This document shows, one piece after another, positions 1-64,000 of a stretch of 64,000 nt of DNA (the first letter of the stretch is position 1; the number at the start of each line of letters is the position of its first letter). Under the pieces are notes generated by a model. It was not told where the DNA came from. It saw nothing but the letters and a program-made list of their open reading frames with translations, and did no database searches. A program made the translations under genes and the position numbers. The DNA is from Planctomycetales bacterium (GTDB taxonomy: Bacteria; Planctomycetota; Planctomycetia; Planctomycetales; Planctomycetaceae): assembly GCA_026400835.1 (NCBI GenBank), contig JAPLOA010000076.1, forward strand, positions 124,001 to 188,000. The letters run 5' to 3'.

Positions 1-852
1 ACCAGCGAATGAAACAATCTGCGCCCGCGCACGAAGCCCGCGTCGCCATGCTTCAGACAGCTCAGAAACCTGGCTGACGACGACTTCGCCCTCTACCGTT
101 TCGACAGTAAATTCGGGAACTCCGTGGTCAACGATCAACCCGCACTTCAAATGCTCAATGAATAACTGAACCTGATTCACACTGATCGCGTAAGCAGCCC
201 CTGAATTCACGCGTCCGCGCTTCTCGAAGGACGCTCGGCCATTGATCCCAATCCAGCGTCCCTGAATATCAAACAAGGGACCACCGGAGTTGCCGGGATT
301 GATTGAGGCATCGATCTGAATGCAGTCGGTATATTCCAGAAACGTGTTGGCGGGATACTGGTATCTGCGAACTCCGCTGACGATGCCGTATGTCACAGTC
401 GGAGTAAAGTCAGAGGCCAGCAGGAAGGGGTTGCCTAATGCCATGACTTCGTCACCAACTCGCACCTGGTCGCTGTCTCCGCGCTGAGCAGCCACAAAAT
501 CTGTTCTGCCCTGAAGTTGAATCAGAGCGACGTCGCCCGTGGGGTCGATGCCTACGATCACCGCGTCATAAAGCTTGCTGTTATCAAGCCCGCACTTCAT
601 GAACGAGCCGGAACCAGAAGTCACGTGGAAGTTACTGATCGCGAATCCGTCCGCCGAAATCAGGACGCCTGATCCGCCGCCTTCTCCATTCGGAGCCATG
701 ACGCAAACAACGCTGGGGGAGATTCGGCCAATCGTTTCCACCCGAGCAGACTCGCGCTGCACCAGCGTTTGCTGCGAATGAACATCAGATGCGGCAGTGA
801 ACCAAAAAGAAAGAAACAGCAGCAACGAAGAAAGCTGACTCAGACGCGTCAT
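1..852 (-). CDS. Deg/HtrA-type serine protease, C-terminus beyond window
   Basis: A secreted trypsin-like (S1C) protease. The reading frame stays open to the window's left edge, so the C-terminus is missing. Residues 1-26 form a signal peptide (MTRLSQLSSLLLFLSFWFTA, then AASDVHS). The catalytic triad can be read as His76 (NFHV), Asp107 (GDVAL) and Ser189 in GNSGGPL. A PDZ-like segment begins near residue 265, with GLR and a terminal AG. Family knowledge: such enzymes cleave misfolded envelope proteins. Its ATG overlaps the stop of the upstream NPCBM gene by four bases (ATGA), so the two are probably co-transcribed and translationally coupled. The specific Deg subtype cannot be assigned without the C-terminus. 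Confidence 0.9.
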   Translation of the reverse strand, partial: MTRLSQLSSLLLFLSFWFTAASDVHSQQTLVQRESARVETIGRISPSVVCVMAPNGEGGGSGVLISADGFAISNFHVTSGSGSFMKCGLDNSKLYDAVIVGIDPTGDVALIQLQGRTDFVAAQRGDSDQVRVGDEVMALGNPFLLASDFTPTVTYGIVSGVRRYQYPANTFLEYTDCIQIDASINPGNSGGPLFDIQGRWIGINGRASFEKRGRVNSGAAYAISVNQVQLFIEHLKCGLIVDHGVPEFTVETVEGEVVVSQVSELSEAWRRGLRARAQIVSFAG

Positions 853-2123
853 TTTTGTTTTTCCTTAGCGATCAGCAGCTTTGCATCGGCAAGATTCAGC
901 CAATCGCAGGTACTCTCGTTATCCCCAAAATCGACGAGGATCGTGAGTGTTGATACGCCACTCAGCGGTAGCTGCAATGGCAATGGATCATCTGTCGTCG
1001 CAATATTCTTCTCGAACAGAACGTTTCCATCACCAGTGATCTTCAACGCCACGATATGCTTACCACTGTAGGCAACTTCATCATCGATTCCGACAAGGCA
1101 ATCCAGTGATGTGTATTTTTCGTCCAGTGCCCACGAGATTTCTGTCCGTGAATGGATGCAAAGTCCCTTTGAGAATTCGCGACCTCTTAAACGGAGCCGT
1201 GACGTTCGTTCCATGGTTGTGTCGCGACGCGGACCAAAAAGAAGTGCTTCTTCTTCCTTGCTGATAAGTCCAGCCAGCAGACTTCCATCCGGGTCAATCC
1301 CATCAAGTCGTTCTTCCAGAGGCTCAAGGTCCGACAAATATTGCACTCGACCACTACTGAGATCAATACTACGAATCAAAGTACTGGCAACCTGCAGAGA
1401 CTGGCCCCAGGCCGTTTCAATCTCAAAAGCTCCATTCGAAAATCTTATGGTACTGGCCGCAAACTGATCGCCGCTGTGGCTGGTTACTCTCGCAGCAGAC
1501 GTCACATTAACGGGCTGAGCGGATTCCGTTGAAATCATCGACGCGAATACAACTCCGTAAACCCGGGCGGCTGGAACAGGAACTGTTTCTCCATCCAGCA
1601 GGAACTCTGTCTTTTCCGATCCGATAGCACTGACGACTCCCGCCAGAAAATCCAGGCCGGAACCATCGCGTTTGGCAACGATCAATAGATCCCTGTCCGT
1701 TTCTCGCTTAAGGAATGTATTCCACTGACTTCTATAGGCAGGGTTATCTGCCTGAAGTCGAATGGAGTGAACATTTTTGTTGGCAATTCTGAGTTCGCCA
1801 AAGGTGGCAGAGGAAACCGTTAGCTCCATTGCTGTTCGATTAGCCCCGGCACAATTCAGTTGGCTGCCGTCGACAAAACTGACGATCTGCGGCTGATCGG
1901 AAACAACAGACTTCGTTTCAGGAAAATCGATCAGCATGATGTCGGACATGGGCAGCTTGACGCTTGCAGAATCGACCTGCAATTCCACTTCTTCCGGCGA
2001 GATCAGGGTCAGCGCCCCCTGATGAACAGTGCCATCAAGCAGAGACACTTTTGTGTTCGTGTCGGTCTGGGCAACCGCTGCGACAGGCAAAGCCATAAGT
2101 AACAGAAGTGTCAGAGCTTTCAT
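849..2123 (-). CDS. Secreted NPCBM/NEW2 domain protein
   Basis: A 424-residue exported protein. The start at 2123 is preferred over an earlier in-frame start because GAGGG lies 7 bases upstream and the product then begins with a clean signal peptide (MKALTLLLLMALPVAAVAQ). The N-terminal part is beta-rich and unassigned, with repeated 'DG..' segments. The last 120 residues (from RLRGREFSKGL to the end) match the NPCBM/NEW2 fold, including the GLCIHS, DCLVGIDDE and DWLNLADAKL blocks. Family knowledge: this module accompanies glycoside hydrolases and is thought to bind carbohydrate; no hydrolase domain is visible here. It overlaps the protease gene by four bases, so the pair may act on the same envelope substrate (inference). 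Confidence 0.85.
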   Translation of the reverse strand: MKALTLLLLMALPVAAVAQTDTNTKVSLLDGTVHQGALTLISPEEVELQVDSASVKLPMSDIMLIDFPETKSVVSDQPQIVSFVDGSQLNCAGANRTAMELTVSSATFGELRIANKNVHSIRLQADNPAYRSQWNTFLKRETDRDLLIVAKRDGSGLDFLAGVVSAIGSEKTEFLLDGETVPVPAARVYGVVFASMISTESAQPVNVTSAARVTSHSGDQFAASTIRFSNGAFEIETAWGQSLQVASTLIRSIDLSSGRVQYLSDLEPLEERLDGIDPDGSLLAGLISKEEEALLFGPRRDTTMERTSRLRLRGREFSKGLCIHSRTEISWALDEKYTSLDCLVGIDDEVAYSGKHIVALKITGDGNVLFEKNIATTDDPLPLQLPLSGVSTLTILVDFGDNESTCDWLNLADAKLLIAKEKQK

Positions 2124-2247
2124 GCGATCCCTCAATTCAACAATCGATCTATTCACTGTTCTGAACCGCCCTCAAAACCAAGGCTTTGCAACCTGAAAAA
2201 AATCTCGCTTCATGCTGTCGCAGCGATACACATCGTGTCTTCACAAC

Positions 2248-3384
2248 CTACTTTTTCTGCTCCGCAATCCGCTTTGTGTACCGGCTGATTGCATCCAGAA
2301 AATTGGGAGGAAACTGCTGACGAATCAGCTCTTTCGCCTGGGCTTCGGCTTGCTTATCCAGCATCCCCCAGTTGCCGTTTTCCGTCAGATCTTTAGGGTC
2401 AGCTTCGCCTTCGGCGCTGGAACCTTTGATCGTGCTTTGAGCAATCCCCTGTTGACCGGGCTGATTCTGTTGTTGACCACCGCCCTGCCCTGATTGCTGT
2501 TGTTGCTCCTGCTGTTTTTGTTGATCTTCCATTTGCTTCAGAAGCTTGTCGAGGGCAGCAATAACTTCTTCTTCGCGTTTTTGCACAGGATCATTGGAGT
2601 TCCCCAGATCGAGCCTTCGCTGCACGTCGGACATCAACTTTGCAACCTCCGGCAGTCCAGAAGAGTTATCTGCGGCTTCAGCCTGCATCAGTTCGGCGAC
2701 CGTGCGAAAACGCGTTGGGACATCGAGCGTGTTGTTCAACAGCAGGGCCAGATCATCACTGGCCTCAGACGCCTTCAGTAATCGAAGTCGGCATATGGCA
2801 CGATAAAAAAACAGGCTCGCCGGATCTGCGACTGCCTCAGGAGTCAGCGATTCCATTATCGAGATCGCTTCATCGTAGAACCGATGCTGCGTCAACCAGC
2901 GGGCATAGTAGAGCTGAACATGGTCACGATAGAATGAGTCCGATCGGACACCTTCGAAGTTTGGAGGCTCGAATGGGGAACCAGATCGGCAGGCCTCGAC
3001 AACTTTCCGAGCAGATTCATCGGCAATCGCCAACGAGTCCACGATTCGGTCGAGCGTTTCTTCGGCTGTCAGATTTTGCAGCTCAGCCTTATCTTTCCAA
3101 AAAGCACCGACTTTACGAGCCGTCGGTTCATCCACTTTTGCCAAAGCCATCCACTGCAGTAAGCGAGCTTGAACCTGATCGATCGGCATACGTCGGAATG
3201 CGACCATTGACTCAGGCTGCTTTGCAACCTTACCGGACTCTGCTTCCTCAACCCCGGGGGGCTCTGTCCCGGGCTTTTCGTCGAATATTGGTTGAAAGAC
3301 GGCTCGGTCCAAACTTGCTGTTTGAAACTCTTTAGAAACGGCTTCGAAACAGGCAGCCAGAATAAGCAGATATGCGAAATTCAT
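2248..3384 (-). CDS. Exported TPR-like protein with Gln-rich tail
   Basis: A 378-residue protein whose family I do not recognise by name. It begins with a short signal or anchor (MNFAYLLILAACFEAVS). Residues 60-250 are helical and contain TPR-like pairs (YYARWLTQHRFYDEAISIME; LFFYRAICRLRLLKASEASD). Residues 265-320 hold a charged coiled segment and a Gln/Gly-rich linker. The C-terminus (LIRQQFPPNFLDAISRYTKR) looks conserved in style with planctomycetal proteins encoded near BatA/VWA genes. It is the first gene of a minus-strand run with the NPCBM and protease genes, 124 bases ahead of the former. The function is unknown; a scaffolding role is plausible. Confidence 0.75.
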   Translation of the reverse strand: MNFAYLLILAACFEAVSKEFQTASLDRAVFQPIFDEKPGTEPPGVEEAESGKVAKQPESMVAFRRMPIDQVQARLLQWMALAKVDEPTARKVGAFWKDKAELQNLTAEETLDRIVDSLAIADESARKVVEACRSGSPFEPPNFEGVRSDSFYRDHVQLYYARWLTQHRFYDEAISIMESLTPEAVADPASLFFYRAICRLRLLKASEASDDLALLLNNTLDVPTRFRTVAELMQAEAADNSSGLPEVAKLMSDVQRRLDLGNSNDPVQKREEEVIAALDKLLKQMEDQQKQQEQQQQSGQGGGQQQNQPGQQGIAQSTIKGSSAEGEADPKDLTENGNWGMLDKQAEAQAKELIRQQFPPNFLDAISRYTKRIAEQKK

Positions 3385-3677
3385 TGAAATGGTCTCACAG
3401 AGCAGGCCCGAAAATCACGCCGGTGCAGACATCGTACTCGCCCGGCCAGGTTTTCGGAACACACTAAACGGACATACTGCCTTCCGCAGCCCCTTTGCGA
3501 GACTCATTCGTTGACACTACAGATTGTCGATCTGTACAGTCTGCCAAACCTGTCTTTAAAGCCACTGCCTTCTTTGTCAGACTGCAGGCAATTCGCTAGA
3601 ACCCGGCTCAAACTTCGTCGGTTTTGGGAGAGTCGGTTTACCGTCATCGAGTTAATCCAGGGTCATAGGGCGATTTC
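3385..3677. promoter_or_regulatory. Divergent intergenic region
   Basis: 293 bases separate the minus-strand TPR/NPCBM/protease run from the plus-strand ExbB/ExbD/kinase run, so both promoters should lie here. No convincing -35/-10 pair or operator palindrome could be singled out by eye. Confidence 0.4.
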
Positions 3678-4595
3678 ATGTCCGCTGCTAATTCCACATC
3701 TGAGCGAACTCGCCGGACAGTTGCACCGCACATCAAGTTGACCAAATATGACGTTGCGGTGTCGATCTTGATGACAACAGCAACGTGTGCCGGGCTGGCG
3801 TTTATGGTGATGCTGTTCATTTGGCTCTCGAATATGCTTCCCTCACCGGTTTCCAAGCAGGTCACGATGTTGCCTGCCGGAGACGGCGGATGGGAAGATG
3901 GAGATCCCAATGCAACCCCCAACGTTGATTCTCCTGAAGACGCCTCACTCGATCCTTCCATGGCAAATGAAGAAACTGACGTCACGCAACTGGAGGAAGT
4001 CACCGAGCAGGTGATTGAAGTCGCCGATAATGCAGCCACAATGGTTGCGCCCAATGAAAACATGGACCAAAACACGTCGGGGATTCCCGGAAGTGCCGAA
4101 GGTACCGGCGGTCGGCCGTTGGGAAGCGGCGGTCCGGGGCGTGGCGGGGCAAAACGTGAACAGAGATGGTTCGTCGAATTCGGCGACAAGGGTGACCTGA
4201 AAAGCTACGCCACGCAACTGGACTTCTTCGGTATCGAATTAGGTGCAATGTTTCAGGATGAAGGTCGCCTTGTTTACTTGAGTAACCTCGCCCAGGATCC
4301 TCCGACAACCCGTGAAGTCAAGACCGGGGATTCTGAGAAGCGTTTGTTTATGAGCTGGCAGGACGGCAGTGAGCAACGTCGTGCAGCCGACCTCGAACTA
4401 TTCCAGAAGGCCGGGATTGATGCAGGACCTGCCGTTGTGATGCATTTCTATCCGGCTGCAACAGAGGAGATGCTGGCGACAAAAGAATTCGAGTATGGCA
4501 ACAAAGCAGCCACCGAAATTCGTCGTACTTATTTTCAGGTGAAGAAAGCCGGGACAGGATATGAATTTGTCGTCACCCGGCAGCAATTGAGATAA
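3678..4595 (+). CDS. TonB-like single-pass envelope protein
   Basis: A 305-residue protein with TonB/TolA-like architecture. It has a basic cytoplasmic N-terminus (residues 1-25), one transmembrane segment (about 28-52, VAVSILMTTATCAGLAFMVM), a long acidic and Gly/Pro-rich low-complexity stretch (60-155), and a compact alpha/beta C-terminal domain (160-305, starting RWFVEFGDKGDL). No TonB family signature is obvious. Family knowledge: ExbB/ExbD motors drive a third single-pass protein of this shape across the periplasm. It sits directly ahead of exbB and exbD, which supports that role by position only. The start has AGGG upstream. Alternative reading: an unrelated membrane-anchored scaffold. 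Confidence 0.75.
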   Translation: MSAANSTSERTRRTVAPHIKLTKYDVAVSILMTTATCAGLAFMVMLFIWLSNMLPSPVSKQVTMLPAGDGGWEDGDPNATPNVDSPEDASLDPSMANEETDVTQLEEVTEQVIEVADNAATMVAPNENMDQNTSGIPGSAEGTGGRPLGSGGPGRGGAKREQRWFVEFGDKGDLKSYATQLDFFGIELGAMFQDEGRLVYLSNLAQDPPTTREVKTGDSEKRLFMSWQDGSEQRRAADLELFQKAGIDAGPAVVMHFYPAATEEMLATKEFEYGNKAATEIRRTYFQVKKAGTGYEFVVTRQQLR

Positions 4596-4648
4596 CTCGT
4601 TGGCAGATATTGCGATTTCATTTTGTTGTTGATTTTTCGGGATGTCCA

Positions 4649-5356
4649 ATGATCAGTCTTCCAGATTTACTTCTTATGCCCTCAACATTCGCAGCGGCGC
4701 AAGTTTCGACCTTCATGTGGTTAGTTGAGCAATCGATCTGGATCGGTATCGGTGCTTGCGCCGCATTGGGGATGTATTGCGGGATCCTGTTACTGCGACG
4801 TGTTAAGCAGAAGAAGTTTCCCGGCGCGGAAGCGGAGCAGGCGTTCCTTGATGATCTCAGTGAGCGACTGGAGAAGCGGGACTTTGATGGAGCGGCTCAA
4901 GTATGCGATGATCCAGCTGTCTGGAATAAAGCGTTGCCTCAGTTAGCACTGCTGGCGATCCAGAATCGTGGCGAACCGATGAAGAAGATTCGCCAGATCG
5001 TGGGAGAGCGTTTCGAACGCGATGTTCTGGCAAGCCTTGAAGTGCTGAATTCCTGGGTCGGTACAAGCATCAAGACCGGTCCTCAGTTGGGTCTGCTTGG
5101 AACGGTTCTTGGGATGATCAATGCCTTTGCAAAAATCGCGGGGGCAGCGGCATCCGGAGTGGACCCCAAGGAACTGTCTGCGGACATCAGCTTCGCCTTG
5201 TGGACAACGGCAGCGGGAATGGCGATTTCTATTCCCTTGATTGTGCTTCAATCAGCGGCTTCAAACAGTATTAAGAAATTGCAGGAGTCAGTCGACGAAG
5301 GAACTGGACTGTTCCTTGATGAATTCGCAGCGGCCAAGGCTCAAGAAGCGAAATAG
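4649..5356 (+). CDS. MotA/TolQ/ExbB proton channel protein
   Basis: A 235-residue inner-membrane subunit of an ExbB/TolQ-type motor. Transmembrane segments are visible at about residues 25-50 (the FMWLVEQSIWIGIGACAALG region), 145-170 (GPQLGLLGTVLGMINAF, the most conserved family block) and 185-205 (FALWTTAAGMAISIPLIVL). Family knowledge: pentamers of this protein surround an ExbD dimer and convert proton flow into motion. The ATG at 4649 is preferred to an upstream TTG at 4610 because the extra N-terminal residues look unlike the family. It lies 53 bases after the TonB-like gene and 58 bases before exbD. Confidence 0.93.
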   Translation: MISLPDLLLMPSTFAAAQVSTFMWLVEQSIWIGIGACAALGMYCGILLLRRVKQKKFPGAEAEQAFLDDLSERLEKRDFDGAAQVCDDPAVWNKALPQLALLAIQNRGEPMKKIRQIVGERFERDVLASLEVLNSWVGTSIKTGPQLGLLGTVLGMINAFAKIAGAAASGVDPKELSADISFALWTTAAGMAISIPLIVLQSAASNSIKKLQESVDEGTGLFLDEFAAAKAQEAK

Positions 5357-5414
5357 TTTGGTGTCGCTGTTTTTGGAATCAGAATTCCTGACTCAAGATG
5401 CTGCTGGATAAGTT

Positions 5415-5861
5415 ATGTCGGTTGAAGACGATGACGAACCATATGTGCGAAAGAAGCAACCGGAACCGGACACGGAGATCGACATTACTCCGATGATCGA
5501 TGTGACATTCCAGTTGTTGATCTTCTTCATGGTCACTTCGACCATGCAGGGAAATCCACCAGCCGAGATTCCGAAGTCGAGTTCGGGCGGTTCCATTGAA
5601 ACCGCGAAGGTTATCTTGATTGTGATTAAAGCTCCGGTGAGTGCGACGGTTGATCCCGTTATTGAAATTGACAAGAAGCCAACAACTCTGGAAGAGCTTC
5701 GTGCAAGAATCGGCGATGCCGCGGGTGCAAGCACCCAGGGAATCGACGTCATGATCATGGCTGACAGAACTGTCCCGAACCGATTTACGGGAGAAGTCGA
5801 ATCCATGATCGGCGAGATCGAAGGCGTGACTTACCACTTTGCGGTTCAGGACCGACGTTAG
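5415..5861 (+). CDS. ExbD/TolR-type biopolymer transport protein
   Basis: A 148-residue ExbD. An acidic cytoplasmic tail (EDDDEPYVRKK) precedes the signature EIDITPMIDVTFQLLIFFMV. Asp29, in the membrane segment, is the residue expected to carry protons. The rest is a periplasmic domain of normal size. It follows exbB closely and is followed after 15 bases by the kinase-ExbD fusion, whose ExbD part carries a near-identical N-terminal motif, so the two are probably paralogues that could heterodimerise in one motor (inference). Confidence 0.95.
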   Translation: MSVEDDDEPYVRKKQPEPDTEIDITPMIDVTFQLLIFFMVTSTMQGNPPAEIPKSSSGGSIETAKVILIVIKAPVSATVDPVIEIDKKPTTLEELRARIGDAAGASTQGIDVMIMADRTVPNRFTGEVESMIGEIEGVTYHFAVQDRR

Positions 5862-5876
5862 CAGACCTGATTTCTC

Positions 5877-7415
5877 ATGACAGACCTGACTGATAAACAA
5901 CTTGGCGAATTTCACCTGCTGCGCCGACTGGGCAGTGGTGGAATGGCCGACGTATTTCTGGCAGAACAGACCACGCTGCAGAGATATGTGGCAGTGAAGG
6001 TCATGAAGCCTTCTCTGATGGCCCACTCCGGCCAGGATATGGTCAGTCGCTTTAAACAAGAAGCGATGATGGCGGCCGGTCTGAATCATCCCAATATTGT
6101 TCAGGTTTACACGATCGGCCAGGAAGGCGATCTGCATTACATCGCTCAGGAGTATGTCCAGGGCAAAGATCTCGCGAGTATTATCAAGGAACGTGGCAAG
6201 CCGGATATTTCTTCTGCTTTGCATGTCATTCGCCAGGTTGCTGCGGCACTCAAAGCGTCTGGCCAGGCAGGAATCGTTCATCGCGATATCAAACCGGAGA
6301 ACATCCTTGTCACCAAGAAAGGTGAAGTGAAGGTCGCGGACTTTGGTCTGGCTCAACTGGGGGACGGCTCGGGAAGCGAAAAAGAAGGCGTGACGATGGG
6401 CACGCCGCTTTACATGAGTCCGGAACAAGTCAGCGGTCGCGAGCTTGATCCGAGATCAGACGTCTATTCCTTCGGAGTCACCTGCTACCAGTTACTAAGC
6501 GGCGAAACGCCGTTCAAGGGTGCAAACCCCGTCGCGATCGCGATGCAGCATTTGAAGAATCCACCACCGCCGCTTAAAGAAAAAAATCCCGCGTTGCCTG
6601 ACATACTTTGCCGCGTAGTCCATCGCATGATGGCCAAGCGAAGGTCGCTCAGATATCAGTCAGCCGATGAAGTTCTGGAAGACCTCAAGAAACTGGTCAC
6701 CGCACATAAGCAGGGGCGGTCACTGGATCTGGTCAAGCTTCCTCGACTTGAAGAGCTGGAAAAGCTGGCCGAAGAAGAACGTGCGAAGCACCTGAAAGCG
6801 GGAGGCACAATTCCTCCTGAGGGCTTTGATGATGTCGGGCTTGAGCTGCCTGCAGCAGCTCCGGTCAATCAGACGGCCGTAATGCCCAGTCGCTGGGCGG
6901 CAGAAAACTTTGTGGCGGAGCAGCCAAAGAAGAAGGTCGCTCCTGCGCCGGCAGTGATCACTGTTGATGACGATGACGACGTGCCGTACGTTCGAAAAAG
7001 TTCTGGACCGCCGAACGACTTTATTGACCTGACACCTGCAGTCGACGTGACGTTCCAGCTTCTGATTTTCTTCATGGTGACCGCTTCATTCAGTATGCAA
7101 AAAGCGTTTGATGTTCCGCCCGCCAAGAATGTTGAAGGCGTTTCGCTGAATGTCACAGTGCCTCTGGACGAAAGCCCGGGAGTCAAAGTCCAGGTTGATC
7201 CGAATAACGTGATGTATGTCGACAGTAAAAAGGCAACGACCTATCAGGAGATTTATGATCTCCTGACGGCAGAGAAGAATGCAGCATCAGGAGTCAGTGA
7301 TCTGGATCTTGAACTCGACCCGGAGTCGTTTCATGAAATGCGAATTATCGTGATTGATGCGGCAACGCAGGCCGGATTCACTCGCGTGCGAAACAAGATT
7401 GTGGAGTTTCAGTAG
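5877..7415 (+). CDS. Ser/Thr protein kinase fused to an ExbD domain
   Basis: A 512-residue fusion. Residues 11-275 are a complete eukaryotic-like kinase: glycine loop GSGGMADV (19-26), Lys41 in VAVK, HRDIKPEN from 135, DFG at 155-157, SPE at 181-183, and DVYSFG. A charged helical and Pro/Ala-rich linker follows (about 280-362). Residues 363-512 are an ExbD protein: acidic run plus PYVRK, then DFIDLTPAVDVTFQLLIFFM with the membrane aspartate Asp390, then a periplasmic domain. ExbD topology would put the kinase in the cytoplasm and tether it to the proton motor. No frameshift is visible at the junction, so the fusion is real in this sequence. What it phosphorylates is unknown. Confidence 0.93.
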   Translation: MTDLTDKQLGEFHLLRRLGSGGMADVFLAEQTTLQRYVAVKVMKPSLMAHSGQDMVSRFKQEAMMAAGLNHPNIVQVYTIGQEGDLHYIAQEYVQGKDLASIIKERGKPDISSALHVIRQVAAALKASGQAGIVHRDIKPENILVTKKGEVKVADFGLAQLGDGSGSEKEGVTMGTPLYMSPEQVSGRELDPRSDVYSFGVTCYQLLSGETPFKGANPVAIAMQHLKNPPPPLKEKNPALPDILCRVVHRMMAKRRSLRYQSADEVLEDLKKLVTAHKQGRSLDLVKLPRLEELEKLAEEERAKHLKAGGTIPPEGFDDVGLELPAAAPVNQTAVMPSRWAAENFVAEQPKKKVAPAPAVITVDDDDDVPYVRKSSGPPNDFIDLTPAVDVTFQLLIFFMVTASFSMQKAFDVPPAKNVEGVSLNVTVPLDESPGVKVQVDPNNVMYVDSKKATTYQEIYDLLTAEKNAASGVSDLDLELDPESFHEMRIIVIDAATQAGFTRVRNKIVEFQ

Positions 7416-7469
7416 GTCATTTTCAGTCTGGTGTGTTTTGCCGTCTTTCCGGCCTCGCCCAAGTGAGAA

Positions 7470-10400
7470 GTGGAATCAAAAGTGGCATCTGAAGAATATG
7501 ACGATGAAGTTGAAGAGGTGGAAGCCGATGATCGCGAGCAGTCGCGAGAGGTCATCAGCGAGAAAGCTCGCAGGCAGCTTCGCCGCGGAAAACTGAGTGA
7601 ACTTGCCGAGAAACTGACTGGGGGGCCGGAACGTCCCGGTCAGCAGAAGATTGCACGCTCGCCGGTCGTGATGCTGCTGGTTGGCTGCACTGTCGGCGGA
7701 TCGATTCTGTCGGCGATTTTCTGGTTTATCAATGCACGCAATACAGAAGATCGACTGATCAAAGAAGCGACCGCCTCTCTGGAACAGCAGAAGTATCTGG
7801 ATGCTGAAGGACAATTCGAGAGATTCATCTCGATCTACCCCAAGACGAGTATGACTCCAGTCGCCAAGATTGGCCTGCATCGGGCTCGCGTTGAAAAATT
7901 CATTCTGACAGAAACCCCCGACGTGATTCGAGGACTGAAAGAACTGAAGAGCATGATAGAAGAGTGTCGCGAGCTGGAAGGCTTCGATGCTCAGAAGGAA
8001 AATCTCAAGCGTTACGCAGATCGTCTGACTTATGCCGGTGCCTATGTGGCGGAAGTCGCACAGTCTCAGGAAGCTCTGGACGTCAGTGTGGAGTCTCTTG
8101 AATTACTCAGGAAGTACTCTGGTGAAGGCGGAATTCCTCCTGCCCGCGAACAAGCTCTGGTGGATCGTCAACGAATGGCATCTGCCTCTGTGGCCAAAAA
8201 GAACGACTTTCTTGGAACACTGGCAAAGGTCAAAGAACAACTTGAAGCAGGCGACACAATGGGGGCCATCGGTGCCCGCAACGATCTCATCACAAAATAT
8301 CCCTTGCTGAAGGATGACAAGGATGTCTCCAAACTTCTGCAGGATATTCTGGGGAAGGAGAAGGAATTTGTTGTCCGCACGGAGATTGGAAAAGATGGAC
8401 TTGGCCCCGCTGAAAATGGGTTGGTTCTTCCTTCGCTGGCTCTGACACTAAGAACTCAGGCAACAACGGATCTTTCGTCCCAGGGCCGTGCAGTCTTCTC
8501 GTTTGGTATGGACAGTTGTTTTGCCGTTGATTCGGACACGGGCTCTCCGCTTTGGCGACGTCCAATTGGTGACAACGCACCATTCTCACCAATGCCAGTC
8601 AAAGTTATTGATCCTGCGGGAGTGCTGGTCTATAGCACGATGTCTGAAGAACTGCAGATGCTGTCCCAGAAAGACGGGCAACTATTGTGGCGTCAGAGTG
8701 TCGAAAGCCGTCCGACAGGTGCGCCGACTTTGATTGCCGACAATTTCTACGTAACAACTCAGGCTGGTGAACTCTGGCAAATCGCCGCCAATGATGGGCG
8801 AGCCATTGCCAAGCTGAAGTTCTCACAGTCCGTCATCGGGCCTCCTGCCGTTTCCAGTGACTCTCTGCGTCTGGTGATTCCGGGTGATCAGACAATGGTC
8901 TACACGATCGGGCTCAACCCATTTGCCTGTCTTGCCGTATCCTACATCCCACATTTGACCGGCAGCATCAAGTCCCCTATGGTCACGGCCGGGCGTTATT
9001 TTTTGATGGTGGATAACAATGCTGCAGACAAAGCACGTATCCAGACATTGCAGATGGATGATGCCGGACAACTTAGTTCTGTTTCAGAAGACAGTGTTGA
9101 TGGACAGGTGAACGACCCTTGTCTGCTGCGAGGTTACGAGCTGTTTGTGCCGTCGACACCTCAGCGAGTTACGGCTTTTCGAGTTACGGACGACGCCGGA
9201 CAACCGCCACTGGCAAAAGTCGGAGCCAATCAGCTTGAAGAAGGACTACAAACGAAGATGTTTCTCTTAGCCGGTCCCGGAGGCCAGTTGTGGATGGGCG
9301 GGCGCGATCTTCGTAAATTTCAAACTCGAACGAACACAGTGCTGCTGGATCCGGGAATCACGGCTGAAGGCATCCATTTGCAGCCTATCCAATTCGCCGA
9401 CGAAGCGGTCTATCTGACAACACGCAATCCGAATTCGAACTCGACATTCCTGACCCGTGCTGATCGCGAACAGATGAAGGGAACGTGGCGAACTGTGCTG
9501 GGGTCAAACGTCGTTGCCCTGGCTCCTTCGGCTGGCGGTCAGTCGCTTTTGGCAGTGACAGATTACGGTGAAACCTATAGAGCCCAGATGTCGGAAGTCC
9601 AATCCGGTGGTTTTACAATGGAGTCTGTTAGTCGCTTTAGGCTGCCGGACAAACTCTCCACTGCGGTTGAAGGAGTTGTTCTGAAAGATGGTCGACCGGC
9701 CGCCTGGTGCGGCAGCCCTGAACCTTCAATGTGGACCTTTACAAACACAGGACAACTGGAACGAAAATGGGTGCTCCCGGACAGTCCGCAGATTGCTCCG
9801 GTGACACTCGATGGCGGTGTCGTTTTTGCGATGCCCGGACGGCTGCATATTTCAGCCACTGCAGGAGGAAAGCCTGCCGAAGATTATCGTTCGTCCCAAA
9901 CGGCTGATGGTCAACAACCATGGAAATCGCTGACTGCAATCTCGGCGAATCAGGTCCTGGCCATAACCGGTGACAACTCGTTTATTCGAGTTGAGTACAG
10001 AGCAACACCAAGGCCTCAGTTGACGGAGGTCAGTGTGACGAAAATGCCTCAAATCATCGAAGTGCCACCAGCCTCTGCCAATGGTTTTCTGTTTGTAGCC
10101 ACTGTCGAGGGCAAACTGCTGCTGATGCAGGCATCAAGCCTCGAGATCCTCGCTCAGATTGATCTGGGTGGCGTTCCCAGTGCGACACCGAAGATCGCTG
10201 GAGAGTATGTTTTTGTTGAGGTGGCGAATCAGGAAGTTAAAGTCTTCCATATTGAAAATTCACTGCCTCAAACGGGTGTTTTTCCTCTGGATGGAAATCC
10301 GCTGGCCGGAAATCCGCTGGCACTGAGTGACGGATTTCTGGCCGTACGACGAGACGGGATGCTGATGAAGCTGGACGCTACCGGTGCCACAACGCTTGGT

Positions 10401-10511
10401 TCCAGATCACTTGGGCAGTTGGTTCAACAAGGTCCTCTGGTGATCAATGGCCAGACTCTCGTTGTTGGCTATGACGGCAGCCTGTACCAAATTGATACAA
10501 GCTCTTTGTAG
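7470..10511 (+). CDS. Membrane-anchored TPR and PQQ-like beta-propeller protein
   Basis: A 1013-residue protein. An acidic, charged cytoplasmic N-terminus (1-65) leads into one transmembrane segment (about 70-90, SPVVMLLVGCTVGGSILSAI). A periplasmic helical region with TPR-like repeats follows (95-290, including KYLDAEGQFERFISIYPKTS). From about 330 there are PQQ-like propeller blades (VFSFGMDSCFAVDSDTG.PLW; LLWRQSVES; VDGQ...). The start is a GTG at 7470; a second GTG at 7482 is possible. It lies 54 bases after the kinase-ExbD gene. Family knowledge: such propellers are protein-interaction platforms, as in BamB. Here it may read the periplasmic state for the kinase, or be its target; the acidic cytoplasmic tail is a candidate phosphorylation region (inference). 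Confidence 0.85.
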   Translation: MESKVASEEYDDEVEEVEADDREQSREVISEKARRQLRRGKLSELAEKLTGGPERPGQQKIARSPVVMLLVGCTVGGSILSAIFWFINARNTEDRLIKEATASLEQQKYLDAEGQFERFISIYPKTSMTPVAKIGLHRARVEKFILTETPDVIRGLKELKSMIEECRELEGFDAQKENLKRYADRLTYAGAYVAEVAQSQEALDVSVESLELLRKYSGEGGIPPAREQALVDRQRMASASVAKKNDFLGTLAKVKEQLEAGDTMGAIGARNDLITKYPLLKDDKDVSKLLQDILGKEKEFVVRTEIGKDGLGPAENGLVLPSLALTLRTQATTDLSSQGRAVFSFGMDSCFAVDSDTGSPLWRRPIGDNAPFSPMPVKVIDPAGVLVYSTMSEELQMLSQKDGQLLWRQSVESRPTGAPTLIADNFYVTTQAGELWQIAANDGRAIAKLKFSQSVIGPPAVSSDSLRLVIPGDQTMVYTIGLNPFACLAVSYIPHLTGSIKSPMVTAGRYFLMVDNNAADKARIQTLQMDDAGQLSSVSEDSVDGQVNDPCLLRGYELFVPSTPQRVTAFRVTDDAGQPPLAKVGANQLEEGLQTKMFLLAGPGGQLWMGGRDLRKFQTRTNTVLLDPGITAEGIHLQPIQFADEAVYLTTRNPNSNSTFLTRADREQMKGTWRTVLGSNVVALAPSAGGQSLLAVTDYGETYRAQMSEVQSGGFTMESVSRFRLPDKLSTAVEGVVLKDGRPAAWCGSPEPSMWTFTNTGQLERKWVLPDSPQIAPVTLDGGVVFAMPGRLHISATAGGKPAEDYRSSQTADGQQPWKSLTAISANQVLAITGDNSFIRVEYRATPRPQLTEVSVTKMPQIIEVPPASANGFLFVATVEGKLLLMQASSLEILAQIDLGGVPSATPKIAGEYVFVEVANQEVKVFHIENSLPQTGVFPLDGNPLAGNPLALSDGFLAVRRDGMLMKLDATGATTLGSRSLGQLVQQGPLVINGQTLVVGYDGSLYQIDTSSL

Positions 10512-10564
10512 GCAGATTTTCCCCTGATCCGGTTTACACAGTCGGCTGTTCTCGAAGAAACGAC

Positions 10565-13207
10565 ATGAGTCAAAATCTGCGTCATCCAGTGCGAAGCCTC
10601 CGACGGTGTGTGAGTTCTCCCATGCGTCTTGCTGCCGTTGGTTTGCTGTTTATCTTCATCGGTAATGCGATTGCAGATGAAAAAGTCGATCGCACCGAGT
10701 TGCCCAAACTTGCAGACATGCCGATCCCGACCGCCGAAGAGTTGTTTACGGCCGATGAAAACGACAAAGAATTCGACTGGATCGTCCTGCCCGCCGCCGC
10801 CCCTGAGGACCGTACGGTCATTGTTGTGAATCCGATCTTTCCTCGCCCGGATACTCTGAAGAAGATGGCTGAGGAGTATAAGAAACTCGAAACCAGCAAG
10901 CCTCAGAATCAGAAGGAGCGAGAAGAGCGAGTGAAGCGGATGAAGGAACTGCAGAGGCTTGTCGTGACACTGATGGGGGATCAGTTGACAGAGTACAGCC
11001 TTCCGATGTCAGCAATTGACCAGATCCTTCTCTTTGAAGATCTCATGCTTCTCCGAGTTGATGAACTGATCAAAGAGGGAGACATTCGAAAAGCTTATGA
11101 GCTTTTGCTGAGTGTCGAAAGGGAGATTCCGAACTGGGAAAAATCTGTTCCTCGATTTGAGCAACTGATCCTCGCGGAGTCCACAATTCGAGCCAATGAA
11201 GGTGATGCTTATGCGGCTCTCGCATTACTGGACGAAGCAGCAGCTCGAAATCTTCAGAACCCGGAATTGCGTCCTCGCTTCGGTCAGATTGTTGGACCGA
11301 TGATTCAGGATGCGATGGACAAGGAAGATTATCGCAAGGTCCGATATCTGATCTCGCGAATAGAAAAAGTCGTGCCTGACCACGAACTTGTTCCGCAGTC
11401 AAAGAATCGTCTGCAGCAACTGGTTGTAACGCTTCTGGAAACTGCAGAACAGCAGTACCAACAGCGTGATTTTCCTGCAGCGGCAAAGCTCGCATGGAAG
11501 GCGAGTACTGTGCTGCCGCTTCAAGGTAACGAAAAGGCGGCCTTCTCACGTATTGTGGCTCGCCATCAGGTGCTGCGTGTCGGTGTTGAAGACTCGGACA
11601 ATGATAAACAGATTTTCCCTGTGCCGCAGGAATCGCGAGAGCGACTAACGGAACTGATTGAGGTTCCACTATTTGAGCCTTCTGCTGCCGATGAGCTGAC
11701 CTATTTCCGCTCCAGTTATTTCGAAATCTGGGATCCGGCAGATCTTGGTCGAGAAGTGATCTTTTCCTTAAGAGAAACTCGACCACACTGGCAATCACAG
11801 CCCGTTCTGACCGCAAACACAGTGGCCGAAGCATTGGGACATCGAATTGATGAGTCCAGCCCTTTTTTCAGCTCAAGACTGTCTTCATTCGTAAAAGAAA
11901 TCTCCGTCAGATCCCCGACTCAGCTTCGAATTCGTTTTTCTCGCGTGCCCCTGAACATCGAATCGTTGCTTAGGTTTCCCGTGACCGGGTTTCCCCAACA
12001 GGCCCTCACGGAGAACATCGATGCGGCAACAGCCAATCGCACAGCCATAGATACAGACAACGCTGCCGTGACAGCTGATGGCTCCGGAACTTCACCGTTA
12101 CCTGCCGTCTTGTCGACTCGTTTTCGAAAAGCTGCGTCGGACGACACAGGCCGCGTATTTATACGCAATACGCCGGAACCAGATGGCCTGGACGGGAGTC
12201 AGTACCATGTCGCTGAAGTTCAGGAGGTTCGTTTCGGCAGCCGTGATAAGCTGCTGCAGAGCATGATTCGTGGAGAACTGGATTACTTGCCACATCTGCT
12301 TCCCAGTGAAGTTGATGCATTCAAAGCTTCCAGCGAGTTCACGACAAAGCAGTACGCTATTCCAATGACGCATGTCATTGCTTTTAACCCGATGTCTGAC
12401 CGCATCGTGAATGCACAGATGCGAAGAGCCCTCTCGTTTGCTGTCAATCGCGAAGGAATTCTGAAATCGATTGTCCTGAAGGACGATACCATGCAGCACG
12501 GCCGACCAACGAGTGCAGCGTGGCATCTGGAAAGCTATGCAACGGAACCAAATGAGGTTCCACCGGCTTACAATATTCGACTGGCCTACGCATTGCGTTT
12601 TGCGGCCGAGCGACAGCTTCAGCTGGCAGAATTGACCAGGCTGACGGATGCCGCTCGAGCTGAAGCAAAGAAGAAGAAAGAAGCCTTTGAGCCAGAAGTA
12701 TTCCGAGCTGAAACCAAGGTCGACTACATCAAGTTGCCGCGTCTGAGATTCGTTGTTGAGCCTGAGCCAACCTGCATCGCTGCTGCAGAGCGAATCATGC
12801 TCTACTGGCAGAAGATCGGCTTTGAAGTGGATCTCGTCAAAGGTGATCAGCCCGGGGAGCCTCTGACAGATGGCGAATGGGACATGTGTTATCGTCGCGT
12901 TCGAATGGAAGAACCGCTGCTTGAGCTTTGGCCACTGCTGGCCAATGACAACTCCCTTGAAATGAGCCGCCTCGGAATGTTTCCTGACTGGATGCGTCAG
13001 GAGCTGATCAATCTGGACTATGCCTCAAGCTTCCAGGATGCGCAGACGCGACTGTTTACGATTCACAATCATATCGCTGCGGAAGCGTTTCTGATTCCGC
13101 TTTGGGAAGTCGATGACTTCGCCGTATGGCGAAAATCCATCATCGGTATGCCCGAACGTCCTCTGTCTACATATCAGAACGTTGAACGCTGGATCGTGCG
13201 ACCATGA
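10565..13207 (+). CDS. Secreted TPR plus family-5 solute-binding-like protein
   Basis: An 880-residue exported protein; a signal peptide ends near residue 38 (LAAVGLLFIFIGNAIADE). Residues 90-350 are helical with TPR-like units (GDIRKAYELLLSVEREIPNW; REDFPAAAKLAWKAS-type). Residues 370-880 resemble extracellular solute-binding proteins of family 5 (SBP_bac_5): LRETRPHWQSQPVLTANTVAEAL, the block RRALSFAVNREGILK and the terminal LIPLWEVDDF. No ABC permease or ATPase genes are nearby, so classical uptake is doubtful. Its final ATGA overlaps the next gene. A role as ligand receptor of the Exb/kinase locus is an inference from position. Confidence 0.8.
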   Translation: MSQNLRHPVRSLRRCVSSPMRLAAVGLLFIFIGNAIADEKVDRTELPKLADMPIPTAEELFTADENDKEFDWIVLPAAAPEDRTVIVVNPIFPRPDTLKKMAEEYKKLETSKPQNQKEREERVKRMKELQRLVVTLMGDQLTEYSLPMSAIDQILLFEDLMLLRVDELIKEGDIRKAYELLLSVEREIPNWEKSVPRFEQLILAESTIRANEGDAYAALALLDEAAARNLQNPELRPRFGQIVGPMIQDAMDKEDYRKVRYLISRIEKVVPDHELVPQSKNRLQQLVVTLLETAEQQYQQRDFPAAAKLAWKASTVLPLQGNEKAAFSRIVARHQVLRVGVEDSDNDKQIFPVPQESRERLTELIEVPLFEPSAADELTYFRSSYFEIWDPADLGREVIFSLRETRPHWQSQPVLTANTVAEALGHRIDESSPFFSSRLSSFVKEISVRSPTQLRIRFSRVPLNIESLLRFPVTGFPQQALTENIDAATANRTAIDTDNAAVTADGSGTSPLPAVLSTRFRKAASDDTGRVFIRNTPEPDGLDGSQYHVAEVQEVRFGSRDKLLQSMIRGELDYLPHLLPSEVDAFKASSEFTTKQYAIPMTHVIAFNPMSDRIVNAQMRRALSFAVNREGILKSIVLKDDTMQHGRPTSAAWHLESYATEPNEVPPAYNIRLAYALRFAAERQLQLAELTRLTDAARAEAKKKKEAFEPEVFRAETKVDYIKLPRLRFVVEPEPTCIAAAERIMLYWQKIGFEVDLVKGDQPGEPLTDGEWDMCYRRVRMEEPLLELWPLLANDNSLEMSRLGMFPDWMRQELINLDYASSFQDAQTRLFTIHNHIAAEAFLIPLWEVDDFAVWRKSIIGMPERPLSTYQNVERWIVRP

Positions 13208-14925
13208 AGTTGATTCTACTAAATTGCCGATCATTGCTGCTGACGGCTGTTGTGTTAAGCACTTACTCCGCAAAACAGTGCGGCGGTCAGACCCCAACTG
13301 CAGGTGAAACAGCCTCAGCTCCGACAGCAAATACCGGGACTTCCGAGTCTCCCGCTGTTGCTGCCAACCTCGCATCGTCCAACACCGACGCTCCGACCAC
13401 TAAACCCGTTGTTGAGCTGCCTCTGCCTCAGCGCCCTTACCAGGTCGTGGTCGAGGTAGGCTTTGATGGCAGCGATACTCGCGGTCCACTGACCCAAGGT
13501 TTACTGACTGAAGACATCCGCAAGGGTCTGCAGCGAATGTATGGACATATGTGGAATGCCGATGTACGCAACAGTGGCTGGCTGATTCCCGCCAGCTCCT
13601 ACCGGCTTGAGCGTCTCACAGAAGCAGACGTTCAGTCTCACTACGATGGCTCCACGGTGGAAAAGGTTATTCTGATTGGTGTCTCCGGAAATCAAAATGC
13701 GTTTGAGGTGAGCTGTCGAGAATTCGATGTCAGGGTTCAGGAACTGACGCCGCTTCTGAAGCTGCAAACGAATGATGTTCAGGAGGTGGGAGCCATCGCA
13801 TGCCGTCTGGCTCGCGATAGTTTTCGCCCTGTGACGATGTTCCTTGCTCCATCTGTCGACAAGACGGTACTGGAATTCGAACTGCAGGCTGGGACACTGA
13901 CTCCGCCTGATCCTGGTGCGGCACAAATTGCAGACGGCGACGTTCTTCGACCATTTCTCCGACAATTGGACCGTCGCAATCCCGGAAAAGTCAAAAGCCT
14001 GCAAAGACTTGACCTGAGTTACATAAGAGTCACTTCATTCAATCAGGAACTTCGAACAGATGCCGTGTCACCGGAGGATGCGCCTGTTCGAGTTGAAGAC
14101 GTCACAAGTGTTCCGGCAAGTTATACAGACAATGGTCATGTAAAAGGCGTCCTCATCTCGCATGGCCTGGTGCCGTTCGGCGGGCGAGCAAGAAGTGTTC
14201 AGCAGATTGCCCTGCGTCAACGTCCGGCCGCAACAAAAAGTCGAGTGCGACTGGTGCTGCAGTCGCGTCCGGATCGACCACTGATCTGTTTTCGTGTTGA
14301 CCGAGTTTCAAAGCTTCGTCAAACCGATGTCAACGAAGCGCCCGGCATGCGCATGTTGTCGGATCGCAACGGAGATATTGAGATTGAAGTCGATCCACAG
14401 AATCCAACCTTCTGGCTCTATGTCTACAGCGGCAGCGTATTGCTGGCTCGCGTGCCTTACGCTCCGGGTTTGATTCCTCGCGATACTCTGAAATTGCCGG
14501 ATGACTCTGTGCGGCTTGGTGTTGAAGGAGAACTGTACCTGTTGCGAGATCAGCTTGTTGATATGGTCGCCCAGAAAGCCGTCTACATGAGCATTGCGAA
14601 AAAGTCGGCAGCTGAAGGAAATGTTCCGGGGATGGAAGCTGCAATCACTCAGCTTGATGCCCTGCCAGGACAAAAGCGGTTTGATGAATTACTCAACAAG
14701 ATCAAGACGGATGCGTTAACAAAAGCTGATCAGCAGAAGAATGCTGGAGCCCGCAAAAAGGTCGAAAAGCTGTGTGCAAAAATGGGCGAATCGCTGACTC
14801 TGTTTTTTGCGGGTGACAAGCGTCTGCGAGAAGCACAGGAAATCGAACAACTTCGTCAGTCGGCGGAAGCACGGGCTGGTGCAGCAACTCCCGTCAGCGA
14901 AACGCCTGCACCCGCTCCGAATTGA
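13204..14925 (+). CDS. Secreted protein of unknown function, last gene of Exb/kinase run
   Basis: A 573-residue protein I do not recognise. A signal peptide (MKLILLNCRSLLLTAVVLST, with a Cys near 22) is followed by a Thr/Ala/Pro-rich linker (30-75). A mixed alpha/beta domain then begins at YQVVVEVGFDGSDTRGPL; a helical charged segment (about 490-550) and an Ala/Pro-rich tail close the protein. Its start overlaps the stop of the solute-binding-like gene by four bases, indicating translational coupling. The repeated text about tracking argument values and 'FRPVTMFLAPSVDKTVLEF' suggests a folded periplasmic domain but no catalytic motif is seen. Confidence 0.75.
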   Translation: MKLILLNCRSLLLTAVVLSTYSAKQCGGQTPTAGETASAPTANTGTSESPAVAANLASSNTDAPTTKPVVELPLPQRPYQVVVEVGFDGSDTRGPLTQGLLTEDIRKGLQRMYGHMWNADVRNSGWLIPASSYRLERLTEADVQSHYDGSTVEKVILIGVSGNQNAFEVSCREFDVRVQELTPLLKLQTNDVQEVGAIACRLARDSFRPVTMFLAPSVDKTVLEFELQAGTLTPPDPGAAQIADGDVLRPFLRQLDRRNPGKVKSLQRLDLSYIRVTSFNQELRTDAVSPEDAPVRVEDVTSVPASYTDNGHVKGVLISHGLVPFGGRARSVQQIALRQRPAATKSRVRLVLQSRPDRPLICFRVDRVSKLRQTDVNEAPGMRMLSDRNGDIEIEVDPQNPTFWLYVYSGSVLLARVPYAPGLIPRDTLKLPDDSVRLGVEGELYLLRDQLVDMVAQKAVYMSIAKKSAAEGNVPGMEAAITQLDALPGQKRFDELLNKIKTDALTKADQQKNAGARKKVEKLCAKMGESLTLFFAGDKRLREAQEIEQLRQSAEARAGAATPVSETPAPAPN

Positions 14926-15053
14926 TAGCTTGAACCATGACGGTGCGTCAGAAGCTGATCTGGTCATGACGGTTGTCCGGACAAAATCAAATCTGCCGGT
15001 ATAGATCCCTTGTTTCCTGCAATAAACACCCGCAAAACGTGCCGTTCTGAGGC

Positions 15054-15860
15054 ATGGTTACTGGTCCGAATCCTCTGCTTCCGGCCTTTGAAGTCACTCC
15101 GCGCATGCAAGACACCGCTAAGCCCAAAATCATCGCTGTGATGCCAGCCTACAATGCGGCCACCACGCTGGAGCGAACGCTGAAAGATATCCCTCCGGGA
15201 ACAGTCGACGAAATCATTCTCGTTGACGATTGCAGTCGGGACAACACAGTCGAGCTGGCCAAATCACTCGGGCTGACCGTGATTCGGCACGAGAAGAACA
15301 CCGGTTACGGTGGCAATCAAAAGACTTGTTATACAGCTGCCCTTGAACGCGGAGCTGACATCGTCGTTATGATCCACCCGGATTATCAGTACGACAGCCG
15401 CGTGATCCCGGTGGCAGCAGAATTAATTCGTCTTGGCAATTGCGACGTAATTCTTGGGTCGCGGATTCGCACTCGACAGGAAGCACTGGAAGGCGGAATG
15501 CCTGCCTGGAAGTACATAGCGAATCGTTGCCTCACAATCTTCGAGAACGTCGCCCTCGGACAAAACCTGGGAGACTTTCACAGTGGCTTTCGAGCCTATC
15601 GGCGTGAAGTCCTGGAGAATGTTCCATGGCAGGAAAACTCCAACGATTTTGTCTTCGATACGCAGTTTCTTGCTCAAGCCGTCTTCTTCAACTTCCGTCT
15701 CGGCGATATCCCCGTTCCAGTCCGCTATTTTGCGGAAGCCTCCAGCATCAATTTTCGCCGCAGTACTCGTTACGGATTGCTGACACTCTGGGTTATGTTC
15801 CAGTTCTGGTGCAACCGCCTCGGAATTTGCAGGTCGGCGATCTTTCAGCGCGAATCGTGA
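15054..15860 (+). CDS. Family 2 glycosyltransferase (dolichyl-phosphate mannosyltransferase-like)
   Basis: A 268-residue cytoplasmic GT-A enzyme. It shows [18 protein letters not shown] near the N-terminus, [10 protein letters not shown] (nucleotide-binding aspartates), [16 protein letters not shown], and a metal-site region at HPDYQYD in place of the usual Dx[16 protein letters not shown] and FDTQFLAQA are typical of the DPM1/YkcC-like group. No transmembrane tail is present. The ATG at 15054 is used; an ATG at 15105 would remove 17 residues that lie outside the conserved domain. It stands alone between the Exb/kinase run and acs. The acceptor is unknown; a lipid phosphate is typical of the group. 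Confidence 0.9.
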
Positions 15861-16357
15861 TTGCCGAGTCACCGATGCCATCGCGACAGGCGACTGCGTG
15901 ATGTGTTCAAAACTTCCCGATCCGACGCCAAAGATGTCCGGTTGAGTGGTGTTCGACCAGGTGCCAAATACGAACCACAAAAACCTGCGATCAGAACCAT
16001 GGTGGATACAACTGCATACACGCTATCTGAATTTTGCCATTGAGATGATTCTTCAATCTTGATGCAGGAGATTCAAAAAAGCTTTTGAAGCGTTGCTCGC
16101 TGACCTCCTCGACAAATCATGCGATTCCCATGTGCATTTCTTCGACTCGGGGGCCATTGGTCGCAACATTTTCACGGCATCCGGGTAAACCGGGGCGGTC
16201 TAGTAGACAATCGCCTGAAACGTCCACAAAATGAGTCAACCACAGAAATACTTCCGACGCTGGCGTTGGAGGAATCGGCGCGAATCAAAAATTCGGCCTG
16301 TGGACCACTCCTTCCTCTTCCAGCCACGCCCATTATTGCCCAGGAGCAAATTGACAG
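15861..16357. other. Intergenic, no gene seen
   Basis: About 500 bases between the glycosyltransferase and acs. Frames on both strands are short and lack family features. The acs promoter should be here. An AT-rich stretch with aaaaaagcttttgaagc near 16075 is the only notable composition change. Confidence 0.5.
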
Positions 16358-18313
16358 ATGTCTCAACCGGGAAGTCAGAGCATTCAAAGCGTTCTGAAGG
16401 AAACTCGATCATTTGCACCACCAGCCACCTTTTCTGCCAATGCCCATATCAGCAGTGAACAGCAGTATGAGGCGATGTGGCATCGAGCCAAAGATGATCC
16501 GGCAGGATTCTGGGGCGAGATGGCAGGCAACCTGGATTGGTTCCGCAAATGGGACACTGTCGTTCAGGGGCACATGCCGGATACTAAGTGGTTTGTCGGC
16601 GGCAAAATCAATGCCAGCTACAACTGTGTCGATCGCCACCTGAACGGACCATCTCGCAACAAAGCTGCGATCATCTGGGAAGGCGAACCCGGGGACACTC
16701 GAGTTCTCCGCTACCAGGATCTTCACCGTGAAGTCTGCAAATTCGCCAATGTGCTGAAGAAGCTCGGCGTGCAAACTGGCGATCGAGTCACCTTGTACAT
16801 GCCGATGATTCCAGAGCTCACGATTGCGATGCTGGCGTGTGCTCGAATCGGTGCCGTGCACTCTATCATCTTTGGTGGCTTCAGTGCTGATGCTGTCGCT
16901 GATCGCAATAACGATGCTCAGTCGAAGGTCGTCGTGACGTCTGATGGGGGATGGCGTCGAGGGAAAGAGGTCCCTCTGAAAGCTGCTGTTGATGCCAGCC
17001 TTGAAAAATCACCGTCTGTTGAAAAGGTTGTCGTCGTTCGCCGCACCGGCGGAGATGTCGATATGGTGCCGGATCGCGATTTCTGGTGGCATGAATTGAT
17101 GGAAGGAATGTCAGCGGATTGCGATGCCGTACAACTCGACAGTGAACACCCTCTGTTTATCCTGTACACATCAGGCTCAACCGGCAAGCCGAAAGGCGTA
17201 ATGCATACAACCGGGGGATATCTGCTGGGCACAACGATGACCTCAAAGTGGGTCTTCGACCTCAAGAGCGATGACACATACTGGTGCACCGCGGACATCG
17301 GCTGGATCACCGGTCACAGCTATATCTGCTACGGCCCTCTTTCCAACGGGGCGACCGTCGTGATGTATGAAGGGGCCCCGAACTGGCCGGATGAAGGCCG
17401 CTTCTGGGAAATGATCGAGAAATACAAAGTCAGCATCTTCTACACGGCCCCTACCGCCATTCGCGCATTCATCAAGTGGGGTAATCAATGGCCGGAGAAG
17501 TACGATCTGTCGAGCCTGAGATTGCTGGGCTCCGTTGGTGAGCCGATCAATCCGGAAGCATGGATGTGGTACCACAAAATCATCGGCCAGGAACGCTGTC
17601 CGATCGTGGACACCTGGTGGCAAACGGAAACGGGCTCAATCATGATCAGCCCATTGCCGGGTGTGACCGCAACAAAGCCAGGCAGTTGTGCTCGTCCGTT
17701 GCCAGGCGTAGTACCGGACATTGTAACTCGCGACGGTCAAAGTCTGGGCCCGAACGAGGGTGGACTGCTCGTGATGCGGCAGCCATGGCCGTCGATGCTG
17801 CGAACTCTGTATGGCGACCATGATCGCTTCAAGACAACCTACTTCAATGATATTCCCGGGTGCTACTTTGCTGGCGACGGTGCTCGCCATGACGAAGATG
17901 GTTACATCTGGGTCATGGGCCGAGTCGACGATGTGCTCAACGTTTCTGGCCATCGTCTCAGCACGATGGAAGTCGAAAGTGCCCTGGTGGCTCATCCTAA
18001 GGTTGCTGAAGCCGCAGTTGTCGGATTTCCTCACGAGATCAAGGGCGAAGGCATCTGCTGCTTTGTCTCCCTGAAAGGTGGCTCCGGCGACGACGCACTG
18101 AAGAAGGAACTGATCAATCACGTTCGCCAGACGATCGGTGCTCTCGCAACTCCAGACAAGATTCAGTTCGCGGCCGCTCTGCCCAAAACACGCAGCGGAA
18201 AAATCATGCGACGTCTTCTGCGTGACATCGCTGCTGGTCGCGAATCGGTTCAGGACACCTCCACTCTGGAAGACCTGAACGTGCTGGCGAAGTTGCGTGA
18301 GGATGATGAATAA
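16358..18313 (+). CDS. acs: Acetyl-coenzyme A synthetase
   Basis: A 651-residue AMP-forming enzyme that converts acetate, ATP and CoA to acetyl-CoA, in the cytoplasm. Its length equals typical Acs. Signatures: the P-loop-like [20 protein letters not shown], the acetyl-pocket region [32 protein letters not shown], and the C-terminal [14 protein letters not shown] with the catalytic lysine that acetylation controls in other bacteria. GGAG lies 11 bases before the ATG. It is monocistronic, with a strong intrinsic terminator 48 bases after the stop. Its partners in the window are SucCD, also central carbon enzymes, but they are far away. Confidence 0.97.
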
Positions 18314-18361
18314 TCTTCTTAGCAAAGATCGCTCGACAGTCTGAATGAGTGCAAAAACTCA

Positions 18362-18397
18362 GGGCCCGACAAATTTGACTTTGTCGGGCCCTTTTTT
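18362..18397 (+). terminator. Rho-independent terminator after acs
   Basis: A perfect 12-base-pair stem, GGGCCCGACAAA pairing with TTTGTCGGGCCC around a six-base loop, followed by six T residues. It lies 48 bases after the acs stop. Confidence 0.95.
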
Positions 18398-18445
18398 GCG
18401 TGAGGGACTCATTCCGGAGATACTTGTTTAAGCGTCAATGAGATC

Positions 18446-19789
18446 TCACACCAGTTCCGGCATCGGTGTGGTCTTCTCCAGCAGATATTGAGGTCGCCCA
18501 CTTAGGTCATTCATTTTGGTGGTTTCGGGTTCAATCCCGAGATGACGGTACAAGGCCGCAAGAACTTCTGCAAAGTGCACCGGACGATCCGCGATTTCTG
18601 CCCCCAGTCGATCAGTCGCACCAATTACCTGCCCCGTGCGAAAACCACCGCCAGCCAACAAACCGCCGCCGACCTGGGGCCAATGATCTCGACCAGCGTC
18701 AGGATTGATTCGAGGCGTTCTGCCAAACTCGCCCCAGGCTATCACGGCCACATCTTTATCCATACCTCGCTGATGGAGATCTTCAATCAGTGCCGAGAGT
18801 CCCTGATCGAACTGGGGCAAATGAGTATTCTTCATGCCGTTAAAATTGTCGCTGTGAAAATCCCAGCGACCAAAGTTCAGAGTTACTACTCGACAGCCAG
18901 CTTCAACAAGACGTCGAGCCATCAGAAAATGTTCAAGATTGCGAGGAGCCCCGTCGCCAAATCGATTTGGGTCACCTTTTCCATATCTCTCTCGGACAGA
19001 CGCTGGCTCTTTGGAAATATCCAGAGCATCAACAAGCTCGCTGCTGGTCAGAATATTGAAGGCCTGCTGTGACAATGCGTCCAGACCAGACAACGTGCCG
19101 CTGTTATCCATATCTCGGCGAAGTCGATCCACACTGCTCAGCAAAGATTTCCGATCACTCAGGCGATCACTGCTGATGCCTTCCAGTCTCATATCAGCAC
19201 TGGCCGGTCCCGAAGGTCGAAAAGCGGAATTGGCAACCCCGAGGAACCCCGGCAGCCCGGGTGAACCATACGGTGGATGCCCCGCGTCCGGCGAGAGCCC
19301 GACGAATGGAGGCACAGCTTTATTCTCAGGCCCCAGAAGTTTTGATGCGACTGAACCCATCGATGGCCATCCACCGGCGGGCTGATTTCGCTTGGAATGT
19401 CCGGTGTAGCAAATGAACGAATCGTGATCTCCATCAGGAGAACCGTAAACGCTCCGCAACGGAACGCACTTGTCCATAATCGAGGCCATGCGTGGCATAT
19501 GTTCGCAGATCTCGATGCCTGAGACATTTGTCGGAATCGGCTGAAACTCACCTCGAATCTCGGAAGGTGCATCCATCTTCAGATCGTACATGTCCTGATG
19601 CCCAGGAGCACCGCACATGTAGATCATGATCACTGCTTTGTGCGACTTCCTGATCCCTGCCAATTGTTCGGCCTGCAACAACTGAGGCAGCGTAAGACCG
19701 CCGAGTGTTAAAGCTCCAAGGCGGAGCGTATCTCGACGAGTCAGTCCATCGCAAAGCGTACTGCGGCTATGACCGAAGATTGAGAGCAT
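18446..19789 (-). CDS. DUF1501 family protein with Tat signal
   Basis: A 447-residue protein of the DUF1501 (sulfatase-like fold) family common in planctomycetes. The N-terminus carries a twin-arginine signal (TRRDTLRLGALTLGGLTL). Alkaline-phosphatase-superfamily blocks follow: VIMIYMCGAPGHQDMYDLK, then GEFGRTPRINPDAGRDHWP, and a C-terminal FAEVLAALYRHLGI. Family knowledge: usually encoded beside a PSCyt1/DUF1549/DUF1553 partner, as for the second copy at 46.4 kb; this copy has no such partner next to it. The biochemical function is not established. GAGA lies upstream of the ATG. Confidence 0.9.
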   Translation of the reverse strand: MLSIFGHSRSTLCDGLTRRDTLRLGALTLGGLTLPQLLQAEQLAGIRKSHKAVIMIYMCGAPGHQDMYDLKMDAPSEIRGEFQPIPTNVSGIEICEHMPRMASIMDKCVPLRSVYGSPDGDHDSFICYTGHSKRNQPAGGWPSMGSVASKLLGPENKAVPPFVGLSPDAGHPPYGSPGLPGFLGVANSAFRPSGPASADMRLEGISSDRLSDRKSLLSSVDRLRRDMDNSGTLSGLDALSQQAFNILTSSELVDALDISKEPASVRERYGKGDPNRFGDGAPRNLEHFLMARRLVEAGCRVVTLNFGRWDFHSDNFNGMKNTHLPQFDQGLSALIEDLHQRGMDKDVAVIAWGEFGRTPRINPDAGRDHWPQVGGGLLAGGGFRTGQVIGATDRLGAEIADRPVHFAEVLAALYRHLGIEPETTKMNDLSGRPQYLLEKTTPMPELV

Positions 19790-19946
19790 GAGCAGGGTCT
19801 CTCGATGTTATGGGTGGGCATAAAGCTGGTAGGCAATACCGCCCTGAGGCAGCATTCTGTGAAAAGACTACCATAAGAATCGACCGATCGGAACTTCTTC
19901 CTGCAGATCGACTGCCGAAACTTCCAATATCTGCTGCTCGCCAAGC

Positions 19947-20420
19947 CTAATTCAATGGTTTCCATTGAGAAAACGTGGCTGCCTGTCCAACCCGATTTCC
20001 CTCGCCGTCAACCAGATTCCAGACGACCGCCTGTTCGATCAGAAATCGCTTTCCAGAACTGCTGATGCGAACACCTCGATAATCGTCCACGTAACCATCT
20101 CTGGCAGCACGAGCCATCAATTGAGCACGCTCATCACGATGCATTGGTTCAGCGGTCAACCTCGAAGGCATTGAGGTCAACGTGGGAACATCCATTTCCC
20201 AAAGCCCAAGAGCCGTCTGATTCCCGTAGTTCAAAACAGGATCGTCCTGAGTCGCGTGCGAGACAACAACGAACGGCGCCTCAAACACGGCTCGTGCCTC
20301 ATCGATCGGATCACCCAACCGTTCAATCAAATCTCTTCCGACAAATCGCCGAAACGAGTTCAACAGGATCTGAGTATGCTCTACCCAGTTATTCTCAAGC
20401 CATGGCTGTGCAGCAGACAT
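19947..20420 (-). CDS. MEKHLA domain protein
   Basis: A 157-residue protein that is almost wholly one MEKHLA domain, a PAS-related fold. Visible blocks are FEAPFVVVSHATQDDPVLNYGN, ALGLWEMD and YRGVRISSSGKRFLIEQAVVWNLVD. There is no signal peptide, so it is cytoplasmic. It follows the methyltransferase gene on the same strand by about 98 bases and precedes the DUF1501 gene. Family knowledge: the fold is thought to bind a small ligand or act in light/redox sensing in plants; its bacterial role is unknown. Confidence 0.85.
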   Translation of the reverse strand: MSAAQPWLENNWVEHTQILLNSFRRFVGRDLIERLGDPIDEARAVFEAPFVVVSHATQDDPVLNYGNQTALGLWEMDVPTLTSMPSRLTAEPMHRDERAQLMARAARDGYVDDYRGVRISSSGKRFLIEQAVVWNLVDGEGNRVGQAATFSQWKPLN

Positions 20421-20518
20421 CGACTATCGTATTCCAACAAGAGTCAGCGCGAAAAAAAACTGCAACGTACCAGTTTCCATCTTCCCGGGAACTCGCGATT
20501 CAATCCCGGAGGATCGAG

Positions 20519-21700
20519 TTACTCCGGTTTATTCTCTTCAACATCTACGCCGGTCGCACCGTCTGCTAATCTCGGTGGAGCTGGTCCCAGATACTGATAG
20601 TACTGGCATTCAAGCCGACCATTATAGAGCTTCCTGCGACGCGGCGCTCGACGACCGAAATGTTTCTCAAACCACTGATTGGAAGTGATTACATAGACGC
20701 CCCAGGTTGGAAGCAAATCACAGATCCGTCCCAACTCTCGATAGACGGCTTCAACTTCCTGCTGATCGCCCATCCGTTCTCCATAAGGCGGATTGCAGAC
20801 AATAACGCCATACTCACGATTTGATTTGAACTCACTGATTTCCTGCACGCGAAACTGAATGTCGCCGCTGACACCGGCTTCCGAGGCACTGCGTTCACAA
20901 AGCCGCATGGCGGCGGGGTCATGGTCGTAGCCCAGAATTGGTTCTGGCATTCTTGGTAAACGCAGATCCTTGGCTTCGCTGCGAACCTCTTTCCACATCC
21001 TGCGATCCATCCACGGCCAGTCTTCGGCCAGAAAAGAACGACCTGATCCAGGAGCAATGTTTCGACCAATCATGGCAGCTTCCACGGCAAGCGTTCCACT
21101 GCCACAAAAAGGATCAACGAATTGGCGATCACGGTTCCAGTAGCTCAACTGAATCAGGCCAGCGGCCATCGTTTCTCGTAGCGGAGCAGGTCCCGCGTAT
21201 TCTCGATACCCACGTTTATGCAGCCCTTCTCCGGACGTATCGATGGTTAGCGTCGCCACATCGCGAAGCAGGGAAACCTCAACGGGGAACTCTGCTCCCG
21301 TCTCTTCAAAGCGAAACCGGTTGTATTTTTTCTTCAGACTTTCAACGATCGCTTTTTTGACAGCCCCCTGCACTGCCGGCACAGCGTGCAGTCTTGACTG
21401 AACACTTCGGCCCGCCACCGGAAACTTTGCGTCAACGGGGATGTAATCGCTCCATGGCAAATCAACGGTCTTGTCAAACAGCGCACCGAAATCGGGTGCC
21501 TGAAACTCACCAACCTTGATCAACAATCGATCCGCACTTCTCAACCACATGTTGCAGCGTGCGATATCCCGGTCATCTCCGGAAAAATGAACTTTGCCAT
21601 CTAAAACGCGCAGTTCGGTGTAGCCCAGCTTTTCCAGTTCTCTGGAAACGACAGTCTCAAGACCAAAAGTGGTCGTGGCAATCAATTCAAAACGTGGCAT
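20519..21700 (-). CDS. THUMP-domain RNA guanine-N2 methyltransferase (RlmL-like)
   Basis: A 393-residue S-adenosylmethionine-dependent methyltransferase. The N-terminal 150 residues form the THUMP/ferredoxin-like RNA-binding part (ATTTFGLETVVSRELEKLGY). The catalytic Rossmann part has FVDPFCGSGTLAVEAAMIGRN, a GYDHDP motif and the NPPYGERMGD catalytic loop. It matches the N-terminal half of E. coli RlmL, or the standalone YpsC/RlmL group, which makes N2-methylguanosine in 23S rRNA. The RlmK half is absent, as is usual for standalone members. It lies upstream of the MEKHLA gene on the same strand. Confidence 0.92.
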   Translation of the reverse strand: MPRFELIATTTFGLETVVSRELEKLGYTELRVLDGKVHFSGDDRDIARCNMWLRSADRLLIKVGEFQAPDFGALFDKTVDLPWSDYIPVDAKFPVAGRSVQSRLHAVPAVQGAVKKAIVESLKKKYNRFRFEETGAEFPVEVSLLRDVATLTIDTSGEGLHKRGYREYAGPAPLRETMAAGLIQLSYWNRDRQFVDPFCGSGTLAVEAAMIGRNIAPGSGRSFLAEDWPWMDRRMWKEVRSEAKDLRLPRMPEPILGYDHDPAAMRLCERSASEAGVSGDIQFRVQEISEFKSNREYGVIVCNPPYGERMGDQQEVEAVYRELGRICDLLPTWGVYVITSNQWFEKHFGRRAPRRRKLYNGRLECQYYQYLGPAPPRLADGATGVDVEENKPE

Positions 21701-22086
21701 GGCTGAATCATAGGGGCAGGAGGAGCAGGAATGCGAAACACTGCGAATACATCTTCCGCCGCAGCACTGATTCCGTCGATGGCCGAGTTATCAAAGATCG
21801 GAGACAGGCACAGTTCAGACTCCGAACCGGTGGGATTGAACGATTCCGAAAGAGCCATGTCAATCGACGATGGTTCGCGATCAAACCAATTGCCGGGAAT
21901 GGTGTCGAGAAGGGCGGCACTCACCTTGCAGAGTCACGAATCACGGGAGCCAGAAACAAACAGCCTGCATCATAGCCCCTCCGACCTCACTCTTGTTCAG
22001 TTTCCCGGTATCCCTGTTAATTTTGCGGCTGGCAATCAGCCCCTGCGATGGTTCAATCCGGAACTGTCATTCGCTAAAGTCCCAGA
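21701..22086. other. Divergent intergenic region, no gene seen
   Basis: 386 bases between the divergent methyltransferase and VWA-like genes. Two overlapping short frames, of 80 to 119 codons, exist but neither resembles a protein family or has a convincing ribosome site. Promoters for both flanking genes are expected here. Confidence 0.45.
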
Positions 22087-24708
22087 ATGATGATTTTACT
22101 TCAGCAATCTGAACCCGAATTGGCAGTGCCGTCTGTCGCTGCCAGCGCGGCCTCCCCCTCGCCAGCTGTGGCCGGCACTCAGGTCGATTCGCAGTCTTTT
22201 CAGACGACTGAATTGGACTTGCCAGAATCGACCGCCGGAATTCTGCTGCTGTTCGTCGGCCTTATATCGCTGCTGGCCCTGACGGTCAGAACCTCGCTGC
22301 GAGACTCACGATTCCTGAGTCGACAGGCACGGATCGTGTTGCTCGTGCCACGTTTGTTTGTTCTGGCCCTCGTCCTGTTTATCGTGCTCAATCCGCAGCG
22401 TCGAACTCAACTCAGTCGAGTCGAGAAATCTCGCGTTGGGATTCTTCTGGACACCTCATTGTCAATGGCGTTTCCAGCCATGGACGCAGCTTCGACTCCG
22501 GAGAAAACAGACAGCAAAGCGGAACCTGCATCAACCACTCCGAATCCTGAGGTCAGTTCCCGAGCCAACGCTGCTCTTCAATCACTTGTGACATCAGGCG
22601 TCCTGAAAGAACTGAGCAGAACTCACGCGGTAACAGTTTACTCCTTTGATTCTCAATTGGCAGGTCCACTGGCCGTTGCCAGTGATGAAACGGTTCGCTT
22701 CGTCGATTCAAAAAACAAAGATCCTGAGTCTGGCGATAGCTCTTCTCTGGCGACCGTAAATCTGGATGAACCAACATCAGATGCAGCAAACGCGATTGAA
22801 GCCCCTGCATCTCTCACTCGATGGAACACAATCCTCCAGCCAAGAGGCGCAGAAACTCGACTTGGTGAATCGCTCTATCAGATGATTGGTCAGTTATCAG
22901 GGCGTACGCTGAGTGGAGTTGTTGTTGTCTCAGACGGTCGGACCAATGCAGGCCTGGATACAGAACCGGCTCGAGTTCGCGCCGAACGCTCGGGAACAAG
23001 ACTCATCACGGTCGGACTTGGCAGCCAGAAGCCCCAAATGAACCTATGGATTGCTGGAATGCAATCACCGACGGACGTCCACCAGGGTGATCCCTTTGAC
23101 ATCAACGTCATGGTCCAGGGAACCGGCTCTGCTGGCCAAAAAGGCACAGTCCGATTGTTTCAGCAATCAGCAGACAGCGATGGTAAAGACCGGCGTCAGG
23201 TGAGTGAACAGTCAATCGATTTTGTAGAAGACACATTGCCCATTTCAACGCGATTCAATCAGCAACTCACTGTGCCCGGCAAGTATGAGTTTGTCGTTCA
23301 AATTGAATCGCCGAACGGCATTACCGAGATGACAACTGACGACAATGAACGTCGTCGTACCATCGAAGTCACTGACCGTCGAATGAAAGTACTGCTGATT
23401 TCCAGCGGTCCCATGAGAGACTATCAATTCGTTAGAAACGCGTTGTTCCGGCACAGTGGGATTGAGTCCGATGTCTGGCTGCAGTCTGTGACGGACGAAA
23501 ATGTAGGCTTCGTATCGCAGGAAGCCAAAACTTTGTTGACAAAGTTTCCAACCACAGAGGCCGAACTTTTCTCTTACGACGTCATCGTCGCATTTGACCC
23601 GGACTGGAGTCGACTGTCTGCAGAGCAACAGACATTTCTGAATCGCTGGGTCTCTGAACATTCCGGTGGTCTCGTCGTTATCGCTGGGGAAATCTTCACC
23701 CCAAAACTCGCTCAGGAGCCGGATTCTTTTCGCGATGTGAATGTGCTGTACCCGGTACTCCTGAATCGAATGCTGCCTGATATGCAGTTGTCGCAACTTG
23801 CTGATGAGCCTTGGCCTGTGACACTGACTCCTGAAGGACGCACCACAGACTTTCTTAAGATCGCTGATGCAACAGGAAATGCCAGCGTTGACCTATGGTC
23901 AACGTTTAAAGGCATCTATCGATCATACCCCGTCCGGGGAATTCGTGATGGTGCCGTTGTACTCATTGAATATGGAAATCCTCGAGCTCGAACTGAACTC
24001 GGTCAACCTCCTTTCCTGGCATCTCAGTTTTACGGGACTGGACGAACAGTATTTGTTGGCTCGGCAGAAACATGGCGTCTGCGAGAAATCTCGCCTGAAG
24101 GACATCAGCGCTTCTGGACCAGCCTGATTCGGGAGGTTGGCCAGGGACGAAGAAGCCGAGGCACCGCCAAAGGACTGTTGCTGCTGGATCGAACAGAGGT
24201 TGCTCCCGGTCAACCCGTCAGTATTCGCGCACAACTCTATGATGCTCGACTTCAGCCGCTCGTCACAGACTCGGTTCCAATGTCCATTGTTGATGCGGAA
24301 GGTCGCACAATTAACGTTCCAGATCGACTTAACGCGGATGGCCGCGGCGCGGGGCAATATGTCAACAGCTTTCGTCCGCCCCGGTCAGGTGCTTATCGTA
24401 TCTCTGTACCGGTTCCGGAATCTTCAGATGTGCTTCAAACAACAATTGACGTCGTGGTACCCAACCTCGAAGCTCAAAATCCAACTCAAAACGTAGAGCT
24501 TCTTTCAAACCTCACTCGAGATACTCAGGGCCGTTACTTGAGTCTTGCAGAGATCTCAACACTACCATCGTTGCTGCCTGACCAAAGCCAACCGATCATC
24601 GTTGATGAGCAATTGCGAACTTTATGGGATCGAGGCTGGCTGATGTTTTTACTGGTCACGTTGCTGGCATTTGAATGGACCATGCGACGAGTCTGGCGCC
24701 TATCGTAG
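22087..24708 (+). CDS. Membrane protein with VWA-like and glutamine-amidotransferase-like domains
   Basis: An 873-residue protein. Two transmembrane segments lie at about residues 50-68 and 88-105 and one at the C-terminus (RGWLMFLLVTLLAFEW). After the second segment, VGILLDTSLSMAF gives a von Willebrand MIDAS-type DxSxS, followed by SGVVVVSDGRTNAGL. From about 430 (MKVLLISSGPMRDYQFVRNALF) a class I amidotransferase-like fold is seen without an obvious Cys-His-Glu triad. The C-terminal beta-sandwich part reads like a Ig/MG-type domain. Planctomycete genomes encode many such BatA-like membrane proteins. Function unknown; a periplasmic assembly or sensing role is likely. No neighbouring MoxR gene is present. 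Confidence 0.8.
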   Translation: MMILLQQSEPELAVPSVAASAASPSPAVAGTQVDSQSFQTTELDLPESTAGILLLFVGLISLLALTVRTSLRDSRFLSRQARIVLLVPRLFVLALVLFIVLNPQRRTQLSRVEKSRVGILLDTSLSMAFPAMDAASTPEKTDSKAEPASTTPNPEVSSRANAALQSLVTSGVLKELSRTHAVTVYSFDSQLAGPLAVASDETVRFVDSKNKDPESGDSSSLATVNLDEPTSDAANAIEAPASLTRWNTILQPRGAETRLGESLYQMIGQLSGRTLSGVVVVSDGRTNAGLDTEPARVRAERSGTRLITVGLGSQKPQMNLWIAGMQSPTDVHQGDPFDINVMVQGTGSAGQKGTVRLFQQSADSDGKDRRQVSEQSIDFVEDTLPISTRFNQQLTVPGKYEFVVQIESPNGITEMTTDDNERRRTIEVTDRRMKVLLISSGPMRDYQFVRNALFRHSGIESDVWLQSVTDENVGFVSQEAKTLLTKFPTTEAELFSYDVIVAFDPDWSRLSAEQQTFLNRWVSEHSGGLVVIAGEIFTPKLAQEPDSFRDVNVLYPVLLNRMLPDMQLSQLADEPWPVTLTPEGRTTDFLKIADATGNASVDLWSTFKGIYRSYPVRGIRDGAVVLIEYGNPRARTELGQPPFLASQFYGTGRTVFVGSAETWRLREISPEGHQRFWTSLIREVGQGRRSRGTAKGLLLLDRTEVAPGQPVSIRAQLYDARLQPLVTDSVPMSIVDAEGRTINVPDRLNADGRGAGQYVNSFRPPRSGAYRISVPVPESSDVLQTTIDVVVPNLEAQNPTQNVELLSNLTRDTQGRYLSLAEISTLPSLLPDQSQPIIVDEQLRTLWDRGWLMFLLVTLLAFEWTMRRVWRLS

Positions 24709-24750
24709 AGATTTCTCGCCTCCTCAATCACCACAACTCGAGGGACTGCT

Positions 24751-27018
24751 TTATTCAGCAACCTCGTACACCTGGACGATTGAGAATGCGTTACGATTCA
24801 GAAGGCTCTCGTATCCAACCCACGAACTGACAGTCTTCTGCTCCACAGCCGAGAGAGATGTCCAAGGTCGCTCAAGCATGACTCGTGGCGGCGCAAGAAC
24901 TCCTGCTGACACAAGCTCGCTGAAACGATTCGGCTGCACATAGGCCGTGTAGTCATACGAATCAGGCAGGCGATAACGGAGTATCTCACCCCAGTGAACA
25001 AAGACATGTGTGATCCGCTGTGACTTCAAAACATGGCGGATCTCTTCAGGGGGCAACATTCTGCGTTCTCGGAGCGGCGTCGTGATGTCAGAGGAGTCGA
25101 CAGTCCATTCCTCAAAAATGTTGTCGTCGAAAACGGTGTTGTAGACGAGCGGAAAAGTTGCATCAAAAACTTCTGCGTCACCAACCATCAACACCTTCGA
25201 AGTTGAAGGCAGCATGGCGTTCAGCGTTTGAATATCAGATCGAATCGTCAACTTTCGCGCGGCGTCCGGATCCATCAGGCCCGCGTGAAATCCGACCAGC
25301 GCCAGAGTGCAGAAGTAGACATTGTAGCTTGTCCCGGCAGTGATCAGCACTGACAGAAAACCTCGCCAGAGACCTGACGAATGCAGCAGCCATGAGCAGG
25401 CTGCAGTGATACTCAGCAGGGGAATCAGAGGAATCCAGAAGCGGTCAATTCGATGAGTCAATGCCCACCACGTCGCGAAACCCCATACAATCAGAAGGAA
25501 GCTGGTACGCACCGTGCGAATGCGACGAATCAACAGCATCGAAGGAATTGAAAGCGCAAACAAAAGACTGCTGGTCCACATATTGTAAACAGCCACGTCC
25601 ATGAAGTGGCGCGGAAGCAGAGCAAGGCTGTGCTCACGGGACGAGTGGGCGGGAATCCAGCGAGCATTCATTTCAGGCGACCATTCCGAGCCACCAAAAA
25701 TCGAATAGCCCAGAGGATAAACCGGATTGCCGGTGTCGTATAAATTTCTGAAGAGCCAGGGAGCGATCATCAACGATACTCCCACGGCGAAGTAGCCCAT
25801 CGCCGGAATCAGGCCCCGCAACCTGTCCCTGAGAAAGATCTCACCATGCGAACCCAGCGGATCCTTCACTGATGGAGAAAACAATGCCCAGCAGATGATC
25901 AGCACAGTTGGAGCAATAACAGAGACGAGCCCGGTATACTTGGAAGCCATCGCGCATCCACCCAACAGGCCCGCCAAAAACGATGTTGCGTGACGATGAC
26001 CTATCTGTTCCTTCAACCAGAATGCAACCATCGCCGAGCTGATCAGGTAGAAGGTCAGGGATCCCTCGGCATAAGCAATAAGGGATATTCTCAATGTCCA
26101 TGGCGTTGTCAGATAAATGAGAGTTGCCAGCCACGCAACCGAAACGCTGAGCCAGCGAGTGCAGATTGCAAAGACAACGCAAGCCGTCAATAACTGAAAA
26201 CACGCCAGTACAGCCTGCCCTGCCAAAGCGCCTTCCCACCAATCGCCAACCAGCACCATGGCCGTCAGAGGCAACATTTCACTGAGAAAGGGAAAGCTGG
26301 TGTAGACATTGTGTCTCAGGTAGGAGATGCGTCCCTGCTGAAACCACTCTTTGGGCCCTTGAAGATGATATTCTCGGACATCGAAGTCTGTCGGCGGTGA
26401 TAATGAGCCTAACAACAGATAAATGGCAAATGGAACAATAACCATCAGGACAATAGCCACAAGCAGGCTGGACGGACGCACGACAACCGCAGTGCTCGAA
26501 CGACTTTTCAGGACCAAAGGTTCTGAACTTCCGAAACGCCATGCCACCCACAGGCTCACAACCGAGGGAAGGCAAATTGCTATTGGGTTGAGTTGCCCAG
26601 CAAGACCAGCGAAGAGTGTGATCACAGACTGAACCGCGAGCCCGGTTCCTCCGACCAGCGCGATAAGTTCAGTTCTGTAAAACAGCAAACCCAGATTCAG
26701 CCTGCGAACAATCGCCAAACCGTGGCAGCAGGCAAGACAAAGCACAACGAACGCCCAACCAAGCAGTCGCAGTTGTTGAGGCAGAAACTGCAGTCCGGAT
26801 GCAGGCCTCGCAGCTTCGGAATCAGTTCCCGAATCTCCAACGCCCAGAACGGTGTCCGCCAACATCAACCACAGATCAGACCTCTTTAGCTCGGGTGCTT
26901 CAAGAGGTTGCCGGAACCACCAATAGAGAAAAAACACCATGCATCCTGCGGCGATGATCCGCAACCACAGTGGTATTTCTTTTCGTTTCGCAGAGTCGGA
27001 GTTCAACATTGGCTCCAC
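24751..27018 (-). CDS. Polytopic glycosyltransferase-like membrane protein
   Basis: A 755-residue integral membrane protein with roughly a dozen hydrophobic segments in its first 560 residues and a soluble C-terminal part. The first loop contains FDVREYHLQGPKEWFQQGRI, an acidic motif in the position used by GT-C enzymes (ArnT/PMT-like) for catalysis. GT-C enzymes move sugars from polyprenyl phosphates to envelope acceptors. The start is GTG at 27018 or ATG at 27009. The C-terminal 150 residues (KVLMVGDAEVFDATFPLVYN) resemble those of planctomycetal uncharacterised transferases. Its terminus is 42 bases from the convergent VWA-like gene. Confidence 0.8.
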   Translation of the reverse strand: MEPMLNSDSAKRKEIPLWLRIIAAGCMVFFLYWWFRQPLEAPELKRSDLWLMLADTVLGVGDSGTDSEAARPASGLQFLPQQLRLLGWAFVVLCLACCHGLAIVRRLNLGLLFYRTELIALVGGTGLAVQSVITLFAGLAGQLNPIAICLPSVVSLWVAWRFGSSEPLVLKSRSSTAVVVRPSSLLVAIVLMVIVPFAIYLLLGSLSPPTDFDVREYHLQGPKEWFQQGRISYLRHNVYTSFPFLSEMLPLTAMVLVGDWWEGALAGQAVLACFQLLTACVVFAICTRWLSVSVAWLATLIYLTTPWTLRISLIAYAEGSLTFYLISSAMVAFWLKEQIGHRHATSFLAGLLGGCAMASKYTGLVSVIAPTVLIICWALFSPSVKDPLGSHGEIFLRDRLRGLIPAMGYFAVGVSLMIAPWLFRNLYDTGNPVYPLGYSIFGGSEWSPEMNARWIPAHSSREHSLALLPRHFMDVAVYNMWTSSLLFALSIPSMLLIRRIRTVRTSFLLIVWGFATWWALTHRIDRFWIPLIPLLSITAACSWLLHSSGLWRGFLSVLITAGTSYNVYFCTLALVGFHAGLMDPDAARKLTIRSDIQTLNAMLPSTSKVLMVGDAEVFDATFPLVYNTVFDDNIFEEWTVDSSDITTPLRERRMLPPEEIRHVLKSQRITHVFVHWGEILRYRLPDSYDYTAYVQPNRFSELVSAGVLAPPRVMLERPWTSLSAVEQKTVSSWVGYESLLNRNAFSIVQVYEVAE

Positions 27019-27349
27019 AGAAGCTCAGACCAGTAATGCCTTTCCGATGTGGTCAGTCAGACAACAATAGCCCATTCAATCACAATTCCATACGAACAAC
27101 CTCAAAACGCCAGATATCTGAAACAAGCCCAGCGTTCTACAGGAGTTCAGGTCACCTTGCTTACGTCGTTAAATGGATCGCCGAGGGAAAATCTACGGAA
27201 ACCTGTCTCGTCAGAGATTCTGAACAGAGCAGAGTCTGCAAATTCGAATCGGCGATGAGACCACTTGCACTCTGGTGGTCAAACGATGGTTTATCTCCTG
27301 AGAGTCGAAAACTTTATCAGGTACCAGTTCTGCAATTTTTGCCAGCGTA
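27019..27349. other. Intergenic, no gene seen
   Basis: About 330 bases upstream of the glycosyltransferase-like gene. No frame with family features is present. It should contain that gene's promoter, and it ends at the terminator of the Cys-rich gene. Confidence 0.45.
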
Positions 27350-27390
27350 AACGAAAACAGCTTCCGAGAGAGGGTGCTCTCGGAAGCTGC
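27350..27390 (-). terminator. Terminator of the Cys-rich gene
   Basis: A 12 to 13 base-pair stem, AGCTTCCGAGAG pairing with CTCTCGGAAGCT around a six-base loop. Read on the minus strand it is followed by TTTTCGTTT. It lies about 70 bases beyond the stop of the Cys-rich gene. Confidence 0.85.
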
Positions 27391-27459
27391 TGGTTTCTGA
27401 GTTAGAGCGAGGACGAGCTAGAACAGGAAGCAGTTCTTTCCCACCTCAGGTCGACCTGA

Positions 27460-28704
27460 TTATCGGGCCATTCCGAACAAACCAGCCAGACCATTCTTGC
27501 TGCTCGACTGCTTGTGCAGACGAGAAGGGAAGAATGCCTGTGGATCAGCTGGAGGAGCAGCTACCGGAGCAGCTTCAGCAGCTGGGGTTGGCTGCTGAGC
27601 TTCTGCAGGAGCAGCAGTTGGAGTTGCACCGCAGGCGTTTGAACCACAGCCTGTTGAGCAGCATCCAGCGTCTGTGCAGCCGTCGCAGCATCCGTCAACA
27701 ATCTCGTAACCACAATTTCGCAGAGCCTGTTCTGCTTCACGACGTACGCTTCGGTCGCAGTCAGCCAGTGCACATGTCAGAGCTGACACAACGCATGGGC
27801 TGCAGCAGCACTTGTTGCGACGAACCTGGTCACCAATTTCGTCAGCAGCTTCCCGGCGAACTCGTTCGTCCGTGTCATTCAGACCGTAGACGAAAGCGTT
27901 CATGATTTCCGGATGGCAGCAGCAGTCGAATTTACGTCCAAGCTTGTCCAGAGCACGGCGGCGTTCTGAACCATGGCAAGCTGTCATTGAAGTATAGATC
28001 AGCTTGGCAATCTCGCAGGCGTCATCGTTGCAGCAATCGCAGCCTTCGCCGCAGGTATTGCCAGCATCGCAGCAGCCGTTGTCACCACAAGCCGCTGGAG
28101 CACAGCAGCTTGGGTCAGCATTGCAGCCGTTGCCACAAGCCGCTGGAGCACAGCAGCTTGGGTCAGCATTGCAACCGTTGCCACAAGCAGCTGGTGCACA
28201 GCAGCTTGGATCAGCATTGCAACCGTTGCCGCAAGCCCCAGCTGGAGCGCTGCAGCTTGGGTCAGTATTGCAACCGTTGCCACAAGCGTCAGCTGGAGCG
28301 CTGCAGCATGGGTCAGTATTGCAACCGTAGCCACGAGCGTCAGCTCGAGCAACGCAACTAGGATCCGCAACGCAACCGTTGCCGGCTGGAGCACAGCAGC
28401 TTGGGTCAGCATTGCAACCGTTGCCACAAGCGTCAGCTGGAGCACTGCATGTTACTGGGCAGCAGCCTGAACCGGGGTCGCCGCATGTATCACAGCATGG
28501 CGGCTTAATGTCTGAACACTTGCGCTGGTACGTGTACACATTCGTGTGACACGGACGAGCAATCGTTGGCTTGCAGCAGGCTGGCTGACAATCTTCAGCA
28601 CAACCGCAGCTCTTACATCCGCCGGAACCAAACAGCCCGGCATCAGCCGAAGCAGTCATTCCAGCCAGTGCGAGTACCGCACTGAATACGCGAGTCCATT
28701 TCAT
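27460..28704 (-). CDS. Exported Cys-rich repeat protein with HEAT-like segments
   Basis: A 414-residue secreted protein. The start at 28704 is chosen because AAGGAGA lies 10 bases upstream and a signal peptide follows (MKWTRVFSAVLALAGMTASA). About 60 cysteines are present. Residues 80-210 carry about seven imperfect 16 to 17 residue units of the form CGNGCNADPSCCAPA. Residues 225-320 have two HEAT-like helical units (DERVRREAADEIGDQVRR; DRSVRREAEQALRNCGY), themselves studded with CCC. An Ala/Pro-rich tail ends with KNGLAGLFGMAR. The Cys density suggests disulfide crosslinking, as in planctomycete cell-wall proteins, or metal binding; neither is proven. Confidence 0.85.
   Translation of the reverse strand: MKWTRVFSAVLALAGMTASADAGLFGSGGCKSCGCAEDCQPACCKPTIARPCHTNVYTYQRKCSDIKPPCCDTCGDPGSGCCPVTCSAPADACGNGCNADPSCCAPAGNGCVADPSCVARADARGYGCNTDPCCSAPADACGNGCNTDPSCSAPAGACGNGCNADPSCCAPAACGNGCNADPSCCAPAACGNGCNADPSCCAPAACGDNGCCDAGNTCGEGCDCCNDDACEIAKLIYTSMTACHGSERRRALDKLGRKFDCCCHPEIMNAFVYGLNDTDERVRREAADEIGDQVRRNKCCCSPCVVSALTCALADCDRSVRREAEQALRNCGYEIVDGCCDGCTDAGCCSTGCGSNACGATPTAAPAEAQQPTPAAEAAPVAAPPADPQAFFPSRLHKQSSSKNGLAGLFGMAR
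28084..28446 (-). repeat. 48 to 51 base coding tandem repeat
   Basis: About seven units of 48 to 51 bases within the Cys-rich gene, encoding CGNGCNADPSCCAPA-type units. The left units (28084-28240) are nearly identical at DNA level while the right ones have diverged, which points to recent unit duplication at the gene's middle. Confidence 0.85.
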
Positions 28705-28835
28705 CTTGAAGAGTCTCCTTCTCATGGAAATCGTTCCTTCGACCGACCTGACCAACCTGACCATCCGTGAAGAACTATCGTGTCGGCAAAACCATTGCCG
28801 ATTCCCTCGACCTGCGGCGGGACTGGTTTGAACCT

Positions 28836-29402
28836 TCACACCACGTCGCTACTACTCAGAATCACGGACAACCAAACTGGATGTACAGTCGATGATTTCT
28901 CATCTGTATTTCGGGCCATTGAGATCTCCATGATCTCAACGTTTGCCATCTGCAGTTCGAGGGGCTGGACAGGTCTATCGTCGAAGCTGTTTCCTTCCCT
29001 TGAGTTTCCACAGATGATTGCCAGGCAATTACTTGCGCCGTTTTTCGGTCCACATGTAACGGTTATGGAAGATGGAGGAGTTGCAGGCGAATCTCCGGCC
29101 CGAACAATCACTACAGGCATCAGAGTCGTGTTAATCTGGTCAGGACGCAGGTGAGTTTTCAAACAGTATGGATTGTCCGTGTTTTGAGGTTGACCGCCAT
29201 TCGTCAACAATTTTTTCACGCAGATTCTGCGCGTCGGATTTGCATTTGAAAAATCTTCGTGCGGAGTGACCGTTTCAGTATCAATGGAAGGCCGCTCCAG
29301 GTTCACGAAGTGAACTGCCGCCGTTGAAATCTCATGCGAGCCCCGCCCGCCCTCGAGGACATCTGCATCGATCCGCAGTTGAACACAACCGCCCGACAGC
29401 AA
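28836..29402 (-). CDS. Possible hypothetical protein between CstA and the Cys-rich gene
   Basis: A 188-codon frame in an otherwise empty 744-base gap, on the same strand as its neighbours. Codon choice in the first two thirds resembles surrounding genes and the translation looks foldable (HEISTAAVHFVNLERPSIDT; TTLMPVVIVRAGDSP). No family is recognised, no signal peptide is seen and no good ribosome site precedes the ATG, which starts 47 bases after the cstA stop. It could be a real cstA-linked gene or a chance frame. Confidence 0.4.
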   Translation of the reverse strand: MLSGGCVQLRIDADVLEGGRGSHEISTAAVHFVNLERPSIDTETVTPHEDFSNANPTRRICVKKLLTNGGQPQNTDNPYCLKTHLRPDQINTTLMPVVIVRAGDSPATPPSSITVTCGPKNGASNCLAIICGNSREGNSFDDRPVQPLELQMANVEIMEISMARNTDEKSSTVHPVWLSVILSSSDVV

Positions 29403-29448
29403 ACATTATGAAGTTGTGCAGAAGCGTTGCTGCACCCGCTTCTTCAGC

Positions 29449-31254
29449 CTACGCCGGCTGCAGAAGCGGTGAGTTACTATCATCGCGACGCAGCATCGCG
29501 GCAATACCTTCCAGCAGCATCAGTGCGGCCAGCACCAGCAGCACGACGGCGATCCAGGCCACTGGATCAGAGTTGACTCCATTCGCAAACTTCGCCTTCA
29601 CCATCGTTGTCAGCGCCCACGAACTCATAACGTACATGAATATCGCCGGCACTCCGGTAACAAACAAAACCCAGATCGCTCGGCGAGTTCTCCACAGCCA
29701 GACGGTCACGCCCAAAAGCGTCAATGCGGCCAGCAGTTGATTGCTGGCCCCAAAGAGTTCCCAAAAGATTCGCCAGGCAGGTGCAGGCTTGCCGTTGAGC
29801 ATCAGCTTCTGCGTCACAAAGAATGCAGGAACTCCCGCAGTCAGAATTGTCCCAAACCAGCGCCCACCCGAATTGCGCCAGCCGGTGAGTTCCTGAATGA
29901 TGAAACGACCAAGTCGCGTACACACATCCAGAGTATCGAAAACGAAGGTATTGAAGGCTACCAGCGCGAAGACAATCCCAACTCGCGGCGCAAGCCCAAC
30001 AAGACTAAGGAACGAACCAATCCCGTTCGCATAGATCAGGCTGGGGTTCGGGTTCTCCGCCGTTACCAACGGCGAATCAAGTGGCAGCATCATCACGCAG
30101 CACAGAGAAACGATTGCCACCATCGCCTCCAGCAACATCGTGCCGTAGCCGATTGGTCGTGAATTGGTCTCACGGTTCAATTGTTTGGATGTTGTTCCCG
30201 ATGCAATCAGGGCATGAAATCCTGAGCAGGCCCCGCAGGCAATCATGATGAACAGGAACGGAAAAAGCGTCGTTCCTTTTGGTGTCATCCAGCCCAGAGT
30301 CGCTGGCTGCAGAATCGGCTTTCCTCCGAGTGCCAAGCCGATGGCTGCTGTACCGAGAGCCGCATACATAAAGTAGCCGCCAAGCTGTCCACGAGGCTGC
30401 AGCAAAAGCCACATCGGGGTCATGGATGCAGCGACGCAATAGATCAAGAGAAAGATATCCCACGTGCGTACGGCGTATAGATTCGCGTCCGCCACGGACA
30501 GCCCCGGAATCCACGCCATAAAGATCGCATCCACATTCAGCGGGATGAATTGACCAATCCAGATGGCAACCCCGACGAGTGGCAAAAAGACCCATGTCGC
30601 TTTCTCCATCGACATGACCTTAAAGCGAACAAGGATTCCCATCAGCAGCGGCAGCATCAGATAGATCAACGACGACGTTGCCACACCACCAGATTTGACC
30701 AACATCGCAGTTTCGGCATTGCCAACTTTTTCAGCGGCCTCTGCCATTGTCTTGTAGGGAGTGTTCGTCTGCAGATCGATGGCCCCGACAAACATCGAAG
30801 CCGTAATGTCGGTAAACGCCACCACAATATAAACCAAAGCCAGCCAGACGAAGGCAAGGAAGAGCAGGTAGGCCCGTTGACTGATGTGTACTCGTACGAC
30901 TTCGATGATGGACGATGCTCGATGCCGGATCGATGCGACCAGTGCCGCGAAATCGTGAACTCCTCCGATAAAGATCGAACCAAACAGAATCCACAGCAGC
31001 GCTGGAAGCCACCCGAACGCGAGTGCTGCAAAGATCGGCCCGACGATCGGACCAGCGGCAGCTATCGCAGAAAAGTGCTGGCCCAGAAGCGGCGCGGTTT
31101 CACACGGAACATAGTCCACATCGTCCCGCATCGTATTAGCAGGAGTCGGCACGGCATCGTTGAGCTGAAACAATTGCGCCAGCAATCGGCCATAGGTAAA
31201 GTACGCAATAGTGAGAACGACTGCTGAACAGCCGACGATGGCCAGCATTTCCAT
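29449..31254 (-). CDS. cstA: Carbon starvation protein CstA
   Basis: A 601-residue polytopic membrane protein with about 15 hydrophobic segments. CstA signatures are visible: the start of the family domain at YGRLLAQLFQLND, then HFSAIAAAGPIVGPIFAALAFGWLPALLWILFG split across the second segment, GGVHDFAALVASIRHRASSI, and CSGFHALIASGTTSKQL. Family knowledge: CstA-type proteins import peptides or pyruvate under carbon limitation. It is shorter than E. coli CstA (701 residues), as many non-enteric members are. It has no adjacent two-component system, so its regulation is not evident. Confidence 0.95.
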   Translation of the reverse strand: MEMLAIVGCSAVVLTIAYFTYGRLLAQLFQLNDAVPTPANTMRDDVDYVPCETAPLLGQHFSAIAAAGPIVGPIFAALAFGWLPALLWILFGSIFIGGVHDFAALVASIRHRASSIIEVVRVHISQRAYLLFLAFVWLALVYIVVAFTDITASMFVGAIDLQTNTPYKTMAEAAEKVGNAETAMLVKSGGVATSSLIYLMLPLLMGILVRFKVMSMEKATWVFLPLVGVAIWIGQFIPLNVDAIFMAWIPGLSVADANLYAVRTWDIFLLIYCVAASMTPMWLLLQPRGQLGGYFMYAALGTAAIGLALGGKPILQPATLGWMTPKGTTLFPFLFIMIACGACSGFHALIASGTTSKQLNRETNSRPIGYGTMLLEAMVAIVSLCCVMMLPLDSPLVTAENPNPSLIYANGIGSFLSLVGLAPRVGIVFALVAFNTFVFDTLDVCTRLGRFIIQELTGWRNSGGRWFGTILTAGVPAFFVTQKLMLNGKPAPAWRIFWELFGASNQLLAALTLLGVTVWLWRTRRAIWVLFVTGVPAIFMYVMSSWALTTMVKAKFANGVNSDPVAWIAVVLLVLAALMLLEGIAAMLRRDDSNSPLLQPA

Positions 31255-31447
31255 GTGACACAGGCTCCGGAGAAGAAAGTCAGAGAACCCCGATTCTAAC
31301 GCGGGCGCTTTCGACTGTCACTCAGGATACTCAATGAGGAGCCGAGAACACCCGTTAAACCGTTGCCGGCCAGTCGGATCTCTGCTTCCATGGAGCCTTT
31401 CAACGATCAAAGAAATCCCCCGACCCAATCCACGCTCCGGGCCGGAA

Positions 31448-33136
31448 CTATTGCGGTGAGGACGCCTCAAACCGATCAACAACTTCGCTGAATTCTTTTA
31501 GCTGCGAATAGTCCCGCTGCCATGTTGTGTACATGACACCCAGTACATTCGGCACATTGTTCTTCCTGACGGTATCCAGCCATTTACCGATCTGCTCAGC
31601 GTCCGCATCGTAGAAACCTGCGAGGACCTGCTTGTGACCTCGCTCAGCAAAGAACTTCAGACTTTCCGCGCGAACGCCAAAGTTCCAGTTCATGATGACA
31701 ACAGCTTTGTCCAGCCCGTTCCACGAACCTGACAAGTCCCCATTAACGAGGTAGTAGTTGTCGACCGCATTGTGATGAGGATCAAACATGTCGTTCCATA
31801 CGAAGATCCTGCAATGAGCCCGCTGATCACGAAGAATTCTTGTGCAGAGTTGCACGTTTTCAGCTGCAATTTCTCCAGGGGTCTTCTTCGCTCTCTGGAA
31901 AGATTCATCCCATCCCATCACTCGCCATTCATCATGCGACATCATGCGATCTGTGCCAGGGAAGATTTTTTCAACCCCCGCTGCATGCTCCTGCAACAGC
32001 CGAACAAACTCAGGCTCAGTCACACAGGCACATACCTGACCATCATAAATCACATGCGGATGGTACCAAGAGACCCGCAGACGAGTTCCATTTGGCCAGT
32101 GCCCCTTCATACGGATCGGTGGCGACTCATGCCAGACTTCATACTCCCCTGAATATGGTACGTTTCCCAACAGCTCGTCTCGAACAACATCATAATCAAA
32201 GCCTTCCTGCAGCTCGCGCGTCCGATCTTCATCCGTCGTGACCTTCAAAGGCGTTCCCGGTCGACGCAATACGTTCAGCAGTCCACATTCCTCAATCGCA
32301 GGATCAGCCAGCCACATTGATCCTCCAGTCGGTCCCCACGAACCGATGTAGATATTCACAGAACTGTTCGAGAGAGAGTTAAATGTGATGTGCTGAACCG
32401 ACCAGTCCTGAGTCCGCGCGACCTTCAGATTGGTGTGAGTCAACCGGCGTCCCGTTTCAGACTCCAGAACCGTGATTTGCGGCTGTCCTCGAAAGTTCTC
32501 GGTCTTCACTCTCACCGAAATGTGATAGTGCCGAAACGGCGACACAGTCAGCGTCTTCATCGCGCGGCAGTTTTCACCATTCGGTTCAGTCACTCGCAGA
32601 CCGCTACCATCCGGCTTGAGCGGCTCATCAATAAACCGCCATTCTTTGCGTTCAGAAAAAGATGGCAAAGAAACAATAGGGTCGGGCACAAGTCGAGCTT
32701 CACTGTCGCGAACTTCGAATAGAGCATCTCGAACGGGAAGTCCCTCCGCCAGATTCACATTCTGAGACAGAAGATTGTTCGAATAACCAACCGGAAAAAC
32801 AGCTGGCACCAACTTCAGATCCAACTCCCGGGCGAGCCCCTTAACCCTTTCGATATGTGTAAAGTATTTCTCGCCTAACTCATGCAGGCGACAAAACTTT
32901 GAATCGGTAATTAGGAAATGAGTATATCCGAGGCCCTTCGCCTCCCGCATTAACTTCTCGAGGCGATCGACCTCGGCCGAGACAAGAAAGTTCACAGGCG
33001 CGTAAACCCATCGCTCAAGCTCTTGCCCTTCGACAGCATCACCACGAATACAAATCGCCAGGACGCAAACCAGCACCCACAACAGTAACTTCCCGATCGA
33101 GCAGATCTGCCGACTCAGGAACTGGAAAATCTGCAT
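31448..33136 (-). CDS. Secreted GH20-like TIM-barrel protein
   Basis: A 562-residue exported protein. The start at 33136 gives a signal or anchor sequence (SIGKLLLWVLVCVLAICIRG). A barrel-like N-terminal part (RWVYAPVNFLVSAEVDRLEK; ELDLKLVPAVFPVGYS) is interrupted at about residues 145-300 by a beta-sandwich insert of carbohydrate-binding type. The barrel resumes with TEPEFVRLLQEHAAGV, an acidic MSHDEWRVMGW that could be the Asp-Glu catalytic pair of GH20-type enzymes, and IFVWNDMFDPHHNAVDNYY. The family call is by motif resemblance only; another glycoside hydrolase clan is possible. It is downstream of tilS on the same strand. Confidence 0.7.
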   Translation of the reverse strand: MQIFQFLSRQICSIGKLLLWVLVCVLAICIRGDAVEGQELERWVYAPVNFLVSAEVDRLEKLMREAKGLGYTHFLITDSKFCRLHELGEKYFTHIERVKGLARELDLKLVPAVFPVGYSNNLLSQNVNLAEGLPVRDALFEVRDSEARLVPDPIVSLPSFSERKEWRFIDEPLKPDGSGLRVTEPNGENCRAMKTLTVSPFRHYHISVRVKTENFRGQPQITVLESETGRRLTHTNLKVARTQDWSVQHITFNSLSNSSVNIYIGSWGPTGGSMWLADPAIEECGLLNVLRRPGTPLKVTTDEDRTRELQEGFDYDVVRDELLGNVPYSGEYEVWHESPPIRMKGHWPNGTRLRVSWYHPHVIYDGQVCACVTEPEFVRLLQEHAAGVEKIFPGTDRMMSHDEWRVMGWDESFQRAKKTPGEIAAENVQLCTRILRDQRAHCRIFVWNDMFDPHHNAVDNYYLVNGDLSGSWNGLDKAVVIMNWNFGVRAESLKFFAERGHKQVLAGFYDADAEQIGKWLDTVRKNNVPNVLGVMYTTWQRDYSQLKEFSEVVDRFEASSPQ

Positions 33137-33333
33137 AAAGGATTCTCGCTGCGAGTACTTACCAGAAGGGAAAGAAACGGAGCCCGGCATTTTAGGGACT
33201 GGAAGCGAAATCAAATTGTGTACTGGAAGAGGCCGCCGATCAATCACCGGCATGGCAAATTGTTCTGTCTCTTCGTGCCGTCGCAGCCGGGTTTTGTTCA
33301 CGGTACAGGATATCGCAGTTCGAAATCCAATTT

Positions 33334-34356
33334 TCACTCTGGTGAAGAGGCTCTTTCAAGCTGTAGTGTCAGTAATCGTCGTCTGACACACGAACTGATT
33401 CCGCCAGGAAATGCCCACCGTCGCGGTTGACCTGTCAGAGCTGCGGCAGAAAGCCTCATCCATTGCGCGGCGTTCATTTGCTGTCTGGGCCATCGCTTGC
33501 GAGCCCACAGGAATATGAGTGCGTGCCGAATGAAGGGCTCCGGCCAAATGGTCAACGCCCTGCAATCAAGCTGGACATAAGCTTCACTCTCTTCCAGAAC
33601 TGAGTTGCTGAGAATTCGAGCTGACATCTCATCAATCACGCTCATTGTCCGGCCAGCCTGGTCGCTTAGAGCCTGCAGACTTGCCCCAAGTAAACAAGAA
33701 ACGTCAGCCGGCATTGATTTAAGGACCTGCCGAATCTGATTTCTTGTAAACTGCGATGTCGCATTGGATGAGTCCTCACGAAACAAGATTCTGCGGTCAC
33801 ACACGAAGTCCCGAATTGTCGCCTGACTGAGCTTCAGCATCGGGCGAATCACCCGAACACCAGGAACCAGTTCACGATACTCCGGAATTCCCACCAATCC
33901 ACGCAGGCCCGTGCCACGCAGGATGTGGAAAACGAGGGTTTCCGTTTGGTCCTGCTGGTGATGAGCGGTCAGGATAAGTGACAGATTGAGTGATTCTGCA
34001 GCACGAGCCAGGAATTCGTAACGAGCTTTCCTTGCGGCCTCTTCCAGGCTTCCTCGGGAATCGACGTCCAGCGACCCCGGAACGAGTCGCTCGACGAGAC
34101 ACTCGACCCCCAGAGCTGAGCACGTTTCTTCGACGAATCGTGCGTCTTCATCACTTTCCTCGCCCCGCAGGCCATGATTCAGATGAGCAACTGCGATCCT
34201 CCCCGACAATGATTGGCGACCAATCTCCGCCAAACCCTTCAGCATCGCCATGCTGTCTGCGCCGCCGGAGACCGCAACCAACATCCCCTGCCCTGCAGCA
34301 ACAAGTCGATCCAGTCCATCAAGCAATCCCGTCAGGAAAGGAGAGCCCTGATCCAT
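33334..34356 (-). CDS. tilS: tRNA(Ile)-lysidine synthase
   Basis: A 340-residue cytoplasmic enzyme that modifies C34 of the AUA-reading tRNA-Ile to lysidine, using ATP and lysine. The ATP pyrophosphatase loop is SGGADSMAML. AHLNHGLRGEESDEDARFVEE and LTAHHQQDQTETLVFHILRGTG are family blocks, and RPMLKLSQATIRDFV follows. The start at 34356 (MDQGSPFLTG) is preferred to an earlier in-frame codon because the extra residues are not family-like. The C-terminal tRNA-binding domain is shorter than in E. coli (432 residues). It is an essential function in other bacteria. Confidence 0.95.
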   Translation of the reverse strand: MDQGSPFLTGLLDGLDRLVAAGQGMLVAVSGGADSMAMLKGLAEIGRQSLSGRIAVAHLNHGLRGEESDEDARFVEETCSALGVECLVERLVPGSLDVDSRGSLEEAARKARYEFLARAAESLNLSLILTAHHQQDQTETLVFHILRGTGLRGLVGIPEYRELVPGVRVIRPMLKLSQATIRDFVCDRRILFREDSSNATSQFTRNQIRQVLKSMPADVSCLLGASLQALSDQAGRTMSVIDEMSARILSNSVLEESEAYVQLDCRALTIWPEPFIRHALIFLWARKRWPRQQMNAAQWMRLSAAALTGQPRRWAFPGGISSCVRRRLLTLQLERASSPE

Positions 34357-34595
34357 GGGGGTTACTGTGAAACTGTTCAGACCGGTTGATTCGCAGTCCC
34401 GCTTTGGTAGCATTCCCCTGTCTCTTTTTTGAACTCGTCGAAAAGTTGTTCTGCGGGGAAGAAAGAGTGTCTACAGATTTGGTCTTCCCGACCTGCTGTG
34501 AAACTGAAAGTATGATCGCTCGGCGTTGGTTCTCCAGTGCTGCGCAGCCTGAATCCGGCTTTAGGCTCAATAGAGTCTCTTGACCCACGACACAC

Positions 34596-34964
34596 ATGGT
34601 TTTACTCGGACTACTAATTCTACTGGTCTCATGCATGCTCGGGGTCGCAGTTTTTCTGCGACCAGCCTGCGGTGCGCGCGATTTCTGGATGGCTGTCAGT
34701 GGCATTCAATGCTCCCTGACAGAATCTCCGGCTGTCGATGAAAAAGACCTCTCGTTGCCTTCTGCAACGGGACCGCCCGGCTCGCAGGCTGTGTGGCGAC
34801 AGTCCGATCTCCTTTATCGTGGCCATGTGTCGGATTGTGTATCGATTTCGGCTGTTCAGACCCTGCTGCCTCTCTGGCCGATGATTTCGACTGACTGTCA
34901 GGCGGCAAGCCCCGCGCAGTCCTCGGATCTGATCCTGCCTTCAGCTCTTCACTGCTCTTTCTGA
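34596..34964 (+). CDS. Possible small secreted protein ahead of rny
   Basis: A 122-codon frame beginning with a strongly hydrophobic segment (MVLLGLLILLVSCMLGVAVFL) in a 650-base gap between divergent tilS and rny. Codon use is consistent with neighbours; the translation resembles no family. No clear ribosome site is present. Within it lies a perfect hairpin, GGTCGCAG-ttttt-CTGCGACC at 34643-34663. It could be a small lipoprotein-like gene or simply part of the rny leader. Confidence 0.35.
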   Translation: MVLLGLLILLVSCMLGVAVFLRPACGARDFWMAVSGIQCSLTESPAVDEKDLSLPSATGPPGSQAVWRQSDLLYRGHVSDCVSISAVQTLLPLWPMISTDCQAASPAQSSDLILPSALHCSF

Positions 34965-35006
34965 GCGGGCAGAGTTGGTTTATGAATTGAAGTGAGAGGC
35001 GTTTCC

Positions 35007-36551
35007 ATGGCAGATCCGCTGATCGTCGGCAGTTTCGCCGGGATCGTGGGTGTTGGTGTTGGCTACTTTATTGATCGTCTGATCAAAGGAGGGGCCTACA
35101 AGACCCGTGACGAAATCGTCCAGCAGGCTCAGCGCGATGCCGAGAGCCTGCGGAAGGACCAGGAACTCAAGATCAAAGAGGACATGCTCAAGCGGCGCGA
35201 AGAGCTTGAAGCCAAGCTTGAAGAGTCCCGTAATCAACTGCGAAGTCGAGAACGTGAGCTGGACAAACAGCAGGCGCACCTCGAAGAACAACAGGATTCC
35301 TTCCGCAAGAAGGAAAAGATGCTGCAGGGTACTCAACAGAAATTGGCTGATCGCACAAAGGCGATGGAAGCTAAAGAAACAGAGCTGAATCGACTTCTGA
35401 AGGACGAGCAGGAAGTTCTGTACAAGATCAGTGAGCTGACCCGTGAGCAGGCAACCGAGCAGTTGTTGAAGCGACTGGATCGCGAATTGTCTGATCAGAC
35501 CGGGGCGATGATTCTGAAGCATGAAGCGGAAATCAAGCTGGATTGCGAACGAAAAGCCCGCGAAATCATCGGGATGGCCGTCCAGCGCTACGCTTCAGCA
35601 CACACCTCGGAAACAACTGTCTCCACGGTCGATATTCCGAGTGACGAAGTTAAGGGGCGTATCATCGGTCGCGAAGGCCGAAATATCCGGGCCTTTGAAA
35701 AAGCAACGGGCGTGGACGTGATTGTCGACGATACTCCCGGTGTTGTTATTGTCTCGGCCTTCGACAATGTTCGTCGCGAGATCGGCAAGATGTCTCTGGC
35801 CAAACTGATTCAGGACGGTCGAATTCATCCGTCTCGGATCGAAGAAATCGTCGCCGAGACAACGAAGGAAATGGACGACCATATCCGCAAGCTGGGCATG
35901 CAGGCCTGCGAAGAAGCAAGTGTTCGTGGTTTGCACCCGAAGATTGTCGATCTGATGGGACGCCTGCATTTCCGCGTCAGCTACAGCCAGAATGTTCGTC
36001 AGCACTCTATCGAAGTCGCTCATCTGACTGGCATGATGGCCGAGCAGCTTGGCCTCGACGGAACGATCGCTCGTCGCTGCGGATTTCTGCACGATATTGG
36101 CAAAGCGGCCGACCACGAAATGGAAGGCGGCCATCCTGCAGTCGGTGCGGAATTACTGAAGCGATACGGCGAGGGTTCAGAAGTTGTTCATGCTGCTGCC
36201 GGGCATCATGATGATATTCGTCCGGAGCACATCTATACGGTGCTTGTCGCGGCAGCCGATGCGATCTCTGCAGCTCGCCCGGGTGCGCGACGTGAAACTC
36301 TGGAAAAATACGTTCGTCGTCTCGAAGAACTGGAAGGGCTCGCCTGCGGCTTCCCGGGTGTAGACCATGCCTTCGCAGTTCAAGCCGGTCGTGAGATTCG
36401 CGTGATCGTGGATTCAAGTCGAGTCAACGATCGTCAGGCAGCTCGAATGAGTCGTGATATCGCCAGCGCGATTGAACAGTCATTGACATATCCCGGAGAA
36501 ATCAAAGTCACAGTACTTCGCGAAACTCGCAACGTGGAGTACGCAAAATAA
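35007..36551 (+). CDS. rny: Ribonuclease Y
   Basis: A 514-residue membrane-anchored endoribonuclease that starts decay of mRNA. An N-terminal anchor ([19 protein letters not shown]) is followed by a long coiled coil (about 25-190, rich in [19 protein letters not shown]-type heptads). A KH domain contains [18 protein letters not shown], and the HD domain contains [12 protein letters not shown] plus HHDD metal ligands. The start at 35007 has GAGAGG 7 bases upstream; an upstream GTG at 34992 lies before this site. Length matches the family (about 520). Family knowledge: it can form a degradosome at the membrane. Confidence 0.97.
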
Positions 36552-36570
36552 GAACTCACCCGACCTGTGC

Positions 36571-36768
36571 TTATCTGCTCATACGTTGAACAACTTGCCG
36601 GTGTCCATGAAGCATCTGCGGGACACTTGTTGCCGAAATTCTGTTGAAGTTTGAACACCAGGCTTCAACAGCAAAGTCTTCTTCGGGCGGCGTAAATTGA
36701 GGCCGGGTGTTCGCGGGATCTATCATTCGGATCATTAACTCAATCGTGGCCGCGCACTGAAAAACCAA
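36571..36768 (-). CDS. Possible small protein, unassigned
   Basis: A 65-codon frame opposite the intergenic space between rny and the 1329-residue gene. It begins with TTG after a weak purine stretch. The translation (for example RMIDPANTRPQFTPPEEDF) looks soluble and codon use is similar to nearby genes. No family is recognised. It may be a chance frame. Confidence 0.25.
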   Translation of the reverse strand: MVFQCAATIELMIRMIDPANTRPQFTPPEEDFAVEAWCSNFNRISATSVPQMLHGHRQVVQRMSR

Positions 36769-36819
36769 TTCTCGTGGCGTCCGCTGCGATTTTTCTTGTT
36801 TAGACAGAATAATTCTCGC

Positions 36820-39800
36820 GTGAGTACCAGGAAAACAACGTCAAAGTCTGCAATCCAGCCGGTTGATCCGGATGCGCTTCGTGATCTTTTGGGGTATCTG
36901 AATTTTTCACAGGGAACCATTAGCCCTCGATTTCGTTCCACACTGAACAGCCTGTTTCGAGATCCGGAGAGAGCAACGTCTCCGGCGGCCCTTCGAGATT
37001 TTCTGATCAAGGAATTGCAGCGGTTGTCAAAGTCGGGTGATGCCGCCTGCGCGGATCCTGCGCAAGCTGAATCTGTTATTCGTTTCACCATCGATCAGTT
37101 TATCCCGGCCTATCGATCTCATCATTCGGACTTGCTGGGACATCTGTCAGAATCGGACTTCTATGCGCCGTTTCTGCTGGCCAGAATGTTTGAATCTGTG
37201 CTCGCAGCACGTGCGGAGGTTGGGGATGACAAAGCCTCAAAAGTTATCGAATCAGCCTTGAAGCGGTTGAACCATTTTGTTGGCTATCGTCCTGTTGCAG
37301 TGCTCGAGAATGATCGCCGTTCAGAAGTTTACTCGGGTGAGAGATTCTGCCCGCTGCCTCTGTATTTTGGTGACGTCGGAGCGGCTGCAGGCCCATACGA
37401 GAAGATTGTCAACGCGACGATCGCATTCATGCAAGGACTCCCTGAAGATCTCGTGGGCAGTTCGCACTTTGCTCTGGAGCGACTTGCTGAACTCAGTCTG
37501 GATATGAGATCGCACGACCATTTGCATCCAGTCAATAAACGCACGAACTATGTGTTTGGCGAATGGGACCCGGATGAGATTGACACCAAGGGTTTTTACC
37601 GGCGTTTCGTCGTCAGACGACTTATTCTTGACTCGCTGATCGACTGGATCAATCGCGGAGACGGTCCGGACGATCCCGAACGGCTGTACGATGCTTCGGC
37701 GGTGCTGGCCGGGACAATCCTCATGGCGTCAGCGATTAGTGGATCCGGGCCGCAGACTTATGATTCCAGCGTCTCATTGACGTCCCTGCTGCCGATTGTC
37801 GCTCGACAACGAGATCACTTCTATCAGCGACTACTGGACACGGCAGCCGGAGATCGGGCGCGGCGTCTGAAAAAGCTGGCGAACGAATCGCGACAGCCAT
37901 TCGGGCACGTTCGCCATGAACTCAATATGTACCTCGCAAAGTACGGTGCTGATCAGGTGCAGCATCGACATTTGTCGTGGATGTTCGCGCGGATGGGATT
38001 TGAGGAAGCCAGCTGCGAAGAAGCATCGGTAATCCCCTGCCTCTCCGCCCGGTTTGAATCGGAAATTCAGTCGCGACTTGTCATGGTCCCTCGGACAGTG
38101 CGTGCAGGACAACTGGATACCGCGCGTCGATTGATTACTGAAGTCATTGAATTCCTGCACCGTGGCATCGAATGCGGCGGTCTCGTCGATCCATGGAATA
38201 TCCTCGGATTTCAAGGCTTGTTTCCGCTGTTCTTTACTCGTGAGGATTCGATTCCGGATTCACGCGTTGAGGTCCTGCTGGACATCATGGGACAGATCTT
38301 CGACGTCTGTTCGCTCACGATGAGCGAAGCTGCGGCAACAGGCCGAAAAGATCTGCATGATTCCGTGCTGAAGGACTTCCGCGAACTGGCCGAACATTGG
38401 GATCGATATGCCACGACAACAGTTAACGATCTGACTCAGGTCGAAGGTATGAAGTCGGTGGAAGCGGCAACTCAGGTCGCCCGAGTGCTTGCCGAATGGA
38501 GAACAGCCGGCGAGTCGGCCGGCGACATTAACTTCTGGCGGCGGCATGTCGAAGATTTTGATGCGACAAGCAGCTTTGCTCAGGTTGTCACTGCCCTGCT
38601 CGATCGGAAAGATCATGTGGCAGCGATGGGATTACTAATGCAGTGGCTGGGGCAGGCGGAAACAGTTCCTTTAGAGAACGGACCGCATTCCATTCACCGT
38701 ATGCTGCACCGTTTGTTGCAATGCATCTGCGATCAGTCGGAGCCTGAAAAACGCTGGAATCATCTCCGCAGACTGTTTGCATTCATCGAAGCGAACGCGG
38801 GGCTGTTCTGGGAAATTCCAAGTCTTGGAGAATTTGCCGAGCAGCGTAAACGTGGCCGGAAAGGTGGCAAAGAAAAGGCCAAGGACGATCTCGATATCGA
38901 ACATCTGTTCGATGGCGACGAATCTGAAGATAAGATTCTGGAAGCGGCCTGGGATGACGTCACCTATCGAGATTCCACGGATGACGGCAACGCATCAGAC
39001 ACGATGGATGGTGCATCTGCTCCGGGGACGACTGAGTTTGAAGTGCTCTATCGACAAATGGAACCTCGACTGAAGTTCCTGCATACCGTAGGCTCACTGT
39101 GGGGAATTGCTGCCGTCTGGATTTCACGTTCAGCCGCCACTTTGACCGCTGCGGACGATCAGAAAGAACACCTCCGAGAATGGCTGGCTTCGATTCGGGG
39201 ACGACTGCACGGACTCGGTGAACTGGTCCGTGAGGTCCGCGATTACGAAATTACGACGCTGGGTTCCGGACTGGAAGGCAACATCGAGTACGACATTCAG
39301 ATGCAATGTCGATTTCTCCTCATGCAGAACGCTCTTTCCACGACCGTCGAATTCCTGATGGCCGAGCGACTCATTGGCGCGGTCATCTCAGAAGAATCCA
39401 TTACCAAGGACACCGCGTCACTGGATCGACAGCTCTCGCGAATGTTTGGTGCCGTGTTTGCTCGCAGTGCTGAAACTGCTCGCCAGTGTTTTCCGGGTCT
39501 CTGCAAAGAACTGAAGCGACGCCCACTTCTCTATGTTCCGTTCGAAAATGGTGGTCAGCCCGCAGCGATCCTCAAAGCGCGCACATTGCAGTCGGTGATT
39601 CGAGTACTGTTGAGTCAGCTCCCGCGGCTTGGATTGTTGTCGGAAACGTTCGAACTGTTGCAGGTCGCTCTGCAGATGGAGCGAACTTCACGGCCATCAG
39701 GGCAGGCCGTGACGGAATTTGATCGCCTGTTCCGAATAGGGCTCAGCAGCTCTGTCGAAGCCGTTCTTCAGTCTGCTGTAAAATGGAAGGGTGAATCGAG

Positions 39801-40809
39801 CCAGAAAGTGCGCAATATCCTGAAGCGTATTCAGAGGCTTCTCGATGCATACTCAGACCTCTGGACTCGACACAGTGGCTCCATGCGTCTCTCGGTTGTG
39901 GAAGATCTTCACGACGAAGAATATGCCGAAGACGTTAAACAGTTTATCGAAACATATGGAGAAGATCTGTTCCACACGCGAATGCTGACGCTCGGCAATG
40001 CGCGAGCCATTCTTCATCACGGTGCGGAGTCGCTTTTCGATGAACTCCAGCAGACGGTCGCACTAACTCAGAACGTAAAGATTCTGGAAGATCTCGAAAG
40101 CGGCGAACTGGACCGTGAGGATGCCGCGGAACTGGCGGAGTTTGTCTACGAGTGCGTCGTGGACAATTTTGATCGCTTCCTCGAATACAACACGACGACA
40201 ACTCACTCGGACTACGGGAATCGCCTGTATTGTCTGCTGGACTTTCTCCGGCTTGAAGCGTTGTACGATCGCTTCGAATGGAACACGATCCCGTGGCAGG
40301 TCGCTCACGAGACGATGGTTCGAAAAGGAGAACTGGAAGTCGCAGCCGGCGTCGAAGAGTATGTCGGTGACGAATCCCGGGACATCGCGAACTCATTTGT
40401 CGAAGAACTCGTGCAACTGGAAGCCGAGTATGGAGTCCGACTTCCGGCCCTGCATGATCATGTGGGCGAACGAGTTGTCGGCGCGCTGGCTCAAAACCGC
40501 ATGGCGGCTCTGGTTTCGCGAGCCTGCTCAGACGCGGCTGGACTGTCACAGGAAGAAGTAAACAGTAACTTCCAGACGCTGCGTCAGGAAATCGCAGACT
40601 TTATGAGCACTCGAATCGGCTCAGGTATCGAACCCCCCGACTGGATGCAACGTCTCGCGTCAGAGCTTGACCGGGTTCAGGAAGGCCGCCCCGGTCAATT
40701 GTCTGATTCCTTGATGGAAGGCGATTTTCAGAAGCTGTCACAGAAAGCGATTGATCAGCAGATTTCTGATATCAGCCGACTGAATGATGCCGCAGGCAGC
40801 GGAATGTAA
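36820..40809 (+). CDS. Large helical protein of unknown function
   Basis: A 1329-residue protein with no signal peptide or membrane segment, so cytoplasmic. It is nearly all alpha-helical by appearance, with one charged low-complexity linker at about residues 685-745 (RKGGKEKAKDDLDIEHLFDG and an Asp/Thr-rich stretch) splitting it into two large parts. No catalytic or nucleotide-binding motif could be read. The start is taken as GTG 36820; a TTG at 36796 would add 8 residues. It follows rny by about 270 bases in the same direction. Similar giant helical proteins are seen in planctomycetes; a structural or scaffolding role is a guess. Confidence 0.75.
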   Translation: MSTRKTTSKSAIQPVDPDALRDLLGYLNFSQGTISPRFRSTLNSLFRDPERATSPAALRDFLIKELQRLSKSGDAACADPAQAESVIRFTIDQFIPAYRSHHSDLLGHLSESDFYAPFLLARMFESVLAARAEVGDDKASKVIESALKRLNHFVGYRPVAVLENDRRSEVYSGERFCPLPLYFGDVGAAAGPYEKIVNATIAFMQGLPEDLVGSSHFALERLAELSLDMRSHDHLHPVNKRTNYVFGEWDPDEIDTKGFYRRFVVRRLILDSLIDWINRGDGPDDPERLYDASAVLAGTILMASAISGSGPQTYDSSVSLTSLLPIVARQRDHFYQRLLDTAAGDRARRLKKLANESRQPFGHVRHELNMYLAKYGADQVQHRHLSWMFARMGFEEASCEEASVIPCLSARFESEIQSRLVMVPRTVRAGQLDTARRLITEVIEFLHRGIECGGLVDPWNILGFQGLFPLFFTREDSIPDSRVEVLLDIMGQIFDVCSLTMSEAAATGRKDLHDSVLKDFRELAEHWDRYATTTVNDLTQVEGMKSVEAATQVARVLAEWRTAGESAGDINFWRRHVEDFDATSSFAQVVTALLDRKDHVAAMGLLMQWLGQAETVPLENGPHSIHRMLHRLLQCICDQSEPEKRWNHLRRLFAFIEANAGLFWEIPSLGEFAEQRKRGRKGGKEKAKDDLDIEHLFDGDESEDKILEAAWDDVTYRDSTDDGNASDTMDGASAPGTTEFEVLYRQMEPRLKFLHTVGSLWGIAAVWISRSAATLTAADDQKEHLREWLASIRGRLHGLGELVREVRDYEITTLGSGLEGNIEYDIQMQCRFLLMQNALSTTVEFLMAERLIGAVISEESITKDTASLDRQLSRMFGAVFARSAETARQCFPGLCKELKRRPLLYVPFENGGQPAAILKARTLQSVIRVLLSQLPRLGLLSETFELLQVALQMERTSRPSGQAVTEFDRLFRIGLSSSVEAVLQSAVKWKGESSQKVRNILKRIQRLLDAYSDLWTRHSGSMRLSVVEDLHDEEYAEDVKQFIETYGEDLFHTRMLTLGNARAILHHGAESLFDELQQTVALTQNVKILEDLESGELDREDAAELAEFVYECVVDNFDRFLEYNTTTTHSDYGNRLYCLLDFLRLEALYDRFEWNTIPWQVAHETMVRKGELEVAAGVEEYVGDESRDIANSFVEELVQLEAEYGVRLPALHDHVGERVVGALAQNRMAALVSRACSDAAGLSQEEVNSNFQTLRQEIADFMSTRIGSGIEPPDWMQRLASELDRVQEGRPGQLSDSLMEGDFQKLSQKAIDQQISDISRLNDAAGSGM

Positions 40810-40920
40810 GAAGACTGCAAAACGCGAGTGAAGCAATTCGAACTCATGCGTTTAACGAAAGACTGTACAAGCCATGCGGATCCGTTTTCCGGGCCGAAGT
40901 GGGTCCGATCTTAAAGCTGA

Positions 40921-41265
40921 TCTCCATACATCATTGTCAATGACCGGAAACCGCTGGGCCACATCGTGCATCTTGTCTTGAGGAAGGATCATATCCGAGT
41001 CCTCGCATCCCCAAGCAAGGGCGAGTCCGTAGAACTGTTCAAGCAGGCGCACCCGCTCGCCATTGGTGAGTGGCATCGAGTTAGGTTGGGGTTCAGTGGG
41101 GAGACGATGACGGCAACTTTTGATGATACTCCGATCACTGCAATGGCCCCGTGCGTCGCCGTGCAGGAACTCTCCTTCGGTCTCGGCGGTGATTCCGGTG
41201 GTTCCGAAGGCGAAAACGCAGGTGCGATGGAGTTTCGCCGACTCCAAAATACTTGCACGCCCTGA
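40921..41265 (+). pseudogene. C-terminal fragment of a LamG/DUF1080-like gene
   Basis: An open frame begins after a stop with no start codon or ribosome site. Its translation reads like the end of a jelly-roll domain used in planctomycetal and verrucomicrobial hydrolases (HIRVLASPSKG; GEWHRVRLGFSGETMTATFD; ELSFGLGGDSGGSEGENAGA; MEFRRLQ). The N-terminal part is missing. It directly precedes the ECF sigma gene and marks the left edge of the block thought to be acquired. The exact family (LamG-like or DUF1080-like) is uncertain. Confidence 0.6.
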
Positions 41266-41333
41266 ACCGCTGTTATTCCCTCCGCACGTTCAGAAAAACT
41301 GGCACTCGGAGCGGATTCCACGGTAATACAAGA

Positions 41334-41867
41334 ATGAGTCCTGAGCCTTCCCCATCCACCGAACAGCTTGTGCTGTTGCTGACCCAGCATCAGGAGCCGC
41401 TCTTTCGTTACATTTTCAGCCTGGTGGGAAGCGAGGCGGATGCGCGGGATATTTTGCAGGAGACAAGTCTGTCGCTGTATCGGACGTTCGACCAGTATGA
41501 TGCGTCGCGGCCGTTTTTGCCCTGGGCTTATCGATTCGCTTACTTGAAAGTGCAGAAGCATCGCGAGAAAAAGACACGCTCGCAGCTCTTGTTCAGCGAG
41601 GATGTCATGGATTTGCTGGCGCAGGAACGGGAGCGGGTCGAGCCGGAACTCGACCAGCGGCTTCAGCTTTTGGATGGTTGTCTGAGTAAATTGACGGCAC
41701 ACGATAGAGAATTAGTGACCAGTCGATATGCGATGCGACAGAGTGCTGAGGAGATGATGAAAAGATTTCCGATCAGTCGTCGCACGCTGTTTCGGAAACT
41801 GGAACTGCTGCGCCAGCGATTGCATGAATGTGTCACAAGCCAGCTCCAATCGGACGGGCTCTCATGA
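41334..41867 (+). CDS. ECF-type RNA polymerase sigma factor
   Basis: A 177-residue sigma-70-family factor of extracytoplasmic type. Region 2 is LFRYIFSLVGSEADARDILQ through SRPFLPWAYRFAYLKVQKHR. Region 4 is LDGCLSKLTAHDRELVTSRY and AEEMMKRFPISRRTLFRKLE. The ATG at 41334 has purine-rich sequence upstream. Its TGA overlaps the ATG of the FecR-like gene (ATGA), so the pair is translationally coupled. Family knowledge: planctomycetes and Verrucomicrobia pair such factors with FecR-like proteins and PSCyt1/DUF1501 genes. The signal is not known. Confidence 0.92.
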   Translation: MSPEPSPSTEQLVLLLTQHQEPLFRYIFSLVGSEADARDILQETSLSLYRTFDQYDASRPFLPWAYRFAYLKVQKHREKKTRSQLLFSEDVMDLLAQERERVEPELDQRLQLLDGCLSKLTAHDRELVTSRYAMRQSAEEMMKRFPISRRTLFRKLELLRQRLHECVTSQLQSDGLS

Positions 41868-43408
41868 ATCTTGAATCACTTATCTACGCTAAGCTCGACG
41901 GCGAGATCACTCCGGAGCAGCACTCGCAGCTCGAGGACCATCTGCGCAATAACTGGCAAGCGCGGCGTCTCTATCTGGAGCTTGCCGATCAGCATGCGAG
42001 GTTGCTTCAGCAGCCCGAGGTGAATACCGGCAGGCTCAAACAAACACACGTTATCAGCCGAACGGTACCTTGGAGGAAATCGGCACTCATTGCATCTGCG
42101 GCAGTAGTTTTGCTGACAGCGTTTGTGGTCTGGCCTCGCAAGGTGGTTGATTCGGAGGCGACCTCCAATGGAGTCGCAATGATCAGTCAAACTTTGAATG
42201 CTGAGTTTGCTCCAACGACGATCCGCGGTGGTGACACGATCGCGCCGGGAAAGCTTACGTTAAAAAAGGGCCTGGCGCAGATTGAGTTCTTCAGCGGTGC
42301 GACGGTTTTGATCGAGGGTGAAACGCAAATCGAGATCATCTCGGCCTGGGAAGCGCGCTGTGTAAGCGGCCGCATGCGCGTGCATGTGCCGCCGGCAGCA
42401 AAGGGCTTCCTCATGCATGCGCCCAACATGAAGCTGGAGGACCTTGGCACAGAGTTTGCGATGAATGTCAAGGGCCAGGACAGCACGGTCCATGTCTTTG
42501 ACGGCGAGGTCATCGCGCATTCCAAAGCCAATTCGCCCGCGAGTTTGAAGATGGGTATGACATTGGCCTCTGCGTCCGTCAGCGTCGCACCGCAAGATTT
42601 CCTTCCCATCCGCGAGCTGCAGGGCCTGATCCGGCAGCATGAGCAGAGTCGTTTTGAGCAGTGGCAGACCTGGTCCATGCAGACTCGGCAAGATCTACGA
42701 CTCATCGCCTACTATCCCTTCAAGCATTGGGAGAACGATGACTGGGATCGCCTGGTGAATAACTTCGCCGAACCGACGTTGAAGTCACGCACCGGCGGCG
42801 CGGTCGGTGCTCAGTGGACGCAAGGTCGGTGGCCAGGAAAGGAAGCACTCGAATTCAAACGGCCAGGCGACCGAGTGCGCATGAATCTGGACGGGACTTA
42901 TGACGCACTGACACTCGCCTGTTGGATCAAGGTCGATTCGGTGGACAAGAAGTACAACTCGCTGCTATTAACAGATGGCTACGAATCTGGCGAACCGCAC
43001 TGGCAGATCTATGAAGATGGCAGCCTGATGTTCTCCATTGGCTATGCAACTGCGGGTGAGAAACGCATCACGATGAAGAACAACCAGATTTATCATTCTA
43101 AGCCCGTCTTCACAGCAGACAGCCTTGGTCGTTGGCATCATCTTGCGGTGACCTATAGCAATGCTTCCGGCGCGGTGTTGCAATACTTTGACGGCGAGGA
43201 AGTCGGCCGCGATATCTCGTCACTCCATCAGCCCGGTCGTACAATTGTCTTCGGCCCATGCGAGCTTGGCAACTGGGGGTTGCCGACACAAGGTCACCAG
43301 TTTCCCATCCGCACGCTCAACGGGGCGATCGACGAGTTTGCGATTTACAATGGAGTGCTTGATGCGACTGAGATTCAGGCGATTTTTGAAGAAGGAAAAC
43401 CGAATTGA
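41864..43408 (+). CDS. FecR-like anti-sigma protein with LamG domain
   Basis: A 514-residue single-pass protein. Residues 1-55 form a cytoplasmic anti-sigma helix bundle (ESLIYAKLDGEITPEQHSQL). A transmembrane segment lies at about 70-88 (ALIASAAVVLLTAFVVW). A FecR beta domain follows (LKKGLAQIEFFSGATVLIEG; LGTEFAMNVKGQDSTVHVFD). The C-terminal part, from about 290, is LamG/concanavalin-like (FKRPGDRVRMNLDGTYDALT; GRWHHLAVTYSN). The design couples a carbohydrate-binding outer part to sigma control. It overlaps both neighbours (ATGA and TTGA), indicating a tight operon. Confidence 0.88.
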   Translation: MNLESLIYAKLDGEITPEQHSQLEDHLRNNWQARRLYLELADQHARLLQQPEVNTGRLKQTHVISRTVPWRKSALIASAAVVLLTAFVVWPRKVVDSEATSNGVAMISQTLNAEFAPTTIRGGDTIAPGKLTLKKGLAQIEFFSGATVLIEGETQIEIISAWEARCVSGRMRVHVPPAAKGFLMHAPNMKLEDLGTEFAMNVKGQDSTVHVFDGEVIAHSKANSPASLKMGMTLASASVSVAPQDFLPIRELQGLIRQHEQSRFEQWQTWSMQTRQDLRLIAYYPFKHWENDDWDRLVNNFAEPTLKSRTGGAVGAQWTQGRWPGKEALEFKRPGDRVRMNLDGTYDALTLACWIKVDSVDKKYNSLLLTDGYESGEPHWQIYEDGSLMFSIGYATAGEKRITMKNNQIYHSKPVFTADSLGRWHHLAVTYSNASGAVLQYFDGEEVGRDISSLHQPGRTIVFGPCELGNWGLPTQGHQFPIRTLNGAIDEFAIYNGVLDATEIQAIFEEGKPN

Positions 43409-46353
43409 AAACTTCTATCGCTTTACCATTCGCTCTGTTGCTCTCCGTCGCTGCCACAGCCGTATCTGCGGATGAGCAGACGGAATTGCTTTTCGTGCGT
43501 CGCATAGCGCCACTGCTCCATGAAAAGTGTCTCGCCTGTCATGGTAATGACGAGGCGAAGATCAGTGGAGGCCTCGATATGCGGACACTTGCCTCCATGT
43601 TGAAAGGCGGCGACAGTGAAACGCCGGGTTTGACTGCTGGCAAGCCGAAAGAAAGCCCGCTGTATCTCGCAGTCACGCGGCAGCATGCTGACTGGTCGCC
43701 AATGCCGCCAAAGGAAGCGGACAAGCTTGATGCTGAGCAAATCTCCTGGGTCAAGGACTGGATCGCCGGCGGTGCGCCGTGGCTGGATGAAGCTCGTATG
43801 CAGGCTATAGCGAAAGCCCATGAAGCGAAATGGTCGCTTGAAGATGGAACCGTGATGAAGACATCCGGCGGCCTCTCGCAGGAGTGGTCGAATCGGAAAT
43901 ACAAACCCGATGGGTTGTGGGCCTATCAGCCAGTGCGAAGGCCAGACGTGGAGACAAGGCGACAGGGAGACGAGGAGAGGAATCCCATTGATTCACTCAT
44001 CGCGAAGAAGTTGCCCGCTGGCCTGGAGCCCGCGCCAGCCGCGGACGCGATCACTTTCATCCGCCGTGCTTCGTTTGACCTCACGGGCCTGCCACCAACA
44101 CCGGAAGAGGTGGCAGCGTTTGTGAAGGAATGCGGAGGAGAGATTCAGACAAAACGAGTGCGCGAGAACGCTGACACCCCGTCTCCTGGTCTCATTATCT
44201 CCTTGTCCTCGCCGCAAGCAGATAAAGCCATCGCATCGCTCATCGAGCGACTGCTGGAGTCCCCGCACTACGGCGAGCGGATGGCACAGCATTGGCTGGA
44301 CGTGACAAGATACGCGGATTCGTCCGGTTTCTCGAACGATTACGAACGAGGGAATGCCTGGCGCTATCGCGATTACGTGGTGCGTGCCTTCAACAGCGAT
44401 AAGCCCTATGACCAGTTCATCAAAGAGCAAATCGCTGGCGACGAAATCGACCCAGACAATCCTGAGTTGATCATTGCCACCGGTTTCCTGCGCATGGGGC
44501 CCTGGGAGTTGACCGGGATGGAGGTCGAGAAGATCGCGCGGCAGCGTTTTCTCGACGATGTCGTCAACAGCACCGGTGAGACGTTCCTCGCTCACTCGCT
44601 GCAATGCGCTCGCTGCCACGATCACAAGTTCGATCCGGTGCCTACCCGCGACTATTACTCTATCCAGGCCGTCTTTGCGACGACACAGCTCTCAGAACGT
44701 GCCGCGCCCTTCCTGCCGGTGGAAAACACGAATGGCTTCGAGGAGCGTACCTATTTGGAAAAGACCCTGGCGGAACATGAGGCCATGCTGTCCAGGCTGG
44801 ACGCTGTGCTACTGGAGAACGCGCAGCGTTGGTTCAAGGATAACGCTAAAGACCCGACGAAGTGGAACACTGCTGTCGAAGCCGCGAGTAAACCTTCCAC
44901 GCGGAAACAAGGACCTGCGAAGAGGCTTGGAGTGTATTCGGACCTGTTTTCAGCCGCACGCATTGCCCTCACCAATGCCGGCGTGCTCGAAAGTGACTTT
45001 CCTCCAAAATTTGTCGGCTTCACGCCGGAACAGTTCGGACTGGAAAGAGTTGCCCGCAAAGGACTCGAACGCCTCCGGTGGGAACTCGACCGGTACGAAC
45101 CCTACGCGCTCGCTGTGTATGGGGGCCGCACGCGGCAATACAAAACTATCTTTACACCGCTGCGCGTGCCGGCCGACCGAATGACTATGGGCGAGTTGGA
45201 GGAGACCTGCGTGCTCCCCGGCGGCGATCCTTTTGGCTCGGGCGAAAAAGTGAAACCGGGCGTGCTCAGTGTGCTTGCTGCCGCACAGAAGTCACCAATC
45301 CCCGACAGCATCGAAGGCCGACGAATGACTTTCGCAGATTGGGTTGCCAACGCAGAGAACCCACTCACAACGCGTGCTATCGTAAATCGCATCTGGCTCT
45401 GGCATTTCGATCAGCCTATCGCTGGCAATCCGAACAACTTCGGCAGCACCGGCAAGAAACCCACGCATCCCGAACTGCTCGACTGGCTTGCCGCGACCTT
45501 TGTCGAGAAAGGCTGGAGCTTCAAAGCCATGCACCGGATCATCATGAATTCCGAGGCGTATCGGCGTAGCGCCACGCATCCCGATTTGAAAACACTCGCC
45601 GACAAAGACCCGATCGGCACAAGCTACGCAGTCTTCAAACCGCGTCGACTTACCGCCGAGGAATTGCGTGATGCCATGCTCATCGTCACAGGTGAGCTCA
45701 ATCCGATGCTGGGCGGTATTCCTAATCGCCCCGAGATCAATCTGGAAGCTGCTTTGCAACCGCGTCAGGTCATGGGGACTTTCGCCGCTGCGTGGACGCC
45801 GAATCCGTTGCCACAGCAGCGTCATCGCCGTTCACTCTATGCGTTAAAGATTCGAGGGCTGCCCGACCCATTGCAGGAAGTCTTCAACGCACCCTCGCCC
45901 GATTTTTCGTGTGAGCGCCGCGAGGCCTCCACCGTCACGCCGCAGGTCTTCAGTCTGTTCAACGGCCAGAGCACACAATCCCGAGCGCTCGCCCTCGCCA
46001 ATCGCGTTGTAAAGGAAACGCGAAGTGATGAAGAAGCTATTGCGAGGGTCTTCGCGATCACCTTCTCGCGTCCGCCCAATGCTGAGGAGCTGCAAAGCTG
46101 CATCGCTCACTGGCGCGACATCGAAGCATTACTCGGCGAAGAAGTTCCGGCTGCTCAGAAGCCACTGCTCGAAGTCCGTCGTGACGCCATTGAAGAAAAC
46201 ACTGGCGAGAAGTTTTCTTTCAACGAGACGCTTCACGCCTATGCCGAGTTCGTGCCCGACTTACAACCTGCCGACGTTCCCGCACACACTCGCGCACTCG
46301 CAGATGTCTGCCTCGCCCTCCTTAACTCAAACGAGTTTGCATATGTGTATTGA
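43405..46353 (+). CDS. PSCyt1/DUF1549/DUF1553 (PSD1) protein
   Basis: A 982-residue exported protein. TTG is the start, with GAAGGA upstream, and its codon overlaps the stop of the FecR-like gene. A signal peptide (ALPFALLLSVAATAVSADE) precedes the PSCyt1 cytochrome-like part with CLACHG. DUF1549 follows (NPIDSLIAKKL; FDLTGLPPTPEEVAAFV; ESPHYGERMAQHWLDVTRYA) and a second CARCHDHKFDP heme-type motif. DUF1553 ends the protein. Two in-frame low-complexity inserts interrupt DUF1549 (43948-43983; 44174-44213). Family knowledge: always partners DUF1501 proteins; suspected in sulfated polysaccharide use. The reaction is not known. Confidence 0.93.
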   Translation: MKTSIALPFALLLSVAATAVSADEQTELLFVRRIAPLLHEKCLACHGNDEAKISGGLDMRTLASMLKGGDSETPGLTAGKPKESPLYLAVTRQHADWSPMPPKEADKLDAEQISWVKDWIAGGAPWLDEARMQAIAKAHEAKWSLEDGTVMKTSGGLSQEWSNRKYKPDGLWAYQPVRRPDVETRRQGDEERNPIDSLIAKKLPAGLEPAPAADAITFIRRASFDLTGLPPTPEEVAAFVKECGGEIQTKRVRENADTPSPGLIISLSSPQADKAIASLIERLLESPHYGERMAQHWLDVTRYADSSGFSNDYERGNAWRYRDYVVRAFNSDKPYDQFIKEQIAGDEIDPDNPELIIATGFLRMGPWELTGMEVEKIARQRFLDDVVNSTGETFLAHSLQCARCHDHKFDPVPTRDYYSIQAVFATTQLSERAAPFLPVENTNGFEERTYLEKTLAEHEAMLSRLDAVLLENAQRWFKDNAKDPTKWNTAVEAASKPSTRKQGPAKRLGVYSDLFSAARIALTNAGVLESDFPPKFVGFTPEQFGLERVARKGLERLRWELDRYEPYALAVYGGRTRQYKTIFTPLRVPADRMTMGELEETCVLPGGDPFGSGEKVKPGVLSVLAAAQKSPIPDSIEGRRMTFADWVANAENPLTTRAIVNRIWLWHFDQPIAGNPNNFGSTGKKPTHPELLDWLAATFVEKGWSFKAMHRIIMNSEAYRRSATHPDLKTLADKDPIGTSYAVFKPRRLTAEELRDAMLIVTGELNPMLGGIPNRPEINLEAALQPRQVMGTFAAAWTPNPLPQQRHRRSLYALKIRGLPDPLQEVFNAPSPDFSCERREASTVTPQVFSLFNGQSTQSRALALANRVVKETRSDEEAIARVFAITFSRPPNAEELQSCIAHWRDIEALLGEEVPAAQKPLLEVRRDAIEENTGEKFSFNETLHAYAEFVPDLQPADVPAHTRALADVCLALLNSNEFAYVY
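43948..43983 (+). repeat. Purine-rich low-complexity insert in the PSD1 gene
   Basis: A 36-base almost pure purine-rich tract built from GGAGAC/AGGAGA-like steps. It encodes ETRRQGDEER between conserved DUF1549 text, where the family normally has a short loop. Frame is preserved. Confidence 0.6.
44174..44213 (+). repeat. Pyrimidine-rich low-complexity insert in the PSD1 gene
   Basis: A 40-base tract of GTCTCC, TTATCTCC and TTGTCCTC steps, in frame between conserved segments of DUF1549. Its content resembles the reverse complement of the 43948-43983 tract, as if copies of one element had entered in opposite orientations. Confidence 0.55.
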
Positions 46354-46360
46354 TAAAGTT

Positions 46361-46430
46361 AGAAGGATGAAGGATGAAGGATGAAGACACTCAACCTTCC
46401 TCTTTCCACCTTCAGCCCTCCTCCTTCCTC
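46361..46430 (+). repeat. GAAGGAT tandem plus pyrimidine tract before the DUF1501 gene
   Basis: Three and a half copies of the 7-mer GAAGGAT (46362-46386) followed by a 40-base C/T-rich tract. The 16-mer ACACTCAACCTTCCTC at 46387-46402 recurs exactly at 46541-46556, inside the DUF1501 coding region. Confidence 0.75.
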
Positions 46431-46446
46431 ATGGAGAATGAACGCT

Positions 46447-47859
46447 ATGGAAGATAATCAAATGTACCGACGAGATACACTTCTTGGTATGAGTTCGATA
46501 CTCGGCACGATCGCATTCAACTCAATGCTGAAGGCCGACGACACTCAACCTTCCTCCCTCAACATTCCTCCTTCCGCCTCCCTCCTTCAACCTTCTTTCG
46601 CGAAGGCAAAGAACGTCATCTTCCTCATGATGGAAGGTGGGCCGTCGCACATCGACACGTTCGATCCGAAGCCGATGCTGGAAAAGCTACACCTCAGGGA
46701 GTTCGTTCGCGAAGAACAGCAGATCTCCGCCATGCAGAGTGGCAAACGCTACTATGTGCAAAGCCCCTTTAAGTTTGTTAAGGCTGGCCAGAGCGGCGCG
46801 GACATGGCGGAAAACTGGATGCATCTTGCCAAAGTTGCAGATGACATCTGTTTCTTCCGTGGTTGCACGGTGGACAGCGTCAATCATCCAACCGCCATGT
46901 ATCAGATGAACTGCGGCAATCGATTCGGCGGTGATCCCGGCATCGGCGCATGGGTCAACTATGGCCTTGGCTCAATCAATCAGGATCTGCCCGGCTTTAT
47001 CGTGTTGCCCGAAGTGAGTTACCCTCAGGGCGGTTCCGCAAACTGGAGTAACGGCTACTTGCCCGCGAAATTCCAAGGCACACCGCTGCGTGCGAAAGGA
47101 TCGCCGATTCTCGATCTCACACCGCCAGCTGGAGTGAGCACTGCGCGTCAACGCAAGAATCTCGACCTGATTGCTAAACTGAACACCGAGCACGCAGCGA
47201 AGCATCCCGGCCACGATGAACTCGCTGCGCGTATGGACAATTATGAACTTGCTTTTCGGATGCAGATGCAAGTTCCAGAGACGCTCGACATCTCGAAGGA
47301 AGACGCGAAGACAAAGGAGCTCTACGGTATCGGAAACGACGCAACCGATTCCTTTGGACGCAAATGTTTGTTGGCACGCAAACTGGTCGAGAAGGGAGTG
47401 CGCTTCGTGCAGCTCTACAACGGCTCATGGGACAGTCACGACTACATCGAGCGCGCCCACGGCAATCTTGTTCGAGGCGTCGATCAACCCATTGCCGCGC
47501 TCATTACTGATCTCAAGCAACGGGGCCTGCTCGAAAGTACGCTTATCGTCTGGTGCGGCGAGTTTGGCCGCACTCCTGACAACGGTGTGCGTGGCGGAAC
47601 GGCTTACGGTCGAGATCACAATCCCAACGCCATGACTATCTGGCTGGCCGGTGGCGGCTGCAATGCGGGTCACACGATCGGTGCCACCGACGAACTTGGA
47701 ATGGAAGCCGTCGAAGGCAAAGCCCACATCCGTGACTTCCACGTCACCCTTCTGCAACTCCTCGGGCTCGATGACAACAAACTCACCTTTTATCACGCTG
47801 GCCGCTTCAAACAGCTCAGCCAGTTTGGCGGCACTGTTATCAAGGATTTGATCTCGTAA
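46447..47859 (+). CDS. DUF1501 family protein, PSD1 partner
   Basis: A 470-residue exported protein. The ATG at 46447 is favoured by GGAGA 10 bases upstream; the ATG at 46381 lies inside a low-complexity repeat. A twin-arginine-type signal follows (MYRRDTLLGMSSILGTIAF). Conserved blocks are NVIFLMMEGGPSHIDTFDPK, RGCTVDSVNHPTAMYQMNCG and GEFGRTPDNGVRGGTAYGRD with DHNP. A pyrimidine-rich insert at 46541-46600 adds SLNIPPSASLL-type residues between the signal and the first block. It is the partner of the PSD1 protein by family rule and lies 93 bases after it. Confidence 0.92.
   Translation: MEDNQMYRRDTLLGMSSILGTIAFNSMLKADDTQPSSLNIPPSASLLQPSFAKAKNVIFLMMEGGPSHIDTFDPKPMLEKLHLREFVREEQQISAMQSGKRYYVQSPFKFVKAGQSGADMAENWMHLAKVADDICFFRGCTVDSVNHPTAMYQMNCGNRFGGDPGIGAWVNYGLGSINQDLPGFIVLPEVSYPQGGSANWSNGYLPAKFQGTPLRAKGSPILDLTPPAGVSTARQRKNLDLIAKLNTEHAAKHPGHDELAARMDNYELAFRMQMQVPETLDISKEDAKTKELYGIGNDATDSFGRKCLLARKLVEKGVRFVQLYNGSWDSHDYIERAHGNLVRGVDQPIAALITDLKQRGLLESTLIVWCGEFGRTPDNGVRGGTAYGRDHNPNAMTIWLAGGGCNAGHTIGATDELGMEAVEGKAHIRDFHVTLLQLLGLDDNKLTFYHAGRFKQLSQFGGTVIKDLIS
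46541..46600 (+). repeat. Pyrimidine-rich insert in the DUF1501 gene
   Basis: A 60-base C/T-rich tract of CCTTCC/CCTCC steps, in frame after the signal sequence. Its first 16 bases are identical to 46387-46402. Confidence 0.7.
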
Positions 47860-47873
47860 TCTGTTCGCATCAA

Positions 47874-47939
47874 CGGATAAAACTTTTTCACACACTCCTG
47901 CTTGCAACGTTCCTCACTCTTTCCTCCAGCACCTCACAA
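47874..47939 (+). pseudogene. Orphan signal-peptide fragment
   Basis: Immediately after the DUF1501 stop a frame reads KLFHTLLLATFLTLSSSTSQ, a textbook signal peptide, but without a usable start codon. It runs straight into sequence homologous on the other strand to a transposase. It looks like the 5' end of the next operon gene, cut by the insertion event. Confidence 0.5.
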
Positions 47940-48177
47940 GACCTTGCAACTGGAGAAATAATCCATCACCACGATGTCACCGGGTTTCAACTCCGGGACC
48001 AGGGACTGCCAGCCCCAGTTGCAAAACAACGGGCTGGTAACAGGGCCATCGATCGCGAGCGGAGCAATGAAACCTATGGCTGCAGTGCCCCAAAAAAGTC
48101 GTTGGTTGCCAACAATTGACCGGGACTTTCTCAATCAGCGGCGAACCCAGATCCGAACGACCGTCACACCGCGTCAT
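47934..48177 (-). mobile_element. IS630-family transposase remnant, frameshifted and truncated
   Basis: On the minus strand, two frames together read like the core of an IS630/Tc1-type transposase. The first part is MTRCDGRSDLG, then LIEKVP and TTFLG, matching the usual RVPHGHWKTTTF region. After a frame change come AIGFIAPLAIDGP and LVPELKPGDIVVMDYFSSCK, matching the usual LVPTLKPGDIVVMDNLSSHK with the catalytic Asp. Both ends and the terminal repeats are missing, so it is inactive. It marks the right edge of the block starting near 40.9 kb. Confidence 0.7.
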
Positions 48178-48297
48178 ATCAGCTTAACCTAATTCTTTAA
48201 GCACACGTCACAGGTCGTTCAGACCCTGATCATGATCCTCTCCATACACTAAAACAGAGACAGAGGGATTGGACACCAGAGGGACGACATCAGGGCG

Positions 48298-49347
48298 CTA
48301 GGCGGCTTCTTCAACCGCAGGGGCTCGTGCTTCCAGTTCGCCGAAGATCAGGGCTCCACGTACGACGGCTGTTGCTGGATCGGGAGCCAACCTGATTGAC
48401 TGAATTCGTTCGGCGACTTCGTGCTCAATAAATCGCTCTGTCAGCAGACTTCTAAAGCCCTCGATCATCGTGGCACCGCCGGAAAGCATCACAGCCAGTT
48501 TCTGACGGTGGAGTGCATTTCGGACCGGTGTTGACTGCAGCAGTTGAGCGACGGTCCGAGTCACTCGGTCAAGCACAACCGAGTACAAACGTGACATCAT
48601 TCGCTCGCGATCTCCCACAGCATTCCGCAGATGGGGACAACTTTGCTGCTTCCACTGACGGATGCTTTCCATGTCGATGAACGCATTTCCGTCCTCATCC
48701 CAAACCTGTATCTGAAACTGCCTGGCAACTTCCGTATCGATCCAGTTACTGCCGATCGAAATCGACTTCTTCGCCAGCGAAACTCCATATCGCGCGATGC
48801 AGACACTGGTTGTTTCGGCCCCCATCACAATGCTGATGCCGGTAAAGGTGGCGTCGTGACAGGTGGCCAGAAGTGAGGCCTCGGCCGGGTTAACGACGAA
48901 CGGCGAGTATCCTCGCATTCGAACCAGCCGTGAGAGAAATTCGGCATTCTTCTGAACGCGATGCGATTCATCCGGTACGCCGGGCACAGTCAACACGCAA
49001 AGACTTCGTTCTGCGTCCACCGGAGGCAGCATCGCTTCCGTCAATACGCTGAGCATCTGCCGAGCCGGAGGATCATCCGACGGAACTGCCCCCTCAACGA
49101 ACAGAGGAGTGCAGGGAACTCGACTTAACCACTGGGCTCTCGCAGCGTTATTTCCAACGACCGCAAGTGATCCCTCGCATTCCGCGAACGGGATCTGTTG
49201 ATCAGCCAAAGATCTTCGATGATGCCCAGTGTCCGGAATCAAAGCGTACTCTGATTTCTCAGCATACATCGATAACCGGTCCGGTGTCCGGGGATTGCGA
49301 AACACCGAACGAATCCAGCAACTGCCAAAGTCGATGGCGCAAATCAT
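48298..49347 (-). CDS. Actin-like ATPase (MreB/FtsA/Hsp70 superfamily)
   Basis: A 349-residue cytoplasmic protein with actin-fold motifs in order: phosphate-1 loop CAIDFGSCWIRSVF at the start, a NPAEASLLAT segment, phosphate-2 ISIVMGAETTSVCIARYG (normally DxGxGT, here altered), IGSNWIDTEVAR, and adenosine loop AVMLSGGATMIEGFRSLL. It is not close enough to MreB, FtsA or PilM to name. Its ATG overlaps the stop of the SLBB-like gene (ATGA), so the two are coupled and probably interact at the membrane. Planctomycetes lack FtsZ, which makes extra actin homologues worth attention. Possible roles are shape, division or envelope transport. Confidence 0.75.
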   Translation of the reverse strand: MICAIDFGSCWIRSVFRNPRTPDRLSMYAEKSEYALIPDTGHHRRSLADQQIPFAECEGSLAVVGNNAARAQWLSRVPCTPLFVEGAVPSDDPPARQMLSVLTEAMLPPVDAERSLCVLTVPGVPDESHRVQKNAEFLSRLVRMRGYSPFVVNPAEASLLATCHDATFTGISIVMGAETTSVCIARYGVSLAKKSISIGSNWIDTEVARQFQIQVWDEDGNAFIDMESIRQWKQQSCPHLRNAVGDRERMMSRLYSVVLDRVTRTVAQLLQSTPVRNALHRQKLAVMLSGGATMIEGFRSLLTERFIEHEVAERIQSIRLAPDPATAVVRGALIFGELEARAPAVEEAA

Positions 49348-51326
49348 ATGTCTGTCCGATCCTGAAGATAGTGGAGAGCCCGGTCCAGGCTTGCAGAGGT
49401 CGCTGCCGACTTCTTCTCTCCTGCCTGTTCTTCCTGCGATGGCATCTCAAAGGCTGACCGCTGCGCTGACACCGTGGCAGATTCATCACGCCGGCGCTCG
49501 GATGACATGTGCATGTGAGGAGCTGGTACTCGAGAATGCGCCGCATCGATTCGCAGCCGACGCGGACCAGCAGGGCGCCCGAACAAAGAAACTCGCAGAG
49601 GAAGCTCTACCTGACACAGATCAATCGGCAGTCGATTCTGAAGCAGATCTTCCAGATCTGAGAAGTCTTTTGCACTATTCACGACAGACTCGGATACCAC
49701 CGGTCGGATTGGCATAGAAGACAGCATTTCCGGCTCAACAGCACCAGCTGCGGGAATGGCGGCGATTGGCTTTGTTGTGGGGGCCACAGATACCGCGTTG
49801 TGCTCAAATGCTACGCTCTCTGCCATCATCAGAGGATGAGCAGACTTCGAATCACTCAACGAATCAACAACCATCTTCTCCATCAGATAGATTGATGGGG
49901 AATCGACTTGTCCGCGATGATCAATTCCGGCAGCAACAATCACAGAATCACAAGTGGCGGCTTGCTCTGTTGCCATTGAAGAAACAGAAGCCCCGACTTG
50001 TGTACTCCTCCAGTCACCACCGAACCAAGCCTGCGTCTCTGTTGCACTGGGAAGATGTTCCGATGTCAGAAGTGGCTTTGCACGTAGTGCTGTAACAACT
50101 GCTGTGGTGGCCGTTGCTGTAATCTTCTTCTCAGGCACAGAAGGTGCGGGGACTGTCCCAGGCTCAATCGATGAACTAACCGGCGCCGCAAAGTTCTTGA
50201 CAACGTTTTCAGAGTTCGCGTTAAAATGCATTGCGGAGCTTTCGGAACTGAGATTTTCGTCTTCAGTTCTCAATGAGCCAATCAGAATCATCGATCCTGC
50301 AACGAGCAGCCCACCAATGAACAGGATATTCCACAGTCCCATCGATGCGGCTGGTGCTTGCCGAGCAGCTTCAAGAGGAACAGCAATCTCCACTGGAGCC
50401 GGAGGTGCGATGTTCTCTGCAGGAGCAAATGGTACTGCTGCGGCTTGAGAAACGGATCTGACAGAGAGTTCCGATTCACTCTGTTCCGTTTCTGTATGCG
50501 ATTCCAGAGTTGCATCATCTGCGGGCTCAGCAGGGTCCGCAAACGGATTTCGAGAATCATTAAAAGTCCTCGCGTCAGAAGCCTGAACAGGGAACTCAAG
50601 AGGAGTTGCCGGGGCTACTTCAGGAACAAGGTTCCCTGCCGCATTTAAGCTGGCCGGTTCAGGTTGAGTCACTTCAGAGGTCTGCCACTCAGAAGATGCC
50701 GGGACCATATTCCCGAAGCCACGAGAAGTTGCCTGAGCCCTGTGTACGACCGCTATCACATCGCCATGTTCAACACGATCTGAAAGGGTAGCGTTTTCCA
50801 GTAACGGACGTCCTCGGAAACGGCAGGCGATTTTGACTTGTTGGTCCGCCGATGGAAGCCCACCTGTCCCCTGAAGAACATCACCTACAGCAATAAATTC
50901 ATCGGCCAGGGTCACAGGAACGACACCGCCATCGGTTCGCAATGCCGCGTTCTTTTGATGAGTTTCCTGGATAGGCTGCATGGACTGCACGACAAGAACG
51001 TCGCCTTCCATGACCAACTCACCAGTATCAGTCGATGCACCAGAGACCATCTGAGTAAACGCGGCTCTCTGCTGTTTTCCTCGCAAGACTGAAACACTGA
51101 CTGAATCACCAAGCATTCCCGCCTGGATAACTGCCTGATGAATCGTGGTTCTCGCATGCGGCGAAAGTACGAAGTAGTTATGGTTTCGAACATCTCCGAT
51201 CACCACGAATGTCGGTTGTGCGTGATCCGCGTTGGAGGACGAAGACCGGGTTGCCTGCTGTCCGGGAGAGGTCCGTGCAGTCGCAACCATTGCTGCGATA
51301 ATGAGCACGATCTTAAGCCGTTCCAT
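49344..51326 (-). CDS. SLBB-like single-pass membrane protein
   Basis: A 660-residue protein. A signal or anchor lies at 1-23 (RLKIVLIIAAMVATARTSPG). Residues 36-205 contain two SLBB-like beta-grasp units (FVVIGDVRNHNYFVLSP; EFIAVGDVLQGTGGLPSADQ), as found in polysaccharide export proteins. A linker rich in Pro, Ala, Glu and Ser leads to a transmembrane segment at about 330-350 (GLWNILFIGGLLVAGSMIL). The C-terminal 300 residues are mostly low-complexity with a short folded part near 560-600 (IDLCQVELPLRVSLFGRPAG). GAGG lies 8 bases before the ATG. It is upstream of, and overlaps, the actin-like gene. Topology would place the tail in the cytoplasm, ready to meet the ATPase (inference). Confidence 0.72.
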   Translation of the reverse strand: MERLKIVLIIAAMVATARTSPGQQATRSSSSNADHAQPTFVVIGDVRNHNYFVLSPHARTTIHQAVIQAGMLGDSVSVSVLRGKQQRAAFTQMVSGASTDTGELVMEGDVLVVQSMQPIQETHQKNAALRTDGGVVPVTLADEFIAVGDVLQGTGGLPSADQQVKIACRFRGRPLLENATLSDRVEHGDVIAVVHRAQATSRGFGNMVPASSEWQTSEVTQPEPASLNAAGNLVPEVAPATPLEFPVQASDARTFNDSRNPFADPAEPADDATLESHTETEQSESELSVRSVSQAAAVPFAPAENIAPPAPVEIAVPLEAARQAPAASMGLWNILFIGGLLVAGSMILIGSLRTEDENLSSESSAMHFNANSENVVKNFAAPVSSSIEPGTVPAPSVPEKKITATATTAVVTALRAKPLLTSEHLPSATETQAWFGGDWRSTQVGASVSSMATEQAATCDSVIVAAGIDHRGQVDSPSIYLMEKMVVDSLSDSKSAHPLMMAESVAFEHNAVSVAPTTKPIAAIPAAGAVEPEMLSSMPIRPVVSESVVNSAKDFSDLEDLLQNRLPIDLCQVELPLRVSLFGRPAGPRRLRIDAAHSRVPAPHMHMSSERRRDESATVSAQRSAFEMPSQEEQAGEKKSAATSASLDRALHYLQDRTDI

Positions 51327-51574
51327 GGCTGTAACCTCGGTTAAGCAGATATTTTCAGAATTGGACTGTCTGAAGCCAGGTCAGAACGCCCAGCGGCACA
51401 ATCTGCGCAACGCATCCTTGCTGGCAGAATCGACGCCCTCATGAGCATCGGCATTCAGTGAACCGTTCATCATTCTTTTCGCTCTACAGCCAAAAGCTTC
51501 GCATTCAACCCAAACTCCGCGATGCCATTTACGGAGCGACAGAGGTGCAAAAACGGAACTCCCCGGGGATCAAA
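51327..51574. other. Intergenic, promoter expected
   Basis: 248 bases between the rho terminator and the SLBB-like gene on the same strand. No gene-like frame is present; the promoter of the SLBB/actin pair should lie here. Confidence 0.4.
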
Positions 51575-51616
51575 TTCCATTAAGAAAGCCCGACTCTTTT
51601 CGGAGCCGGGCTTTCG
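51575..51616 (-). terminator. Terminator after rho
   Basis: A GC-rich stem (GAAAGCCCG pairing with CGGGCTTTC, extended by CTC/GAG) around a TTTTC loop, read on the minus strand and followed by TTTCTTAAT. It lies 33 bases after the rho stop. Confidence 0.85.
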
Positions 51617-51648
51617 CAAATCACTCATCGCCATTTAAGTGCCGAAGG

Positions 51649-54072
51649 TTAAAGCACTGCCTTAATCTTCGTCAAAAACTCGCGATTCGTTGGAAATCGA
51701 TCCATCGTCTTCGTCAGTTGCTCCATCGCTTCGACAGGACTGAGGCTGATCAAGCTTCGACGCAGCATCGTGATCCCTTCCTGCAGGTCAGGTGCAAGAA
51801 TCTTCTCTTCCCGTCGAGTGCCGGATTTCGTGATGTCAATCGACGGCCAAATGCGTCTGTCAGCCAATTCACGACTGAGCACCATTTCCATGTTGCCCGT
51901 ACCTTTGAATTCCTGAAAGATGGCTTCGTCAATTCTGCCGCCAGTATCAATCAGGGCCGTTCCACAGACTGTTAGAGAACCACCTTCGTCAAAGCGACGT
52001 GCCTGCCCAAAAAGCTTCTTGGGAATATCCATGGCACGAATATCCAGACCGCCGGTTCCCGTCCGTCCGGAATTGTTGGCCTTGTTGAAGGCACGAGCCA
52101 ATCGAGTAATGCTGTCGAGCAGAATGAAGACATCTTTGCCCTCTTCAGCCAGACGTTTTGCTCTCTCGATAATCAACTCCGCGATACGAATGTGGCTTTC
52201 GACATCGCTGTCGAGCGATGACGAAATGACCTCGCCCTTCACCATTCGCCGCATCTCGGTCACTTCCTCAGGCCGCTCATCAATCAGCAATACCATCAGA
52301 TGAATTTCCGGATGGTTAATGCTGACAGAATTCGCCATATCCTGAAGCAGCATGGTCTTGCCTGTACGAGGAGGCGCAACCAACAGTGCCCGTTGTCCCT
52401 TACCAATCGGACACAGCAAGTCCATGACTCGCATCGTCAGCGGCTTGGGACCAATTTCCAGCTTGATTTGCTCAAACGGGTTAATCGCCGTGAGGTTGTC
52501 GAAGTTTTTGACATTCAAGTACTCCTCCGGAGTGAACCCATCAATGAGTTCTACTTCGCGGAGTCGCGGTCCCTGATTACGCGTGCCCTGCCCTACGTCA
52601 CCGCGAATCAGCACGCCTTGTCGCAGCTTGTATTTTTCTACCAGTGAACTGGAGACAAATGGGTTGGAATCTTCAGCAGCGTAGTTTCGTTTTGGGTCGC
52701 GAAGAAAACCATATCCCCTTGGATGAAGTTCCAGCACGCCATCGAACGTGCCTTCAACGACTTCACCGGACGGCTGAATCGTTCGGCCGCGTCGCGGACC
52801 TCCCAGATCGCGTCCGCGTCCCATATCCCGGCCACCACGAGGTGGTCCGCCTTCACTACGTCGACCACGACCGCCATCGTTGCGACCGCCGTCATTTCGC
52901 CCACCACGACGCCCACGATTCCCGTCGTTTCTTCCATCGCCCCCACGAGGACCATCATTTCTGCCTCGGTTGCCTTCAGGCCGTCCACTACTCTGAAATC
53001 GGCTGGGTTCACGCCCATCATTGCGGCGCGGCTCACGCAGGTCATTGCGACCGGGTTCACGCCCATCATTGCGGCCAGGCTCACGCAGATCATTGCGGCC
53101 AGGTTCACGCAGATCATTCCGGCCCGGTTCGCGCCCATCACTGCGACCAGGTTCACGCAGGTCGTTGCGACCCGGTTCTGGTCCCCGTGGCCCATTATCT
53201 CCGTCACCTACTCCCTCACCACCTCGACGACGACGACGGCGGCGGCGGCGAGGCCGGCGATCTCCGTCAAACAATTCACCCTGTCGCAGTGGCGCGCCGT
53301 CTTCACCGTCACCAGAGCCTCCGGCCTCATAATCATCAGACATTTGATAACGATCATCGTCCAGTTCACGATCACTCGCGAAATCCCGATCGGGATCATA
53401 CGGCTGATCAGACTCTGGACGTCGATCCACTGAGGGCCCTCGATCCAAGTCACTGTCACCACGATAAGGCGAACGGCCTCTGCCAGAATGACGCGGAGAT
53501 CTTCCGCCCCGATCAGATGCCCCATCCCTTATTGGTGCGCTATCTCTTGAGGGAGCTGCATCACGCACTGGCGCTGGTCCGTCATCATCCCCAAAATCCA
53601 GCTCTTCTGAGCTGAAGTATCTCATTCCGGTCTGGGGCTCAACATCAGCAATCTGTCGCTCAAATCGGCTTGAAGTTCTTTCACTTCGCTCTGATTCGGC
53701 AGAGGTCGATTCGGGAGGAGCATCTGAAGGAACCGGCCGCGTGCTGCGAGTTCCACGCCTCGCTGGGGGACGCTCACTTCGAGCTTTCGGAACTCTCGGC
53801 TCTTCCGGGGGACTCTGCACGGACGGCTTGGGTTCAGCGGCTGTCGAACTTTTCCGCTCCCGTGGTTGACGGGCCGGACGCTCTTCATTGACGACACCCG
53901 AACCAAAATCATCGTCTGAAACAGAAGGCGCCGGTGCGACGCTGTCCTCAGTGCCAATCTTTTTGGAACGTGTTGATGGTCGGCGAGCCGGAGTTGACGA
54001 TGGGGAACGGGGCGACGTTCGTCGACGTGGTCGTTCGCTGGTTCCTTCAGAATCGGAACTGCTGGTCGGCAT
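51649..54072 (-). CDS. rho: Transcription termination factor Rho with long N-terminal extension
   Basis: An 807-residue Rho, about twice the usual 420. The C-terminal 400 residues are canonical: the cold-shock-like RNA-binding part (LELHPRGYGFLRDPKRNYAA), Walker A APPRTGKTMLLQD, VLLIDERPEEVTEM, DVFILLDSITRLARAFN and the R-loop GTRREEKI. The first 400 are disordered, very rich in Arg, Gly, Asp and Pro, and include tandem REPGRND-type octads. The ATG at 54072 (MPTSSSDSEG) is used; the upstream extension is not protein-like. Family knowledge: Rho unwinds RNA and releases polymerase; long Arg-rich inserts in other phyla bind RNA or drive condensation. A similar role here is an inference. Confidence 0.95.
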   Translation of the reverse strand: MPTSSSDSEGTSERPRRRTSPRSPSSTPARRPSTRSKKIGTEDSVAPAPSVSDDDFGSGVVNEERPARQPRERKSSTAAEPKPSVQSPPEEPRVPKARSERPPARRGTRSTRPVPSDAPPESTSAESERSERTSSRFERQIADVEPQTGMRYFSSEELDFGDDDGPAPVRDAAPSRDSAPIRDGASDRGGRSPRHSGRGRSPYRGDSDLDRGPSVDRRPESDQPYDPDRDFASDRELDDDRYQMSDDYEAGGSGDGEDGAPLRQGELFDGDRRPRRRRRRRRRGGEGVGDGDNGPRGPEPGRNDLREPGRSDGREPGRNDLREPGRNDLREPGRNDGREPGRNDLREPRRNDGREPSRFQSSGRPEGNRGRNDGPRGGDGRNDGNRGRRGGRNDGGRNDGGRGRRSEGGPPRGGRDMGRGRDLGGPRRGRTIQPSGEVVEGTFDGVLELHPRGYGFLRDPKRNYAAEDSNPFVSSSLVEKYKLRQGVLIRGDVGQGTRNQGPRLREVELIDGFTPEEYLNVKNFDNLTAINPFEQIKLEIGPKPLTMRVMDLLCPIGKGQRALLVAPPRTGKTMLLQDMANSVSINHPEIHLMVLLIDERPEEVTEMRRMVKGEVISSSLDSDVESHIRIAELIIERAKRLAEEGKDVFILLDSITRLARAFNKANNSGRTGTGGLDIRAMDIPKKLFGQARRFDEGGSLTVCGTALIDTGGRIDEAIFQEFKGTGNMEMVLSRELADRRIWPSIDITKSGTRREEKILAPDLQEGITMLRRSLISLSPVEAMEQLTKTMDRFPTNREFLTKIKAVL
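53005..53172 (-). repeat. Seven 24-base tandem units in rho
   Basis: Seven consecutive 24-base units plus a partial eighth, encoding REPGRND followed by L or G. Units differ at third positions and at the L/G codon, so the array has been partly homogenised yet kept in frame. Confidence 0.9.
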
Positions 54073-54996
54073 AGATGTAACCTGATTGGGCCTGGGTAAA
54101 AGTGGAGGCAGCAGGCGAAATTGCCTCAAACCTCTCGAACATTTAATTTTCACGGTATCAACAAACCCTGCGATTTCGGGCACGATGCCACAAAAAGAGG
54201 TTTGGCAGAAAGCACCTTGCTCGCTGCATAGCGACCGAGAAAACACGAAAAGAACACGGAGTTCGCTCGTTCAAAGGGACGAAACGGCACATCCCAAATC
54301 GGATGTGAGACTCAGTAGAGTCATTCGGTGCCTGCCAAAAAAAGACATTCACCTCACTCCTGCTGAAAAAACCGCTGCCCACCATCGGTGATTCAAGTTC
54401 CGACGCCTTCGCGTGACAACCTGACTCACACACCTCGAATTACATCTTACATCGAGACTCCAGGGGACCACCTCAAAATAGAAGAGGCGACAGCGATCCA
54501 GCCTTCAAATGCCAGAACTGACCGGAAACACTGAGGTCTTTTTGCGACCAAGGTCTTCATGGCGACCGAAAACAGGCCACCAACCGGAAAGCTCAGTCAG
54601 CGAAATGGAAGCTTCAGGAGAGTTCCACTGAGCAATAACACTCGATGCACCAAGGAATTCAGCGCATCTCAAAACCGGGCATCATCACAACTTTTGTGCC
54701 AACTTGAGATGGCACCCGTCAGCTCAAGAACAGTCTGACTCCTTTAGTATTAACGGATCTCAAGTCGATGTCAATTGAACTGTTCGCGGGAAAATCAAAC
54801 ATTTTCGAGTCAAATCAGAGGTCTGGAAAGATTCTGAGCGAAAAACATTCGAGCCCCACCGTCCCTCAAGACAGAAAACTGTCAACGGACGTGGATCTCG
54901 AAAGCACGCCAACTCCAAAAAGAAAAGACAGGTGATCCAGATACATCTGGTTTCATTTTTCACGAACACAAAGAACTGCTCCCAATTGATTTGATC
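54073..54996. other. Gene-poor stretch upstream of rho
   Basis: About 920 bases with no frame that resembles a family, on either strand. The rho promoter and leader should be at its left end (TTGATA at about 54160 on the minus strand is a possible -35). Composition becomes more AT-rich near 54730-54960. No RNA gene fold was recognised by eye. Confidence 0.4.
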
Positions 54997-55251
54997 TTAA
55001 GAAACCGGCACCGACGACATGACTTCGGACTCATTTCGACTACAGTACTTATCAACACCCCTAAGCAATGCCCATGGAGTCGCAAAACTCAGCATGGCTG
55101 ACGAGTGCATTGGCAGTTCACGTTGAGCCGCTCTCTGGAGAATAGAATCCCACAGGAAAGCAAGACATAACGCAGAACTGCCAGTACATCCTGCCTTACC
55201 AGCGATTTCTTTGGCGGAGACCTCTCCCAGCTTTGCGTCAGGATGAGCCAA
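54997..55251 (-). other. Possible or decayed small regulator-like frame
   Basis: An 84-codon frame that stays open a further 19 codons upstream. The text YLVEIFDLLPCLAHPDAKLG then GEVSAKEIAGKAGCTGSSAL faintly resembles the winged-helix start of Rrf2-type regulators. The rest (SAMLSFATPWALLRGVDKYC) does not. No ribosome site is clear. It may be the remains of a gene. Confidence 0.25.
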
Positions 55252-55283
55252 ACAAGGAAGCAGATCGAAAATCTCGACGAGAT

Positions 55284-55303
55284 ACTGTATTTTTGTCTAC
55301 AGT
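55284..55303. promoter_or_regulatory. Inverted repeat resembling an SOS-type operator
   Basis: Perfect 6-base arms ACTGTA and TACAGT separated by 8 bases, about 260 bases before the lexA start. It contains CTG and CAG as in proteobacterial LexA boxes but with 12 rather than 10 bases between. A second perfect palindrome, ATCTCG-A-CGAGAT, lies just left at 55271-55283. Confidence 0.4.
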
Positions 55304-55560
55304 GTTGGCATCGAGTTTGCTCATTAGGTCGGGTCCCGACAAATCGTCAGCAGGGTAACCACGTGAGTGACTGGTTCTGAACAGTTCGTTCATCTTTGCC
55401 ACTTCAATTACCGGTTACGGCCTGTGTTGTACTTGGCGGTCTGCCACCAAAGTCCAAGAAGCGGCAGTCATGCGCTTCATTCGTTCATCAGGGAATCTTG
55501 AAGCGGGTTGACGTTGAAGGTTCTTGATTTCAGCGTTTATCCAACACGAAAGAGTCTGGA

Positions 55561-56205
55561 ATGTCTGGTACAGGAAAGAAGATCTCGCTCACGAGGCGGC
55601 AACGCGAAATCTATGAGTTTCTTCGCGACAAGATTATCAATCGAGGCTACGGCCCTACGGTTCGTGAAATCGGACAACACTTTGAAATCCGATCCCCCAA
55701 CGGGGTCATGTGCCATCTTAAGGCCCTGGAGCGAAAAGGACTGATCTCACGAGAGCAGAACATGTCCCGAGCGATCCAGTTGGCTGATTCTCCCCAAAAC
55801 CGCCTCTCAGTTTCCCTGATTGGCAGCACAGCTTCTGGCGGTCCGGTACAGCCGAATGTCTCATCAGACGAATTGATTTCTTTTTCGGCGATGTTTGAAG
55901 GTGTGGACGTTGGCTGCCTGAAAGTCGAAGGCAATCTGTTTGCTCCTTTACATATCTGCAGCGGGGACTTCCTGATCATCAATCGAGAAGCCCCTGTGCA
56001 GCCTGGATGCCATGTGGCCGCACTTGACGATCGTCACTCTGTGATCATCTGTGTCGTTCAGGAAGGAACAAATCATCTTGTTCCCGCGATATCAGGAGCA
56101 TTTAATTCAACAACCCGTCAGGTCCTTGGCGTCATCACAGGAGTCATTCGAAAGTTCCGAATCCCCACTGTTCCGGTGGCCGCAACTACTACCGAACTGA
56201 AGTAG
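55561..56205 (+). CDS. lexA: LexA-family repressor without self-cleavage residues
   Basis: A 214-residue protein. Residues 8-72 are a typical LexA winged helix (LTRRQREIYEFLRD; PTVREIGQHFEIRSPNGVMC; HLKALERKGLIS). The C-terminal S24 fold aligns over its length (SVSLIGSTASGG; SGDFLIINREAPVQPG; VLGVITGVIRKF). The catalytic Ser of the GxSM motif is replaced by Leu126 in EGNLF, the catalytic Lys is replaced by Ile162, and the Ala-Gly cleavage site reads Ser92-Gly93. GAG lies 8 bases before the ATG. So it should bind DNA but not self-cleave on RecA activation (inference from known LexA mechanism). It is a stand-alone gene. Confidence 0.88.
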   Translation: MSGTGKKISLTRRQREIYEFLRDKIINRGYGPTVREIGQHFEIRSPNGVMCHLKALERKGLISREQNMSRAIQLADSPQNRLSVSLIGSTASGGPVQPNVSSDELISFSAMFEGVDVGCLKVEGNLFAPLHICSGDFLIINREAPVQPGCHVAALDDRHSVIICVVQEGTNHLVPAISGAFNSTTRQVLGVITGVIRKFRIPTVPVAATTTELK

Positions 56206-56378
56206 TCGCTACAGCACCAGGTGAATCCACCAGCCACAAAAGCTGGCTTCAGTCAGACAATGCTGAACTCAAGTCAGCTTAATCTTTTTTTAAACCACGC
56301 GAACGTATGAATTTGTGGCCACCCAAAACTCGAGCTAAGGAGGGCAGACTGAATCGTCAGCCCGCCTCATCCCACGAA

Positions 56379-57854
56379 TCAACCTGCATGCCGATGCTGG
56401 CCCATTTGGCTTAGCCGGTTGTAGAGGGTCTTCAGCGCTATCCCAAGTTCCTTGGCCGCCTTAGGCTTGTCTCCCTGGAATTTGTCGAGCACCCTCAGAA
56501 TCAATCTCTCTTCCATTTCCCGAAGCGTGATGGGCTCTGAGTTGATAAGGTCTGCGGCAACATCGGCATGACTTGAAGTGGCTGCTGAACTACGTGCCTG
56601 CTCATAGCCAGAAGTTACACCGGAGTTGGAACTGCGGAGGATGCTGCGCGGCAAATCTTCGGGCTGAATGGTTTTTCCATCAGACAGAATGGCAGCGTGC
56701 TCAAGCACATTGGCAAGCTCTCGTACATTTCCTGACCAATGATGAGACTGCAAAAGCCGAATTGTCTCCGGCGGCAGTATTTCTGCTGGAACACTGTCGC
56801 GTTTTAAGTGCCTTGCAATCAGGTGCAGTGCCAAACTCGGAATGTCGTCAAGTCGTTCTCGTAACGGAGGTAGATAAATTTCGAACGTATTGACTCGGAA
56901 GAACAGGTCTTCGCGAAACGTCCCAGCCGCAACCATCTGCTGCAGTTCGCGATTTGTCGCGCACACGATTCGAACGTCGACATGAAAAGGTTCGTTGTCA
57001 CCAACTCTTCGAACTTCACCCGACTCCAGAAATCGCAGCAGCTTGACCTGCATGGATTTATCCAGTTCCCCAAGTTCATCAAGAAACAGAGTCCCGTGAT
57101 TCGCGACTTCAAAGAGACCGGCTCGATTTGAGTCCGCCCCGGTGAACGCACCCTTGCGATGACCAAAGAACTCACTCTCGACAAGGTTTTCCGGGATCGC
57201 ACCACAGTTGACCGCCACAAACGGCGCGTCACGACGATCACTCTGTTCATGAACGCGTCGTGCGACCATCTCTTTTCCAGTGCCGGTCTCTCCAAGAATC
57301 AGGACGGCAGAATCCGTCGGAGCGATCTTGGCGATCAGTTTGTGCACACGAGCCATCGGCGCAGAATTGCCGATGAGGTCCGAGCGGCCTTCAACTCTCT
57401 GAAGACGGCTCTCAAGAGCCAGCGTCTTATTTTCAAGTGCCTTCCGCTCGCCGATCCGATCCAGCACATTCGAAATCTCGAACAGCGACACGGGCTTCGG
57501 AAGAAAGTCATAGGCCCCCATCCGGATTGCGCGAATCGCATCGTCTCGATCACCATGTCCAGTGCTGATGACGCAGACGGTCTCCGGAGAATGCTCACGA
57601 AGATAGTCAATCACGTCCCAGCCACTGCCGCCCGGCATACGCAAATCTATAATGGCTGCATCAAAGACGTTCTTTTGAATCGCCTCAATGGCAGCCCCCG
57701 GAGATTGCCTCACCGTGGCCACATGGCCCATTCGGGGCAACTCAGACCGCATTAATTCTGCAATGGAATTCTCATCATCAACGAAGAGAACTCGCAGGCT
57801 TTGTCGTTTCCTGGTACCCACCGCCGACTCCATGGCCAAGGTACTCAGCCTCAT
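56379..57854 (-). CDS. NtrC-type sigma-54-dependent response regulator
   Basis: A 491-residue activator. A receiver domain (VLFVDDENSIAELM; phospho-acceptor Asp in IIDLRMPGGSGW; Lys in LPKPVSLFEI) is followed by an AAA+ domain with GETGTGKEMVARRVHEQSDR, the sigma-54 contact loop GAFTGAD and GTLFLDELGELDKSMQ. A Fis-type helix-turn-helix ends it (PKAAKELGIALKTLYNRLSQ). The start is ATG 57854; a GTG at 57863 and an ATG at 57833 are alternatives. No histidine kinase gene lies beside it. It is downstream of sucD on the same strand, 180 bases away. Targets are unknown. Confidence 0.94.
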   Translation of the reverse strand: MRLSTLAMESAVGTRKRQSLRVLFVDDENSIAELMRSELPRMGHVATVRQSPGAAIEAIQKNVFDAAIIDLRMPGGSGWDVIDYLREHSPETVCVISTGHGDRDDAIRAIRMGAYDFLPKPVSLFEISNVLDRIGERKALENKTLALESRLQRVEGRSDLIGNSAPMARVHKLIAKIAPTDSAVLILGETGTGKEMVARRVHEQSDRRDAPFVAVNCGAIPENLVESEFFGHRKGAFTGADSNRAGLFEVANHGTLFLDELGELDKSMQVKLLRFLESGEVRRVGDNEPFHVDVRIVCATNRELQQMVAAGTFREDLFFRVNTFEIYLPPLRERLDDIPSLALHLIARHLKRDSVPAEILPPETIRLLQSHHWSGNVRELANVLEHAAILSDGKTIQPEDLPRSILRSSNSGVTSGYEQARSSAATSSHADVAADLINSEPITLREMEERLILRVLDKFQGDKPKAAKELGIALKTLYNRLSQMGQHRHAG

Positions 57855-58035
57855 GCTGAGCACAGTCTATTGCGCAAAACAGCCTTCAAAAGGAGAGCCC
57901 TTGAAGACGCATTTCCCAGTGTTTCTGCCAGACATCCGGCAAAAAGCACCGATGAGAGAAGCCTATGGTGTATCAGAAAACCAATCCGACAGCAACGTGG
58001 GTTTGCTGCGAGATACTCAGCTCTCCAGCGACTGT

Positions 58036-58932
58036 TTATGCCTTCTGCATCGCCTTTTTCATAGCGTCGCCCATCCCACCGGGACTGTCGGAAACGATCA
58101 CCCCGGCTGCTCGCAAAGCCGCCATTTTCTCGGCTGCACCCCCACCGCCCCCAGAGATAATCGCCCCTGCATGTCCCATCCGCTTACCCGGAGGGGCTGT
58201 CTGGCCCGCGATAAACCCAGCAACAGGCTTCGCAACATGAGACTTGATGTACTCGGCCGCCAACTGCTCTGCACTTCCCCCAATTTCTCCGATCACGAGG
58301 ATCCCCTCTGTGCCCGGATCATTCTGAAACATCTCAAGCAGTTCGATATAATTTGTGCCGTTAATTGGATCGCCACCAATCCCAACCGCCGTACTCTGAC
58401 CAAGTCCTACGCGCCCTAACTGCCAGGCGGCCTCATAGGTCAAAGTCCCACTCTTGCTGATAATCCCAATCGTCCCCGGCTTGTGAATATATCCGGGCAT
58501 GATTCCAATCTTGGCGATGCCTGGAGTAATCACTCCCGGGCAGTTCGGGCCAATCAATCTTGATTTCGACCCGGCCATCCCACGCTTTACTCGCAGCATG
58601 TCCATCACCGGAATGCCTTCGGTAATGGCCACGATCAGTTCCATCCCGGCATCCGCAGCTTCCAGAATCGCGTCTGCACAAAACGGAGGAGGAACGAACA
58701 CCATGGATGTGTTCGCGCCAGTTTTCTCTTTGGCGTCCCGCACGGAATTGAAGACCGGAAAACCGTCGACCGTGGTTCCACCCTTCCCCGGCGTGACCCC
58801 ACCGACGAACACATCAACCCCCGGCTGACACTCCGCCGCATAAGCTCGGCATTGCTGACTATGGAACAAGCCGGAGTTGCCCGTGATCCCCTGAGTGATC
58901 ACTCGCGTCGATTTGGAAACAAGAATACTCAT
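58036..58932 (-). CDS. sucD: Succinyl-CoA ligase alpha subunit
   Basis: A 298-residue subunit of the TCA-cycle enzyme that makes ATP or GTP from succinyl-CoA. Rossmann CoA-binding part begins with [20 protein letters not shown]. The active-site histidine is in [28 protein letters not shown] and [16 protein letters not shown] are family blocks. It follows sucC by 152 bases on the same strand; both are needed for the heterotetramer. Confidence 0.97.
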
Positions 58933-59084
58933 CGGTTTGAATTCACCAGTTTGAGATCTGAGATCAGGACTGCATTACTGACGATTTCATCGCCAGCAAC
59001 ACAACTTCTACGGGCTAAACAATTGCACTCGAAGACATTGCTGAAGAACCCGGGCAATCAACTCGCCGAATCCCCCTCACGGCA

Positions 59085-60272
59085 CTACGCACCAAGCGAC
59101 TTAACCACTTTCTGAGCAGCATCCGCCAGATCGGTTGCGGAAATAATATCGCGACCACTGGCCTTCAGCATTTCCCGGGCAATTTCCACATTCGTGCCTT
59201 CAAGTCGCACGACAAGCGGAACGTTGAAACCAACCTTCTCATAGGCGTTAAGAAGAGCCGACACAATGATGTCACACTTCATAATGCCACCAAAGATGTT
59301 GACCAGAACGGCCTTCACGTTCTTGTCTGCAAGGATGATGCGAAACGCTTCGGTCACCTGATCTTCATTGGCCCCGCCGCCTACATCAAGAAAATTGGCC
59401 GGCTCACCGCCATGCAACTTGATCAGGTCCATCGTGCTCATCGCAAGACCAGCCCCGTTGACAAGGCAGCCAATATTACCATTCAGCTTAACGTAGCTTA
59501 AGCCCGTATCAGCGGCTCGCACTTCGGCCGGATCCTCCTCAGAAAGATCTCTTAAAGCGACGACATCTTTATGGCGGAACAGTGCGTTATCATCAAATGT
59601 GACCTTGCCATCGAGAGCAAGCAACTGGCTGTCTTCGGTCAGGATCAACGGATTGATTTCGACCATACTGCAGTCGTAGGCCACAAAGAACTTGCAGATC
59701 TGAGGCAAGAACTTTTCGGCATTGCGCACACCTATGGCATCAAACCCCAACGCATAGGCCATCTTGCGAGCCTGATAGGGATAAAGCCCCGCGACCGCAT
59801 CAAACGGTTCAGCGATGATCTTTTCCGGCGAATGCCTGGCAACCTCCTCAATGTCCATCCCACCCTCGGAAGACATGATCAGCACTGGCCCGCCGACTTC
59901 GCGATCGACAACAATTCCCAGATAAAGCTCGCGAGCAATCTTCAGACCCTGCTCGACAAACAGCGTGTTCACCTGTTTGCCGTCGTCACCGGTCTGAATC
60001 GTAACAAGGGTGCTGCCCAGCATGCGATTTGCGTTCTCTGCAGCCTCTGCAGCAGATTTCACCAGCACGACACCACGCTGGGTCGGGTGCTCTTTGAATG
60101 TCCCTTTCCCTCTCCCGCCCGCATGGATCTGCGATTTCACAACGGCAATCGGCCCGCCGAGCGTTGTGAATGCAGCCGCCGCTTCTTCAGCAGACTTCGC
60201 CACAATACCCTGAGGAACTGGCACCCCAGCAGCCTTAAAGAGCTGCTTGGCCTGATATTCATGAATCTTCAT
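59085..60272 (-). CDS. sucC: Succinyl-CoA ligase beta subunit
   Basis: A 395-residue ATP-grasp subunit. The start at 60272 ([20 protein letters not shown]) matches the family N-terminus. [18 protein letters not shown] is the nucleotide-binding region, [20 protein letters not shown] carries metal ligands, and [30 protein letters not shown] are CoA-side blocks. Length equals typical SucC (388). It precedes sucD, giving the usual sucCD order. Confidence 0.97.
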
Positions 60273-60507
60273 GGAGCACAATCACGTTCAGGAATAATGA
60301 AAAAGTTTTCTCGCAACCATCATTGACCATTCTCCGCATTTCTGAGGAGTCCGGCTCTCTAACAGCGGACCAGACTATAACGGGCCTGATTGTCTTCTTC
60401 GAGGAAGGCGGTCCCGCCACCCGGGATTTCCTGAAAATTTGCTACCGCTGAACGCTCCAAATTTATGCAGAAACGCGTCGACATTGGGCACTCGCCAACG
60501 TCCCGGA

Positions 60508-63282
60508 CTATTCATCATCCCCATCGTCATCACCCAGATCGACTTCCTCGTCGTCTTCAGGATCCTCGAGCAGCGGTAATCCGAAGTGAGTCTCCACCAT
60601 CTCGGCAATCTGACAGAGCCTCCCCGTAACACGCGCCTGCATCGGTGGAAGCGCGTTCCCGATCGAGTCGGCCGCTTCGTAGAGCTCAAACGGATTTTCC
60701 CCGTCGGGAATCGCCTTTAACAGGTAGTCGGCAACGCTGATGTCTGCACAAGCATGGTCAAACGGATACAAAATGCCTTCGAAGGACTCGCGCAAATGAA
60801 GAATGTGGTTTTTCATCTCTGCCATGCGATCCGTGATTTGCGATATCAATTGAGGATTGTCATTGCTTTCACTCAACAGAGAAAGCAGCTTTCCCATCGC
60901 AATCTGAGCATCCCGTATCACCAGAAGCTGCCCGAGTCTTTCGTTCACATGGTTAAACAGAGCCAACAATTGATCCAGCTCAGGGACGGTCGCCCCCTGC
61001 CCGTCCAGAACTTCACGGACCTGCGGCGTCCGCGCGAGCTGCAGCGCTGCGTACAGTCGATCGGCTGCGGCATCTTCAAAAGGAACCAGCTTCGGCTCCA
61101 GCTTTCCAATTCGCCTCTCAGCAGTATCGCGAGCATTCCGAACTTCATCACGACTTGTCAGAGGAATCGAGAAATCCTTCCGACGCACACGAAGGCCTGA
61201 CTTCAGCAGAATATCGGCAAGGCCAATCTCGATCAGCTCGGTATCAACAGCGTCATATTTCTTCCAGACCTCTGCGTACTCTTCTGCTGCCGCAAGCATT
61301 GCAGCCCGCTGCTTTTCCATCAATGCAAGCGTATCCGAAGGACGGCCAGTCGCTTTGAATGCAATGGTCGGGGTTGGCATCGGGCGATACCATGCCACAT
61401 GCCCCTGAAAAAATCGCCGCAGTGCCTTCCAGGCATCCTGCTGTTGCTTCTGCATCTCCATCAACTTATCAACCGGATGAAGATCGGACTTCTTCAACTC
61501 AGCGCCAAAGATCTCTTTGTAGTAATCCCACGTTACAGCGCGAGAAAGAAAATCGAATCGCCGAAAGAGATGCGCGGCCGGTAGTCGCAGCGTGAAGATT
61601 CCTTCTGTGTTTTCTTTGGCGGCACTCGCCATACGTTCCGGATCGGCGGGATGCGTATCAAACAAGCCGGTTTTCGATTCCAGTATCTTCTCATCAATCT
61701 TTGCATGCACCTTTTCCGGCAACTGATCCACATTCAGAAGGATCAGCTTCGGGAGGTTATCTCCCAGTCGACCTTCGCGGTAGAAATTCCCCAGATCAGA
61801 CAATGCGCCTCGATAAGCAACGCCCAGAACTGCAAGCTGTCGAGCTGTCGTGGCAAATGTTCGGCTGCCAGCCAGTCGAGCTTCATGGCGGTCAGCATCA
61901 AACTCCATTTGCCGCAACAGAATGCCGCTGACAAAATGCCCGATAATCATGAGAACCCAGAGCACAATTCGAGTGAGCCAGATTCCGAATCTCGTGAGGT
62001 ACAACAGCCAGCCGATACGGATATCAAGACTTCCAGACAGATCTGCCAGCTTCTCATCCCACGCGTCGCGTTCGTAAACAACGCGAGTGAACCAGTAGCT
62101 GATCGAACGAATCAGATAGCTGAGCCGCATCCCGGCTCCCTGCGCGAAATGACCGAACTCGTGGGCAAGAACACCGCCGAACTGTCGCATGGTCAAACCG
62201 GCAACCAGCGGCATTCCAAGAGTCAGCACAAGATCATTTCCAGCCATGCTGAGAATTCCACGATTAAAACTGGCACTGGCGTTGATGTTGCAGTCGATGT
62301 CAATCCGCTGAGGACGAGGAGAGTTGACGGCTTTGCAGATCCGATCCACGAACTCAAACAGCAATGGCTCATCTTCGGGCTTCAGAGTTCGTCGCCCGGA
62401 ATCCGTCGCTGGCTTTGAAAACAACGGTTTGATCATGAACAACACAAGTCCCACGCCAGCAACAATCGGAGCCAGATAGGCGAGGAAGGCCAACACCACC
62501 GCTCGCCCCGCGTTACGTCCCGAACCAACTCCGCTTGCGGCGGAAATCATTCCGGTGTGATTCACAGCGTGGTACCAAACCAACCAGCCAACCGCACCAA
62601 TCAGAGCAACATAAATCAGCGGCAACATGACCATGAAAAATGAAACCAGCACAATTCCGAATCGATAGCCACCAGAAACTGGCACCGGCGCAATTTTCGG
62701 ATGAGTGAACGCGGCGAAAACTTTCCGCCGGATCGTTTCAGAATCCTCCGGTGGAGTTGACAGCGTAGCCGCCGTGTGACGCAACGCATCAGCCTGTACA
62801 TCGCGAGGTCCGGCAACAACTCGTGCTCGCACAGCCCCTGCACCTGATGCCGCCGAAGCTACACTTGAACCAGCCGGACTCGCCACCGCCTGAACAGGCT
62901 TAGCGTTCTGAATCGAGGCCTGAATTACGATAGACGGATCTGCAGGTTCGGAGTCGGTAATTCGACGAGCGCGGCGGATCACTGGCGCGGCAGACTCCGC
63001 AGGACGCGGAGAGGCACCTGCATTTGTGGGCTCGGATATTATCGCTCCTCTGCTGTCCGGGTTTTCTCTGACGGGTGCTGGTGAGATCTTGCCGCCGGCA
63101 GCACGATCTGTAGCCGGAGCTTTCCCGGTCGTCGCGCCTGTGCTGTTATGAGATTCGAGTCCGTTAACTTCGGGCACTGTAATCACGCCCTGACACTTCA
63201 CGCAGCGGATACGCTTTCCGCTAAGAGCATCCTTAACGGAAAATCTTGCCTCACATTGCTGACAATTGATGACAATTGCCAC
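60508..63282 (-). CDS. M48-family metalloprotease with N-terminal zinc ribbon
   Basis: A 924-residue membrane protein. The GTG at 63282 is chosen because GGAG lies 7 bases upstream. Residues 6-35 are a zinc ribbon of MJ0042 type (CQQCEARF..., CVKCQG). A low-complexity stretch reaches about 190. Two membrane segments (GIVLVSFFMVMLPLIYVALI; RAVVLAFLAYLAPIVAGVGL) precede the protease part with HEFGH and a downstream EFDADRHEA third ligand, as in HtpX/Ste24 proteins. The C-terminal 350 residues are helical, ending in an acidic tail (EDDEEVDLGDDDGDDE). Family knowledge: M48 proteases degrade damaged membrane proteins. The zinc ribbon fusion is unusual. Confidence 0.88.
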   Translation of the reverse strand: MAIVINCQQCEARFSVKDALSGKRIRCVKCQGVITVPEVNGLESHNSTGATTGKAPATDRAAGGKISPAPVRENPDSRGAIISEPTNAGASPRPAESAAPVIRRARRITDSEPADPSIVIQASIQNAKPVQAVASPAGSSVASAASGAGAVRARVVAGPRDVQADALRHTAATLSTPPEDSETIRRKVFAAFTHPKIAPVPVSGGYRFGIVLVSFFMVMLPLIYVALIGAVGWLVWYHAVNHTGMISAASGVGSGRNAGRAVVLAFLAYLAPIVAGVGLVLFMIKPLFSKPATDSGRRTLKPEDEPLLFEFVDRICKAVNSPRPQRIDIDCNINASASFNRGILSMAGNDLVLTLGMPLVAGLTMRQFGGVLAHEFGHFAQGAGMRLSYLIRSISYWFTRVVYERDAWDEKLADLSGSLDIRIGWLLYLTRFGIWLTRIVLWVLMIIGHFVSGILLRQMEFDADRHEARLAGSRTFATTARQLAVLGVAYRGALSDLGNFYREGRLGDNLPKLILLNVDQLPEKVHAKIDEKILESKTGLFDTHPADPERMASAAKENTEGIFTLRLPAAHLFRRFDFLSRAVTWDYYKEIFGAELKKSDLHPVDKLMEMQKQQQDAWKALRRFFQGHVAWYRPMPTPTIAFKATGRPSDTLALMEKQRAAMLAAAEEYAEVWKKYDAVDTELIEIGLADILLKSGLRVRRKDFSIPLTSRDEVRNARDTAERRIGKLEPKLVPFEDAAADRLYAALQLARTPQVREVLDGQGATVPELDQLLALFNHVNERLGQLLVIRDAQIAMGKLLSLLSESNDNPQLISQITDRMAEMKNHILHLRESFEGILYPFDHACADISVADYLLKAIPDGENPFELYEAADSIGNALPPMQARVTGRLCQIAEMVETHFGLPLLEDPEDDEEVDLGDDDGDDE

Positions 63283-63533
63283 TGCCAAACTCCTGCTGCG
63301 CTCTCATTGCGGTGCGTCTACCTGCCCAAAGCTTCCTGATATTCTCGCAGTGTTATGAAAGGAAACCGATAAATCCAGCCACACCAGCACTCCCACCTAA
63401 CATCCCAGTTTCCCTACACCCCCATGCGATCCGCCTGAACACAGGTAATACTGCTCTTGGCCCGATTTTCAGTGGCTCTTATCCTACTGCATGGTAAAGA
63501 CCGTTTCTGTCGTCCGGCATGGAAGCCGAATTA

Positions 63534-63938
63534 ATGATGTCGCGCCCGGTACTCCTGCTATTGCTCCTCACAGCCGTGATGCAAACCGGCTGCGTGCATC
63601 GGCGCGTCACGGTGAACTCCTATCCTCAGGGAGCACTGGTCAAAGTTGATGGCCGCGATATCGGCTACACGCCGGCTTCATTTGACTTCACGTGGTACGG
63701 AACTCGAGAAGTCCAGCTCCTGATGGACGGTTATGAAACTCGCACGGAGCACGTTGACATCAATGCTCCGTGGTATCAGAAGTTTCCGTTCGATTTTGCC
63801 AGCGACAACTTTCTCGGCAAGCATGTGACCGACCATCGTCAGTTTACGTTTCAGCTTGAGCCCAAGAAAATTGGTCAGTCCAGTGATGTCCTGCAACGAG
63901 CAGGCTCGCTGAGAAGTGAAGCTCTGCACGGTCAGTAG
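63534..63938 (+). CDS. PEGA-domain putative lipoprotein
   Basis: A 134-residue exported protein. The ATG at 63534 has GGAAG 9 bases upstream; an in-frame ATG at 63519 is less well placed. A signal (SRPVLLLLLLTAVMQTGC) with a lipobox-like Cys is followed by a PEGA domain (VTVNSYPQGALVKVDGRDIG; DGYETRTEHVDI). PEGA modules are thought to be surface or envelope binding domains. No partner gene is visible before the window's end. Confidence 0.85.
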   Translation: MMSRPVLLLLLLTAVMQTGCVHRRVTVNSYPQGALVKVDGRDIGYTPASFDFTWYGTREVQLLMDGYETRTEHVDINAPWYQKFPFDFASDNFLGKHVTDHRQFTFQLEPKKIGQSSDVLQRAGSLRSEALHGQ

Positions 63939-64000
63939 ACAGGCCGTTGCATTTCGTGCCCCTGTCGCCATGCGTTGCCTGACCGGATTCCAGAACAGAT

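Follow-up and report, generated by a model that had tools for sequence, protein, structure and literature searches.

A PknB-like Ser/Thr kinase domain and an ExbD domain in one chain, encoded beside ExbB and a second ExbD in Planctomycetales

The DNA analyzed here (hereafter "the window") is a stretch of 64,000 nucleotides from a Planctomycetales bacterium. On its forward strand it carries a cluster of genes that encode, in this order, a protein of 305 amino acids (aa), an ExbB/TolQ-like channel protein, an unfused ExbD (ExbD1), a protein that joins a Ser/Thr kinase domain to a further ExbD domain (ExbD2), a PQQ-type beta-propeller protein, an SBP_bac_5 protein and a protein with a signal-like start. 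ExbD1 and the fusion gene are separated by 15 bases. The same gene order was found in many of the 20 loci that were laid out, some of which show parts of it only; the longest-frame gene caller used for this layout hid some small genes. The features of the cluster, with positions counted from the first base of the window, are as follows.

3678..4595, + strand: 305-aa protein with one helix, transducer-like by layout only (structure model; relatives lie upstream of ExbB)
4610..5356, + strand: ExbB/TolQ-like channel protein, 248 aa (Pfam MotA_ExbB, E = 3.1e-19)
5415..5861, + strand: ExbD1, unfused second ExbD, 148 aa (Pfam ExbD, E = 8.3e-18)
5877..7415, + strand: kinase-ExbD2 fusion gene, 512 aa, single frame
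5910..6650, + strand: Ser/Thr (Hanks-type, PknB-like) kinase domain, residues 12-258 of the fusion protein (Pfam Pkinase, E = 1.3e-49)
6717..7022, + strand: linker, residues 281-382, low-confidence, fast-changing and acidic at its end (AlphaFold2; dN)
7023..7388, + strand: ExbD domain, residues 383-504 (Pfam ExbD, E = 6.4e-13)
7044..7046, + strand: Asp390 codon (ExbD/TolR motor aspartate, present in 18 of 18 fusion proteins)
7470..10511, + strand: membrane-anchored PQQ/BamB-type beta-propeller protein, 1013 aa (Pfam PQQ_2, E = 6.4e-18)
7539..7664, + strand: basic juxtamembrane segment on the cytoplasmic side of the propeller protein, characteristic of the kinase lineage (pattern matches)

The fusion gene reads from an ATG at position 5877 to a stop codon at positions 7413-7415, with no internal stops in the frame, and its product has a kinase plus ExbD architecture. 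It exceeded the Pfam cut-offs for a Hanks-type kinase (169.4 bits; cut-off 31.7) as well as for ExbD/TolR (49.3 bits; cut-off 25.4). In an alignment of 18 fusion proteins (A1; 14 proteins from genus g1 and one each from the genomes G059, G022, G046 and G031), residues Lys41, Glu62, His135-Arg136-Asp137, Asn142, Asp155-Phe156-Gly157, Ser181-Pro182-Glu183, Arg259 and Asp390 were invariant; the residues of the glycine loop of the kinase were mostly nearly invariant, with G031 lacking this part in its frame. The original prediction, i.e., that a complete kinase with its Lys41, HRD, DFG and SPE motifs and a complete ExbD with its membrane Asp390 are encoded in one chain, is thus borne out. Among NCBIfam kinase models, the best for the fusion protein was that of the PASTA kinase PknB/Stk1 (residues 12-279), where the score of 334.6 bits against a cut-off of 450 bits does not place the full-length protein in this equivalog. 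Scores for the NCBIfam TolR and ExbD equivalogs were far below the cut-offs (e.g., 26.5 against 127.3 bits for TolR).

An AlphaFold2 model based on the 18 rows of alignment A1 had a mean pLDDT of 72. The kinase and an alpha/beta domain at about residues 436-508 were modelled with confidence, and a helix was predicted at residues 386-408. Low-confidence segments comprised residues 160-174, 311-394 (pLDDT < 50) and 400-433, and much of the predicted membrane helix is therefore not confident either. When the model was searched with Foldseek, the best matches in the PDB were PknB kinase domains with up to 40% identity, and the best solved matches to the kinase part were StkP, PknA and PknB; as the best 50 matches were all kinases or kinase-containing proteins, this search was uninformative for the ExbD part. 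A sequence profile of ExbD2, on the other hand, found a solved ExbD (E = 9.9e-12). A simple scan revealed a single hydrophobic stretch in the fusion protein, located after the kinase (residues 383-401). Together with what is known of the ExbD family, this predicts a cytoplasmic kinase, one membrane helix and a periplasmic ExbD fold, in agreement with the topology proposed originally.

A survey of planctomycetes for this architecture, as suggested with the original prediction, found single frames of 500 aa or longer with a kinase motif ahead of an ExbD motif in at least 30 of the 170 genomes of the family, representing at least six genera (13 genomes in g1, eight in g43, four in g71, three in g30 and one each in g6 and g15). 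At E <= 1e-10, the ExbD2 profile matched 166 of these 170 genomes among the matches listed. One of the genomes that carry the fusion, G059 (g43), consists of a single 8.92-Mb contig. Residues 280-370, where a stop or frameshift would have spoken against a single chain, are encoded in an uninterrupted frame in the window, in G004 and in at least 30 family genomes. G004 is 97% identical to the window over the 230 aa compared and has an open frame, with a contig edge cutting the N-lobe of the kinase. Five g1 relatives had no complete fused frame; one of these, G006, has a kinase-ExbD2 frame that is broken in the linker (about positions 6084-6105 of locus L045), where a true split and an assembly error would look the same. 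The fusion of G013 (g1) is present and interrupted by a contig edge, the sequences of G015 and G016 (g1) stop within the linker at a contig edge, and the fused frame of G031 is without the N-terminal part of the kinase. Among the matches listed, long frames without a kinase were found in G049 and G039, which have a zinc ribbon instead; in G049 a single frame of 2253 aa (L044:393-7154) starts ahead of the zinc ribbon and extends to the ExbD terminus, and its linker is extremely long and rich in repeats. In a sample of the phylum, 160 of 294 genomes matched the ExbD2 profile among the matches listed, although any ExbD can match this profile, and no kinase motif was found in the frames read of nine stretches from this sample (L194-L202; the longer listed frames were opened). 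From other families of the class, a few of 38 genomes were opened, and distant independent fusions could thus be missed. Inspection by eye of the window and the kinase-type loci found no conserved ribosome-binding site before in-frame ATG codons of the linker; by eye, the gene starts of the cluster itself looked weak as well, which limits this test for an internal start yielding a separate ExbD2.

Beyond what had been predicted, comparison of the ExbD2 genes showed that the position of the kinase is taken by a zinc ribbon in the majority of relatives, that the fusion is clade-wide and that the cytoplasmic part of the partner protein differs in the same lineage. The set contained 80 loci, from which L117 and L122 were dropped (no match to the ExbD pattern), while L105 and L123 stayed outside the ExbD2 trees. 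Of 77 rows in the ExbD2 tree, 39 had a zinc ribbon, 31 were kinase-type (four of these labelled by kinship) and seven had neither, i.e., 39 of the 46 non-kinase rows carry a small zinc ribbon in the kinase position. This label rests on paired Cys motifs, as Pfam zinc-ribbon scores were below the cut-off in the two proteins tested. A GYF-like domain was found in the same position in three of the four opened genomes of another family, f2 (L187, L189 and L193); Pfam matched one of these three domains, weakly (E = 0.03). As the position holds a zinc ribbon, a GYF-like domain or a kinase, the N-terminus of ExbD2 appears as a slot for cytoplasmic modules. The N-terminus of ExbD2 at L058 (G085) is also GYF-like, in place of the zinc ribbon or kinase.

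In the ExbD2 tree, 30 kinase-type rows formed one clade (support 100/100), which is placed beside and among zinc-ribbon forms, and in the kinase tree 28 fused kinases likewise formed one clade (100/100). L127, the locus of the metagenome-derived genome G031, fell outside the main fusion clade in both trees; a single fusion clade including L127 was not rejected (P = 0.47; P = 0.34 with 18 selected fused rows). In a tree of the propeller proteins (26 selected rows), which gives L127 no firm place, all kinase-type rows were together in 24% of bootstrap trees.

The kinase is the most constrained part of the fusion protein. When the window was compared to 12 selected fused relatives, dN ranged from 0.035 to 0.152 for the kinase, from 0.097 to 0.318 for ExbD and from 0.194 to 1.083 for the linker (with synonymous sites near or at saturation), and the ranking kinase < ExbD < linker was found in all 12 comparisons. 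The lowest rate of amino acid-changing substitutions in the kinase is as expected for a working enzyme. The nearest non-fused kinases, found in five genomes, are stand-alone proteins that are 51-57% identical to the window kinase, and the three of these that were searched against Pfam gave no match after the kinase. A sixth match (L149 in G031; 48% identical) was missed by the first motif search and is outside the trees. In a simple scan of two stand-alone kinases, a strong hydrophobic stretch after the kinase was found in L147 and none in L150. The latter (G000:C78:122852-123682) is a stand-alone paralogue in the genome of the window, 55% identical to the fused kinase and of a type that recurs in other genomes. 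Overall, the window genome has 43 kinase matches at E <= 1e-20. The simplest reading of these data is that a stand-alone kinase was duplicated and then joined to ExbD2.

The genes upstream of the fusion encode candidate partners of an ExbD. An ExbB/TolQ protein is encoded beside the fusion gene (positions 4610-5356); the profile of its family matched solved TolQ (E = 5.8e-14), and both threonine-bearing membrane motifs were aligned and kept. Domain order, predicted topology and the ExbB and unfused ExbD genes upstream support the original proposal of a candidate kinase within a TonB/Tol-type motor. The equivalog scores for TolR, TolQ and ExbD were far under the NCBIfam cut-offs for Ton or Tol-Pal proper. 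The 305-aa protein (positions 3678-4595) had no Pfam or NCBIfam match that would assign it to a TolA or TonB transducer family. Its model consists of a helix, a low-confidence middle part and a folded C-terminal domain, i.e., a TonB/TolA-like layout. A TonB/TolA fold was considered for the protein, for which no PDB fold matched at E <= 0.001. The 305-aa protein represents an orphan family found upstream of ExbB. Elsewhere, the window genome has eight ExbD matches (the seven non-fusion ones in frames of 149-174 aa), eleven MotA/ExbB matches and one OmpA-domain match (G000). With a single OmpA-domain match a standard Pal is doubtful, and the standard Tol-Pal system may be missing from this genome.

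Downstream of the fusion, the propeller protein has one hydrophobic stretch (residues 66-84) and weak TPR-like matches (YbgF and BamD). Three of five propeller proteins from zinc-ribbon lineages, as compared to none of three from kinase lineages, exceeded the Pfam cut-off for FHA. An FHA-like profile built from these three Pfam-positive proteins matched 21 of 29 zinc-ribbon loci and four of five further non-kinase loci, as compared to none of the 25 kinase-type loci, with the window and G059 being negative as well; it was also negative in four truncated and seven unassigned loci, and loci without a long downstream frame (including L075 and L123) were outside this scoring. A pattern for the basic juxtamembrane segment, composed after the sequences had been seen and with L127 left out beforehand, was found in 20 of 27 kinase-type propeller proteins as compared to 0 of 29 zinc-ribbon ones; three kinase-type loci (L067, L069 and L071) failed segment extraction, although they show a similar segment. 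No Ser or Thr in the segment was invariant except for the serine directly before the membrane, and a T-x-V-M-P-like linker motif was present in just 10 of 27 kinase-type loci. Since most of this pattern goes back to one evolutionary event, the associations of the kinase with the FHA-like domain and with the basic segment are not independent; these differences amount to one or two events on the tree.

The residues by which canonical FHA domains contact phosphothreonine include a Ser and an Arg. In the FHA-like domains found here, the Ser is absent in 24 of 25 and the Arg in 14 of 25, so that most canonical contacts are not preserved. A writer-reader exchange, in which a kinase would be found where an FHA-like phosphothreonine reader is absent, is therefore weakly founded, as the contacts are mostly lost and nearly the whole kinase lineage belongs to a single clade; the distribution gives a weak hint of such an exchange. 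Such FHA-like domains, located N-terminally and with their contacts mostly lost, were seen in the propeller proteins of L050:6146-9808, L049:6247-9939 and other zinc-ribbon loci.

Several known systems resemble parts of this cluster. According to PMC6778125, ExbD begins with a short segment in the cytoplasm, which is followed by one helix and a periplasmic domain; two ExbD helices are located within an ExbB pentamer, Asp25 is essential, and conserved threonines of ExbB form a ring. The cluster shares with Ton (ExbB-ExbD) and Tol (TolQ-TolR) an ExbB/TolQ-like channel, an ExbD fold with an invariant membrane Asp, a one-helix transducer-like protein encoded in the cluster and profiles that match solved ExbD and TolQ. 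It differs in that a whole kinase takes the place of the short N-terminus of ExbD (PMC6778125), that two different ExbD genes are present and that the 305-aa protein matches no TonB or TolA family. The gliding motor AglR-AglQ-AglS of Myxococcus xanthus likewise combines one TolQ-like protein with two ExbD/TolR proteins, but for AglQ (162 aa) and AglS (194 aa) no domain other than ExbD/TolR is listed (PMC3169522). In one further motor system that was compared, the transducer is a vWA protein and the word "kinase" is absent from the main text of the paper. Receptor kinases such as PknB and StkP share with the fusion protein a cytoplasmic kinase followed by one membrane helix (predicted here) and a periplasmic domain, whereas the ectodomain is ExbD here and PASTA there, and the fusion protein scores under the PASTA-kinase cut-off. 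According to PMC11032199, planctomycetal Ser/Thr kinases form large families with many accessory domains (105 accessory-domain groups and 307 architectures), and membrane regions are typically present in 70-80% of them; the main text of that paper contains none of the terms "ExbD", "TolR" and "biopolymer". Searches of open-licence PMC papers on ExbD, TolR, planctomycete kinases and motors, judged by titles and the openings of abstracts, gave no description of a kinase-ExbD fusion; the original remark that no characterised example was known agrees with these literature searches.

The reading that we favor, at slightly better than even chances, is that the PknB-like kinase is attached to an ExbB/ExbD motor on its cytoplasmic side and that the two exchange state. 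The fusion protein would be the ExbD2 subunit of a proton-driven envelope motor made of ExbB, ExbD1 and ExbD2, in which an intact PknB-like Ser/Thr kinase would have taken the place of the cytoplasmic module of ExbD2, this module being a zinc ribbon in most relatives. From what is known of the family, we infer that the Asp390-bearing helix of ExbD2 inserts into the pore of the ExbB pentamer, probably paired with ExbD1; a pair of ExbD1 and ExbD2 within one pore is plausible. With the ExbD2 helix in this position, the kinase would be flexibly tethered on the cytoplasmic side. Most likely, kinase activity would then respond to assembly, to the composition of the dimer or to force acting on the periplasmic part, and the kinase would phosphorylate cytoplasmic parts of its own complex as well as nearby proteins. 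Catalytic activity, coupling between motor and kinase, its direction and the substrates are likewise things that we only infer here; as to direction, our guess leans towards the state of the motor or envelope acting on the kinase. PknB-type kinases are activated by pairing. A narrower version of the favored reading, in which the motor would be a force or proton-gradient sensor that uses protein phosphorylation to inform the cytoplasm of its mechanical or energetic state, is conceivable but doubtful; here it would depend on the dimer that occupies the pore (ExbD1-ExbD2 or ExbD2-ExbD2) whether two kinases come together and activate one another.

The protein could also be a receptor kinase with a borrowed ExbD fold that sits outside a working motor, with ExbD2 serving as a mere anchor and periplasmic sensor. 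PASTA kinases, for comparison, have an ectodomain that binds the cell wall, the periplasmic domains of TolR and ExbD can pair and that of TolR binds the cell wall. The ExbD part moreover changes faster than the kinase in each of the 12 comparisons, the nearest kinase paralogues are stand-alone and one of the two that were scanned (L147) has a hydrophobic stretch after the kinase. The invariance of Asp390 and of much of the pore helix, as well as ExbB and ExbD1 still adjoining the fusion, argue against such a receptor, which we regard as unlikely. A chain that simply combines two independent functions, with motor and kinase exerting no mutual influence, would be in keeping with the long, low-confidence and probably flexible linker and with the abundance of similar kinases in the window genome (43 matches, as given above). 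Retention of the fusion in at least six genera, the strong constraint on the kinase and the different cytoplasmic part of the propeller partner in the same lineage make this quite unlikely.

It is likewise improbable, in our estimate, that the kinase is a one-way clutch or brake by which a cytoplasmic signal leads to phosphorylation of ExbB, ExbD1 or the propeller protein and thereby switches the motor. The kinase would be permanently placed beside all three of these proteins, and the basic juxtamembrane pattern is confined to kinase-type loci (20 of 27 as compared to 0 of 29), but no conserved phosphosite was found in the juxtamembrane segment of the propeller protein. Finally, named records with the fusion are metagenome assemblies, the G006 frame is broken in the linker and G031 has no N-terminal kinase part in frame, all of which would fit an assembly or frame artefact. 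The presence of one long frame in at least 30 genomes, including one assembled as a single 8.9-Mb contig, rules out chance, assembly and frame artefacts for the clade, and an artefact of either kind is considered exceedingly improbable.

To our knowledge, ExbB/ExbD and TolQ/TolR motors have been regarded as machines that produce no signalling output themselves. A kinase on a pore subunit, kept across at least six genera, would constitute a physical link between such a motor and cytoplasmic signalling, and motor and cell signalling could act on each other directly via the built-in kinase. The cytoplasmic N-terminus of ExbD2 serves as an exchangeable module slot that holds a zinc ribbon, probably a GYF-like domain, or a kinase. 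Moreover, the presence of a kinase on one ExbD would allow a direct test of whether two different ExbDs share one pore.

ExbD1 and the ExbD2 part of the fusion protein are 41% identical over 95 columns. With regard to the residue at one position of the helix, Gln or Leu was matched between ExbD1 and ExbD2 in 23 of 23 kinase-type loci (one typed by kinship) and in 13 of 16 zinc-ribbon loci, scored where the pattern found both genes and with few independent changes behind the matching. An acidic-then-basic stretch before the membrane helix looks similar in ExbD1 (positions 5415-5480) and ExbD2 (positions 6960-7040).
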